From the NCBI GenBank assembly GCA_025201705.1, contig MU616588.1:29267-93266 (forward strand): a stretch of 64,000 nucleotides of DNA. Direction: 5' to 3'. Source of the stretch: Dissophora ornata (Eukaryota > Mortierellomycota > Mortierellomycetes > Mortierellales > Mortierellaceae). A program made the translations under genes and the position numbers. Shown here in pieces: positions 1-64,000 of the stretch; within the stretch, counting starts at the first letter, position 1, and each line of letters begins with the position of its first letter. Below the pieces are notes generated by a model. It saw nothing but the letters and a program-made list of their open reading frames with translations, had not been told where the DNA came from and did no database searches.

Positions 1-539
1 AGAAGCAGGAGGAGGAGTTTTGTGCAATACGCGCCGGATATGCGAATCATGTCCTCGGGCAAGAATTAGCCCAGCACACTTGCTGTTCGCTGCGTTTCTC
101 AAAAACTTTATCGGTTTCATTTTTTTGTTCCTGAACAATTATGTATATGCGAGCGAGGGCTGAGAACCAACATTCCTTCCAATAGTGCGACTCCTCCTAC
201 GCGTCAACAAGCCGCTTTCTTGGCAAATACAACATATTTGGCGATGTCAGTGGTGATCAGAGAGGAACCAAAGCTAGGATATATCCATGTTATCGTTCCT
301 GACCCAACTTGAAGAGTATTTGAGTATTCTGTAAGACGTTTGGGTCTGTCAACGCGTGTTATCCTTTGAAAGGGTTGCCTCGCTACAGGTGCATCGCAGT
401 CCCAATATTAAACTATCCCCATAAGGCATTCGGGCTTGAGTCCAATGACGGCGCAGCCACTATTAGAGGGATAGCGTTGAATAATGTAACAAACTGGATT
501 TGCTGGAGTCTGGTAGAGGAAATCCGACTAAACGCGACA

Positions 540-1800
540 ATCGCGACCGGTCATAGCTTTGAGGGCTGCGATGTTCTTGGGATCGCTGGTGAAGATGTGC
601 ACCCCTACATCCAGACCTGAGCCGACAAACACACGGGTTTCTAAAGAACGCTAATGTTCAATAACGCGCTGCTCCCATAGAGTTACGACGCAGACACTAA
701 AACATGGTACCCAACGCCTGGAGCCTTTGCTCAGCGTGGCCTTCCAGAGCCTGACTATGTTGACTATCGGTTAGATGTGATCGTCTCAAGGGGCAAGACC
801 CAGAGCAAATGCAGCGTTGACATCTGTGGCTCATGGGCTGTCGTTGCCTCGTCTCTGACTGGGACTTTCATGGACAAGGCTTTGTTTCTGAAGAATCTCT
901 GTGTCGCCACCCCTAAGTCGGATTCTAAACACACTGGCTCTGAAGTATATCTGGGGCCAAGACGACAGATTCTGGTTACTGAGAGCAAGGTGTAACGGGC
1001 ACGCAGGCGTGAGCTCCACCCGCAACGCGACCTTGGTTGTACCAACCACAAATGTTGAAGCTCTATCCTTTGAGCCCATTGTACTGCAAATAATTTTCTT
1101 AGATCTCATCAACATGGCCATCAATGATCGCATGGCCCAATACACAGAGGGGTTTTAAATGGACTATAATCTGACTGCCCTGGATCAGTCGATGACCCAC
1201 CCTTGGTCGGGTGATGCTTCCAAGGCCATTCTACTGACGGACGGCCAGTGTGGCTCTGCTCGCGGTATGGCTAGTGAGCTGCTTGCGAGTAAGCATGGGG
1301 TTGAGGCGGTAGCGGTGGGTGGGCATACTCGCAAAGGTTGTTATGTTCTCATTTGCTTGTACAGGACGTCATTGTAGATGCATTCGAGACGTTCAAAATT
1401 CAGCCCAATCAGCTCAATCAGCCCAATGGCACGACTGCCGTGATGAACATGAGGTTCAGCCCACAATGACACAGTTGCCGTAATGAACACATCCAACAAT
1501 GTGAATCGAGAGGTGTACGATCGTGCGCATTATGTTGCGGCTCGCCGGCTGGACTNNNNNNNNNNNNNNNNNNNNNNNNNNNNNNNNNNNNNNNNNNNNN
1601 NNNNNNNNNNNNNNNNNNNNNNNNNNNNNNNNNNNNNNNNNNNNNNNNNNNNNNNNNNNNNNNNNNNNNNNNNNNNNNNNNNNNNTACGCCGGATACAGC
1701 TAGAAACCACGATCAGCTATGGGGCGCCATGGCGGAGACAGCATGGGCTGGAGACCAGGCTTGGTCAGGGGCTATGTATAGACTTATGAAAAAACAGAGC
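540..1800 (+). pseudogene. Decayed S41 (tail-specific protease-like) peptidase copy
   Basis: Translations in several frames match the intact S41 peptidase at 12.7-15.2 kb in the same order. A segment near 565-610 resembles its CQVLTIDG region. The segment near 690-740 reads YDADTKTWYPTPG against FNADTKEWTLNPG. Residues near 1230-1320 read LLTDGQCGSARGMASEL against IMTDGACGSACGMSLNR, the nucleophile region. After the N gap, TARNHDQLWGAMAE matches TARHHEVLWEIVAN. Stops interrupt the matching path near 618-665 and the frame shifts several times, so this is not a working gene. It is far more diverged than the TIP30 duplicate pair, so it may come from an older duplication. An annotator might mistake the 1159-1377 ORF for a small gene. 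Confidence 0.65.
1556..1685. other. Assembly gap (130 N)
   Basis: A run of N falls inside the S41 relic. The matching S41 segments before and after it are co-linear, so the gap probably does not hide a rearrangement, although its true length is unknown. Confidence 0.98.
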
Positions 1801-2528
1801 ATTCAATATGGAGCAGAATACGTACAGTGCATGGCGCCTTGTTGCGGCCCCTGTCCCTGTGTTTTGAGTTGGCTAGAAATGCCTGTCTAGAAAAAATATG
1901 GAATGATGGCCGTAGCAGCCAATCAGAGGGCACTGGAAACATCTTGGTTTGTCTCGAGCGGGAAAGCGACCAACAGGAGGCGCGTCGACATGTTCCGCCC
2001 GCACTGTGCGGGAGGACTCAAGTGTGCAGAGTGTACGTGTGCCCGGTTCCTGTTTGTCCGGCGTGCTCCCTCGCTCCCTCGCTCTCTCTCGAGACAACGA
2101 CATGGCCGACGCATTGCAAAGACAGTTGTAATACATGGACAGTAGTAGTACAGTACTGCATATGTGAACGTCGTCAAAGCACGAGAGTGAAGGCCAACCC
2201 ACCAATGGCGTGAATACAACCCTGTGTGGCCATCTTGCCCAAGCGTGCCGCTCGACAATGTTATGTCGGATAAAGTTGTCTTATCAGGTCCGCCTCGATC
2301 AAGTCTAGGTCCCACAATGGAGTGGATGGTTGTCGCTCTCCCGTACACACATCTTGTCGATTTGGGCTCCGCGCTGCCACATTCCCTGTAGCTCGTTTCT
2401 TTTGTCGACTTTCTCCTGTTCCTTTTCGCTTTTCTTTTCTTTCTTTCTTCTCTTTCCCTCTTCTCTTCACTTCTTTCCCTCACACCACCCCCACCCTCAC
2501 ACCTCCTCCTCCTTCACCGACCACAGAA
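1801..2528. promoter_or_regulatory. Intergenic region and DHCR7 5' leader
   Basis: I see no gene here. The last 130 nt before the DHCR7 start are strongly pyrimidine-rich (about 2395-2520), as in many fungal leaders. ORFs that cross this stretch are low complexity (Ser/Pro/Phe or Lys/Arg rich) and reflect only that base bias. Confidence 0.5.
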
Positions 2529-4473
2529 ATGGCAGTGCAGCAGAGGAAAGCCCTGGCCCAGGATGTCAAGGCCGAGAAGAATGTCGATGCCCAGGTTGGC
2601 AAGACCTGGGGTCGCGATCGAGGTAATAGCCTGACCATCTCCTAATCATCAGCACCCAGGTTCTGTACACCAGGAATATCGAAGGCAGAACGCAGACAAC
2701 AGCGGCAGCAACAGCAGGACAGGATCAGTTTTGCTTGCCATTCATCATCTGTGATGGGCAAGCATCACAGGCGGCCCATCGCAGGCAGTGCACAGAACAC
2801 AATAACCGTTGCGCTGGCTTTGTTGGCTTTTCTGCCCTGCATTTTTGTTTGTCCAATCATTGCAGTCGTTCGCAGCGTCACCAATGAAGCTGTACCGCCC
2901 ATACTAAAGCCTTTTCGCCTTTGGCTTCCTCTTTCTGTACTTAGATGTCTCCTTCGGCACCATCTTGATCTCGCTCGGAATCCTGGTCATGTCCCCTCTT
3001 TGGGTTCTTTACACTTACATCTCTTGCAACGGCTACTCCTGCGCCATGTCCGCCCCGGCCCTCGAGGTCTACAATGCGTCCAACCACCTCGAGGCCCTTA
3101 CCACCCTCTTGATCCGCGAGTTGCCAAAGTTCTCGCCCTATGCCATCCGCATCGCCTTCACCTGGTTGATCTTCCAAGCTGCTCTCTACGCGTTCTTGCC
3201 TGCCACCATCGGATATGGTCAGCGCACCCCTGCCGGTCATCTTCTCCCGTACAAGGTATGCATCTAGAAACCAAAAGAGCCCCTTTTTTTCCAACAGCCC
3301 AGAAAGACAATCAGACAGTCGCTAACTACGCCAACCGCACTCCCATACGTCTTCTCTATCCACTCTAGGTCAATGGGTTGTTGGCCTGGACTATTTCCCA
3401 CGCTATTTACGCCGCTGGTGGTCTTTACTTTGGCTGGTGGAACTTGGCCATTATCCAGGAGAACTGGGGTGGTCTCTTGATCGCAGCCAACATCTACGGA
3501 TACTTCCTGACGTTCTTCTGCTTCATCAAGGCCTACACCTTCCCCTCCCACCCTGCTGACCGCAAGTTCTCGGGATCGTTCATCTACGATCTCCTCATGG
3601 GTATCGAGTTCAACCCCCGTTTCGGAAAGCTCTTTGACTTCAAGCTGTTCCACAACGGTCGTCCTGGAATCGTAGCATGGACGATGATTGACCTGTCCTT
3701 TGCCGCAGCTCAATACCAGCAGCTTGGCTATGTCACCAACTCGATGATTCTCTTGAACATGCTCCACGCCACCTACGTCCTGGACTTTTTCTACAACGAG
3801 GACTGGTACCTCCGCACCATCGACATTGCTCACGACCACTTTGGCTTCTACCTCGCTTGGGGTGATTCTGTCTGGCTGCCCTGGTTGGTGAGTGTTTGTC
3901 TGTTCGCCATGTTGTTGAGATAATGAGATCCTGAGATCCTGGTCTGGATGTTTTCGTTGCACTAACCCCGACGCACTTACTCTTTGACAATCGCAGTACA
4001 CCCTTCAATCCCACTACCTCTTCCGCAACCGCGTCGACTTGACCCCTGTCCAGTTCGCATTCGTCTTTACTGTTGGCTACGTTGGATACTTCATCTTCCG
4101 CTCAGTCAACCACCAGAAGGACATTGTCCGCTCGACCAACGGCGAGTGCATGATCTGGGGCAAGCCCGCCAAGGTTATCCGCACCTCGTTTGTGACATCG
4201 GATGGCAAGACTCACAAGTCGCTCCTTCTCTGCTCCGGCTACTGGGGCATCTCCCGTCACTTCAACTATGTCGGCGATTTGCTGATCTCCCTTGCCATGT
4301 GCATGACCTGCGGCACCAAGCACCTTTTGCCGTACTTTTACATCATCTACATGACCATCCTGCTGCTGCACCGCATCCAGCGCGATCATACCCGCTGCAA
4401 GGGCAAGTATGGCAAGTTCTGGGAGGAGTACGAAAAGGTTGTTCCCTACAAGCTGATCCCTTACATCTATTAG
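2529..4473 (+). CDS. DHCR7: 7-dehydrocholesterol reductase (delta-7 sterol reductase)
   Basis: Four exons (2529-2622, 2945-3255, 3369-3887, 3997-4473) join in frame to 466 residues. The protein is a polytopic ER sterol reductase that uses NADPH to reduce the C7-C8 double bond of the sterol B ring. Diagnostic stretches are [10 protein letters not shown] followed by [16 protein letters not shown], the [10 protein letters not shown] segment, the [18 protein letters not shown] region, [11 protein letters not shown], and the terminal [10 protein letters not shown]. The GIEFNPR...[10 protein letters not shown] block fits DHCR7 better than ERG24 (C14 reductase), which shares only the general fold and the C-terminal signature. 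DHCR7 has been characterised in Mortierella alpina and is not part of standard ergosterol synthesis. The TIP30-like gene follows 314 bp downstream. A broken copy lies inverted at 11.0-11.7 kb, so this is the only working DHCR7 in the window. Confidence 0.93.
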
Positions 4474-4787
4474 AATTAGAAAATAAATATGCTGTTATTA
4501 TTATTTATCGTAATACGGTTTTGTGAACCTGTTTGCATGCACGCTCATGTCTTTCATTCCATCATGATCGATAATATGTCGTCTTTCCAGCTCCCGGAAG
4601 ACAATAGGCTGATCGAAGCTCCCAAGCATGACGCGTTAACGTTCATCAACCCCGCTTTCGATCGCTGTCTGGAACAAGCGGGCAGATTTTTTTTTTCCTT
4701 CAAGCCCGTGCATTCCTCCTTTTCCCCTCCTGTCTTCGCTCATCGTCTCTCCATCTCATCCCCATCCGCGCAGCAACACATCAACCA
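4474..4787. other. DHCR7-TIP30 spacer, present in both duplication arms
   Basis: No gene. The same sequence recurs inverted at about 10.81-11.09 kb, including the segment before the TIP30 start with its T-run near 4687-4696. This shows that non-coding DNA was copied along with the genes. Confidence 0.75.
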
Positions 4788-5576
4788 ATGTCCATTCCAA
4801 AGAACTCGTGCTTGATTCTCGGTGGAACAGGTGCTGTTGGCAAGTGCCTGGTCCGCGACGCTCTCGCCTCCAATGCCTTCACCCGCGTCTTATCACTCGG
4901 CCGCCGGCCTGTCGCCACCAACGACACCTTTACAAACGTTAACGTGCTCGAGCAAAAGACGGTGGACTTTGAAAACATCCCCGCAACATTCCCAGAGTCA
5001 GACCTACCCCAGGTCATCTTTTGCTCCCTTGGTACCACCCGTGCTGCAGCAGGATCGGCGGCAGCCTTTAAAAAAATTGACCAGCAATACGTCCTCGACT
5101 CGGCCCGTTATATTCATGAGAAGGCGCCAAAGGACCCAGAGACAGGACTGTCCAAGGTGCATTTCCTCTACTGCTCGTCCGCTAACTCCAACGCCAACTC
5201 GTTCTCATTGTACCCAAAGACCAAGGGCGAGACGGAGAAAGCGCTTGCTGAGATTGGGTTCGAACGGGTGAGCATCTTCCTCCCCGCATTCTTAAAGGTG
5301 GTCGAGCCACGCGAATCTGGCAGTCGCATAGCCGAGTGGTTTTTGGATAGAGTAGTGCCTCTGCTGGAGTTTGTGTCCGAAAGGTCGACGACTGTCAGTG
5401 TTGCAACCGTAGGCAAGAGCATGCGAATCGTTGGCTCCAGCGACAACGTCGAGGTCGAAGGTGTTACGCCCAAGAAGGTGGAGGTGAACCCCGTCTCCAA
5501 GACTACGGTGGCGTTCTATAGCAATGCAGACATCCACGACATTGCGCAGAACCATGAAGCGTCCTCCAAGCTATAG
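4788..5576 (+). CDS. TIP30/HTATIP2-like NAD(P)-binding protein, copy 1
   Basis: Intronless ORF of 262 residues starting MSIPKNS. It carries the Rossmann glycine motif GGTGAVGK (residues 12-19), then LGRRPV, FCSLGTTRAAAGS and a YPKTKGE segment that supplies the YxxxK pair of extended short-chain dehydrogenases. These features fit the TIP30/CC3 family, whose fungal member FMP52 is a mitochondrial outer-membrane protein. The substrate is unknown. The inverted copy at 10.0-10.8 kb has the same length with 16 substitutions by eye and no frame break, so both copies appear functional or only recently released from selection. Confidence 0.85.
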   Translation: MSIPKNSCLILGGTGAVGKCLVRDALASNAFTRVLSLGRRPVATNDTFTNVNVLEQKTVDFENIPATFPESDLPQVIFCSLGTTRAAAGSAAAFKKIDQQYVLDSARYIHEKAPKDPETGLSKVHFLYCSSANSNANSFSLYPKTKGETEKALAEIGFERVSIFLPAFLKVVEPRESGSRIAEWFLDRVVPLLEFVSERSTTVSVATVGKSMRIVGSSDNVEVEGVTPKKVEVNPVSKTTVAFYSNADIHDIAQNHEASSKL

Positions 5577-5719
5577 ACTGAATAAACCCCATAATATTTC
5601 CAAGCTGACCGGATAAGCATTTGTATGGCGACAGTGCAGCTCGGCCGAGCTCTTCCCACAGACGGGTCCGTACCATATTTGTAGGGCAACTTTACGCAAC
5701 CTACAAATCCTCCCACACC

Positions 5720-5866
5720 ATGACCCCCAGCGACATGAATGAACACCCTGCAGTCACCCGCTTCCGCGAGTATCTGCGCATCAAGACCGTGCAGACTATG
5801 CTGACAGTGCCACCTTCTTGATCCGCCAGGCCGAGGAGATTAGCATATGCCCTATAAAATTGTATG
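5720..5866 (+). pseudogene. Aminoacylase-1 exon 1 relic
   Basis: The start and about 35 codons ([20 protein letters not shown]) match exon 1 of the intact aminoacylase gene at 9692-9847. A short deletion just after KTVQ shifts the frame into a stop at 5819-5821. The rest of the exon (IRQAEEI segment, near 5820-5865) survives in another frame. No later exons follow. This is the inner end of the left duplication arm, next to the SNRNP40 gene's 3' end. Confidence 0.85.
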
Positions 5867-6086
5867 GTGAACAATAGCCACCCCAACGACACGCGACCCA
5901 ACGGTCGAAATTTCGGTCGCGTTTTGATGTAACACAGCCACCCCTGATATTCGTCTTCATTCTGACATTGCAGAAGCATGATGTGTCTGCCACTCTCGTT
6001 CGCTTTGCCCATAATCCGACGAATGGTGAACAGAGATACAAGCTCCAGGCCCGTGTATGTGTAGAATATCCAACGGTGTATTTTAT

Positions 6087-6155
6087 TTACTTGCTTGGGT
6101 TGATTTCGCCCAGGAACATTGTTTTGTCAGTACTACAGGAGACAACTGTAACGTG

Positions 6156-6189
<34 letters not shown>

Positions 6190-7711
6190 AGTGGCAGGAC
6201 AACGTTGGGTGATTAACAATCGCGCGCCGAAACTGTAGCTTAGTCTTACCAATTGGTTCCTTGGGATGAAAATCAACCTCATTGACACAGCCCTTGTGGC
6301 CCGGTAATTTGTACAGAATTTTGCGCGTTAAGGTATCCCAGATAACCATCGTCCGATCCCCTGCACCAACACCGATCATGGAGCCATCTTTGGACCACGC
6401 AGGCCGGATCAGGTTCTTTTCGAACCCATGAGGAGCTCCTTCAAATGTCTTGAGGTGTCTGTTTCCAGTCGCTGAAAATGGCTTAACATCCCAGATCCTA
6501 ACTGTGTTGTCCATGGCATTGGACAAGAGCTGGTTGCCATCCGGTGATAGACTGATGCCAGAAATGGTGTCCATGTGTCCAGCCAGTGAGTATGATACCG
6601 CCTTCTTGCGCATGTCCCACGCTGCGATGTTGTTATCAATTCCACCTGCAAAAACGAGATCGCCAGCGTCTGAGAAGGAGACGGATGTGATCTGATACTG
6701 TGATTCAAAGCTTTCTACGGCAGTCTTGGCCCTGAGATCCCAAATCTAGAGATGCAACACACGTTCAGTAGCTGCGTTAGCGCTATCCATGACTCCGCAT
6801 CGGCACTCACGGAGGGACCACTTAAACATACCTTGACAGTGCCGTCGTCTGATCCGCTGGCAAGCAACTCGGGTCCTCTCCTTGCAGGCGAACAGCTGTT
6901 GACAAACGATGTATGACCCTTGAACCTTTTGATCCTTTCTCCAGTCTGAACATCGAATACGCCGCATGACTTGTCTGTGCTAGCTGTAAAGATCATACTG
7001 TGATGCCGGACAGTTCCGTTATAAAGTGAACATAGGGCTAGTCAGAGGATGCCTGCCAGATCGTCTGCTATACCACGATCTTGTCATAGGCAAGCTCGAT
7101 GTACCTTCCATCTCTTGACCAGTGAAGCTCCAAGATTGCTCCTGTGTGTCCCTTAATGACGCCGTAGTTGATGCAGTCTCCGTATGTGTTCCAAAGATCT
7201 AACGTTGACGAGATGTGTGAGATTCGTTTCTTGGTCGTTCTCGAGATCAATGTGCGAGACAAATATTCCTCTGAGAGTTATGGCAAATGTCAGATAGAGT
7301 CCAAAGCAACTTACAAACGCTCTTTTCGGCTCCGGCAGATGCAATATGTTCACCGGAAGGACTGAATTTGCAGGTGTAGAGCTCTGCAGATTGACCCTGT
7401 AGCTGCATAATTGGGGCCTTCAAGGCAGATGTGCGCTTCACCTGAGATATCGAATACAAAGAAAAGAAGAAAAGTGCGTGGTATGAGATCCTGGTTCTGA
7501 TAAAGAGATGGGTCCTCAAGCACTTTACTGCAGACGAGTAGAGATCGCAGCTCCTGCGAATAAGCAAATGCCATGGTACCGTTTGAATGAGCGCGCCACT
7601 CGCACCCTTTGTCTGGATAGCCACGGCATTGGCTGATGAGGCTACATCATCAGGCTTCTGTCGTTTAACAAGCACGCCCTCTGTGGATGGTGCGTCCTTC
7701 CGTTTGTCCAT
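6087..7711 (-). CDS. SNRNP40: U5 snRNP 40 kDa WD40 protein (Prp8-binding)
   Basis: Six exons (7580-7711, 7315-7441, 7105-7198, 6832-6997, 6250-6745, 6087-6145) give 357 residues, equal to the human protein. Landmarks are LKAPIMQLQGQSAELYTCKF, LWNTYGDCINYG, SMIFTASTDK, KGHTSFVNSCSPARRGPEL, LLSNAMDNTVRIWD, ILYKLPGHKG and the terminal STDKTMFLGE. Seven WD40 blades are expected; the protein sits on Prp8 in the U5 particle of the spliceosome. The last intron (6146-6249) contains 32 consecutive A on the + strand, so the coding strand has a very long T tract before the TACAG acceptor. Reading through that intron gives a false truncated C terminus. The gene lies in the spacer between the two duplication arms and is single copy here. 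Confidence 0.92.
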
Positions 7712-7717
7712 GTTTCC

Positions 7718-7796
7718 AGTAGGTGGGGGTGTCGATGAATGGGCTTGGCTGATGGATGCGATCAACACATTCCACTCATCGACACCCCCACCTACT
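7718..7796. repeat. 21-bp perfect inverted repeat beside the SNRNP40 start
   Basis: Positions 7718-7738 and 7776-7796 are exact reverse complements of 21 nt, separated by 37 nt. The nearer arm ends only 6 nt upstream of the SNRNP40 start codon (minus strand), so the leader could fold into a strong GC-rich hairpin if transcription starts further upstream. Aminoacylase-1 ends at 7900 on the same strand. Confidence 0.9.
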
Positions 7797-7899
7797 TGCA
7801 ATTTTATCGACGTCACCGATTTTTTTTTCCTTACGCGCAAATCATCACTAGTCGATTTATATTTTTTTTTTTGTCTATGAAAAGAAGAACCTCTATGAT

Positions 7900-9847
7900 C
7901 TACTTGATAAGGGTGGCCTCGACTTGCGCGGCGGTGATATCGGAAAGTCGAGTGATCAGCGTTTCGTAAAAGTCGATGCCTTCCAAGAAAGTGTCCTCGT
8001 GCATATATTCATCGTGGTCGTGGAGAAGCAAGGGCGTGTTTTTGAGATAAGAAACACCCAGTGCAGGAATACCGACTTCACGAAGGTAGCGCGAATCCGT
8101 CGCAGCTGTGATACAAACAATAGCGTCCATACAAATTAGAGAGAGCGAGTTTTGGCAAAAACTTGCTACTTGAACATCACTCAAACGATTATTTTTTTTT
8201 ACCTGGGAAGATCTCTGTTTCGTATTCAATGTTCATTCCCTTGCAGGCGTCGCTGAAGACTGTCCACCAAATGTTGGACTCATCAATGGCAGTGAGGGTG
8301 TTGTCAAAGTGTCCGTTCACAAACTCCATGGTCACGCTATGGCCGGAAAGATATAACAAAGCTCAGAAACAAGGATACAATGTATGGTAGGTGACGGATG
8401 GCAAAACACAATGAGAAAAGAAGGTGCGAGTCTTACCCAGGCTGTGAGGCGACGAAGCCCTCGAGCTTGGCCTGGAACTCCTTCATGTCGAAAAAGGGAC
8501 TGACACGAATGTCGAAGCCGCAGGTGGCTTCCATGGGAATCACATTAAATTGGATGCCACTCTACCACACAGCGCAGAATAGGAACAGTGGGGGTTAGAG
8601 ATCATATAAAGAGCAAGAAAGATAGACTCATTCACATCGCCATTATATGGTACCTGCAAGAAGGTCAGGTTGACGGTGGTTACATCTCCAAGAGTGTAAC
8701 GCTTGCCGTCATGGTGCAATCCGACCTCAAGCAGCTTCTCCTGTTCGTTGCGCAGGTTCATAAACTTCTCAATGACCTTGAGCAGTTTGGTTGGTGCAGT
8801 GTCCTTGATGAACTGCGATCCATGGCCAGTAGGTCCCGTCGCGGTCACCTTGATCCACCAGGGCATACGCTCGCCGTAAAAGACCTTCAGAGCATCTTTG
8901 GGTGATGCAATACCCTCGTCAAGAGCAAAGGCAACATTCAGACGCTTGAACTCTTCGTGGTGAACGAGTAATTTCATGCCCTCCACACCTCCGATCTCCT
9001 CGTCTGTGAATCCAGTACATAAATGTACGGGAGGTTGATTAAAGAGGGACGATGTCCATTAAGAGTAAGATTGGTAACAGAGTATGTGAGGCCTGTGAAC
9101 TCGATTCCGTTTAAAGACACAATCTAAGCTAGCTCAAGTGTCATGTACATGTGGTTTCACTACTCTCGTCGGCGGACACAAAAAAAAATAGCAAAAAACT
9201 TGCCTGGGACCCAAGTGAGCTGGATGGTCCGGAGCGGCTTCTTTCCTGCTGCACGGTAGCGGCGAAGGACTTCCAAGTAGCTATGGGACAAATGCACGCA
9301 AATGACAAGCAATACAAAGGGTCGGTAAGTCATGCCAAAGTCAGATCGTACGGGCTCCGTGGTGGATACGCCGCGGGATGCGCAGGCTCTGGGGCCCCAT
9401 ACCTCATTCCGACACACTTCATGTCCTGAGAACCGCGGGCATAGATGCGGCCGTCGACCTTGTTGGCGGCAAAGGCATCCTGGGTCCACTTCTCAGGGAA
9501 GACAGGAACCACATCTGTGTGACTGTTGAGCAACAGCGACGGCAAGCTCGGGTCGGTGCCTTCAAAGGTCATGATCACGGTAGGTTTGTCTGCAACGCAC
9601 TGCCGAATGGAGTAAACTGCAATGAGTACAGTCGAGACGGATGGGGCTCGCTGGAAAAGATCCCTCAACTTGACTTTTGTGTGATGCATACCTCGACAAT
9701 TTTATAGGGCATGCCAATCTCCTCGGCCTGGCGGATCAGGAAGGCGGTACTGCCGGCATAGTCTGGCTTGGGCTGCACGGTCTTGATGCGCAGATACTCG
9801 CGGAAGCGGGTGACTGCAGGGTGTTCATTCATTTCGCTGGGGGTCAT
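7900..9847 (-). CDS. ACY1: Aminoacylase-1 (N-acyl-L-amino-acid amidohydrolase, M20)
   Basis: Seven exons (9692-9847, 9403-9599, 9204-9280, 8654-9003, 8437-8561, 8203-8336, 7900-8105) give 414 residues, close to the 408 of human ACY1. It is a cytosolic zinc metallopeptidase that hydrolyses N-acylated amino acids. M20 metal-site and catalytic segments are present in order: [54 protein letters not shown] and [12 protein letters not shown]. The third intron (9004-9203) begins GCAAGT rather than GT; the frame closes only if this GC-AG intron is used. The N-terminal exon exists again as a relic at 5.7 kb and part of exon 2 as a scrap at 11.8 kb, making this the sole intact copy. Confidence 0.92.
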
Positions 9848-10023
9848 GGTGTGGGAGGATTTGTAGGTTGAGGGAATGAAGAAGAAAGAGGAAAGAAGGT
9901 TGCGTAAAGTTGCGTTACAAATATGGTACGGACCCGTCCGTGGGAGAGCTTGCTCGAGTTACACGGTCGCCATACATATGCTCATTCGATCAGCTTGGAA
10001 ATATTTGGGGTTTATTATTCAGT

Positions 10024-10812
10024 CTACAGCTTGGAGGACGTTTCATGGTTCTGCGCAATGTCGTGGATGTCCGCATTGCTATAGAACACCACCGTAGTCT
10101 TGGAGACGGGGTTCACCTCCACCTTGTTGGGCGTAACACCTTCGACCTCGACGTTGTCGCTGGAGCCAACGAGTCGCATGCTCTTGGCCACGGTTGCAAC
10201 GCTGACAGTCGTCGACCTTTCGGACACAAACTCCAGCAGAGGCACTGCTCTATCCATAAACCACTCGGCTATGCGACTGCCAGATTCGCGTGGCTCGACC
10301 ACCTTTAAGAATGCGGGGAGGAAGATGCTCACCCGTTCGAACCCAATCTCAGCAAGCGCTTTCTCCGTCTCGCCCTTGGTCTTTAGGTACAATAAGAACG
10401 AGTTGGCGTTGGAAGCACCGGACGAACAGTACAGGAAATGCACCTTGGACAGTCCTGTCTCTGGATCCTTTGGCGCCTTCTCATGAATATAACGGGCCGA
10501 GTCGAGGACGTATTGCTGGTCAATTTTTTTAAAGGCTGCCGCCGATCCTGCTGCAGCACGGGTGGTACCAAAAGAGCAAAAGACGACCTGGGGTAGGTCT
10601 GACTCTGGGAATGTTGCGGGGATGTTTTCAAAGTCCACCGTCTTTTGCTCGAGCACGCCAACGTTTGTAAAGGTGTCGTTGGTGGCAACAGGCCGGCGGC
10701 CGAGCGATAAGACGCGGGTGAAGGCATTGGAGGCGAGAGCGTCGCGGACCAGGCACTTGCCAACAGCACCTGTTCCACCGAAAATCAAGCACGAGCTCTT
10801 TGGAATGGACAT
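10024..10812 (-). CDS. TIP30/HTATIP2-like NAD(P)-binding protein, copy 2
   Basis: Intronless, 262 residues, inverted duplicate of the gene at 4788. The start is taken at MSIPKSS because copy 1 starts there; the frame is open a further 40 codons upstream, but that matches non-coding sequence in copy 1. The GGTGAVGK nucleotide motif and the tyrosine and lysine of YLKTKGE are kept. Clustered changes relative to copy 1 lie around residues 126-142 (SANSNANSFSLYPKT becomes SGASNANSFLLYLKT), next to the presumed active site. Role and substrate are unknown. Confidence 0.85.
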   Translation of the reverse strand: MSIPKSSCLIFGGTGAVGKCLVRDALASNAFTRVLSLGRRPVATNDTFTNVGVLEQKTVDFENIPATFPESDLPQVVFCSFGTTRAAAGSAAAFKKIDQQYVLDSARYIHEKAPKDPETGLSKVHFLYCSSGASNANSFLLYLKTKGETEKALAEIGFERVSIFLPAFLKVVEPRESGSRIAEWFMDRAVPLLEFVSERSTTVSVATVAKSMRLVGSSDNVEVEGVTPNKVEVNPVSKTTVVFYSNADIHDIAQNHETSSKL

Positions 10813-11021
10813 TGGTTGATGTGTTGCTGCGCGGATGGGGATGAGATGGAGAGACGATGAGCGAAGACAGGAGGGGAAAAGGAGGAATGCACGGGCTTGA
10901 AGAAAAAAAATCTGTCCGTTTGTTCCAGACAACGATCGAAAGCGGGTGGATGAACGTTAACGCGTCATGCTTGGGAGCTTTGATCAGCTTACATGTCGTC
11001 TTTCCAGCTCCCGGAAGACAA

Positions 11022-11740
11022 TTATCGATCATGCTGGAATGGATGACACGAGCGTGCATATGAAAACAGGTACCGATAAACAATAATAATAAAAGCATAT
11101 TGATGTAGCAAAAGGTGCTTGGTGCCGCAAGTCATGCACATGGCAAGGGAGATCAGCAAATCGCCGACATAGTTGAAGTGACGGGAGATGCCCCAGTAGC
11201 CGGAGCAGAGAAGGAGCGACTTGTGGGTCTTGCCATCCGATGTCACAAACGAGGTGCGGATAACCTTGGCGGGCTTGCCCCAGATCATGCACTCGCCGTT
11301 GGTCGAGCGGGCAATGTGGTTTCTAGATGCATACCTTGTACGGGAGAAGATGGCCGGCAGGCAAGAACGCGTAGAGAACAGCTTGGAAGATCAACCAGGT
11401 GAAGGCGATGCGGATGGTATAGGGCGAGAACTTTGGCAACTCGCGGATCAAGAGGGCCGTAAGGGCCTCGAGGTGGTTGGACGCATTGTAGACCTCGAGG
11501 GCCGGGGCGGACATGGAGCAGGAGTAGCCGTTGCAAGAGATGTAAGTGTAAAGAACCGAAATAGGAGACAAGACCGAGACTCCGAGCGACATCAGGATGG
11601 TGTCGAAGGAGACGTCTAAGTACAGAAAGAGGAAGCCAAAGGCGAAAAGGCATTAGTACGGGCGGTACAGCTTCACTGGTGCCGCTACGAATAGCTGCAA
11701 TGATTGAACAAACAAAAAATGCAGGGCTGCACAGAGAAGG
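11022..11740 (-). pseudogene. DHCR7 relic with two internal deletions
   Basis: Reading inward on the minus strand, the end of intron 1 and exon 2 of DHCR7 are recognisable (DVSF..., [39 protein letters not shown]). Six codons are lost before PAGHLLPYK. About 850 bp is then missing: the sequence jumps from the first nucleotides of intron 2 (near 11323) straight into the last exon ([13 protein letters not shown] equivalent). A second deletion removes the C terminus after MTCGTKHLL and joins the 3' flank, whose TATTATTATT stretch matches about 4.49-4.51 kb. It cannot encode a reductase. The intact gene is at 2.5-4.5 kb. Confidence 0.9.
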
Positions 11741-11754
11741 AAAGCCGACGCAAC

Positions 11755-11880
11755 AAGTCAGATCGTGCGGGCTCCGGGGCGCCATGCCGCATTCCAACAC
11801 ACCTCATGTCATGAGAACCGCGGGCATAGATGCAGCCGTCGATCTTGTTAGTGGCAAAGGCATTGGAGCGGGTGCAGAAG
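11755..11880 (-). pseudogene. Aminoacylase-1 exon 2 fragment
   Basis: The translation NAFATNKIDGCIYARGSHDM, continuing RCVGMRHGAPEP, matches the end of ACY1 exon 2 and runs into the following intron (the APEP part corresponds to intron sequence of the intact gene). Because intron sequence is included, it was copied as DNA and not from mRNA. It abuts the DHCR7 intron 1 relic, so the right arm carries an extra rearranged piece. Confidence 0.8.
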
Positions 11881-11948
11881 CTCGCTCGTGATGGGTTCGG
11901 CATCCGCCCCCTTTCTCGATACCAGTCGAGTATACTGCAGTAAATCAA

Positions 11949-12701
11949 AGGCAGGACAGACTACATGGGCTCTTAGTCAGGCATGTCCCCCGCCTTCCTT
12001 GATCGTCCACACCAGGGCACGTTCATCCAGCCGAGCATTTGCTGGCTCTCCATCTTCATCTTCAGCTGTTTGCCTTTCTCTCTCTTCCTTTCTCTCTCTC
12101 CTTGCTCCGTTGGCCCAGACATCACTGCGATAACCTAAGAGCGGTTGAGGGAGCGGGCCATCCGCGACGGGGTAGAACTATTTTAAAGCGCGGACTATCG
12201 CTTCGACATTCTTGGATTCTTCACTTCCTTATTCCGGTCTATCATTCCGTTGTTTCTATTTTTTGACACGTTTGACGCGCCTTTTAATTTACACATTACA
12301 CAAAAGTCATTTTGCACAGCCACCTATGCTTTCCCTGATTAGGGTACTGGCGGTATGGACGTCAGCACATGGTCACATCAATGTTACGAGTCGGTTTACG
12401 ATCAGATCGTGAGTAGTAGGATTTTGGCGTAGTTGAACCCCCCACAAAATATACTCGACATACACAACTTCCGCCAACAAATAATCGCCAGCAAACAGGC
12501 GCTTGCGAGATTTGACGCACTTTAGTGGGTTGTAAAATAATATTGTTACCCAGTGGTGCCCAACAACGTCAACAGTTGGTTATATTTAGTGACCTGGAAA
12601 AATATCAAAGACAGTTGATTGTTCTCGTTGATAAAAATTACTCGGCGGGTTCATATTACATTATTATTATTATTGTTACAGTTTTTTTGGGGGTTCGTTT
12701 G
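11949..12701. other. Intergenic, no gene seen
   Basis: A pyrimidine-rich stretch lies near 12045-12110 and AT-rich sequence near 12650-12680, just past the S41 gene's 3' end. No ORF here has recognisable protein character. Confidence 0.5.
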
Positions 12702-15200
12702 CTACTGGAACAGCTTCTTCTCGATGGACGGATCATCACCCGTCTCACCGTCTTCCCGCCAGTGGTTATTTGCGACAATCTCCCACAGAACCTCATGGTG
12801 CCTTGCCGTAACGGGGGTATAATCGAGGTGGAAATCGGCTGTGTAGAGTTTAGGGTTGTACTCAATAGGCACAGGGTCTCCCTCCTGGAAGAACTCTAGG
12901 ATAGGCACACGAAAGATGCCCTTGTATCTTATCCGCTGCATTGGCGAATCCACGCCTAGATTCTCGAAATCATTCAGGAGAGAATCCAACCCGTAGACTG
13001 AGGCTCCAGGAAAAGAGAACATGGAGAGATCTTCTCCAACCCTTCCACCGACTGCATAGGACTGCACCCCATGGGTGTTCTTGAGGCGGTTCAAACTCAT
13101 TCCACAGGCAGAACCACAGGCACCGTCCGTCATGATGACTATCCGCTGTGCGTCATTCTGCCAGGGCATACCCATCTCCAGTGCGCCCAGGTTATGGTTC
13201 ATAAAAACCTTGGGGGTGTAATTAAGCCGACGGTGTGCTCGCCGGATGAGTTGATCCTGCAGAAAAAAGTTCGTCTCAAAGTCCTTATGCGTTCCAATGT
13301 CCGAGAACGAGCTAGGGTTGAAGTAGCTTGAGTAGTCGTCGTTGGTTAAATCCACTTGCGCTATTGCCTTGGCACTCATGGACGCCCGGAGGTCGGACTG
13401 GTAGACTGAGGTTTGGTTGTCCGTCGGGAACATCCAGTCGACGAGATCGTACGCAAAAGTGACATATCCGCCGCCGTTGGAAGTCATGTCGAGGATCACA
13501 TTCCTGACACCAGACTCGTAAAGCCGCTCAAACCCTTCAACCATGATCTTGCTCTCGATCTCTAGGTTGACAGAATGTGTGGGAATAACAACTACGCCAA
13601 TGCTGGGTCTCTTGGCGAGTTGGTAAAAGGCGGTTGTGGTGCCATTGAAGATCATCCACGCGACTTCATCCTTCACGTACTGCCGTTTTTCAATGCTTGG
13701 CAGCGACTTTATAGTTTCATGCCGAGGGATATCGACTGCCTCCTGAACAGATCCTTCCCATGCAGGCTTCCATGATTCCTTGACTTTGCGCCGCTCTTGT
13801 GAGACGCGTCCGGAATGCTGACGGGTGCTCTTTTTAGGGTTGGGATCCGTGTCCGAGTAACAGTTACGGTTTAAGAAGGACTCTGTGCTTTCAAAGCTAT
13901 TCCAAGACACAAGTCTGTAGACTTCCCAATCGACATTCAAACGCTCCTCTCTTCCATGCGGGTGAGCCGCCGAAGCTGGGCATTGGATATGGTAGACCAT
14001 TGTTTGTCGCTCTGGCAGGGTAGCTCTTGATGTAAACAGCCCAGGATTGAGAGTCCACTCCTTGGTGTCAGCGTTGAAGGTATTAGCGGTGAGGGCTTTG
14101 TTCAGTCGCACTCCTGCATCCTTCGATATGGCAGAATTGACGTCTATGTAGTTCTGGATGGCGTCCAAAGCGTTAATCCCGTCGATGGTGAGGACTTGAC
14201 ACTCCTCCAGGTCGTTAAAGCTCTTGTCCACAAGAATTCGTACAGTCTAATGATTTCATAGCACAGCGCGTGAGTTACATTTTGCATGATGATGTAAACC
14301 CCCCCTTTGTACGCCCACCAGTAATCCAGTGATGGTATTTTTGGTGCTTTACCTGGACATTGTTGGCTACGGGGGCGTAGAGCTCAAATGGTTGCACAAA
14401 GAGGTAGTGACGATAGCAGAAGGCTAGAAAAAAAAATAAAGAGGACCGGCTATCAGATATGCACTTTGCATTTGCAGGTACAGCACGGGTCTCTGGTTGG
14501 TTTCCTGCTCAACGACAAAAAACTTACCGAGGTAGTTTGCGTGTGCGTCGTTGAGTCGGCTGACTAGAATCTCCACATCCGTTTGGAACTGAAAGTCGCT
14601 ATGGTATTCTTGCTGGGAGATGAGGTCAAGACCCTGAAGTATGTCGACTGGTGGATTTGTAAAAGGTTTCGGCTGGTTCTCAAGCATGGCCATGTCCAGA
14701 AAGATATAATAGTCTCGGTAGAGGGTATAAAGGGTGGAAAGGATGGTGTTCGCCTCGGTCACATTGTAGGGGACGTTCTCGTAGCATTGCTGGACATGCG
14801 TCCAGGTAACATAGGGCTCTTCCAACTGTCCGAGGATCCTGCACGGATCCTCCTCCGCCTGAGGCCTTCCTCCTCCTCCCAGCCGAGAAGGGATTTGCCG
14901 TTTGTTTTGGGATGACAAGTGCTGTACAGGCGTGTGGCGTGTAAGCGGCGCAGCGGAGGCTAGTGCTGGCGAGTGCAGGCCGTGCTCACTGCTGCCTACT
15001 ATTGACAGGGCGAGAAGGACGGCTGCAGTGGCAAGAGATAATACAATCCTGGAGCCAGGCGTGAGGCGGTGCTTTGAGGACATATACCGACTGCGTCTAG
15101 GCGAATTGGCGGTAGTATTGTCGTCCTTTGCTGTGGCTGCTGGTTGATAGGAAACGACAGCAGCTGAGAGCATGCTGGGGTTGCAGTTCCTGGTTTTCAT
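12702..15200 (-). CDS. Peptidase S41 family (CPAF/tail-specific protease-like) protein
   Basis: Three exons (14528-15200, 14353-14423, 12702-14246) join as LNDAHANYL, AFCYRHYLFVQPFELYAPVANNVQ (24 residues from the middle exon), TVRILVDKS to give 762 residues. A hydrophobic segment SRIVLSLATAAVLLALSIVG follows a short basic N terminus, so the protein is probably secreted or membrane-anchored. The S41 core includes ILDMTSNGGGY and DGACGSACGM, where the serine is the likely nucleophile. Start choice: ATG at 15200 is the first in-frame Met; ATG at 15083 directly before the hydrophobic segment is equally plausible. A decayed relative lies at 0.5-1.8 kb. Natural substrate unknown. Confidence 0.85.
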
Positions 15201-15704
15201 GACCACAATATAAATGAGTGTGAAGCTAGTGTTCCTGCACTCCTGAAAGGGCGGATAATCAGTCCGCTTGTGTACAAATCGATCTTCTGCTGGGTTGGCA
15301 GAGGATGCAGTGTGTTTACAGGTGTGAGGTCGGCGTGGGGGCAAGAGTAGATGGGTTTAGGTGGAAGCAGCAGGAAGGAGAGAGAAGAAGCAGAGGAGGG
15401 GGGGGGCGGCGTATGAGTGGGTTCTTTTTATTGTGAGCGCCACTAGACCAGTGAAACTGAGAAAAGAAAGAAGCATCGCTGCAAGCACTCTTGGATGATC
15501 GAATGATTGAATGGCATCTGCTCTCTCGGTGAGACATGCCCTCCGCTGGCACCTCTCTCATGAAGACTGTTCGACAGCGCTCTGCCTCCGTGCGTGGCGA
15601 TGTCCCCGATCAGGATCAAGCACCCCTGCCATTTCCTAACGCAATTCGGGGATATACAAACAAAACGGAGGGTTCAGAACGGACACAGCAACAATCACAG
15701 CAAA

Positions 15705-18129
15705 CTATAATCCACAACAGCAGCAGCAACAAAGCTGACTTGTCCTTTCACTTACCAGCAAATCTCGGTCAATATCCTGCTCGCCATCCTTGCCTCGGAG
15801 ATGGATCGACGCCCGTCGATTGGCTTCGCGCTGCTCAAAATCCCACTCCTTCTTCTGCCTTGCCTTGGCCTCGGGTTCACCTAGACCCCAGACTTCGCAC
15901 TCAACCACCTCAAAGTCTATCTCAAAGCCTGACTGCCGGTTTCCGCCAGCACTCATGTATACGTTTCCGCCAGCAAAGTCTTGCCGGTAACTACCAAAGC
16001 GTAGATTGTCGTCCACGTATAGCAGGCAGCTCTCAGATTCCTGTCCTCCAAACCCCACACCAGCGTTTTTGAGAAAGTGGATGTAGTGCCGATTCTGTGA
16101 GCTCGCTGTCGCCGCCACTGGCGCAGCAGAAAATGGATCCCTGGCACCGGCTCGACCGGGAATGGGTCGCGAGGATGCGGATGGGCCGTTCGAGGAAGAT
16201 TGACGGGGACTAGACTTTTTCGCTGGAAAGACTTCAAAGCAGGGTGACAGCTCAAAGATAGCGAATAAATCGTTTCCCCATCCAGCCTTGGAGACTTTCC
16301 ACGTCTCCGTTACATATGCTCCGAGGACCATCCTCTGTCGTTCGTTCTTCCTCAGTCCCACTGGGACGGATGTAACATCAGTCGAGCCTCTCTGGTGGAT
16401 TGGAAGTGAGCTTTGCGTCTCCGCCGGCTCATCCGTGATCATTGGTTCGCCGTCAAAGATCGTGCTCAATGCACTTCCTGTGGGAGTCGTAGTGATTGGA
16501 CTGCGTCCCGCCTGCTTTTCGAACGAGGACCTTCTGCCATCCATCGTCCGGTACGCACTGTATGGAGGCGAGTTGCTGCTAATCGAATGTCGATGGCGCG
16601 AGGAGGCGCTACCGAACGAGATGGACTGCCTCCTATTTATTGTAGGAGTTCCAGCAAGTTGCTGCTCGACTAACAGCAGGAGCAAACTTGGGGCAGGGTA
16701 CTTGCAGACATGGACCTCGAATTGGTTCATGCTGAATCCGTTCTCGCTCCCAGTGTAGAGCTTCGTAAGTGTTGGGGTTGCTTTTTGTAGTGGCAGGAAC
16801 CACGATACTACAGCAAGGTCCTCAGAAGTGAGGATCGTCGAGGGAGAACCCAAAACGGGGACCGCCGAGATGCCGGGCAAGACCATGTTTTCCTTGAAGC
16901 CCGAGTCTGCTGGTTTGAGGAGGTTACCAATAAGGAAGAGACTGTAAAAATACTGGGACAAAACTTCAAAAAGATTTGGCGTGTTGCGAGAGACATATTT
17001 TGAAAACATGCTAAAGTCGATTGACTCTGAGGCCAGATCAACAGGCGTATGGTTAAGAGTGGCGCTTCTGCTGTAAAGAACGATATGATCCACCATCGAC
17101 GTGGCTCTGAGTCGATGTGAAAAGCTCGAGCTGTGGTTTAAAGCTGCGCCTGCGCTTGGAGGCCCATGGCTTTCATCCACGTCGCGGCCTTTGGTGATTT
17201 TTTCTATCAGCCAGAAGAGTCCATCCAAGATCTCAACCAAGTCTCCAGCCTTCACTTTGGGTCCGACCTCCGCGGCGGCGTCGTCCTCTGGGTTCCATTC
17301 AAAGTTCGTATGAAGCGTCAGGTCTCTGAGCGAATCCTCCATTGTCCTTGTCCGCTGGAGCATGTTCTGCCCTTCAGAAGGCGGCGAGTCACCTCTGTCA
17401 GGATTTGGAATCCCGGAAGTGGCCATGTTTTCAACCGGAGCTGTAGGCAGCGCCACTCTCTCGGCAAACGATTCAAAGATTGCCTTGAGCGGTTTCACAT
17501 CCATGAAAATGCTTTCGTCCACCTTGTGGCAGTAGAGTGCCAAGGGCTTGATGAAATCCCTGACAGTCAAATGGGGAGGCAGCTCCCGGCTGGGCAACGC
17601 GCTTGGGTCATCGGGATAAACTGAGAGGTTGCAAAACGATCGAAAGAAGAGTTCGCCAGCGCGACACCTGCTCGTGGGGATTCCAAGGTATTCCTAGAGT
17701 GACAGGCAGGCAGTGGTCAGTCTTGGGTATTTATTCTTGTGGTCTGAGGCGTCGTAATAATCAGCTCAAAGTTACCACAAAGGTTGCTTCAGTGATGCCA
17801 GGGATTGTTCGGAGCTCCGACTGGTGTGGTTTGGTGTTGGGCAATTGGGCTTGTCCTTCGGCAGCAGTGGGCTGGTTTTCTGCCTCTGCGGTTTGCTGAG
17901 TATGAACTTTGGACCCCGCGTTGTCCTGACAGCGCTTAAGCTGCTGGAATACCTGGCGCAGCGACAGTATCTCGAGCTCCGAGAACTTGCTGGCCATATC
18001 CTTCTGCATTTTGCTGCTGGTCCAGGAGAGACCGGGCTGTTGGACATGTCGAGGACGACTGCCATTGTCTGATGTGGACGCGAAGGTTTGCTCAGCCTCG
18101 CCAGAGAGGAATGACTGAACGGCGCCCAT
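15705..18129 (-). CDS. RTC5: RTC5-like TLDc-domain protein
   Basis: Two exons (17776-18129, 15705-17693) give 780 residues. The N terminus MGAVQS has Gly2 and Ser6, the pattern for N-myristoylation, as reported for yeast Rtc5. The C-terminal TLDc part includes HYIHFLKNAGVGFGGQESES, LLYVDDNLRFGSYR and FEIDFEVVECEVWGLGEPEA, and the tail DIDRDLLV resembles the end of Rtc5 homologues. Yeast Rtc5 acts at the vacuole on V-ATPase assembly; that role is inferred here. The protein is longer than yeast Rtc5 because of Ser-rich, low-complexity inserts. A GTAAGT falls right after DRDLL and a TATAG 50 nt later coincides with the stop, so an alternatively spliced C terminus is possible. The gene is divergent from the kelch gene. 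Confidence 0.8.
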
Positions 18130-18715
18130 TGTGTGGCAGTGCAGGGCAGTTGCTGTTGACAGTTGTCAGGCTGGAAGCTTACGGAAGACGAGTGCTGGCA
18201 GTGACGGTGGTCTAGAAGGGAGGGGGAAGTGAATGGGTCGATGTATGATGTCACGGTCAACGCATAGGCCAGCAGTCCAGGTAGTGGTGTTGTGGTCTTG
18301 CTGGTCTTAGTCTCGTGTAGTCCAGTCTAGCACACAGGGGAGGAGATTGAAAAATGGGACTGGCACTCTGTGAGCCATTGGAGGATGGAGAGGCTCTGGA
18401 GGCGGGATAGAGGGGGTGGTGCAATAATGTCGATGGCGCAAGTCAAATAAACACTTGCATCTGCATGCGGGTCTGAGAGCCTCAGCCCAGTGTTGCTTCC
18501 ACCCCTGCAGCAATGGTCATATACTCTCCGCAACCGACCTCCTCTCCTCATCCACCCACCTTCCCCTCCCTTCGCCTCGTCATCTCCACTCTCTCGCCAT
18601 CCCTGTCTGTGGCAGCACAAGGTCATCGTCGCCTTCATCTCCGATCGCGCCGATCAGCGCACACAGCACTAGACGACCCTCTCTTATTTTCCTTATCATC
18701 CGCCCAGTATACAAC
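18130..18715. promoter_or_regulatory. Shared divergent promoter, RTC5 / kelch gene
   Basis: A 586-bp spacer between two outward-reading genes. It is C/T-rich on the + strand near 18540-18600. Upstream in-frame codons (from 18455) extend the kelch ORF but would place a long hydrophilic segment before a clear signal peptide, so they are treated as leader. Confidence 0.5.
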
Positions 18716-20693
18716 ATGAACAAATCCTCCCTCCGCAGTACATGTACAGCGCGCATCTTACCTGTCGCTGCTACCGCCATTCTCCTCTTTGCCTCCCTCA
18801 CACTGCCCTCACACGCACAACTATCAGCCGCTCCCGTCGCCGTGTCGGGCCCTACGTTTGCCAGGACGTCCACGCGCTTCTACATCCAGGGCGGCAATGA
18901 TGCTAATTCCGGCCAGACCATCAATGTTGGCCAGTTTTTCTACCTCGATCTCTCTATCCCCTGGAATGTTACCTCACCCGCCTGGAACCAGCTTAATGAC
19001 GGTCCTCAACAAAACATCTATCCCTCAGTGTTCTCCGCCGATCAAAAGTCCATGATTACCTTCCACTTGCCCGGCACACCTTTTGCCTACCGTTACTCGG
19101 TCACATCCGGACAGTGGTCGGCCTCGTCCCTGAATGTTGCCTATGGTGCCTACCAGGGCGTGAACGCTGTCACGGACCCCGACACAGGGCTCGTCTATTT
19201 GGCGGGCAGCTACACAGACCCCTCGCGCAACTCTATGGATATCTACAGCTTTGCAACGGACACGATAGTATCAAATGCTCTACCCAATGCATCCGTGGTG
19301 TTTGCAGCCAGGTCGTATTACAGCAATGTGTGGACACGGAAACGAAATAGCATCCTCTATTTTGGTGGCTACAACAGCACGTTACAGCAGATCCCGAACG
19401 GCAATGTCATCACAGAGTTTGTGCCCTCATCACAACAGTGGAGTACTATGGTAGGCCAGTAACCAGGGTCTTTTCGATGGATAGGCCTTGCAGTGGAGCA
19501 AGAGGAAAATCACCAGCATTTTCCTCGGATGCCGGAAGAATGAACGTCTATGTATCCCTACAATATCGCTCACTTTTTTCTCTGCTTTGCTCTATTTTCT
19601 TATTCTACCATACTGAATAGACCACGACTGGGACTGGTCCATCAATGCGAGCTGACCACTGCATGGCTTCGAGTAAGTAAAGTGCATTACACAGCCACTC
19701 AGCATACTAACATACGTCAGCATGCTTTGCTAATCACAAATACTCTTCATCGTAACAATAGATGACGACGGCTCGGTCATGATAATCTACGGCGGAAGGC
19801 TTCTCAATAACACCTTCAGCGGCGAGATCTTTATGTTTGACACTGTCAAGCAAGTCTGGACGCAGGGTAACTCGGGCCCTGTTAGAATTTATACGGCCTG
19901 CACCATTGCTGGAGATCAATTTTTGGCCTGGGGTGGCGTCGACAGCACTAGCAATATTGCCGCAGCCACTATTCTGATCTACAACATCACTGGCGGCAAC
20001 TGGGCCACACAGTACGTCCCGCCAGCATCCTATATCGCAAACGTCACTGTAACCTCTACAGCCACAGCGTCACCTACAGACGGTAGCACGACCCCACCAT
20101 CATCATCAAGCCACTCAGGCGCGATTGCGGGAGGGGCTGTTGCAGGTATCGCGGTGATTTGTGCAGGAGTTCTCTTCTTCCTGTTCAGACGTCGTCGTCA
20201 ACACAGAGCAGCTCCTGTCCAGACAACAAGTGACCATGACGACGCAGCCTTTAAGGACCCGTCAATCTCAGATCAAGGCGAGGAGCTGCACAGAATGCGG
20301 GTGCAACTGCACAATCAGCAGGAGCAGCTCGAGCTTCAGCGAAGGCTTTTACAGTTACAGCAGCAGCAGCAACAACTGAATTTGCCAGTCCAGCAGCCTC
20401 AGTACCAGGATGCGACTTATAATTACCAGCCGCCTATTGTCTACTCGCCCTCCGGGTCGTCAAATCCAGTCACAGTAACTTCATTAGGCATGGATCCTAA
20501 CTCTTCACCAGACTCGATCAAAGCTTTAGCCCCCAGCAGTGGCCTCGCTCACTCCGGTTATATCGATGGCAACAATCAATATGCGGTGACGCATGCGGCG
20601 ACTCCAACGATCTACACTCCGGCTGTAGCCAAACATGAAAGCAGTTATTGGGATCAACGGCGTGGCAACCCTCATGCTCTCATCGAGACATAG
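18716..20693 (+). CDS. Kelch-repeat type I membrane protein
   Basis: Three exons (18716-19450, 19621-19672, 19762-20693) give 572 residues. Order: signal peptide (ILPVAATAILLFASLTLPSH), a kelch/galactose-oxidase-like beta-propeller ectodomain with repeated GG motifs (ILYFGGYN, IIYGGRLL) and many N-glycosylation sites, a Ser/Thr-rich stalk, one transmembrane segment (GAIAGGAVAGIAVICAGVLF) followed by FRRRRQHR, and a cytoplasmic tail with Gln-rich coiled-coil-like sequence near residues 425-465. The exon 2-3 junction restores HCMASNDDGSVMIIYGG in frame. Function is unknown; the architecture suggests a cell-surface adhesion or sensing protein. Confidence 0.85.
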
Positions 20694-20879
20694 ATAGTCT
20701 ATCAATACGCCACCCCAACAGATTTTTTTTCTGCATTTCTTCTCTGCTTATTCAGCAACCACAATTATATACCTTGCGTCAACCATTTACACGAATAAAC
20801 CAGAATAATGTCGCGTGTGGCAATACACATGGGCCGCATGTGCTGCTGATCTATTACTTTGTTTTGAGTGATGTACTAA

Positions 20880-23137
20880 CTAAAAGAACTTCTTTGGTGC
20901 ATTTAAATTTAACCACTTATTAGCCGCCTCAATATCAGTCTTTTCAGCCTCCATAGCTTTGACGCACCACCCAAAAGCATAGTGCTCCTTCACGCTCTCA
21001 AACAAGAGTTCCGCCATAACCTTCTTCTTTGTTGTGCCCTCATCAACACACAACCACGTCTTGCCTCCTTCAGAGGACCCAACCTTGGCCTCCTTCAAGA
21101 TACTCATCATCTCAGTGGCCGCGGTTGTTGCATCCATCTCTTGACCGCGGAACGTGGCACAATACAGATTCCGACACCATTTGTTTTTGCAACCCACCAT
21201 CAGTTGCGAATGATAATTCCTTGCCAACCGCTGAACCAATTTCTGATTCTTAGGATCCTCCGTCGGGACCCAATACGGGCCAAAGCAACGCTGACAGAGT
21301 CCTAGAACATTCGTCGACTTTTCTCGCACGCAGTTTTGGTTAGAGCAAAGCTGCGGCGCCGCCTGGTTCTGACGCTGGTATTCATGGTTTTCGGCATGGA
21401 CTTGAACATCCTTCAGAGAAACCATTTGAGAGCATTTCTGGCATTGAATTGTACGGTCGCCACAATAGGACTCGTGTGAGGACAGCCCACGGATACGATC
21501 ACGCGCATTGGACGCGGGCGCGCCCTGTTGAACAAGTGTATGGCAATAGCGGCAGATAATAAAGCGGTCTGGGCAATTGGTCCGACGATGTCGCGCGAGT
21601 TCTGGAAGTGCTGGTGATTCAAAAGTTTCACAGGTGCATTGATACCACCCGTGATAGATCTCAACATGCTTCATTTTTTCCAGGATGTGTCCATGCTGTA
21701 CGACCATAATTGAAGGGAGATTTGTCGTTAGATAATAGATTTTAGAAAAGACACTATTGACACTTTAAGGGTGAACTGAACGCTGTCCATACATACCTTA
21801 TCGCAATGATCACAATGAAAATGATTTACGAGTTCCTCTTTCTTCATGACATCGCCACAACGATCGCATTTGGCATTGTTACGGAAACAAAAGTTGGTAT
21901 GAAGCATCATTGTCCGCTCCAGAATCCAAAAGTTGCAGTTGCTGCATTCCTGGTATCCTGCGACACCTTTGTTGGGGATATCCTCCGTGAATGCTGTCGT
22001 TAATGGGGATGAGGATACTGTGGAGGACGCCGATAGCGCTGACTCTTCGCTGTCGTGATACTGAGCAAGGACAGAATAAGCAACTGTTCCCGTTGGACTC
22101 GACGATGTAGATACAGGAGCCGAAGACGCCCGTCCATATACACTGATATAGATTTCATGCGAGTCCTGCTGCTTGCCATACTCCTGGTCGTTGGCTGGTA
22201 TGACAATCGTCCTTGGATTTAGTGATGTAAAGTCGGCCCAGTAATGGTCCAGCAATGATACAGGTGCCACTGTTGAGACAAGAACATCCACATCTCCTGG
22301 CTCTTGCACATTAACACGGATGCTGAGGCCAGATCTCCTGTTCGGAACGTTAATAGTCCAGCGTTGATATTCGCCAACGACGACGTTTCCTTGAGACTCG
22401 CCCCCGATCCGTAGCGACCGATCATTTGTAGGTATCCCACCGGCTTGCGATCCGTTGCTGTAAATATGACTTCCTACCGACGTTTCAACCCCAGGCATGT
22501 CGGTATCTAGAGGTTCGATGTCGACTTCTAGATCAGTGTCCGTAATACAGACAGCAAGCCCTGGCTCTGGCTTGAGCTCCTCTACTACAAAGCCAAACTC
22601 CTTTGCTCCCTGATGGACCTTGAGAACCTCTCCCCTTGTGAGGGTGGTGTAGTTCGTCCTCAAAGCGGCCTCTAATAGCGCTCGAAAGTTGAGGATCTCC
22701 ATGTAGTCAGGCGATAGAGGGCGGAACTTTGCCCAGACACCCTTGAGGAGCGGCATGTACTTGACCATGACCTGATCGCCTTCGGAGAGCGACAACGAGG
22801 ACATCATCCATGCCGGTAGGCGCACTTGTCCTTCTGCCGCAGAGAACTCTTTGACACCGCCATGTGTAAGGAGTCGGTTTGCGGGGTTGCGAATCTGGAA
22901 GGTGAGCGGCGAGGGCAGCTCCTGTGATTTCCCGCTATGGCTCTGGTTGTGCCCATCCTGTGCGCGGCTGTCCCAAGAGGGTTCATTGTCCCCATTGGGT
23001 TGTATTGGAGATGAAGGTGAGGCAGAGTGAGCCTGTATGATAGATTCGAGCGCTCTTTGAGGAAGGATGATTTTGTCCCCCTTGGAGTTCGATGCCGCAG
23101 GGCCAACAGTGAAAGTGGATGACCAGAAAAATGACAT
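20880..23137 (-). CDS. UFD1-domain protein with C-terminal zinc fingers
   Basis: Two exons (21797-23137, 20880-21695) give 718 residues. The N-terminal half matches the UFD1 fold (LTHGGVKEFSAAEGQVRLPA, GDQVMVKYMPL, LPSPLTFQI). The C-terminal half is rich in Cys/His pairs of TRAF/C2H2 type (CSNCNFWILERTMMLHTNFC, CDRCGDVMKKEELVNHFHC, CHTLVQ, CQKCSQMV). The splice joins CDHCDK to HGHILEKMKH, completing one finger across the intron. Canonical UFD1 is the Cdc48 cofactor for ubiquitylated substrates; this longer zinc-finger form is a separate fungal branch and its partners are inferred only. It faces the kelch gene tail to tail, 187 bp apart. Confidence 0.8.
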
Positions 23138-23263
23138 TTGACGGAGATGTGTATTGCAAATGCAGAGCAAGCTCTGTGCGCATGCCTCTTTATGTTCAAT
23201 TTGGCTGCGACTACGTAGCCCCAGAACGAACGACGTGGAAGCCTTACGTAATTATTCTGAGAC

Positions 23264-24429
23264 TCATTCATCCAGTCGCTGCAGCAGATACGCGACCTCG
23301 ACCTCCTTGGTCAATGGGATTACAAAGCGCTCGTATAAATCTACAACAACATCCGCGTGTATCTTTTGATTCTGCTGAATTTGCTCAAGGCTTTCATCCA
23401 GCACAATCTCCCCCTTCTCAGTGATATCATGTCCATAGATCATGGCCTTGCGTCGTAATCTCCTCAGAAGCGCAGCCTCGACCTGTCGGTTAGTTAGCAG
23501 TTCCATGATACCCTCACGATCCTTGGCTTGGATCAGGCGAATGAACGTGGCTTGTTGTGAAGGATCCCTAAACTTGGCCTCCGCAATGAACTTGCCTATA
23601 CCAATGATATGGGTGAATTGACTCTGTCAGTCGCCAATCAGCGCAACTGATCAACGGGGGAGAGAGGACCCAGTCCTGTTTTACCGTAATGAATGCGTTT
23701 GCTCAGTGCCTGCAGGCACTCGACGTCCCTTGTGGCTGAAGATCCATAGTTCATGTCATCGCCCGGTGCACAAATCTTTGGTACAATGTCCTGCAAGTAT
23801 CGATCCATGATATCACTGTTTACATTGATGTCGTTCTTGTGCAGAGTCGGGGGGAAGTCGAGTGTGGGTAGAATCGGCGCTGGCAGTGGCGAGGTGAACG
23901 GATACTCATCTGGAGACGTGTAGCGACGAACACGTGCTGGTTGGCCATCAAATTGACACGTAAAATGTTAGTCTTTCTTGAACAAGGTAAGGAGGCCATG
24001 CATCAAGATAGAGCGTTAACATACCATGAACTTTCTCCATCTCATGCAAGAAGTATCCTAGGAAAGAGCCTTTGAATCCATCGTCGTAATCATAAACACC
24101 TGGCTGGTACGTGTACTCGTTCCATGCGAACTGAGCGCGCTCGATCAGGGCTAAGCAAGCATGGCAGCATGCAGTTCCAATGAGTAACGAGAAGGGATCA
24201 GCTGTACAATCCACGAGAAATGAATGAGCGATAAGGAGTGGTACGACTTACCGAAAATGATTGTGTCTTCGAGTCGAATCAAGACATCGCGAAGCTTTGG
24301 TCCATGGAAATGGGGAGTAAGGGGTTAGCATTAGTTGCCAGCCGCCTCGGACTTGGCCATGTCCTGCTCCCTGCTCCCTTTCGTTACCTTGGCAAGACTG
24401 AGGGCCTCATCCTTGTTGAGAAGATCCAT
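23264..24429 (-). CDS. ARO7: Chorismate mutase
   Basis: Five exons (24388-24429, 24252-24294, 24025-24150, 23685-23936, 23264-23595) give 264 residues, close to yeast Aro7 (256). It converts chorismate to prephenate, the branch to phenylalanine and tyrosine. Matching stretches: [79 protein letters not shown] and the terminus [18 protein letters not shown]. The [10 protein letters not shown] segment covers conserved residues of the AroQ eukaryotic class, in which tryptophan activates and tyrosine inhibits. Gcn4-like sites lie upstream. Confidence 0.93.
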
Positions 24430-24552
24430 ATCGGTATCTTGAAAGGTGCACTTTGAAAGGGAAGCTGAAGGCGTTGGTGCAGGGAGATTGGGCAAGAACA
24501 AACAGCGACATCTTACAGCGAGGAGCTTTGATTTTTTGTATTTTTTTTTTTT

Positions 24553-24621
24553 TGAGTCACCGTGATTGACTCTTCATCCATCTACCTTCTCCACACGAAC
24601 AGCGCCATTGAACCCCGAGTC
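24553..24621. promoter_or_regulatory. Gcn4/CPC1-like sites upstream of ARO7
   Basis: TGAGTCA occurs at 24553-24559, TGACTC at 24567-24572 and GAGTCA at about 24616-24621, that is 124-192 nt upstream of the chorismate mutase start. TGASTCA is the known binding site of Gcn4-type bZIP activators that control amino-acid biosynthesis in fungi. The clustering in front of an aromatic amino-acid gene supports function; binding is inferred. Confidence 0.5.
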
Positions 24622-24800
24622 AATTACCTATCGAAAACTTGAGAACGAGTCGTTCCTCGTCTCTGAATCCAACTTAGTTACCCTCTTGGAGGCTAGGCCT
24701 CAGCACTGACCATACACTATGAGGTCTACCCTTCACATCACTTTATCACCTTTTCTCCATCGATTCCTCCTTTTTATTATGCAGCTAAATTGTCGTTATA

Positions 24801-27243
24801 TCACTCCTTCAACAGCGAGGCGACTACGTGACTGACTTTCATGTTTTTCAGGTCGGTATATGTCTGACCCGTGCCCACAAACAGGATTGGCTGTCCGGTA
24901 GTATAGGTCATCGACAGTGCAGCACCGACTTTGTCGTCAATCGTGTCAAATTTTGTCAAGATCATGCCATCGATATGTCGAGGGTTGGCCATGCCTGAAA
25001 AGTCTTTTAGTGCTGCATTGAACTTTGTCAACTGATCCACAGCTTCGTTGCCAACCAACGCCTCTCCCACAAAAATGATCTTGTCGGGATTGTTAACGGT
25101 CACGAGCTAAATATGGATGCCACAATAGTTAGACCAAGGAAAGCATAGCTGTGATAACACTACATGCTACATACGAATAGGTATCTGAAAAAAAGTTCGG
25201 TACCTTGGCGAGTGCACGCATCAGCGGATCATTATCCTGCATGCGTCCCGCAGTGTCAACTAGAACCACATCATGTCCCGTAATCTTTGCTGAAGAAATA
25301 GCCTCCTTCGCGATTGCCGCAGAGTCCTTCCCGTAGCCCTTCTCGTATAGATCCACCACCGCATTTTGCTCCAGAGCCTTCAGGTTGCGGACATGAACTC
25401 GTAACTGCTCGACAGCTCCAGAACGAAAGGTATCACATGCCGCAATCAAAACCTTGAGATTGTTTTGCAGTAGCCAAAATGCAGTTTTGGACAGATTGGT
25501 TGATTTTCCTACGCCATTGACACCAATAAAGACAATGGTGTACGGTCGCTTCTCAGCTTGAGCCTGAGCAATATCGCGCAGAAGGTCGACTGAGGTCTTG
25601 GGTGTCAAGATGCGCTTCAACGCCAGCTCCATGCTCTGCCGCACATGTGTCTGCACACCTGCATAGAAACATAAGAAATAACATTAGCAACGTTGGCTTG
25701 CTTTAAACAGAGCTTGGCGCTGTGAGGGTCAAGTACAAATTTGACGGGTTGTTTGCTCACTCTTAAAACTGCCCAGGGTCTGACCAACAAGACCTTTGGT
25801 AACAGAGTCGCACAAATGCTGGGCAATATCAGCGGCGACATTCTTGTTGACCAAATGCTCCTTCATCTTGCTCATAATCGGCTCAAGACTCTCGGGGGTC
25901 ATTTCCTTTTGCCCTGTCATGTTTTTAAAGAACGACAGCAATCCACTCGACGCCGCTGCAGGTTTTTTTGCTTGGAGAGACCGAGCGGAAATTTTAGTGA
26001 ATTCTTCCTCAAGTTCGTCAGAGCTGTAACTGTCCTCGTCGCTAGCCTCCAAGTCAGCGACGTTATAGATGCCGTCCTTTCCGTGATGCCCCATTCCACT
26101 CTGGTCCACCTTTTGGTTTATCCGTTATTCATACAGAGTGTTAAAGCATTAGATATCACTCTCACGTCTTGACCTGCAAAATCAACGGAGAATTGGTTGA
26201 ACATTACCAGATGATCTGCGTTGGCAACCTCAGTTGCATCAGAGTTACTGTAGTCTAGACTCTTAGCATCTTTGGCAGAAATTTTGCCATCCCATTTTCG
26301 CCCTTCCTTGATCTTCTTCTTGGAGTCGTCCATCCCAATAACTGGTGATGCAATAGGCGATTTGGCACCCTTGCCTTTTCTTCCACCCACTCTGGGTGAG
26401 GCTGTTTTCTTCTTGAGCAACTCCATATTCCTGCGAAACTCGTCTTCGTTCAACAGCGGCGAATTGGAGGTTGTCTTGGCGTCTTCTACATGAGATCCAT
26501 GTAATGACCATGTTAAGATTGAGATAGAAATCAAGTTTGGCGTGGGGCCAGGGCACACATATTGCTTACCTGGCTTGGCCTTGGCATATGCTAATGAATT
26601 TGAGTAGCCAACAGTATCTTCGAACTTGCGTGGTTGTCTAGATTTCTTGGACTAAGATTCTCGGCGGTGGCGGATAAATGGGGCGTTAGATGGGGATAAC
26701 CTGGTTTTCGAAGGGTTCAAGATAGAACCTCCTGATCTGACTACATTGAGCTTCGACTCACTAAATCCTTACCAATGAGTCCTGGTCCTCGACCGTCTGG
26801 AGCAGTGCCTCAAAATGCACGCCCCAGCCCTTGAGCAGTGGGATACCTCCATTTCTGTGCGATATCACGTCGCCATAGAGCTCGCTGAACTGTACGCTGG
26901 ATACCGTCAACAACGTGTCGATATAAGTCAATCCTAAAGCTTTCGGAAACACGGCCTAGCGGCAATACAACAGAGGTATCTATATTAGATGGCATCTACA
27001 TATTATTTTATCCAATGACGTTCCTAGTTTTCCTAGTTTCCTTACGATGAAGATGAGGTCGAGATCATTGACAAAGGTCCACTTGACAGCATAGTTGTCC
27101 TTGTAGTACACCTGTGTCGATGAGCGCTCCTCGATGAGGACTTCGTGGATGAGATTGTTAATGGGTGAGGACTGGGTCGGACTATAAGCTTTCGACCAAA
27201 GGACGAGTCCACCCTTGGTGGCGATGGTGAAAAAGTCGAGCAT
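24801..27243 (-). CDS. SRP101: Signal recognition particle receptor subunit alpha
   Basis: Seven exons (27046-27243, 26773-26955, 26570-26651, 26166-26485, 25761-26109, 25204-25658, 24801-25106) give 630 residues (human 638). The N-terminal SRX domain starts [20 protein letters not shown] and binds SRP-receptor beta at the ER. A charged linker follows ([20 protein letters not shown]). The C-terminal NG GTPase domain has [10 protein letters not shown] (P loop), [36 protein letters not shown] and [11 protein letters not shown]. It docks ribosome-SRP complexes to the translocon. Exon phases close without a remainder, supporting the model; the small exon 26570-26651 is the least certain. Confidence 0.92.
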
Positions 27244-28833
27244 TCTTGTGAGAGACAAGCTAGCAATGTGGATGGTGCTGGCTCAATATGTTCGTGCAGA
27301 AGAGGGCCATTCTACTTCATTCCACTGCCGCTGCAAAGAAGCAACAGTCACGTGTTCTGTTTTTAATGGCCGACCTTGGGCGTGTTGGCCGGTGCCAACA
27401 TACAACGATTACTCTTCAAACTTGCTTGTCAAAGTCACGAAGGTTCCATATTAAGGGAGGCCAGCCCCGAGTAGCAACGAGGCCATCTAGCTCTCTGCTC
27501 TCTGACAGAATCTAGGGGATATTTCACTCTACGGAGCTTCTGATTCAGATCGCCAGGTGTTTTATTCATCAAACAGAGGTCATGGAAATAAAGGATGATA
27601 AACTTGTCTGTGTGTCCCCTTGGCTCTTCCATGCTGCGGCTCTGGGGGTGTGGTGCCTAGGTTCGCTGCGACATAGTGCTACCTACAGGCTAAGTGCTTA
27701 AGCCTTTGCAGATCGAGTCCCTACTCATGAAACGCGATGGAGCCCCATGCCATCAATTCCTTTCCTCTTCTTCCTTGTTATGAGTCCAGGAACTGGTATC
27801 CGTCGACCTTCTAACGACCTAATCTGCTGACCATGCGTTGTTTGGCCATGCAGGCGCTATCGGTTCCATCTGTAGCAAGCTTTGATCTGACTGTGGGTGG
27901 CCACCGGCTTTTATGCCCCATGTGTTGCTTGAAGTCTTAACTGCGAAGGTTTTGAGCTGCTTGAGGACTGATATTGACAAGGATATACTTGGTATTGATG
28001 TACGCCATCGGGGTTCCCTTCGTGCTGCGTCCTGAGTTCACAGGTGGCAAACACATTTGTTTAGCTCGCTGTAGATCATCCAGGTCTAGTGTAAAGTGGG
28101 TAGGGTGGCCGATAAGCAAAACCACCCGTAGATATACGTCCATATCACAGTCATATCAAATGGCTTTGATGGTCCTGGCGGTGTCATGCCATTGATCCCG
28201 CCGTCGAGTAGCCTAAAACAGGCCTGTCCAGTAGCAGCATTGCATAGTTGATTCGTTCTCCAGGTGCCGCGTTGGTCTAGAGAATGATCCGGATGCTCTT
28301 AGCAGAACGTGCGATGGTGCGAGGAGAAGGTAGGAAGGGAAGACTTTCCTGGGCACAACAATGAGCCCTCTCGCGCTACACAAAGCATGTGGCACTATGA
28401 CGACATGAGAAAAAAAAATATGGCCACGAGGCCTCCTCCCTCCATCCGAAAAAAAAGAAAAAAAAAGGGGTAAAAGGGTGCGGGAACACGCGTCTGGCAC
28501 TGGACACGCTTGCATCTCTTTCCATTCAGCCATCTCTGTCTCTTTCCCTCCATTCCTGCCTCCTCCCATTGATCAAATATATCCCCATCCATTGGCTATT
28601 TGTTCATCACCTCATTACCTATACCGTTGCCGATCCCCACAGCTTTCTCCCATTGGTCCTTGGCGTCCATCAACCTTACTCCTGGAATCAATCCGTGGCT
28701 GCGTACAAGAGCATAAGTCCGTCAACGCCTCCTTACTGCCCGTCCACAACAGACACTGTCCAAGCTCAAGGAGAGGCCCCGCCCTTATTTATACCCAGAA
28801 ATGTATCATTCAATGGTGCAAGGAAACGAGGAG
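27244..28833. other. Intergenic region, possible weak ORF and repeat
   Basis: No confident gene. A minus-strand ORF at 27937-28143 (LRVVLLIGHPTHFTLDLDDL) has a protein-like composition but no recognised family. A short repeat at 27553-27597 recurs near 35.9 kb. A/T runs and a pyrimidine-rich block near 28500-28570 probably belong to the promoter of the membrane protein downstream. Confidence 0.4.
27553..27597 (+). repeat. Short dispersed repeat A, copy 1
   Basis: About 45 bp starting CCAGGTGTTTTATTCATC and ending GGAAATAAAGGATG is matched by 35907-35960 in the same orientation with small indels. Neither copy is in a coding exon. Confidence 0.6.
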
Positions 28834-30709
28834 ATGGATGAACCCCGTTGGAATGGTAAGCACAACCTATTCAGTTCATTTGAGTGTCTCAGCATCATAT
28901 TCTACGCGTGCAGGTTCGCAGTTGTTTTGTACTTTGCTTGATATACGAACGCAGAATGAAGTTGACAAAGCCTGGATTTTACTTACGATAGAGGTGTTAC
29001 GGTTTATGCCAGGACAGAGCCGCAACAATCGCTCCTCTACCTCACTCGCCTCCAGGGCAGTTACAATCTATGATGACGATGAGACATCTCCGCTGCTATC
29101 CAGCGGGCTGATTCCAACACGGAGACAGGTCTCGCAGTGGACCAACAGCATATGGAAGCGACAACTGGTGCTTTTAATTCTTCCTGTCTCTATCGTACGC
29201 GCAACCAACTATTTTTTTTTTTGGTCTTCTGCTGTCCCCTACTTCAGATACTCTTGTTGATACACCAGTCTTAATTTCTTCGCACTGCTCGCATAGGTCA
29301 TAATGTGGTGTGCAGTGCCCCTACGGACATATCCGGACGATCCTGAAGGTGGCGACGACTCCAACTCGACCTTGCCATGGGATAGGTTTCCATGGAGCCC
29401 ACCATCATATCCAGACACCAACAGCACGACAGTCACAGCAGCAACAACAGGCATAGGAAGGATAGGTGGATTAAACGGCGTGATGTCAGGAAACATGAGC
29501 AACATCAACACACTCCCAACAGCACCGCCGCAACCATCAGTGTTAATCAACTTTTGGTTCTTTTTGTGGTTCTACTACGGCTTTTACAACGCAATCGCAC
29601 TCCTACTTATCACCAAGATCTTCAACATCTACTCTCTGAACTGGTGGCCTAAGGCTCTGGGTGGTCTCATCTCGTACTTTATCTTTTGGCTCTCGACGCA
29701 GCTCATGGGAATCCTGGTCTACTACTTTACAGGACTTGAAGGCTATCGGCTTACTTGGGTCTTCTTGACATTTTGCACCATGACCATTCCGCTTCTCGTC
29801 GCTTTCCTAGTCATCCGGTCTGAAAACAGGAACGTCTATCGGCACTCGCTTACAGTCGCTCAAAAGACCTTTCTCTCAGCGCCTTCCATCGAATCCCGCA
29901 TCCCAGCGTCATACATCCGGTTTTTGTGGTTTTGCGTTGCCCTAGCCATCGCCTTGAGCACGATTGTGACAGGAGAAATGTATGCAGAGCAGTTCCAGGC
30001 GCCGCGCCCCACCCCGCACACAACTATCGAGGGCTTGATCTATGTATATTCCTGGGTCGGGACAATCTATATTCTGGACGCCGTCACTGACTACATTGTC
30101 GAGACACGCGTCCGCTCCTATCCGTTATCATCCATCTTCAAGCTATACTACTTCATGATCTACTTCATCTTCTACCGCAATCTCTTCGTGCGCCTTCGAT
30201 CATACGAGCAGTTCCTGGTGATCCAGCTGGCATCCTCATTCTGGGTGTGCATATTCCATCCTATCTGCATGACACGCACGGTTTATCGGACACTGGTGTA
30301 CCTCTTTGGAATCACACGGACCTACGAGGAATACAAGCGACAAGTCGGCCGAGGATTGTTTTTGAGAAACCTGGCGGAGAATGTCACGATGCTCGCGTTT
30401 CTATGCTGGGTCAACATTCTCTACTATGGTCCCAACTCGAAGATTTACCCGTACTTCAAATTCAAGGATCAGAACTGGGAATACAGCCACGACGTTACTG
30501 TCTATGCGTCGATTGGTATTTGGGCTACCGAGCTGATCTCGAACTTTATCAACCGGTTCATATGCAAGAGGTTTTTGGGCCACCATGTCACCAAGGAGGC
30601 CCTAAAGGATTTCAAAGAATACCCAGAGTTGATCATCGCATTCGTCCTAGTTATGGTCCATATCTTGCAAGACATGTTACTTTCATTACTTCAGCTCAAC
30701 TTTGCCTAG
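28834..30709 (+). CDS. Polytopic membrane protein, family not recognised
   Basis: Three exons (28834-28855, 28992-29194, 29297-30709) give 545 residues beginning MDEPRWNEVLRFMPGQSRNN. If the tiny first exon is wrong, translation would start at the in-frame ATG at 29006. The splice at 29194/29297 rebuilds a hydrophobic segment RQLVLLILPVSIVIMWCAVP. About eight to ten hydrophobic segments follow, with aromatic-rich stretches such as INFWFFLWFYYGFYNAIALL, LSSIFKLYYFMIYFIFYR and the C-terminal PELIIAFVLVMVHILQDMLL. A Thr/Asn-rich loop with likely N-glycosylation sites lies between the first two segments. No catalytic or transporter motif is visible; I assign no function. Confidence 0.75.
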
Positions 30710-31019
30710 CGATAATGTATAACAACCAATAAGTTAGAAATGCTAGAATTTTGGATGAATGTTTATACCCACGCATTACACTTTTTTTTGAACGTACACT
30801 GTGGATGGATTTGCAAATCAGCTCAAACCGTTTTACAAAACCAGCATAAATCCTTTGGGAAAGAGCACAAACCGCCTTATCACAACCAACCGCATGCACT
30901 TTTAGGGGAAAAAAGACCATAAAACTGCAAACCATTCTTGACAATTGGCACAGCAAGCCGCTCAGAGTCCTCAGACTAGACAAGTCTTTTTGAACTAGTC
31001 TTCCGTATATGCATGCAAG

Positions 31020-31056
31020 AAAATTCTATTGCCTTTTTTGGAGGCAATAGAATTTT
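31020..31056. repeat. 14-bp perfect hairpin between genes
   Basis: Arms 31020-31033 and 31043-31056 (AAAATTCTATTGCC and its complement) are separated by 9 nt and extend 3 bp further (CAA/TTG) past one mismatch. It lies about 310 bp beyond the membrane protein stop and 234 bp from the secreted protein stop, so it sits between converging transcripts. Confidence 0.85.
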
Positions 31057-31289
31057 GTTGTGTGCATTAATGGAATGCTCGCCTTCCCACAGGCCTCCTG
31101 GGAGCAACCCCAAAAAATTATTTTTGTAGCAAAGTGCGTCATTGGAGACAACGGAAAGGCTACACTATGAGAAAGGAAACGTCGCCCGGAGCGGCTAATA
31201 TACATTATAGAGTTTACGTGCTGGAGCCTGCAATTCAGTTCCCGTCGCTTGGTAGACTATTTACAAGTCGACTGCAGGTTGGCGCAAAG

Positions 31290-31883
31290 TTAACGTCCAT
31301 GTACATTCGAGCTGCTCCACCAATACGATTGCGTTCCCCCATTCAGTGGTTCGAACTTCTGTCTGCCACAAGTCCTCGGTGGAGGGATCCAGTGTCTGTC
31401 TTTTTTCACTTCTGAGACCACTCCAGCTATCGTCACCTCAATACATGGACATTTTTTGGGCCTTGGGGGCAATAGGGCCGACAGGAACTTTTCTGGTACT
31501 GCAAAATGATTCAGAGTGTATTCATCATCATCCACATCCTCGTATAAATATCTAAATAAATCTTGGCAGAGTATTTCATCACCAGTGGGTGATCTGCAAA
31601 AGCTGGTTTCTCGGGTGACGGGAGCTACCCGTTTCGGTTTGGTGAGGGGAGATCTGATGCAAGGTTTGCCGCCGCAAGCAGTGTTGGGATCGATAGGTTC
31701 GCCAGCAAAATTGACGTCCCAACCGTTATCCCAGTCTTGCAAGAGTTTATGTGACCAGACGCTCTTGTGCGTCGAGTTCTTGTTTTTCGAGACTTTATCG
31801 TTCTTGATCGTCAAGGCTGTGGCGAGAGTGGCAAGGGCCAAGGACACCAACAACACCAAAACCGTGTTACGTAGAGCTGACAT
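31290..31883 (-). CDS. Small secreted protein, unknown
   Basis: Single exon, 197 residues. Start ATG at 31883 gives a clear signal peptide (NTVLVLLVSLALATLATALT), then a basic segment, a Cys/Pro-rich middle (NTACGGKPCIRSPLTKPKR, TSFCRSPTGDEILCQDLFRY), an acidic DVDDDE patch and a C-terminal Cys pair (KKCPCIEVTIAG). About eight cysteines in the mature part suggest disulfides. No family recognised; size and cysteine content resemble small secreted effector-like proteins of fungi, which is only an analogy. The frame is open upstream of the ATG but lacks a sensible N terminus. Confidence 0.65.
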   Translation of the reverse strand: MSALRNTVLVLLVSLALATLATALTIKNDKVSKNKNSTHKSVWSHKLLQDWDNGWDVNFAGEPIDPNTACGGKPCIRSPLTKPKRVAPVTRETSFCRSPTGDEILCQDLFRYLYEDVDDDEYTLNHFAVPEKFLSALLPPRPKKCPCIEVTIAGVVSEVKKDRHWIPPPRTCGRQKFEPLNGGTQSYWWSSSNVHGR

Positions 31884-32870
31884 CTTGTTCTTAATAATGG
31901 ATGAATAGAAATGTTCACAAACATTTAGTTCGAAGGAGCTATGTTGGGTTTTTTCTTTTTTCTGGCGTAACAATTCAAAACTTACCTAGAGCCGGAATGG
32001 ATAAAGAAGGCAATCAGCAGGGAAATGTGATGGGGTTTAACGGAGGCTGATCCGTCAGAGGTGTACAGGGGAAAAGGAAGGAGAAAGGGATAGGAGATTG
32101 GAGGCAATGGTGACTTTGAGAAAATGGAAGAAGGAGGACACACATTATAGAAAAACTGCCCCTCGCCCTTGTGCACTTTCTACTGTTGATTTTGAATGTA
32201 GGATGTAGGGCGACTTACTGTTCATCCTCAACCATGAAAACTTCAAAGTTTGTTGAAGGCGTTGCAGATCAATAGCTCGGCCTATGTTATTGTCAGGTCA
32301 AAAACAAAATAAACGAGGCATTCTCGTAAGGTCTTGTTCCTTCTGCGCCTTTTTCTTTCTTTGTCTGACACATGCTTTTGGAGAAGGTATTTTTTCCCCA
32401 CAGACTTCAAAGAATAAAGAGTATAATACGCGACTTTGAGCTATCAGTCAGCGCAGTCCAATAGGAAAAGTAGCCGGCAAATCAGTTTCAGCTGTATGTA
32501 CCTTTTCGAGTCGCAATTGCCTGCAAAAGGTGGCCTCTTTCGCCTGCATGGTCGTCCATTCTCCGAAAGATTACACTTTGCAGACTTTTATTATTGATCG
32601 ATGGAGAGTCCATTGAGCACCAATCTGACTCGCTATCCCAGCCCTTTCCATTTCTGAGCAATTGGCTCTGTCCACGCCTGCGTTATTCGTTTATTCTTTG
32701 AGCCCTGGTTCAAGCTGACGTTTTGTATAGTCTATACAAGTATGCTCTGCCGATCGGTCGTCAATATCGATCATGGTTGCACAAAGAACATTTCAAGGGA
32801 ACTGCGGGGGAATGGAGGCTCTGTAAAAAGACAACATGTGTGGGCCACTTGTATTTGAGCCAATAGGGAT

Positions 32871-32908
32871 AACTGGCTTGCGGCAGCCAAGCAACGTTGC
32901 TTTTTGAT
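32871..32908 (+). repeat. Dispersed repeat B, copy 1
   Basis: AACTGGCTTGCGGCAGCC followed by ACGTTGCTTTTTGAT matches 35793-35839, which has about 9 extra bases in the middle. Both are direct and flank the lectin gene about 2.9 kb apart. Confidence 0.6.
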
Positions 32909-33106
32909 CATTCGATATTGGCTCTGTCTCCCTCGGTAAGTAAATGCACTTGGCCAAAAAAAAAAATTCCTTCGGTAGAAGTACCGTACTGTTCCAAGAG
33001 CCCAACTCTATTGTGTACAGCACAGCAATACACCATTAACCAAACAACCCAACTCTAATTCGTTCCTATGTCACGATCTAATAAGGCAAGGAAGTTCTTG
33101 GGAAGG

Positions 33107-33427
33107 TGTAACGGTTTTGCGACTTGGCAAGACGACAAGAGATTAGAACAAGAGGAAAAGACTAGAGTGTGTTTTTGTATATGTTTAGTAAAATTGGAGT
33201 TCGAAACTACTGAACTAACTAGGCACTGACCATTGCTATTTATACGTATTCAGGAACCAGCTTACTAATCATGGTTCCCGTGAACTAGCCTGGCGACCCT
33301 ATCCAACCAGATAGCTTGACCAATCCTGGAGTTGAGTTGGATTAGTCAGCGTCGTATGACCTCGACGTTATTGGGGCGTGATCGTGATCATACATGGGGA
33401 GTGGACCAGAGAGCTGACACTCTGATA
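33107..33427 (+). mobile_element. Possible solo LTR
   Basis: The segment starts TGTAACGG, contains a TATA-like CTATTTATACG and is flanked by GAAGG on both sides (33102-33106 and 33428-33432), which could be a 5-bp target duplication. The 3' end is not the usual CA, so the call is weak. No internal retrotransposon coding sequence is seen nearby. Confidence 0.3.
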
Positions 33428-34239
33428 GAAGGGAATTTCGGCTATCTTTCTGTACACAGCATACTAATTTGCGATCGGAGGATGCATGTAGTTGCATGGG
33501 ACTGACACGAGGGGATTTGAATGGAGAAATCTGGATGTGTGCCAGTATCTTGGATGGGCGTCGGGAGAAGACCCATTTTTGGTCAGGTCTCGGATGTGAA
33601 CGGAGTTAAATGACCAACATGCAGAGGTACTGGGCGTAAGTACCCATGAGGATGCTTGGTGGTGATAGCCCAGGTGAGAGTGCTGTGCTGGCAGGGTTTC
33701 TTGGTTCATGCATAGTGAGCTATTTGTGGTATATGGTCTCCGACAACCTGAGCCCAATTTCCACTCCTCTTGGGGGTTTGTGAGCTATTGCAAGTGGACG
33801 GTCGATTCTCGGCACGACGGGAGATGCAAAGACATTGCTGTTGCACTCGCACACAAAAATACGTATAAATATAGTCCACAGCTCCTCAAAAAAGTTTGAT
33901 CCTTACCTAGTAACTTGAATACTTCGTCTGTACCCTCCGATATCCTCCACCTTCTTAGTAACCTCGAGCCATATCCTTCGCAAGAGCTATCCCACACAGA
34001 CATCTCCTTCACAGGGCCCTCGCAAAATCGCCACAGACCCATATCAAGAACATTCACAGGAGCATACAACCCCTGAACGAACCTGCAATTCTTGACCAGA
34101 CTCTTGTAAGGCTATCTTGTTGGACTTTCGCGATTATTTTCAAAGGGAGCGGTGAATATTCATACTGACCTATTCTCACTATCTGACATATCCCTTTTAT
34201 TGCTTACTCTATGTAGTGGTTATGTATCATCTTGACACC

Positions 34240-35283
34240 ATGCGCGCGTTCATTGTCTTGTGTTGCCTTGTCGCAAAGGCGGCAGCATACTCCATTTCGC
34301 TCTCATATGCCAGCGTTAAACACATCGAAAGAGAATTTACGAACTTGAAGCCAGCTTTCGAAAGAATGTACGAAGCCATGAAACCAAGATTGTTGCGTGA
34401 TCCCACCAAAAGATATACAGAGCATAATTATTTCAACGAGGTTGGATATGGAGTCATGCTAGAACTTTCATGGAAACCGGGAGATGGAAACAATGGACTT
34501 TTTGCGCCCATCGCCCTAATCACCAGCTCAGAATCAACTGCATTGTCCAGAAGTTTTACCAGATCAACGTCCCACTCATCGACACTGCAAGAGACTAAGT
34601 TAGTTGATTCCTGCGATCGTGGTGGTTTCATGTCCCTTGAAATTATCTGGGGGCGCGATCTCAAGACAAGAGCCACCAACAGCCGCCAATCCAAGCCAAA
34701 GATAACCCTCCAACCAGGAGATCGAACCAACGTAACTTTCATCGACATGACTAGGAACAAGACGTACCACATTCCACCAGAGCACATTACGTCCATTCCA
34801 ATTATTCGTGGACCAGTTAATGGACCAGTCCACTGCCCGAGAGGCGAGCTAAAATACAACCCCATGACCACATGTGATCTTCCTGGTACCATCATCTCTG
34901 GCCAATCCATTCAGTGGCCCAATCACTTGACTTCGGCGAACGGCAATTATGCAGGCTTTATCTTCCCGGGTCGTGGTTTCTTTTGTGTCGTTGTCGGCGA
35001 CAGTTACAAGTGCTGGGGATCGACGAGTAATTCAGAAGGACCAGAACCATTCAAGGCACATCTCGAGACGGACGGGAACCTTTGCTTGTACAACGGTGCA
35101 GGTAAAAATTACGCCTGTAGTGGTCCCACCGGCCTCAATGATGGACAGTACAGGTTGATAATGCAGAATGATGGTAATCTCGTGATCTACAGAGGAAGAG
35201 ATGCCTCGCAGCCAATATGGGCAAGCGGGACGTACAAATCCCGAGTCAGCGCTCCCGCCATTTGCGATGCACGAAAGTCGTAG
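34240..35283 (+). CDS. Secreted protein with C-terminal bulb-type (B) lectin domain
   Basis: Single exon, 347 residues from ATG 34240; an ATG six codons upstream is in frame. Signal peptide MRAFIVLCCLVAKAAAYS. The N-terminal 200 residues match no family I know. From about residue 215 a B-lectin domain follows: LETDGNLCLYNGAG is a degenerate repeat and MQNDGNLVIYRG fits the mannose-site pattern QxDxNxVxY (here with Asn replacing Asp at one position), followed by QPIWASGTY. It is probably a secreted or wall-associated carbohydrate-binding protein; sugar specificity is inferred. Flanked by repeat B copies and far from other genes. Confidence 0.8.
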   Translation: MRAFIVLCCLVAKAAAYSISLSYASVKHIEREFTNLKPAFERMYEAMKPRLLRDPTKRYTEHNYFNEVGYGVMLELSWKPGDGNNGLFAPIALITSSESTALSRSFTRSTSHSSTLQETKLVDSCDRGGFMSLEIIWGRDLKTRATNSRQSKPKITLQPGDRTNVTFIDMTRNKTYHIPPEHITSIPIIRGPVNGPVHCPRGELKYNPMTTCDLPGTIISGQSIQWPNHLTSANGNYAGFIFPGRGFFCVVVGDSYKCWGSTSNSEGPEPFKAHLETDGNLCLYNGAGKNYACSGPTGLNDGQYRLIMQNDGNLVIYRGRDASQPIWASGTYKSRVSAPAICDARKS

Positions 35284-35792
35284 TAATAACATCTTTTTCC
35301 CCAACGTAAATCTTTAATGGTAATTCCGCACGAAAAACGGGCTTTGAACTTGTGTGTGGTTAGTTTTTTTTTGGCGCCTGTATGTGTTGTGCGTACAGTG
35401 CCATTCAAAAACGTTCCAATGTTGGCCTGTTTTGTCTTTCATCTTTAATTCTGGTCTTCACAGACGTCACAACGCCATATGACTTCATTCATGTTAACTC
35501 CTTGATATGAAGCACCGATGTACGAATTTGTGAAGCCCCATCGCTTCTCATTGCTCAGTGGCGCCACTGCAAGACCACAATTCCGTACCTGGCCATTAAA
35601 ATTCTCACTTTATTCAGATCGGCATATCCAATCTTTAAATCGTCAGTACCTTCTTTTTGATTTATGGACTGCCTGGAGCCTCTTTGGCATGCTCTTAATA
35701 AGATCACGGCAAAAATCGACCGGAATTTGGTACCATTCCGTCGAGATCCGCAGAATAGAGGCGCAAAATAGAGGCTACCTTGCTGCTACTTC

Positions 35793-35839
35793 AACTGGTT
35801 TGTGGCAGCCGAGCGTTCATAGCGACGTTGCTTTTTGAT
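35793..35839 (+). repeat. Dispersed repeat B, copy 2
   Basis: Direct repeat of 32871-32908 with an internal 9-nt insertion. See that entry. Confidence 0.6.
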
Positions 35840-35906
35840 TCTTTTATGTTCGTTCCCCCTACCATATCTGCTAAGCATTACCATCGTTCTTTTTTTTTTT
35901 TTTTGG

Positions 35907-35960
35907 GCCAGGTGTTGTTTATTCAAACCGAGGCGATGAGGTCACGGAAATAAAGGATGT
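35907..35960 (+). repeat. Dispersed repeat A, copy 2
   Basis: Matches 27553-27597, and here it directly follows a run of T (35891-35904). A G-rich minisatellite (GTAGAGGG units, about 35968-35988) follows. Confidence 0.6.
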
Positions 35961-36009
35961 CTGGAGGGGGTAGAGGGGGTAGAGGGGGTGCAATTTTTCT
36001 TTTTTTTTC

Positions 36010-36294
36010 TCAGTCGCGCGCTCGAAGTGTGTAAGCACGGAGAGCCATCCTCTGCATGGATTGGGACATTTTGTCGATTGGAATAGTGCGGTCGTCAAGG
36101 ACAAAGGCGTAATGCATTTGCCATATTCCTTGGAGGCCATAGGCGATCAGCTGAGACTCTGTAAGGTGGCGTCGGTATTGGGGCTTTATGGTTATGCGGG
36201 GCCGTATCCACTGAATTAGGGCACAGAGGTCTCGGTCGCTCCAGATAGACTTAGTATTCATGTCAAGCAAGTAAGCGTTTCCGGATTGTGCCAT
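36010..36294 (-). CDS. Hypothetical small ORF
   Basis: 94 codons from ATG 36294. Composition looks coding (mixed hydrophobic/basic, no low complexity): SIWSDRDLCALIQWIRPRIT, AYGLQGIWQMHYAFVLDDRT. No domain recognised and no introns apparent. It could be a fragment of a mobile-element protein given the surrounding repeats. Kept as hypothetical. Confidence 0.3.
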   Translation of the reverse strand: MAQSGNAYLLDMNTKSIWSDRDLCALIQWIRPRITIKPQYRRHLTESQLIAYGLQGIWQMHYAFVLDDRTIPIDKMSQSMQRMALRAYTLRARD

Positions 36295-36538
36295 CTTAAG
36301 GGTTGCTAACTAGATTGTGAAAAGACGCGTAAATCAACTTTTAGGTTTCAGAGCATTGGACGCGTTTATGGTCTGTGCTTTTATCTAACCACGATAACTC
36401 TTGCAAAGTCACCCAAGTTTGATCACATCTTGCTGATGAGTTCCATGCCTAAAATTTCGGATTGCCATGTTCCTGACTGTTACGAACAGCCCTGATGACA
36501 CTTTCCTGGTCCGCACGAGCGAAGGAAGATGTAGTGAT

Positions 36539-36592
36539 TTTTTTTTTGAATGTCAAGTTTAATCCGAATAGTGGAAGTCTAAGTGCAGCTCG
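36539..36592 (+). repeat. Dispersed repeat C, copy 1
   Basis: A T run followed by GTCAAGTTTAATCC...GGAAGTCTAAGTGCAGCTCG. The same block, also preceded by a T run, occurs at 63831-63882. It lies just 5' of the RuvC-like ORF relics. Confidence 0.8.
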
Positions 36593-36630
36593 TACGAGGA
36601 AATGATGGGGCCGAAATCTGTCACGTGATC

Positions 36631-36687
<57 letters not shown>
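36631..36687 (+). repeat. (CT)n microsatellite
   Basis: 57 nt of almost pure CT dinucleotides immediately upstream of the 36723 ORF. An E-box-like CACGTG precedes it. Confidence 0.95.
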
Positions 36688-36692
<5 letters not shown>

Positions 36693-36722
36693 GCCCTCAC
36701 CTCCCATCTGCCATTCCACCGA

Positions 36723-37593
36723 ATGGCACAGTCGTCCATGCCAGAGAACAAGAAAGAGCTGTGGAATTTATTGGACGGTATCACGCCCAAGGCTGAGGAG
36801 TATATGGACTTCCGGGACAGTCAACAGCCCAAGATCAAGTACGTTTTAACTGGCACCTTTGTCACCAATGGACACGAGCTACGGGTGCTGGCGCACTCGC
36901 TGATGGTGCCCAAGCCGCCATCATCCCACGTACCTAACACTACGAGGCGCAAGCTGATGGACGTTAAGATGATTCTGGCCACGGAAGATCAGATTTATCA
37001 AGAATTTCCAGACCAGAGCTCGTTCACCGCCGTTGGCATAGACCCCGGTATCTGCAACACCGCGACAGCCACCATCATCAGCTCTGATGATGAGAATGTG
37101 ATGCAAAATATGAGCGTACCTAGGTCAGGGGACGCCTTTAGCATGAGGTTGTATCGGAGTGTGTTGCAGAGAGCCAAGCAACAGAGGCAATTCACGGTGA
37201 TATTGCCTCCAAATCAAGGAGGACCATCGCGGTTGAATGTTCTGCGGATTGAGCAGTTGATCTAGCCAATTGGGTGTGATCAAGCTCCAGCAGGTCAGGC
37301 ACATACATGGTCCCCACTCTCCACGTCCGTCAGAACCCACGTTGTGTCTGTGGTTCGGGTACAACAGGCGCTGCGAGCCTTCTACAGCAGCGGCTTGTTC
37401 AAGACCAAGGCCATACATCTCAAGCAGGCGACTTTGGACAGAAGCATTAGCCATATGTGCAATGCTGCAGGTCTTACGTCGAAGTTCGATCGAGATGGGA
37501 CAAGGCCCCTCTTTGTCGTGGGCGGCGAGGAATTTAAATCCTCGAGAGCCCCGGTCCTCCACCAACGATTCGTCTCCTTTTTAAAGAAAAAGG
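36723..37593 (+). pseudogene. Broken ORFs with a RuvC-I-like motif (possible TnpB/Fanzor relic)
   Basis: The first ORF (36723-37265, 180 residues, MAQSSMPENKKELWNLL start) contains AVGIDPGICNTATATI, which resembles the RuvC-I strand with catalytic Asp in TnpB/Fanzor nucleases. A stop ends it; a second frame (about 37335-37590) continues with VRVQQALRAFYSSGLFKTKA and PLFVVGGEEFKSSRAPVLHQ, reminiscent of the region before the RuvC-II/zinc ribbon. No zinc ribbon (CPxC pairs) is visible afterwards, so the reading is incomplete and the gene is probably dead. The family assignment is my pattern match; other RNase H-fold transposases are possible. Confidence 0.4.
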
Positions 37594-37826
37594 TAACAAT
37601 CAATTTATGCAGATCACACGGCCTGCAGTTTCGGGACATGTGTTCGCACCTTGATTGCGGCAGCCATCATTGTTCCCGAAAAACGGAATGATTGCAAAGC
37701 TGAACATATACTGATTCAAACATCGATTAGCATAACGTATATCGAAAAGTACACTGTTCGATTGACAGGGGAAGTAATCAGAAAAGATGGCAAACATCAA
37801 TGACACCCCACCTTTAGTCGATATGA

Positions 37827-38471
37827 CCAGAGAAAACACTTCAACAAGAACAAAGGCGACAATCAAACAATCACTGGTTTCAAGAATTCAGGTGCTCTGG
37901 CCTCTCCAAACAAAAGGCTTTCAACAAGGCCTCCACACTGGCTGATCAATTGAAGGACCAGAAGAAAAAATTGGTGTCGGAGCAACAGAAGAAAGTGACG
38001 AAGCATCTCCAGTCGCAGACCGCTGCTAGCGAAAACTTGCGGAAGAATCCATCGGACGTAGCCTATGAAGAGTTGCGTAAAGTCTGGCAGATCTTCCGAA
38101 CATACCGCGACGTCTTGTTCCCCCTGAAAGAGTCTCTTCGAGGACTCCGAAAGGAATGGTATTACTGGAACAAAGTCCACAAGGCGGCACCCAAGGAGGG
38201 TGAGTACGAAGACGACGACGGTGGCACTGTATCAGGGATGAAGCCACAGTTACAGCAACGGGATACGATCCCTACTTGGGAACTACCGGCGGTGGAAGAC
38301 AAAGTGGACAAGATCGACATCAGTAACCTTGTCAGAAACACCCGCGGTGGAAATCGCATCATCACTTTTGCAGGCACAGATTATGGATTGTGCCGAATGT
38401 CACACAGACTGTGCCTCAGACTTTTTCGCCATCTGAACAGATATCAGAAACTGATGGGTAGTCGTCAATAG
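37827..38471 (+). pseudogene. Second ORF fragment with an AGTDYG motif, mobile-element-like
   Basis: An open frame of about 215 codons with no good start. It has a Lys/Gln-rich helical part (KASTLADQLKDQKKKLVSEQ), then LRGLRKEWYYWNKVHKAAP, an acidic loop, and IITFAGTDYGLCRMSHRLCL. The GTDYG strand could be another RuvC-I-like Asp motif. The frame stops at 38471, but coding-like sequence continues past the stop to about 38625, where a second stop occurs. Together with the preceding relic this looks like one or two decayed elements. No function asserted. Confidence 0.35.
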
Positions 38472-38837
38472 CGAATGCTAGAGCTCGCGTGTGACTTTGT
38501 AGTGTTGTCGCTAGTATCTCGTTGGTTTGAACTTCAAGTAGACAGCAACCCAGAATCAACGGATGCCAGCAACGAGACGCTGGGGATACTGGAGAATGTG
38601 AAGCTGCTAAAGTCAAACCGCACAAGTTGACCAAATATCAAAGACCGCCGCTGGAGGATCATCCCCAGAAATGGAGAGCACATTATGAGTGACTTAATCC
38701 AGCTTGGCTCGAGGACCTGATGGAGATTGGGCTCATCTAAAAATGAAGACATCTGGAATCTGGCGTCTCCCACAAGTCTTCTTGTGGCAAGACGGCTTCG
38801 GTGATCATGATGAAAATGCAATATGATTTATTTATGC

Positions 38838-41179
38838 TTATGCGAGAGTTTGGCCGAAAGCAGGTACACTGGCTGCTGGCTCGCTGGCATCCACTTCTAT
38901 AACGTCATGGACAGAACCATGGCTTTCAGTCAAATGTGCAGCCTCGTCTGTCGTAGACGTTTGAGGTGCTGGCTGCCCCAATTGCTTTTCACTAGACTTC
39001 AGGACAGGTGGACAGTAGGGTACAGCTTCCAAGCACCTTTGTTCTATTTCAGGCACCACCTTCCACTCGTGGTAATGCTGATGTACAACCCCGCGCTTCC
39101 TCATCCGCTCCAAGAAGTCATGGCAGAAATGTGATGCTTGGACACGGCCAATTGCCTCGCTAGGCTCACTTGTCTCGTCTTCTACCACACTCAACTTTGT
39201 AGAGTCCATCTGATGTGTGAGGCTCATGACTGCATCCTGTCCTGCCTCCCTATTCTCCGCAGCAGTTATTTCGTCTGAGTAGATTGAAATCACGTTCTTT
39301 AGCTTTCTGGGTTGATCCCAAACCCAAGCGAGCTCTAGAAACAGTCGCAGGTCCCTCATATCCTGATCGTCCTTTTCTGCTGGGAAGTCTACCTCCGATA
39401 ACGAGATTCCTTTACTAGGTAGCGTTAAGACATCGACGCGTCGCCCATTGAAGAATGGGCTAAGGACATCTACCCCCTCAGGGGTCGCTAGCATGCTTGA
39501 GAGTCGCCGTCCTGCAATCTTGACAACGTCATCCTTATTCAAAACGGATGATGAGTCCTTTTCGTATTCTAGCGCAATCCGCCCATCCTGGATTAAAATC
39601 TTCAAGTACTTTTCTGCCTGTTCGACTCTTTCCGCAGGTTGGTAAACCTTGCGAAACCGAGCATATGACGTTGCAATTGTGCTCTCTGCTGCACCCACCG
39701 TCGATTTCTATTGAGAAAACATGAACTCATCAGTAATTTATCAAGATACAGCTTAATATCTATAACAGCAGAAACGAGAACCCTTACCTTTCCTCCCCCA
39801 CCTATCGCCCGTTTCACCCATAAAAAGATATCTGTTGCTTGCTCAGCCTCCGTCATAGGATATCGTAGTTCATATGGCAGGTAATTCTCTTTGATTGTGT
39901 TGGTGAGCATGTTTTCATAGATGGCCAACCCTGCAAATGCATCCTTGGCCGCATACCAGGCCCACCTGGGGTCCAGCACCGCGCTATCCCAGTTCCAGCC
40001 TAACAAAGCCCTAGTCTTGATAACCTCACGGCCAGGACGACCAAACATGGCGTCAAGATCTGCTAGGGATCTCGCAAGAATCTGCCTCTCTTTGGCCATC
40101 ACTTCGAGACTAACTACACCTGCACAGTTGACGTTGTAGGACTGTCTCAGTTCCTTGGCATCACCCGCGGCAGCAACTCCGACCAGCAGCTGCATTGGAT
40201 CCTCCAAGAACGCTTTGAGGCGGGTTGGAAAGAGCTTCGGCGCTGCTCTTGCGATCCGGTATACCTGAAACATTACACAAACATCCCGTGTCGCAATCTG
40301 GACGAGGGATACTCCAGAGCCGTTCCTGGGCACAAACGCCGTTGTCGTCTCTGTATCGAACCCTACCGGTCCCAGCTCGCCTTCAGTCGTCTTGTAATAC
40401 TCTGTAAATAACTCCATTGCCTGCTCTGCCTGCTCAAATGTCGAGGCCAAAAAGACCGGGGGCGATTTACGGACACGGCTCACCTGAGCCTCCTCCATGG
40501 CTTCGCAAAGGATCTGGATCGTCTCACTAATTTTTTCGTGACTGGCGGTGGGAGAGGGTGCCCTCTCGGTTGCGGATCCGATGCGAGAATGAGCTCCACG
40601 TTGCTTGGACTCCATAGCGGCCCGGATCCTTGGTTTACGCGCAGGCTTCGGCGAGAGTGGCATAGCAACGGGTCCTGGTCTGAGGAGTTTAAGTTTTTTA
40701 GCCTTCTGGACCTTGATCATCGATCCGTCAGCGCCATGGCATGGCTCATCGTGCAATCTGGATTCAGAGGCAACAAATTTGACATCCTTGGCGGTTTCCC
40801 TGGCGGCTCTCTTGGCAGCTTTCCTGTCAGCTTTCTTGGCAGCTTTCTTGGCGGCCTTCTTCAAAGCGACTAATGAGTCTTCAGCGGCAGAAGGAGCGGT
40901 ATAGGTGGAGGCATCTGTGCTATTAAAGCGTATAGACGATACAGCGGGGAACGAACACTTGGAAAGGCGGCGCTGGGACAGCATGGGGGATGACAGTGGT
41001 GAAGCTCGGCTGTACGGTAGACCGAAAGCTGATTTTGGATGCGACAGTGATCCGGTAAATAGCAGTTGGTGTGGATGGCATGTGGTTGAAAGAGCATTGT
41101 GTCGGGTGACCGGGGCCGTCGAGAAGAATGCGGCGGTCTGTTTAGGCGCTTTTACGGTCTTGAGTGCGCATCCGAGCAT
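38838..41179 (-). CDS. DEDDy 3'-5' exonuclease domain protein, probably mitochondrial
   Basis: Two exons (39788-41179, 38838-39707) give 753 residues. The start is taken at ATG 41179; the frame is open further upstream but has no ATG. The N-terminal 90 residues are basic, Ser-rich and free of acidic residues early on, like a mitochondrial presequence. Then comes an Ala/Lys helix (KKAAKKAAKKADRKAAKRAA). The exonuclease fold shows GFDTETTTAF (exo I, DxE), VGVAAAGDAKELR (exo II) and WYAAKDAFAGLAIYE (exo III, YxxxD). This resembles the Werner-type nuclease family. After the domain, 290 residues of acidic and Ser-rich sequence follow with no known fold. Shares a 183-bp divergent promoter with DRG1. 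Substrate not deducible. Confidence 0.83.
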
Positions 41180-41362
41180 TGCAAAGAACTCTGGACTAAG
41201 TGGTGCCTCACAACTTGATCCGATTTTCAAGAGTGAACTAAATGGGTGTACGAGACCGCTGGTGGCTTCGAATTAAGGAAAACCATAATAAACACACATC
41301 ATTTCCAAACAACCATTCAAACTCTTCGCTATCAACTTCACCATTCAACCAAGGGAGACACC

Positions 41363-42851
41363 ATGACGACAGTGGAGAAAATAAAGGAGATCGAGGCCGA
41401 AATGGCCCGCACACAAAAGAATAAGGTGCGATTGAGTTCATAAACATCATTCAACGTGGCAGCTAGACGAAATCTTAGCTCCTAACTAACTACGAACTCA
41501 TTTCATTTGTAGGCTACTTCGCAACATTTGGGTGGGCTCAAAGCCAAGCTGGCTAAACTGAGACGTGAGCTGTTGACGCCGACTTCTTCTGGTGGTGGTG
41601 GCCCTGGCTGTAAGTTGAAACAGTTGTCTTCCCCGTGGAGCATGTTGAATACTAACTCCTACAAGAACCTTAGGACATTTTGTACTAACATTGATTTGTG
41701 CAAAAAACAACATACTCTACTGTCTAGTGGGATTCGACGTCGCCAAGACGGGAGTGGGACGCATTGGTTTCGTGGGATTCCCGTCAGTTGGAAAATCTAC
41801 GCTGATGTCTAAGCTGACTGGAACACACTCAGAAGTAGCCGCCTACGAGTTCACAACTTTGACAACAGTGCCGGGTGTCGTCCAATACAATGGAGCGAAG
41901 TTACAGATTCTGGATCTTCCAGGAATCATTGAAGGAGCCAAAGATGGAAAGGGTCGCGGTATGTGCTGCAGCTATTGTCCTTTGAGATGTTTTTCAGAGA
42001 ACGACCGGCGTTTGCTAGAATCTCACTCCGCCGCTATTTGACCCGTCTTGAATTTGCAGGTCGCCAAGTCATCGCAGTTGCTCGTACGTGCTCTCTCATC
42101 TTTTTGGTGCTGGATGTGCTAAAGCCCTTAGGAGACAAGCGTATCATTGAAAAAGAGCTGGAGGGGTTCGGCATTCGACTCAACCAAAAGCCGCCAAATA
42201 TTTATTTCAAGAAGAAGGAAAAGGGCGGCATCAGCATGACTAACACTGTTCCCTTGACCCACCTCGATCTGGACGAGGTCAAGGCGGTGTTAAGCGAGTA
42301 CAAGATTCACAACGCCGATATTTCGTTCAAGTGTGATGCCACGGTGGACGAGTTAATTGATGTCATCGAAGGAAATCGTGTCTACGTCCCTTGCCTCTAT
42401 GTGCTAAACAAGATCGATCAGATTTCGATCGAGGAGCTCGATCTGGTCTGCAAGATCCCACACACAGTCCCCATCTGCGCTCATCACGAATGGAACTTTG
42501 ATGAGCTGCTGGCCAAGGCGTGGGAGTATCTGGATTTGGCCCGCATCTACACCAAACCTAAGGGACAGCTGCCAGACTACTCTTCACCAGTTGTTTTGCG
42601 ACGCGAGACGGCGTCGATCGAGGGATTTTGTAATACCATCCACAAGGCCATTCTGCGGGAATTCAAGTAGTAAGTGCGCTTCTTCCGTCCGTTTTGTTTG
42701 TTGCCCACTCTGTTTCCTAACTGTGTCATAATTTGCTCTTGAATGTAGTGCTCTGGTTTGGGGATCCTCTGCAAAGCACAACCCACAAAAGGTTGGCAAG
42801 GAACATGTTCTCGCGGATGAGGATGTTGTCCAGATTATCAAGAAGGTTTAG
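41363..42851 (+). CDS. RBG1: Developmentally regulated GTP-binding protein 1 (Rbg1)
   Basis: Five exons (41363-41425, 41513-41609, 41728-41958, 42060-42669, 42749-42851) give 367 residues, the same as human DRG1. Translation-associated OBG-family GTPase. N-terminal helix [21 protein letters not shown]1 [10 protein letters not shown]3 [17 protein letters not shown]4 NKID; C-terminal TGS domain from about residue 290 ([20 protein letters not shown]) ending VVQIIKKV. Orthologues work with a DFRP partner (Tma46/Gir2 type) on ribosomes. Exon phases close perfectly. Confidence 0.95.
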
Positions 42852-43097
42852 ATGCTACAAAATATGGTTCGTCCGTTTGAAATTTATTTCCAATAAACAA
42901 CATCGCAGATACGCTGTGGATCACATCGTGCCTCATTTTTATCATTAAGGGTTTCCTGCCAGAGGCTGCACACTACCCTTGTCACGACACGCTCGAAACT
43001 CGAAACTCCATCATCTGTAATCCTCATTCCCTTTCTCTCAGCAGGAAGACAAACTCCATTGACGCGACTCTTCATCTCAAGCTTCCCAAACGGCAAG

Positions 43098-44935
43098 ATG
43101 CGTTTCTTCTCCCGCCAAGCCCTGGGGACACTTCTGGTATCTCTCCTCCTGTCATCGGTGACCATGGCTGAGGAACAGTCCTGGACCAGCGAGGGCACGC
43201 CTCTCGTACCCCAGGTCTTCAAGATCACTAATCTGCTCCGCACCTTGGACCTGTCTCGGCCCCTGATTCGCGAAATCACCTCAGCTGCCTTGCTGAATAT
43301 TGCACAGGAGGATGCAACTGAGTACTACTACCCTGTCGACCAAGCTTACACTTCTCATCTCGCACATATTTCCGCCGAGAACAGAAAGACCAAGGAGGCC
43401 CTTGAGGTCATCAAGGATCCTGAATACTACGACGCGTACGTATTCCTTCGCTTTTACTTTGTTTTTCCAAGTATAAGCCTGCTCATCGTCTTGTCTCTTT
43501 GTCCTGTATATGTAGCGAGTTCCAGTATTACAAGATTAAACTGTCAACACCACTCCCTCCTGGTGAAAAGCTGCAGATTACTGTGAAGACCTCGCTTACC
43601 AACCTTATCCGTCCCTTCCCCACGCACGTTGGGCAGGCTGAACGTCAGCAGTTTGTGTATTTCGGGAACCCGTTCGCGCTCACGGCCTATCCTTCACTGA
43701 AGCAGAAGACCACCGTGATGTAAGATCCCTTTTTCTCCATTATCCTCTGTTGCATACGCTCGGCTCCGGACTATTGAGCCGATATTCCGCAAGCTGACCA
43801 TCGCGAACTACTCTAATCTACATCACAGCACTCCAAGCAGTGTCCTGGAAGTACATGAGCATCCTGAGGAGAGCGATCTGGTGATCAAGAACAACCAAGT
43901 GACTCTGGGTCCCTATAACGAAGTCAAGCCATTGGAACATGGCATTTTCGAGGTCCAATACCAACTTCTGGGGCCTGTACCTCATGTCCGTCACCTTCGC
44001 CGCGACGTCGAGATTTCTCAATGGGGCAACAATCTTGCCATCGAAGAACACTACAACTTTGTCAACAAGGGGGCCGAGTATGTACTACCGTCATAAATGC
44101 ATGCACAGGTTTCCAGGATCTCGTACTGCCGTCTTCCTTGATACTGAGACATGCACCTTTTATAATCACCCCTCATTCTGCGCGTCATAATAGATTGAAG
44201 GGTCATTTCAGCAGGATCGAATTCCAGCGCAACCCTATGGGCATTCGCGAAGGCAACGGCATTTTATCACTGCAAACTCAGATCCCAAAATTGGCTCGCG
44301 ACATCTACTATCGCGACGAGATCGGCAACATCTCCACCTCTATTCTGACACAGTATCCTGACCACACCCTCCTCACTCTCCAGCCTCGCTTCCCTATCTT
44401 CGGAGGCTGGAACACGACCTATTACATTGGCTACAACACCCCCCTGGACGGCTATTTACGTCAAGGCCTAAGCACGGATAGTTACATCCTCAAGGTCCCA
44501 ATCTACGTCCCAATGAAAGAAACAAGCTATGATGACGTTGAAATTCGTGTTGTCCTTCCTGAAGGAGCCAAGTAAGATATTATCTTTCTAATGATTTATT
44601 ATCGAAGTCAGCTGTCTTTGTTAAGAAGCTCCACACCTAACGTTGCTGCTATTCACAGGAATGTAATTGTGCAAGTGCCTTTCGAGGTAGAATCGGTCGA
44701 GCATTCGACTACTAAAACCTACATGGATAGCGCTGGACGTTACACTATCACCATTCAAGCCCAGAATCTGATTGAGGAGCACGCTCAGGATCTTTTAATT
44801 GAGTACGAGCTCGCGTCGTTGTCATACTTTACGAAGCCATTCGCTGCGGCCACCATGTTGCTAGTTCTCTTTGCATCATCAATGGCACTCTCTAGAGTGG
44901 ACTTTAAGATCGGAGGATCGACTTTGACGAAGTAA
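43098..44935 (+). CDS. OST1: Ribophorin I, oligosaccharyltransferase subunit
   Basis: Five exons (43098-43435, 43516-43719, 43829-44077, 44194-44571, 44659-44935) give 481 residues. Signal peptide FSRQALGTLLVSLLLSSVTM, a lumenal domain with conserved segments (ISAENRKTKEALEV, PFPTHVGQAERQQFVYFGN, ARDIYYRDEIGNISTS, QPRFPIFGGWNTTYYIGYN, VVLPEGAKNV) and one C-terminal transmembrane helix (KPFAAATMLLVLFASSMALS). It is part of the ER complex that transfers glycan to Asn. The end is only 99 bp from the homocitrate synthase stop (convergent). Confidence 0.94.
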
Positions 44936-45034
44936 ATTGTGGTATAGGACATTGAATTTATGTACATGGTAGTTTTATTGTTCGATATTTGATGACAATG
45001 ATGAAGAAAATATGCAAAATGAGTGTTCCGATGA

Positions 45035-46531
45035 TCAATTGACTGCTGCATTCGTCTCGGAGGAAGTTGCCTCGTCTGGAGCGACCAAGAGTTGCTGAAT
45101 AGCAGAATGATCTCCAGCGACCTTGTAGGCATGGAAATTCCTCAATAGCCCGTCCACATCCTCCATGCTCTGGTTTTTAATGTCGGCCAACTTCTTGATT
45201 TTGCCCGTAATGGCCTTGAGATCGTCGTCAGACAAGGCCAGACCCAATTGCTCTGCACGGTTCTTGACTGCGTTCCAGCCTGTGAGACGATGGCCGATTG
45301 ATACGTAGCGAGTCATGCCAAAGACCTCTGGCTTCAAGATCTCGTAGGTCGCAGGGTTATTAAGGATAGCCTTGGCATGAATACCAGCCTTATGTGTGAA
45401 AGCGCAATAACCTGTGATGCAGTTGTTGAAGGGGACTTGGATCTCAACAGCGTCAGCAATCAGGTTCTCGAGGTCGCGCAGCTGATGCAATTTGTACTTG
45501 GAGGCAACATAGTCTGGGTCGACAGTGAACATGCGGGCGATCAAATTTCCAATGGGAGTGATGCCGTTGCGCTCGCCAATACCGAGGACCGAAGTGTCGA
45601 TGTGTGTTGCGCCAGCCTCCAGGGCAGCATAGGCATTTGCAGTCGCACAGCCCGTATCTACAAATAGAAATCATAATTAGCACGTGAGGATAATAGCACG
45701 TCACAATTTATGATCAAGAAGTTCTTGATTGTGACTCCATTGATGGATAATGATCTACTGAGACACTCACCGTTGTGGAAGTGGCACTCGATGTCTGTAG
45801 TGGGCTTCAAGACGGAGCGGAGGGTCTTGACAAGATCGTAGACCTGGCGAGGATTGGCACAGCCGACGGTATCTGCAATTCCAACGCGGTTGACACCAAG
45901 TTGATCGACAGCCTTGTACAGGTTCAATAGATCGACGAGATCCGAGCGGAATGAGTCTTCGGACGAAAAGCGGACCTCCAAGCCCTTGGACTTGACGTAG
46001 TTGATGACTTCAGTTGCGTCCTTGATAATGCGGTCCATGTCCTTGCCATGGCTGAACTCGCGGAGGTACGAACTATAAAAAAAATTGACACATTCCATCA
46101 GTTCAAGCTCTTTAAAGACGAAACGCTTGATCATCCTCCAGCTATCAAACCCCTTCTTACCTGGTGCCAATAACAACATCAAGACCATCAACACCGGTCT
46201 CGCAGGCAATCCGTGCATCATCCATGTGGCAGCGGACGTGTGTAAGGATCTTAGCTTTGAGCCCAAGATTGGCAATGGCGATGCAGTCTTGGCGAGACTG
46301 CTCGGAAGCAGCAGGAGACGTCAGCTCAATGTACTCGACTCCAAAATCATCTAGAGCTTTCGCAATCTCAATCTTTTTGGCGGTGTCAAAGAAAGCGTTG
46401 GCAAACTGCTCTCCTTCACGGAGAGTTGATTCAATGATGGACCAATTCGTAAGACGAGAGAGCGAGTCTGTGAACTTGGGAGCATATGGGCTAGACGAAA
46501 CATTGGCGATCGGGCTGGCATGTGGTGGCAT
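45035..46531 (-). CDS. LYS20: Homocitrate synthase
   Basis: Three exons (46161-46531, 45771-46072, 45035-45657) give 431 residues. It condenses acetyl-CoA with 2-oxoglutarate, the first step of alpha-aminoadipate lysine synthesis. Landmarks: [20 protein letters not shown] (catalytic Arg-Glu pair of the DRE-TIM barrel), [46 protein letters not shown] (metal His pair), [16 protein letters not shown] and [10 protein letters not shown]. No clear mitochondrial presequence at the N terminus. A TATA-like element (TATAAA, minus strand, 46671-46676) lies 140 nt upstream of the start. Confidence 0.95.
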
Positions 46532-47322
46532 GATGAGAGTATGTATGGTGGTGTGGAGAGGGTGAAGGTGTGTAACGACGAGTGAGGGAATGTTTACAGG
46601 ACACTATGCTTGTGGAAGTTATGGACGAGAAAAGTATACCAGAAGAAGAAAAGATGAAGATGGGATCCGTTTTATAGCTGCAGAAAAAAAAGAAACAGGA
46701 AGGTTTCGGATTTCATGTGTGGAAAGATGGTGAGATATGATATGGATTTAGACTATCTCAGTGGATAATATGAAGATCGCACGGGCGTCGTTGATTGATG
46801 GTTGGTATCTAGATTTGACAATCGCATATGACAAGTAACACCTTTGAATCGCGATGCGATAAAAAGAACACACCCCTCCCCCCTTAGCGAGCCCGCCCCC
46901 GGAAAACCTTCTTTTTTCGAACAATCATGACTTGTTATTTTTCAGAATACATGTTGTAGACACTCGCTCCTAGCAGATCCTCTTTGCATCCACGTTCCTC
47001 GAAAGAGGCTGCTGATATGGTGGCACGGATTTCTGAAGCAACCAACCCAACCACTCCTTTGTGCCTGCTCGGCCAAGAAACCCCCCTTGTTTATGGGAAA
47101 TAGTGGGGTAGCGAAGAGGATGAGATGTGCATTGAAATCATCATCTCACTTCTTTCCTCTTTCATCGTTCGCTGTCAATTTCCCTCCCTCAACTCGCCTC
47201 TGATCTTGGCGCCTTTCTTTTCGCCTTTGCCGTTTGCAACGAATATTGTTCATCTTGCTTCTCTTTCAAAGGGAGTGATTACTCCATCCCATTTTCGGTA
47301 GTGACTCTGACCTTTCGAAGCC
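46532..47322. promoter_or_regulatory. Divergent intergenic region, LYS20 / SPX-AstE gene
   Basis: 790 bp between head-to-head genes. Contains the TATA-like element for LYS20 at 46671-46676 and pyrimidine-rich sequence before the SPX gene (about 47150-47290). No ORF of interest. Confidence 0.5.
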
Positions 47323-50167
47323 ATGAAATTTGCAAAGCAACTCGGCTTGAGGAGTATCCCCAGCTGGGCGCCTTACTACGTTGACTACAAGTCTTTAAAG
47401 CACTACATCAAGGCCTCGTTTAAGGATTTTGCTGGTATGGATCTGCCGAAAGAAGTCATTCTGTATTTTCATCACACACCGCATTACGAAAGGCAACTGA
47501 CTTGTAGAATCATATTCTTCGCTGTTTGCAACTCTAGGACCGTTAGAACCTCTCGAGAGTCTGGATCATGAAGACCCAGAAAAGATTACCCAGGTCATAA
47601 TTGATCAGCAAGTCGAGCCCAGACTCACTGGGAATGGCTCACGCGAGCGTACGGATGCCGTCATGGATACTGACAATTCGAGCGATGCTCCTGGCCAGCA
47701 GACTCTCATAACCTCAGCTGCAGACGAGACTCAGGTCGAGCAGAGCCAAGAGCGAGGAAATCCAAAACAAAAGACAGGAGTTGTCAGCCTCGACAATGGA
47801 GTCAGCCTCGACGATGGAGCCAGCCTCAATACCATTACGGAAGGTTTTAAAGCCCTTCTGTGGGCTGAGCTGGAAAAGGTCAATGCGCGCTATGAGGCTC
47901 AAGAGCGTGTTGCCAGCGTCAACCTGGAGCGTTTGAACGCAAGCGTAAGTGGTGCGTATTGCTCTGTGATGTATAACAATAGTGTACTTTGTTTACTGAC
48001 TTTTACCAAGCTTATTCTCAATTACCCTCGGTAGTGGCGACCGAATTTTACTCCTGCCGAATTAAAGCAATGGTGAGCTACACGTTGCTGTCAAACAATG
48101 CCTCCTCCTCCTCCTCCTCCTCCTCCTCCTCCTCCTCCTCCTCCGAAAAAAAAAATCACCAACACCACCACAACTACAACCACTACTACTACTACTACTA
48201 ATACTACTACTACTACTCAACACCCCGTTACGTTCACTACTCCTGATAACTTGAAATAGGCGAAGCGATCTCACAGTTCTGATCCTCAACTTGGAGTACC
48301 TTCTGGAATTCAGCCAAACAAATATAACCGGGTTCAAGAAGATCATCAAAAAGTTTGACAAGCATTACCGGAACTCCTCCTCGGCATCATCGATCAATGC
48401 CTCTGAGCAAGGCAATGGTATCCAGGGGGCACATGATCCCAACAACGCCCTGACGTATCGAGGGTCTTCGCTTGCGGATTCTGATACAGCAGGTTCTTTA
48501 TCAATGTTCAGTGCCCTCGGCATCCACGGTCGAAGCACTCCTACGATCTATCTCCCTCACAGCTATCCGGAGCCTGCGTCGAGTCTTCATCCTCAGGAGC
48601 CATTCATTAGGCACGTGCATTCGCCTAACACGCATTCTAAAAGTACTTTTTACCACAACTACTATGGCGGTGTTTCAGCTTTAAGCCTCGAGTTCTGGAA
48701 AATGGTAACAGAACGAACGTTTGCCAAAAGTGAAAAAGACGAACGTCTTCTAGCAGAAGCAAGAACTGTAAGTATAAAGTATACGTCCTGGCGAAGATGA
48801 GGTTAAAAATAATTAGATTCCTTGATCTGAGTACCTTTACTTTAACATCCCTATAGCTTTGGAGAAAACGTACTCCTGTTGTCCCGGAACACGTTTCTCC
48901 TCTGCTGCTCAACGTCGACCCAAAGGACTATCCAGTGTGGGATGACTTGGACTTGGAGAGTCTTCCATCGGGTAGATTGACACGACTTTGGATGGTGCTT
49001 GCAGAGGATGCCATGAGCAGTCCTATCAGGGTGCCTGTCATTGTTGCCAAGGGCGTTCGACCTGGGCCCGTTGTAGGGCTGGTAAGTTGCAGTATTACTT
49101 TCGATAATTTCTGAATATCATCGAAAGCCCATGCTCACCAATTTATACTATAAATCGTTTATAGACGGCGGCTTTGCATGGAAACGAGTTGAATGGAATT
49201 CCTTTGACTCATCGGCTGGTTCTTGAAGAGATACAGTGCCAGGCGCTCCATGGCATTGTTGTCGCTGTCCCAGTTGCTAATGTGCCGGGATACTTGGCTG
49301 GACAGCGTGGATTCAGCGATGGCACAGACCTCAATCGACTTATGCCGGGGTACGACGATGTTTTTTTGAATGAGTTCAGTTTAATTGTCGATATACAAAT
49401 GGTGTTTAACTCTTGTTTGACGAATCCCGCAATAGCAAGAAGAACGGATCAACATCGCAGGTGTACGCTTACAACTTGATGACTAGGCTTGTTCGACACT
49501 TCACCCATCTGATTGATCTTCATACAGCCTCAAAGGGACGCGTAAATTCCCTTTATGTTCGGGCCAACATGCAAAATGCAACCACCCGGCATATGGCTCG
49601 ACTTCAAAACCCTCAGATTATTGTTCACAATACCTCGCCTGACGGATCGTTGCGTGGAGCGGCCATGCAAGGGTACCACATCCCTGCTATCACTGTTGAG
49701 ATTGGAGACCCCTCTCGGTTCCAAAAGCGATTCGTTAAGAGCGCCATATTAGGTGTCACGAATATTCTTAGCCACCTTAAGATGATTGAAGATGAGCACG
49801 AGGTTCAAGATTACGACCCTGTTGTCTGTGCTAAGAGTGTAAGTGTAGCAGCTATCGCTCTCTCGCAGAAGTGCTGTGTCCTCGTATCTGACCACTCCTT
49901 TGACCTCCATAGTATTGGATCTTCACGAAAGGCGGCGGAATCCTTAACGTGCTGCCGGATGTTAACACGTGGGTTCGCAAAGGCGAGCTGATTGCCACTC
50001 TCCACAATATTTTTGGTGAGGAAGAGCATAGGTATTTTGCGCCCGAGGATGGTATTGTTGTGGGCAAGTCTGTAGATCCGGTCTGCCAGAGTGGTTGTCG
50101 AATCTTGCACTTGGGAGTCGTTAGTGATCGGTTCCCGGAGGGTAAGATGGACGATGGACATCAGTAG
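47323..50167 (+). CDS. SPX domain fused to AstE/AspA-type zinc deacylase
   Basis: Eight exons (47323-47434, 47508-47944, 48035-48072, 48260-48767, 48857-49081, 49165-49349, 49436-49838, 49913-50167) close in frame to 720 residues. N-terminal SPX domain: [32 protein letters not shown], then after a long acidic/Gln-rich insert the last helices ([32 protein letters not shown]), with the lysine cluster that binds inositol pyrophosphates in known SPX domains. C-terminal domain of the succinylglutamate desuccinylase/aspartoacylase family: [11 protein letters not shown] (zinc His and Glu), [24 protein letters not shown] (third zinc His), [11 protein letters not shown] (catalytic Glu region), then a lipoyl-like beta region near the end. 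It would couple phosphate sensing to deacylation; the substrate is unknown. The longest intron carries trinucleotide repeats. Confidence 0.88.
48101..48217 (+). repeat. (CCT)n and (ACT)n microsatellites inside an intron
   Basis: A pure CCT run of 44 nt (48101-48144), an A run, then an ACT/CTA run (about 48182-48217), all in the third intron (48073-48259) of the SPX gene, upstream of its acceptor. Out-of-context translation gives poly-Ser or poly-Arg ORFs that are artefacts. Confidence 0.95.
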
Positions 50168-50313
50168 GCGTACTAGTCCTCTGCTTATTTAGCGTACTAT
50201 AAGACTATAAAAGGGGTTGTACAAAAAACTTCTTGCTCTTGAGTCGTTCTCCTTGCTCTCCCTTTCGGCACTCGATGTCAAAATCATACCAAACTTTTTT
50301 TTTTCCCCTTGGC

Positions 50314-50400
50314 AATATCCACCAACGCTATATAACCAGTCGCGTTCCCAAGGGCTAACCCAGTGGGCCCACGAAACTATTGCCACCCTTCGTCAGAGTG
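50314..50400 (-). repeat. tRNA-flanking repeat D, copy 1
   Basis: The reverse complement (CACTCTGACGAAGGGTGGCA through AGCGTTGGTGGATATT) aligns along about 87 bp with 61577-61664, roughly four bases in five identical by eye. It ends 216 bp before tRNA-Leu and points away from it. Confidence 0.85.
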
Positions 50401-50616
50401 TCAGCAGTTTGGAGACATCTTCTACCAGAACTCTATCCTCCCCCACCCTCTCCATGGTCCTCTTCCCCAGCAGGCTATGTATTAACGTGCGGTCTGCGTC
50501 GTGTGGGTCAAATGTGACGGTGGATATCTATGTCACATGATACAATGATCATGTGACATTTCAAGTTAAACTAATTACAATAAATTATGTTCCTTCCAAA
50601 CCGGAACCTATAAGCA

Positions 50617-50656
50617 GGCGATATGGCCGAGTTGGTCTAAGGCGCCAGAATCAGGA

Positions 50657-50689
<33 letters not shown>

Positions 50690-50697
50690 TGTCGTCA
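50617..50697 (+). tRNA. tRNA-Leu (anticodon CAG)
   Basis: 81-nt cloverleaf: acceptor GGCGATA pairs with TGTCGTC (two G-U pairs), D arm with GGCCGAGTTGGTCTAAGGC, anticodon stem CCAGA/TCTGG enclosing ATCAGGA (anticodon CAG after T33), a long variable arm (TCCGAAAGGGCG) typical of leucine tRNAs, T arm TGGGT/TCAAATC/CCACT. No intron. Internal A box and B box (GTTCAAATCC) serve Pol III. It sits 172 bp upstream of the YAK1 start. Confidence 0.93.
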
Positions 50698-50869
50698 TCA
50701 TTTTGATGGTCTTAACTTTTTGGTTTCACCGCGGTTTTCGCACATTGACAATGAGACAAGCTTTGTCTCTTTTTCATTGTTGTCTCCGTTTGATACTCAT
50801 TTTACAGTCAGGACGCGTCGACGATCCATCTCTTCACATTTCACACGTTGAACTATCATCGCATCTGTC

Positions 50870-55805
<4,936 letters not shown>

Positions 55806-55874
55806 TAACGCGGTAGTTGTTAAATTCTGCGGCGTTATTCTTACATGCATGTCCATTGCACCATGCTACCCGTA

Positions 55875-55994
55875 GCCATTTTGGAACATTTTTCAATAAT
55901 ACCCTCTAAAATAAATGCGCCTTAAAAGTATCGCGCTTCTCCTTTGCAGCAGTAGATCGGATGTAGCGACCTGAGCCTAGAATAAGCAGAGTAC
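55875..55994 (+). repeat. Left inverted repeat of the hAT-like element
   Basis: Pairs with 58740-58838 in inverted orientation. It begins 70 bp after the YAK1 stop, so it probably lies in or beside the YAK1 3' UTR. Confidence 0.8.
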
Positions 55995-56038
55995 GATTTT
56001 TTGTACCACCAGCACACTGAATGGAAAAGTGGCACAAG

Positions 56039-57345
56039 TTACATGCTCAAGGGGGACAAACTAGTTCGCCAATTAGTTGGGGAGTCGGTTGAACAATCCT
56101 TGTAGCATGCGAGCTCCTCTGGGCGCATTCGGACCATGTGATCGTGCACTGGAACTGCATACAGCGCTGTAAGTGAGAACATTCCGGCACTCACGACATC
56201 CACCCGGCTGTCTTGTTCTTGCTGTAAATCCTGCCCCGTCGAGCTCGCGTTATTCGGCCTGCTGGCTTTTTGTTGCAGTAAATACTGCTTCGTCAACTAT
56301 TTAACAACAGCTGCTTCCGCCTCATTTATTGCTTTTACACTAAGAGTAGAACCGCTGGGAGTAAACGGTCGGCCCGACAAGGGGTATGCGCCGATGGCGA
56401 GATTGAGATGCATGGCTAGAACCATGACAACCGGAATGCCATTAAGTGTCTATGAGGCCATCAACACACTGCCCAAGCTCTAGCGCAATGCTCTGTGACA
56501 CATGCGTTGGGCGCGAAGACCATCTCAAAGACCACGGGATAGATTTGTGATATTGTCGGATTGCTTATGTTGACTGCCCACTGTGTAAATACGACTGCTG
56601 GCTTCAAGACTGCGAGGATTTCCTGAAGGGCGTGTCTCTTGTTCACTGAGCATAAGTGGACGGAGCTCCCTGGCTTTCGATCTTCCGTCGGGTAATCCTA
56701 AACTGCTCATTATGTTGTATGCTGTTGCAATACCCCGGATTTTGAATTCCATCGCGTGTTAGACACTGGCAGTAGGCTATACTTCCGTTTGTAGAGTCGA
56801 TCTTGCTCTATATCGAGGATGTCCATCGCGACGCCGCTGTTCCTGAAAAAGGTTTTTTTGACGTTGCCTCCTTGATCTCTTTCAAATTCTAAGTGTCAAC
56901 AACTCTTCCTGCGTAGAAAGCATGAAGTGCGAGAAGAAGAGAGGTCTTTAGTTCTCAAATACGCATGGAGCACCGCCGTTGCCAGGAACCTTTTTTTTTT
57001 TTAGAACAAAAGAATTGAACTTACTAAGGGGTCGCGGTGGGTTTTCTGTCGTTTGAGAGCTGCGAGCACACTCCATGCCAATGACCGTTGAAGATATACG
57101 GTAGTTCAACGTCACGAAAAACATTGCACTTTGGACCCATGTGAATGTACTGGGTTATGTAATCCTCTTAGTTCGTATTGCATCGTCCAGTTTTGCTGCA
57201 AGGAATCAGTGCTTGGGACCTTGAACTCTGGATCGACATGCGCCATCATATCCTGAAAGATATCACAGCTGAGAAAGCCGAAGGTCGCTCCTTTCATGGC
57301 CAAGAGTCTCAGGAGGTAGGTCTCAAATCCGGCTTATTCATAGAG
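56039..57345 (-). pseudogene. hAT-type transposase fragments
   Basis: Three minus-strand pieces follow transposase order. Near 57345-57170: LAMKGATFGFLSCDIFQDMM then VDPEFKVPSTDSLQ, like the hAT segment in which a residual body sequence ends with a P-S-x-x-T-L motif. Near 56646-56461: NKRHALQEILAVLKPAVVFTQ and NPTISQIYPVVFEM, like the hAT block before the last RNase H strand. Near 56150-56039: MRPEELACYKD, like the start of the dimerisation region. The pieces are in different frames with stops between, so the gene is dead. Assignment rests on remembered family patterns. Confidence 0.5.
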
Positions 57346-58739
57346 AAGTGGCTTCAAAGTGTCGAGAAGATGCCCCACACGACCCACATCGAATTTTGGC
57401 GTAGCAGGCGTCTCGTCGTCCTCCTGCTCCGGTTCCTGCTCAACCCCCTGAACCAAGCGTTGGTAGTAGCGAAATTACTTGAGGGTATCGTACAGTTGAC
57501 CGTGTTGGTTGATGAAGTGCTTTGTCCGCATCCACAGATGGCTCCATAGTCCATTACAGTCTGGCACTGCAAAGAAATGCGTAAGAGTGAAGTTCTTGCC
57601 CGCGACTTGTGGTGGAGGAGCGAGTTCGGGTTGTTGAGGCAAAGGTAAGGCAGAGTTTCTCATAGAATAAATCGTAGTGCACGCCGGCGCTCCTCCAAAA
57701 CTGCAACGGATGGATGATTTGGGAGGATGGAGAGGAGATCAAGGATGCGTGAGAAGGGGATGCTTGTCTCTGAAAGAGTGAGGATCGAGTGAAGGACAGC
57801 CGGGCACAAGGGCTATGCAGCGCATTACTAAACTGCCTAGAATCGGATGATGATGAGGCAAGAGAAGGGTTGCTAACACGCTCTCGATAGCGGTTGAAGT
57901 TTGCAAGTGATTGCGCACGTTGGAGTGACGGTGCAGAGAGCTGCGGCATGGGCTGCTGATGAACGTTATCCTTGGCAACGCTTTCTGCCCATCATTCAAT
58001 GGCACGGTGTTAAGAACAAGTTTGAGAAGGCGAGAGAGGCGAGAGAGGAGGACCAAGTAGGCGAGGAGTGGATATCGACCGATGAAATCTTGCTGGGGGG
58101 TGGTCGCTGCTACGCTACAAGAGGGGGGAAGGAGTCTTTGGTAGTTCTTTTTCCACGGAGAGATGTGACTTTAGGCGCCATTGACGATAGCAGTACACAG
58201 CGGTTTCTGGCGTGTCTAAGACTTCATATGACCCGCCAAGTTGGTCTTGGCCGTTGTTGAGGCCACCGCCATCACCATCATCACCCTTCGTCACCGCCGG
58301 CTGTCGTAGCTGTCGTCCAGGACATGGCTAGTACGAACATCGTGTGAAGTAGGCATAGTTAGGACATCAATAAGAACAAGAATGCTGACTATAAGACGAG
58401 GAGCCGGTCTGCCTACACGGCAGCCCCGGCACTCCTCTTCAGACTTTGATTAAATATAATGAGTAAGGGTACCTACAGGCGGGCGTGGCCACGTCCTTCC
58501 TGACTGGCCATAGCAATAATAGAATGTCGCGGAGAAGTCCGAGCGAGAAAAGGGTATGAGTCGCGACAGGTTGTAGAAAAGAAGAGAATGTAAGATAAAA
58601 GGTAAAGGTCGAGTGGAAGGTCATTGACCTCCTTGAGCAATGGTTAAACCAAATCCAGTCAGTCCGTACTTTGGGTAAACGGTTTACGCCCCATCTCAAA
58701 CACCCTTGTGCTGGATGGCCAACTAGTTTGTGCCAGTTG

Positions 58740-58838
58740 GTACTCTGCTTATTCCAGGCTCAGGTCGCTGCATCCGAGTTGATACTTTTAAGGCGCATTT
58801 ATTTTAGAATGTATTATTGAAAAATATTCCAGGATGGC
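58740..58838 (-). repeat. Right inverted repeat of the hAT-like element
   Basis: Reverse complement of the left repeat at 55875-55994, without the 21-nt insertion of that arm. Confidence 0.8.
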
Positions 58839-59670
58839 AGAGATGTTTTTCATAATAGCGACTTTGGCTAGAACCACGGTACCACTCAGATGCGTGTGCA
58901 CTACACGCGCCATTGCTCTCATTCGCCCTAGTCTCCACGAGCCTTCTTGTTTCCCATTGATCAAGAATGGCAGTCGTTCTCTCTTTAGATTAGTGGTGAC
59001 TCTTAGATACCCTTTCAGAATCGTCTACAACGCTGAAAGAAGAGCTACTATTCGGCCGCAGCGGATTAGACGCGCCCTCCTTCTAGTATCCGCAGCGGGG
59101 TGGTGAATGAGGAGTGGCTCTACCACTCAAATATCGTTTTTTATCTGGGGGATATTTGAGTCAACGCCGTGACGATTGACATGACCTGTGGAGTATCAAA
59201 CTCCAACTGAACTTTAACAGCGGCTCTCTTTCCAGAACACCCTCCTAGGCGACGCGACAGTTGCTCAACTGTACACGACAGCAACCGGGCTCAACTCTAA
59301 TCAGGTCTAAATATAGACCTCAATTCATGGCATTGGCGCCGTCCATTTAGTCTAGTGATTTAGTTGTCGGTTGCCAAGGTCTCCGCACAAAGGACTGGCA
59401 CTGGCTTGCCAGTGGAGTAACGTAAGTTGATATACGATCTATCGGAGTCGAAAGCGAGTGTCATTTTCCAACAGCACCTTTCAGTCGTGTCTGCTTGATT
59501 GAGGAACTACCTTAAGGGGCCCTACACTTCAGGCACCACATGAAACCATTCATCATCAATTCATCGCCCACACGTAACTTCTGATCAGTGTGCATTACTC
59601 GTTCATCTATTTTACTCTCCACAGTTTTTCTCTAACACACCTTGTCCCGAGAATCAGACCAGCAGGCCAG
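58839..59670. other. Intergenic, upstream of the tubulin acetyltransferase
   Basis: No gene recognised. The stretch around 59338-59400 looks superficially like a tRNA 5' half but lacks a B box. The last 100 nt form the likely leader of the downstream gene. Confidence 0.4.
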
Positions 59671-61101
59671 ATGGACTTTGACTTCCCATTGATTCCCCTC
59701 CTGCCCTTACCCATTACACTTGTACCCGCTGCCACTTTTGCCGCCCTTGAGAACAATCAGAACCAGATTCAGGCGGCCTTTGCCTCGTCGGTCTCAATTG
59801 GCCTGTCGAAGAGCTCGACTGGCATCGCTGGCAGGTCGGCCTTTTCCACCTCCTCGCTCTCGAGTCTCACTTCAGCAGGCCTTGCTGCCCCTTCAGCAAC
59901 GCTCTCAGATCAGGGGCGCCTTGGTGCTATCGTCGACGCCTTAGGCCAAGCTTCCGCCAAGGTAGACGGCAAAACAGATAGTTAGAGCTGCACTCTAGTC
60001 TCGCACATGTACGACCAATCGCCTATTATGTGTATAGCCATCTCCTAGATCTGTAATCGCCTTCTTCTTGACTAGGCCCAGGAACTGCCGACTTCAATCA
60101 CGCAGACTTTGCGGCTTGCCAAGAACCCGACTCAGCGCGTTTACATCTTACGCACAGGACTGGACAGTGGTGAGGATCAATGGCTGAACCAGCTAGACAT
60201 AAGGTCGCCCCTGATGATGAAGTCAATCCACAAAAGTGTGTCGGACCTGAACGGCACCCACAATCATGGTTCTGATTCAAGCGGGGCCCACTCGAGCGAA
60301 GAAGATGAGTCTAGGCGGAGCCTTAGAAGCCGTAGTGAAGAAAAAGGGGTCTATGTTGCAGGGATGCTCAAGATCGGAGAAAAAAAGCTGTTTGTTGTGG
60401 TATGTTCTATCTGTTGAGAATAGCAGCTCTGCAGTGTATTGAATTCTCACGCTGTGTTATCAACTATTGTAGGATAAGTCGGGTACAATGCATGAGCAAG
60501 AGGTGTGCTGTGTCCTTGATTTTTATGTGGACGAATCATGCCAGCGCAGAGGGTTCGGAAAACTCATTTTTGACTACATGCTCAGGGTAAGATTTGATAG
60601 TTTGGTGTTTATTGTATCGATAAAAATACCACTGGGGTCTCACATCCAGCCACCTCCCCATCCGTGCATGATAATGGCTAGGTCGAGGGCATGGAGCCTA
60701 ACCAGATCGCATATGATCGACCGAGCCCGAAGCTGTATCGTTTCCTCAGCAAGTACTTTCAGTTGGATCGACACCTACCACAGCCTAACCAATTTGCAAT
60801 TTTCGAGGGGTTCAAGCTGTTGGATTGCGGAGAGACCATCACTGTTGACAACGACGACTCTCTGCCATTAGGCCGAGCCAATATTCCAATTATACCCGGC
60901 CAGACACAATCGTTTCCAGATGGCTCAACTAGCGCCAGAGGAAACAAAGTGCTGTCTACATCGCGAGCACTGCAATCTTCAGTCATTTTCGGTTCTAGCC
61001 CCGCATTGGATTCTGGCTATCCTCAGATCTACAATGCTCAGGCTCAACAACAACCCAACAAACGCATTTCTTCAGCATTTTCGTCATCCATTACCTTGTA
61101 A
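59671..61101 (+). CDS. ATAT1: Alpha-tubulin N-acetyltransferase (MEC-17/ATAT1 family)
   Basis: Four exons (59671-59961, 60076-60399, 60473-60586, 60682-61101) give 382 residues. The enzyme acetylates Lys40 of alpha-tubulin inside microtubules using acetyl-CoA. Evidence in order: MDFDFPLIPLLPLPITLV start; IVDALGQASAKAQELPTSIT; KIGEKKLFVVDKSG; CVLDFYVDESCQRRGFGKLI, with the catalytic-pocket Cys and the acetyl-CoA loop QRRGFGK; PNQIAYDRPSPKLYRFLSKY, with the Asp of DRPS that is catalytic in ATAT1; and LPQPNQFAIFEGFKLL. A Ser-rich insert (about residues 160-185) separates two strands of the GNAT fold. The C-terminal 90 residues are disordered. Confidence 0.92.
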
Positions 61102-61383
61102 GGCCCTACTGTCACTCTTGAAGGGGCAATTTTGGGAGATGGTGGAAGTGGAGGCGGACTGTTGCTCGTAATAACTATGAAGACAATTGTAAGTGCAAGC
61201 TCCGTCGTACGTCCTTAGTCGTCTGGCAGCTCCACCACTAGTGGGAGCCAGGATATCTCGGTTGCTCGCTTTGTCGACTGTTTTTGCAAACCCAGTTGCG
61301 TCGTACGAATAGGGTTTTCCATTTCAAATTCCGTAGACAAAAAAAAAAATAGGATAAAACACACATATTGTCAAAAATAATCT

Positions 61384-61455
61384 TGGAGCAGCGGAGGTTT
61401 GAACTCCGGGCCTCTCGCATGCAAAGCGAGCGCTCTACCACTGAGCTACAACCCC
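61384..61455 (-). tRNA. tRNA-Ala (anticodon TGC)
   Basis: 72-nt cloverleaf on the minus strand: GGGGTTG acceptor (one T-T mismatch and two G-U pairs with CTGCTCC), D arm TAGCTCAGTGGTAGAGCG, anticodon stem CTCGC/GCGAG around TTTGCAT (TGC), T arm GGAGT/TCAAACC/TCCG with B box GTTCAAACC, discriminator A. No intron. Confidence 0.93.
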
Positions 61456-61576
61456 ATTTCGCTGGGGGTTCGGAAAGCTCAAGATATTTATATTGTCAAT
61501 ACTAAACGGCAGAAACCCTTAATAACAATACGACTACCCTTAATAATCTTGGGGTCCAAAAAAAGGTCGACAAGCA

Positions 61577-61664
61577 CACCCTGACGAGGGGTGGCAATAG
61601 TTGCGTGGGCTCACCGGGTTAGTCCGTGGAAAAACACGACTGGATATTTAGCGTTGGTGAATAC
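61577..61664 (+). repeat. tRNA-flanking repeat D, copy 2
   Basis: Starts CACCCTGACGAGGGGTGGCA and ends AGCGTTGGTGAATAC. Aligns with the reverse complement of 50314-50400. It lies 121 bp upstream of the tRNA-Ala 5' end, pointing away from it, the same geometry as copy 1 and tRNA-Leu. The ORFs across the two copies (MAIVAWAH..., MAIVSWAH...) agree only at the start, then shift frame, so the conservation is not protein coding. Confidence 0.85.
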
Positions 61665-61894
61665 CTTCATTGTGAAGGGTGATATTAAAAGTGTTTTCGT
61701 CGCGTTATTAAACCAGAGAGACATGTTATTAAAAAAAAAAATCAAAAAAATCAGGCATTTGCAAAGATTTGAATGCAACAAATACCAATTGGTTTACATA
61801 TCAGGGCAGTCTTTTAGTCAGTATAAAGTGCTAATAAGCTAGCGGATGGGCTAATAGCTAATGGGTGGTTTGCGCTGCTGATGGCGACAGCAAG

Positions 61895-62764
61895 CTATGA
61901 AGCAAAAGTAAACAAATAATGACATACCCATAGTTCAAGAAGATAAAACGCGAGACATCCAACAGGACAGATCTCCACATCCTTGTTGCAGATATATACT
62001 GAGTGTAAAGTGTGATCATTGTTCACCTTCCCGTGAAGCATCTCGACTACAATTCCAAGCGCGAAATGGCGTCCCTTCACTGCGGTTGCAAAGTGGCAGG
62101 GGAAGAGGTGGCTCACTAAGGAATCCCGTATGCTATGCCCCTGAGTGATTATGAAATGGCATAATCTATTGGAGCGCCGATCAACCTCTGCGTCTTGGAA
62201 CCGCCATTCTGATGCTTGTAGCTTCTGGACCATGAGCTCTTGAGAAATTTCTTTATCAATGATAGAGAGTATGCCGCATTAACTGTCAGCAGCTGAACAT
62301 CATTGGTCGATGTCTTTTCGTGATACCTGTAGAATCAAGGAAAATTATGCGAGGCAGGGCTTAAAGTAAGCCATAACTTCACTCAATAGCAATAGAGCGA
62401 TGGCGCCCTCTAAAACCTACTCCTTTCGATAACCGTCCAATAATGCCTGGATTTCCGGTACGCGTGTAGTTCCAGCAACATCTGCGGCTACGTTCTCGTT
62501 CATACACTGCTGAATGTAGAGATCTTGGACTGCCCTAAGATAGAGCGCGATCGTTGGGTAAGAAGGACAGTCGCCATCGCAAGTGCCTGTCCTATTGACA
62601 CGGATAGGCAATACACTGAGGTGAGGATTGTCCACATTGACGATGGTCTAGGGAGCCAAGAGTTCGTCGACATAGGCCAGCACCTTCTCACGGGTGACTT
62701 TGTCGTAATTGCTGTACCTCTTGCGCTCACACCATGCCCTGGGATGGAGCGAGTGAAATATTAA
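61895..62764 (-). pseudogene. Crypton/Ndc10-like (tyrosine recombinase type) relic
   Basis: Upstream piece (62764-62417): RYSNYDKVTREKVLAYVDEL, an in-frame stop near 62652, then CPSYPTIALYLRAVQDLYIQ and EIQALLDGYRKE. This has the form of the N-terminal helical domain of Crypton-type/Ndc10-like proteins (a 'TREKL..YL' helix and a 'PSYSTI..Y..AV.DLY' helix). Downstream piece (62233-61895): IVVEMLHGKVNNDHTLHSVY and NKDVEICPVGCLAFYLLELW, which matches the 'QGKTNQ...' and 'CPVGALAFYLF.RW' block of the same family. Stops and a frame shift between pieces show decay. The catalytic C-terminal part is not seen. Confidence 0.55.
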
Positions 62765-63035
62765 CCAAAGGTAATCAATTTATTATACTATGCCTCGTGG
62801 TGCGAAGTACAAAAATTGTTTGCCGTCCGTTTAGTGTCCCTGGTATTTCTTATACTGAACTTAGGTGGATCTTCCTTGAACTTTCTTGCGAGTGGATGCC
62901 GCTCTTAGCAACGCCTCCTTCTGCGTAAACGCGTTGTGTAGGCGACTGGTCCTTGCTGCTGTTGCGCAAATACGACTGCTGAAGCAACTGTTGAGGCGAC
63001 GGTCGGGGCGACTGTTGACGTGAATGTTGAAATGA

Positions 63036-63584
63036 CTATTGTAGTATTTCCGATGTATTAAGGTTATCCACTTCAGCTTCGATCACTTCCTTCGCAGGAC
63101 GCTGTCGTATTCTTGGCAGCATTGGCCTCCCTTTTTTGTTTCGTGGTGTCTCGGTTGCTGCATGACAACGAGCAAACGAATAACAAGTAGCAAGTAAACA
63201 AGTAGCGGTTGAGTTGGAATTGGTGAGTTGGTGAGAGATGTTCACATTGTGATACAGTAAATAGTAACCTCTTCCCTTGCTTTTGTTGATGTTGCTCTGT
63301 CTATCCGGATCCTGCTCATACAACACAACGTTGGGATCGGAGTAGATGGCCTCGATCATCCATTCCTCCAACTCCTCTGTTTCTTGAAGCTCAGCTGCTA
63401 TGTTCTCAGATTCAAAAGTGCCGTTCTTCATCACCTCCAAGTCTGGTCCTGCTCGGAGTTCAGCTGCTAAGAATTCATCTACAATAGATAATAAAACGCG
63501 TGAGACTTGAGACCTGTGCTGCCGTCTCGGTACCGTTCTGATGCCGACCCGCTGGTATGCCGATCTTTTTTTATCCTTTGTCAA
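63036..63584 (-). other. Unrecognised ORF, possibly part of the neighbouring mobile element
   Basis: An open frame of 182 codons without an ATG at its end. A splice acceptor-like TATTGTAG precedes DEFLAAELRAGPDLEVMKNG, followed by an acidic helix (ENIAAELQETEELEEWMIEA). Another acceptor-like CATGCAG precedes ATETPRNKKGRPMLPRIRQR, an AT-hook-like basic segment. This suggests two short exons with an intron between about 63162 and 63270. It lies directly upstream of the Crypton-like relic on the same strand. No family recognised. Confidence 0.35.
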
Positions 63585-63830
63585 ACCTTTTCAGTCAAAC
63601 CAAATGACCTATGTTTTCTATTATAGCCTTTCTGCTCCCTTTAGTCATGACCTGCATTCACACAAAGTCGATGCCCTTTGCAGCCATTGATCGTCCAGAT
63701 GTATTTAGTATTTTATTCGAGTTTGCAACGTTCGTTCTCTTGACGCCTAAAATCCTTGGAGAGCTATGCAAGGGGTGATTTCAACCCACCGACAGCCGTT
63801 TCCATTTTACATTCTTAATGACAGAACGGC

Positions 63831-63882
63831 TTTTTTTTTTGACCGTCAAGTTTAATCCATATGGAAGTCTAAGTGTAGCTCG
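63831..63882 (+). repeat. Dispersed repeat C, copy 2
   Basis: T run plus GTCAAGTTTAATCC...GGAAGTCTAAGTGTAGCTCG, matching 36539-36592 in the same orientation with a few substitutions and a 3-nt length difference. Confidence 0.8.
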
Positions 63883-64000
63883 CTTCACCCCGGATGACCC
63901 TTGCTGCCCTTCATGGGAGCGAGCTCAAGGAAGCCTAGTGCATTCCATGAAACAATTGAACAGCCTCTTCTTTTGCTATCCTCATCATCTACTTGGGGGG

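Follow-up and report, generated by a model that had tools for sequence, protein, structure and literature searches.

An SPX domain fused to an AstE/AspA-type hydrolase in Dissophora ornata, and the K478 operon partner of its bacterial relatives

RESULTS

One spliced gene encodes an SPX domain and an AstE/AspA-type domain.

The DNA analyzed here (the window) is a stretch of 64,000 nucleotides from Dissophora ornata. Between positions 47323 and 50167 of its forward strand lies one open frame of eight exons, which runs from an ATG at 47323 to a stop codon at 50165-50167 and, when spliced and translated, encodes a protein of 710 amino acids (aa) (Table 1). The seven introns, all GT-AG, measure 103, 90, 187, 89, 83, 86, and 74 bp. 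Both the end points and the seven introns given in a preliminary description of this DNA match this frame. Exon 3 was chosen with gtaagt and gtgagc donors, in agreement with the homologue P0033 (TWRPNFTPLELKQWRSEL); two more stop-free ways of splicing exons 2 to 4 were rejected, as they required a gttgct donor.

Table 1. Exons, key residues, and flanking features of the SPX-AstE gene, in window coordinates
Feature	Position	Strand	Content
Upstream frame	46157-46603	-	Divergent from the SPX-AstE gene; HMGL-like domain (PF00682, E = 3.7e-26); probably homocitrate synthase
Exon 1	47323..47434	+	Start codon; SPX helices alpha1-alpha2 with Y19 (47377), Y22 (47386), and K26 (47398); donor gtatgg
Exon 2	47538..47944	+	Low-complexity linker and SPX helix region; donor gtaagt
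Exon 3	48035..48072	+	SPX segment of 38 bp; flanking splice sites are the least certain
Intron 3 tract	48101-48145		CTC triplet-repeat tract, upstream of the lysine-motif exon
Exon 4	48260..48767	+	SPX lysine helix (lysine motif) with N207 (48321), K213 (48339), K216, and K217; linker to hydrolase
Exon 5	48857..49081	+	End of linker; first AstE/AspA strands
Exon 6	49165..49349	+	HGNE with putative zinc ligands H435 (49177) and E438 (49186); R478; DLNR with N487 (49333) and R488 (49336)
Exon 7	49436..49838	+	HTAS with putative zinc ligand H521 (49521); VEIG with putative catalytic glutamate E580 (49698)
Exon 8	49913..50167	+	C-terminal beta domain of the kind seen in DoeB-type enzymes; stop codon
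tRNA-Leu (CAG)	50617-50697	+	About 450 bp downstream of the SPX-AstE gene

Pfam searches of the 710-aa product matched PF03105 (SPX) in two stretches, the best at residues 1 to 171 (E = 2.1e-19; 71.2 bits against a cutoff of 27.8), and PF24827 (AstE_AspA_cat) at residues 424 to 606 over the whole model, positions 1 to 192 of 192 (E = 1.1e-29; 103.8 bits against a cutoff of 25); no further Pfam family was found in it at E 0.001. SPX matched at 20 places in the D. ornata genome, and the only AstE_AspA_cat match there was to two exons of this gene. Assignment of the product to DoeB, AstE, or AspA proper was rejected, since all three curated NCBIfam cutoffs were missed: 58.7 of 402.7 bits for the DoeB equivalog (TIGR02994), 21.4 of 170 bits for succinylglutamate desuccinylase (NF003706), and 18.6 of 180 bits for aspartoacylase (NF002601). 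The predicted hydrolase is a member of a distinct, uncharacterized AstE/AspA subfamily. From the structure model of a homologue, its catalytic fold is predicted to be DoeB/CphZ-like; the pTM of that model, 0.65, does not fix the placement of the SPX domain relative to the catalytic domain.

The fusion is widely distributed.

At E 0.001, 279 relatives were retrieved, and the best 120 of these were examined: 101 carry SPX and AstE, 3 carry AstE with a GSH-S/RimK-type ATP-grasp domain, and 16 carry AstE alone. P0001, from Dissophora globulifera, is 81% identical to the window protein with 100% query coverage, and query coverage is at least 95% in 35 of the 120. Because of this match, the 35 near-full-length relatives, and the 101 with both domains, the architecture is far beyond chance. 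The preliminary description had proposed a single gene and a true fusion, and the single frame together with these 101 relatives bears this out. A contrary reading, that two neighboring genes were joined in error, was rejected as incompatible with the shared architecture and the near-full coverage, and we regard it as extremely improbable. P0100, one of the homologues with both domains, bears a GECG identifier. We take this prefix to mark transcriptome (TSA) records, which makes one joint mRNA likely for P0100. When 9 of the 16 "AstE alone" relatives were rescanned, subthreshold SPX pieces were found in 5 and no SPX trace in 4.

Among the relatives listed, the full fusion was found in Mortierellales, Geosiphon, Ambispora, Kickxellales, Basidiobolus, Neoconidiobolus, chytrids, Saitoella, and Pneumocystis and, beyond fungi, in Plasmodiophora, Spongospora, and Balamuthia. 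By these names, the architecture is spread over many early-diverging fungi, Taphrinomycotina, and some protists. A tree of 64 catalytic domains placed 24 rows, 4 with bacterial names and none with SPX, on one side of a branch with 100/99 support and every row with a eukaryote name on the other side. This is compatible with a single passage between domains of life. The direction of transfer is not readable from the tree, as outgroup branches of about 4 changes per site make its root unreliable.

It had been suspected beforehand that the architecture might already be listed in domain databases, and precomputed Pfam annotation indeed shows it on the 101 proteins. The accompanying view that the link was not known to be characterized stood as well: in the open-license literature, no paper was found on SPX joined to an AstE/AspA hydrolase under the terms aspartoacylase, succinylglutamate desuccinylase, or deacylase. 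The pathway behind the architecture is possibly new.

Ligand-pocket and catalytic residues are conserved.

Conservation was assessed over the non-gap rows of an alignment of the window protein with 101 fused homologues. We take H435, E438, and H521 to be zinc ligands and E580 to be the catalytic glutamate, as in aspartoacylase; all four are invariant (101/101). R478, N487, and R488, which presumably bind a substrate carboxylate, are invariant in the non-gap rows of the fused set. K26, K216, and K217 are assumed to serve in the SPX ligand pocket, and residues of this pocket are kept in about 94 to 100% of non-gap rows: Y19 in 89/93, Y22 in 87/93, and K26 in 92/93 on helices alpha1 and alpha2 and N207 in 97/100, K213 in 95/100, K216 in 94/99, and K217 in 98/98 on the lysine helix (alpha4). 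Loss of the SPX lysines or zinc ligands in homologues had been named in advance as evidence against the proposal, and both sets are retained. Pocket roles of the counterparts of Y19, Y22, N207, and K213 are described in PMC10167327, according to which VTC complexes with mutated Y19/Y22, N, or K counterparts showed partial or full activity in the absence of ligand and almost no response to it. The SPX domain is predicted to bind inositol pyrophosphates.

Bacterial AstE relatives are linked to K478.

Short AstE relatives, among the matches listed, share 51 to 56% identity with the window protein over most of the catalytic domain. The loci of the best 80 of 479 relatives, chosen by similarity, were inspected in genome contigs, and AstE was assigned in 79; all belong to Bacteroidota groups save one (L080), named "bacterium." A GshB-like ATP-grasp gene (GSHS; PF02955, E = 1.4e-29 for a representative) is present in 73/79 loci, and a gene for an approximately 478-aa protein with no Pfam match (K478) is present in 68/79. 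The commonest run, K478 > GSHS > AstE alone, occurs in 33/79, and the GSHS-AstE gap has a median of −4 bp in first-ATG frames. Arginine decarboxylase-, agmatinase-, and deoxyhypusine synthase-like genes lie in the GSHS-AstE run at 9/79 loci (L043, L049, L052, L056, L058, L059, L060, L077, and L082; the decarboxylase alone in one), which may hint at a polyamine link. AstE without adjoining K478 or GSHS was seen in the Phaeodactylibacter group (L075, L078, L084, L089, and L091), in some cases after a SET-domain gene and another conserved gene; the genomes of these five loci carry both K478 and GSHS at other sites. A second, lone AstE form (DLNRNFPG) occurs at L043:985-2031 (-) and in L120, where it begins like a signal peptide.

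Because these loci had been picked by similarity, 198 Bacteroidota genomes drawn evenly, the center included, served as a further sample. K478 was found in 7 and the AstE subfamily in 8; all 7 K478 genomes also carry AstE, on the same contig and about 1 kb apart or less (Fisher P = 4e-12, or 9e-11 without the center, kinship not corrected). In three of the seven (G091, G112, and G165), the K478 and AstE matches are separated by 8 bp and no GSHS intervenes. The remaining AstE genome, G137, lacks K478, and its AstE is a lone form that probably carries a signal peptide. In G165, NNSSPSG replaces the K478 motif NNSCPSG, and HGDE replaces the AstE motif HGNE; this K478 is a sequence variant rather than a degenerate copy. 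Among plasmids, K478 had no match, and 281 AstE records, all below 60% identity (30 to 35% for the 30 listed), were read as other AstE branches and set aside. A term search of the open-license literature found no paper on the operon.

K478 has an ATP-grasp-like model of middling quality and a homologue in D. ornata.

Sequence searches of PDB, Pfam, and NCBIfam with K478 returned nothing credible. Its structure model, of middling quality (pLDDT 74.3), is ATP-grasp-like. D. ornata itself has a homologue of 662 aa (G000:C179:37924-40728; L105). In all, 3,824 relatives of it pass E 0.001; the best 120 of these, which reach down to about 68% identity, have no Pfam domain on any member and include Mucorales, chytrids, and Rozella. 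Mucorales are named in this K478 list and, among the matches listed, in neither AstE list, which indicates that K478 and AstE genes can part. Kickxellales and Pneumocystis, both of which have SPX-AstE, are not named among the same best 120 of 3,824 (at least about 68% identity).

The residue after DLN follows the presence of GSHS.

In the operon AstE proteins, the residue after DLN or DIN is His in 73/73 GSHS loci (69 by pattern and 4, with MSG or DIN variants, by eye), and the only Arg among the 80 AstE frames is in the lone second copy, on the opposite strand, at L043. Six loci have His and neither GSHS nor K478 in the stretch; in five of these genomes, GSHS (E = 7e-91 to 2e-81) and K478 lie at other sites, and the sixth (L090), whose stretch ends early, was left out of the genome search. 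DLNR was found in three GSHS-free operons and in the lone copy of G137, and GSHS searches of these genomes gave distant ATP-grasp matches only (best E, 1.6e-25, 1.4e-5, 5.7e-4, and 1.9e-24). Among whole-searched genomes, His thus goes with GSHS in 8/8 and Arg with its absence in 4/4 (Fisher P = 0.002, for related genomes of one phylum), or 3/3 for Arg when the lone, probably secreted G137 copy is left out. Arg is present in 102/102 rows of the fused set. A GSHS search of the D. ornata genome gave no match; it was run without a positive control and so is not proof of absence. Since all fused rows have Arg and no fungal GSHS was matched, the eukaryote enzyme appears to resemble the two-gene (GSHS-free) bacterial type. 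The DLNR arginine may read a free carboxylate that is capped by GSHS in DLNH bacteria.

DISCUSSION

A proposed model of an SPX-gated hydrolase opposing K478.

The observations on which a model can be built are the fusion, the intact residues, the modeled folds, the bacterial gene linkage, and the fungal K478. We propose that K478 would be an amide ligase that makes a small amide or isopeptide and that SPX-AstE, as a putative zinc amidohydrolase, would hydrolyze the K478 product. Binding of inositol pyrophosphates to the N-terminal SPX domain would set hydrolase activity by phosphate status, and ligase and gated hydrolase would jointly control the pool of the small amide or isopeptide. We hold this model of an SPX-gated amide or dipeptide hydrolase, opposed to the K478 ligase and controlled by inositol pyrophosphates, to be an evenly balanced proposition. 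The only RimK (PF08443) match in D. ornata is an exon that we read as part of a VIP1/PPIP5K-like inositol pyrophosphate kinase gene, and RimB (PF05618) had no match in this genome; a link to RimK-type S6 glutamylation was therefore rejected. With a VIP1-like kinase gene in the fungus, the inositol pyrophosphate ligand is probably made. This gene and the activity of cyanophycin AstE-type enzymes support the model as analogies. According to PMC10206079, beta-Asp-Arg and beta-Asp-Lys are hydrolyzed in the cyanophycin pathway by enzymes of the AstE type.

The alternatives concern what the hydrolase cuts, in which direction it works, and what the SPX domain does. SPX-AstE could be an SPX-regulated N-acyl amino acid deacylase (DoeB-, AspA-, or AstE-like), with K478 unrelated to it in eukaryotes. 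DoeB is indeed the closest solved fold and the best NCBIfam match, the named biochemical relatives by score are all deacylases, and Mucorales have K478 without a listed SPX-AstE; however, the scores lie far below the curated cutoffs, bacterial AstE tracks K478 in 7/8 genomes, and dipeptides are cut by a related AstE-type branch according to PMC10206079. We judge this deacylase reading unlikely. The tie of the bacterial relatives to K478, together with the K478 retained in the fungus, makes a hydrolase of an amide or dipeptide formed by a ligase no less likely than an N-acyl amino acid deacylase. The aminoacyl or acyl-amidase reaction named in the preliminary description, and its control by phosphate status, are putative.

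Alternatively, AstE could act in the forward direction, unmasking or finishing the product of K478 (and GSHS), with SPX gating synthesis. Translational coupling of AstE to a ligase gene fits biosynthesis as well as turnover, and the AstE-ligase fusion in 3 of the best 120 relatives also suits a forward role, but an optional step fits better with Mucorales K478 lacking a listed SPX-AstE and with the lone bacterial AstE copies (G137 and the second copy of L043); a forward role is thus rather improbable. It is still less probable that SPX merely places the hydrolase, at the vacuole, the acidocalcisome, or in a complex, without catalytic gating: linker lengths differ widely among homologues and the model leaves the interdomain placement loose, yet the ligand-pocket residues are retained almost throughout. 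Weighing against the model of a hydrolase opposing K478 are the Mucorales split, G137 without K478, the middling K478 model, the derivation of the DLNR/DLNH split from related genomes of one phylum, the loose interdomain placement, the lack of Kickxellales and Pneumocystis names among the best 120 of 3,824 K478 relatives, and the 4 of 9 rescanned relatives without an SPX trace.

A broader reading is that K478 and SPX-AstE form an amide ligase/hydrolase cycle common to bacteria and deep eukaryotes, whose hydrolase arm was captured by SPX in eukaryotes. Inositol pyrophosphates would then control a small amide, perhaps glutathione-like, an acidic-basic isopeptide, or a polyamine conjugate, and link the pools of nitrogen, polyamines, or thiols to phosphate status, with the DLNR arginine reading the carboxylate that the GshB-like ligase caps in DLNH bacteria. 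This reading is tentative, possible but doubtful. To the observation of the fusion, the analysis adds the K478 operon association, the fungal K478, and the residue split with GSHS. The bacterial operon linkage, with K478 also present in the fungus, suggests a phosphate-linked pathway that is not known to have been described. Through a widely conserved SPX-amidohydrolase, phosphate signaling would gain a branch into amide, peptide, or polyamine metabolism, and the large K478 family would offer a direct handle on the metabolite.

Comparison with known systems.

SPX domains are known to act in transport, polyphosphate synthesis, glycerophosphodiester hydrolysis, and the regulation of transcription or kinases. 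SPX is likewise fused to an enzyme in Vtc4, with a polyphosphate polymerase, and in GDE1, with a glycerophosphodiesterase; the protein described here differs from both in having a catalytic domain of the AstE/AspA zinc hydrolase type. DoeB, an N2-acetyl-L-2,4-diaminobutanoate deacetylase (6twm), is 21% identical to the homologue modeled; SPX-AstE differs from it in its SPX domain, in its bacterial neighbors, and in its score against the DoeB cutoff given above. The cyanophycin dipeptide hydrolase CphZ (8ein and 8eip) matches in fold at 16% identity but has no SPX domain and is linked to cyanophycin genes, whereas relatives of SPX-AstE are linked to K478. K478, in turn, may be closest to ATP-grasp ligases (3k1t, a putative gamma-glutamylcysteine synthetase; glutathione synthetases; and glutathionylspermidine synthetases) by its model, with no match in sequence to Pfam, NCBIfam, or PDB families.
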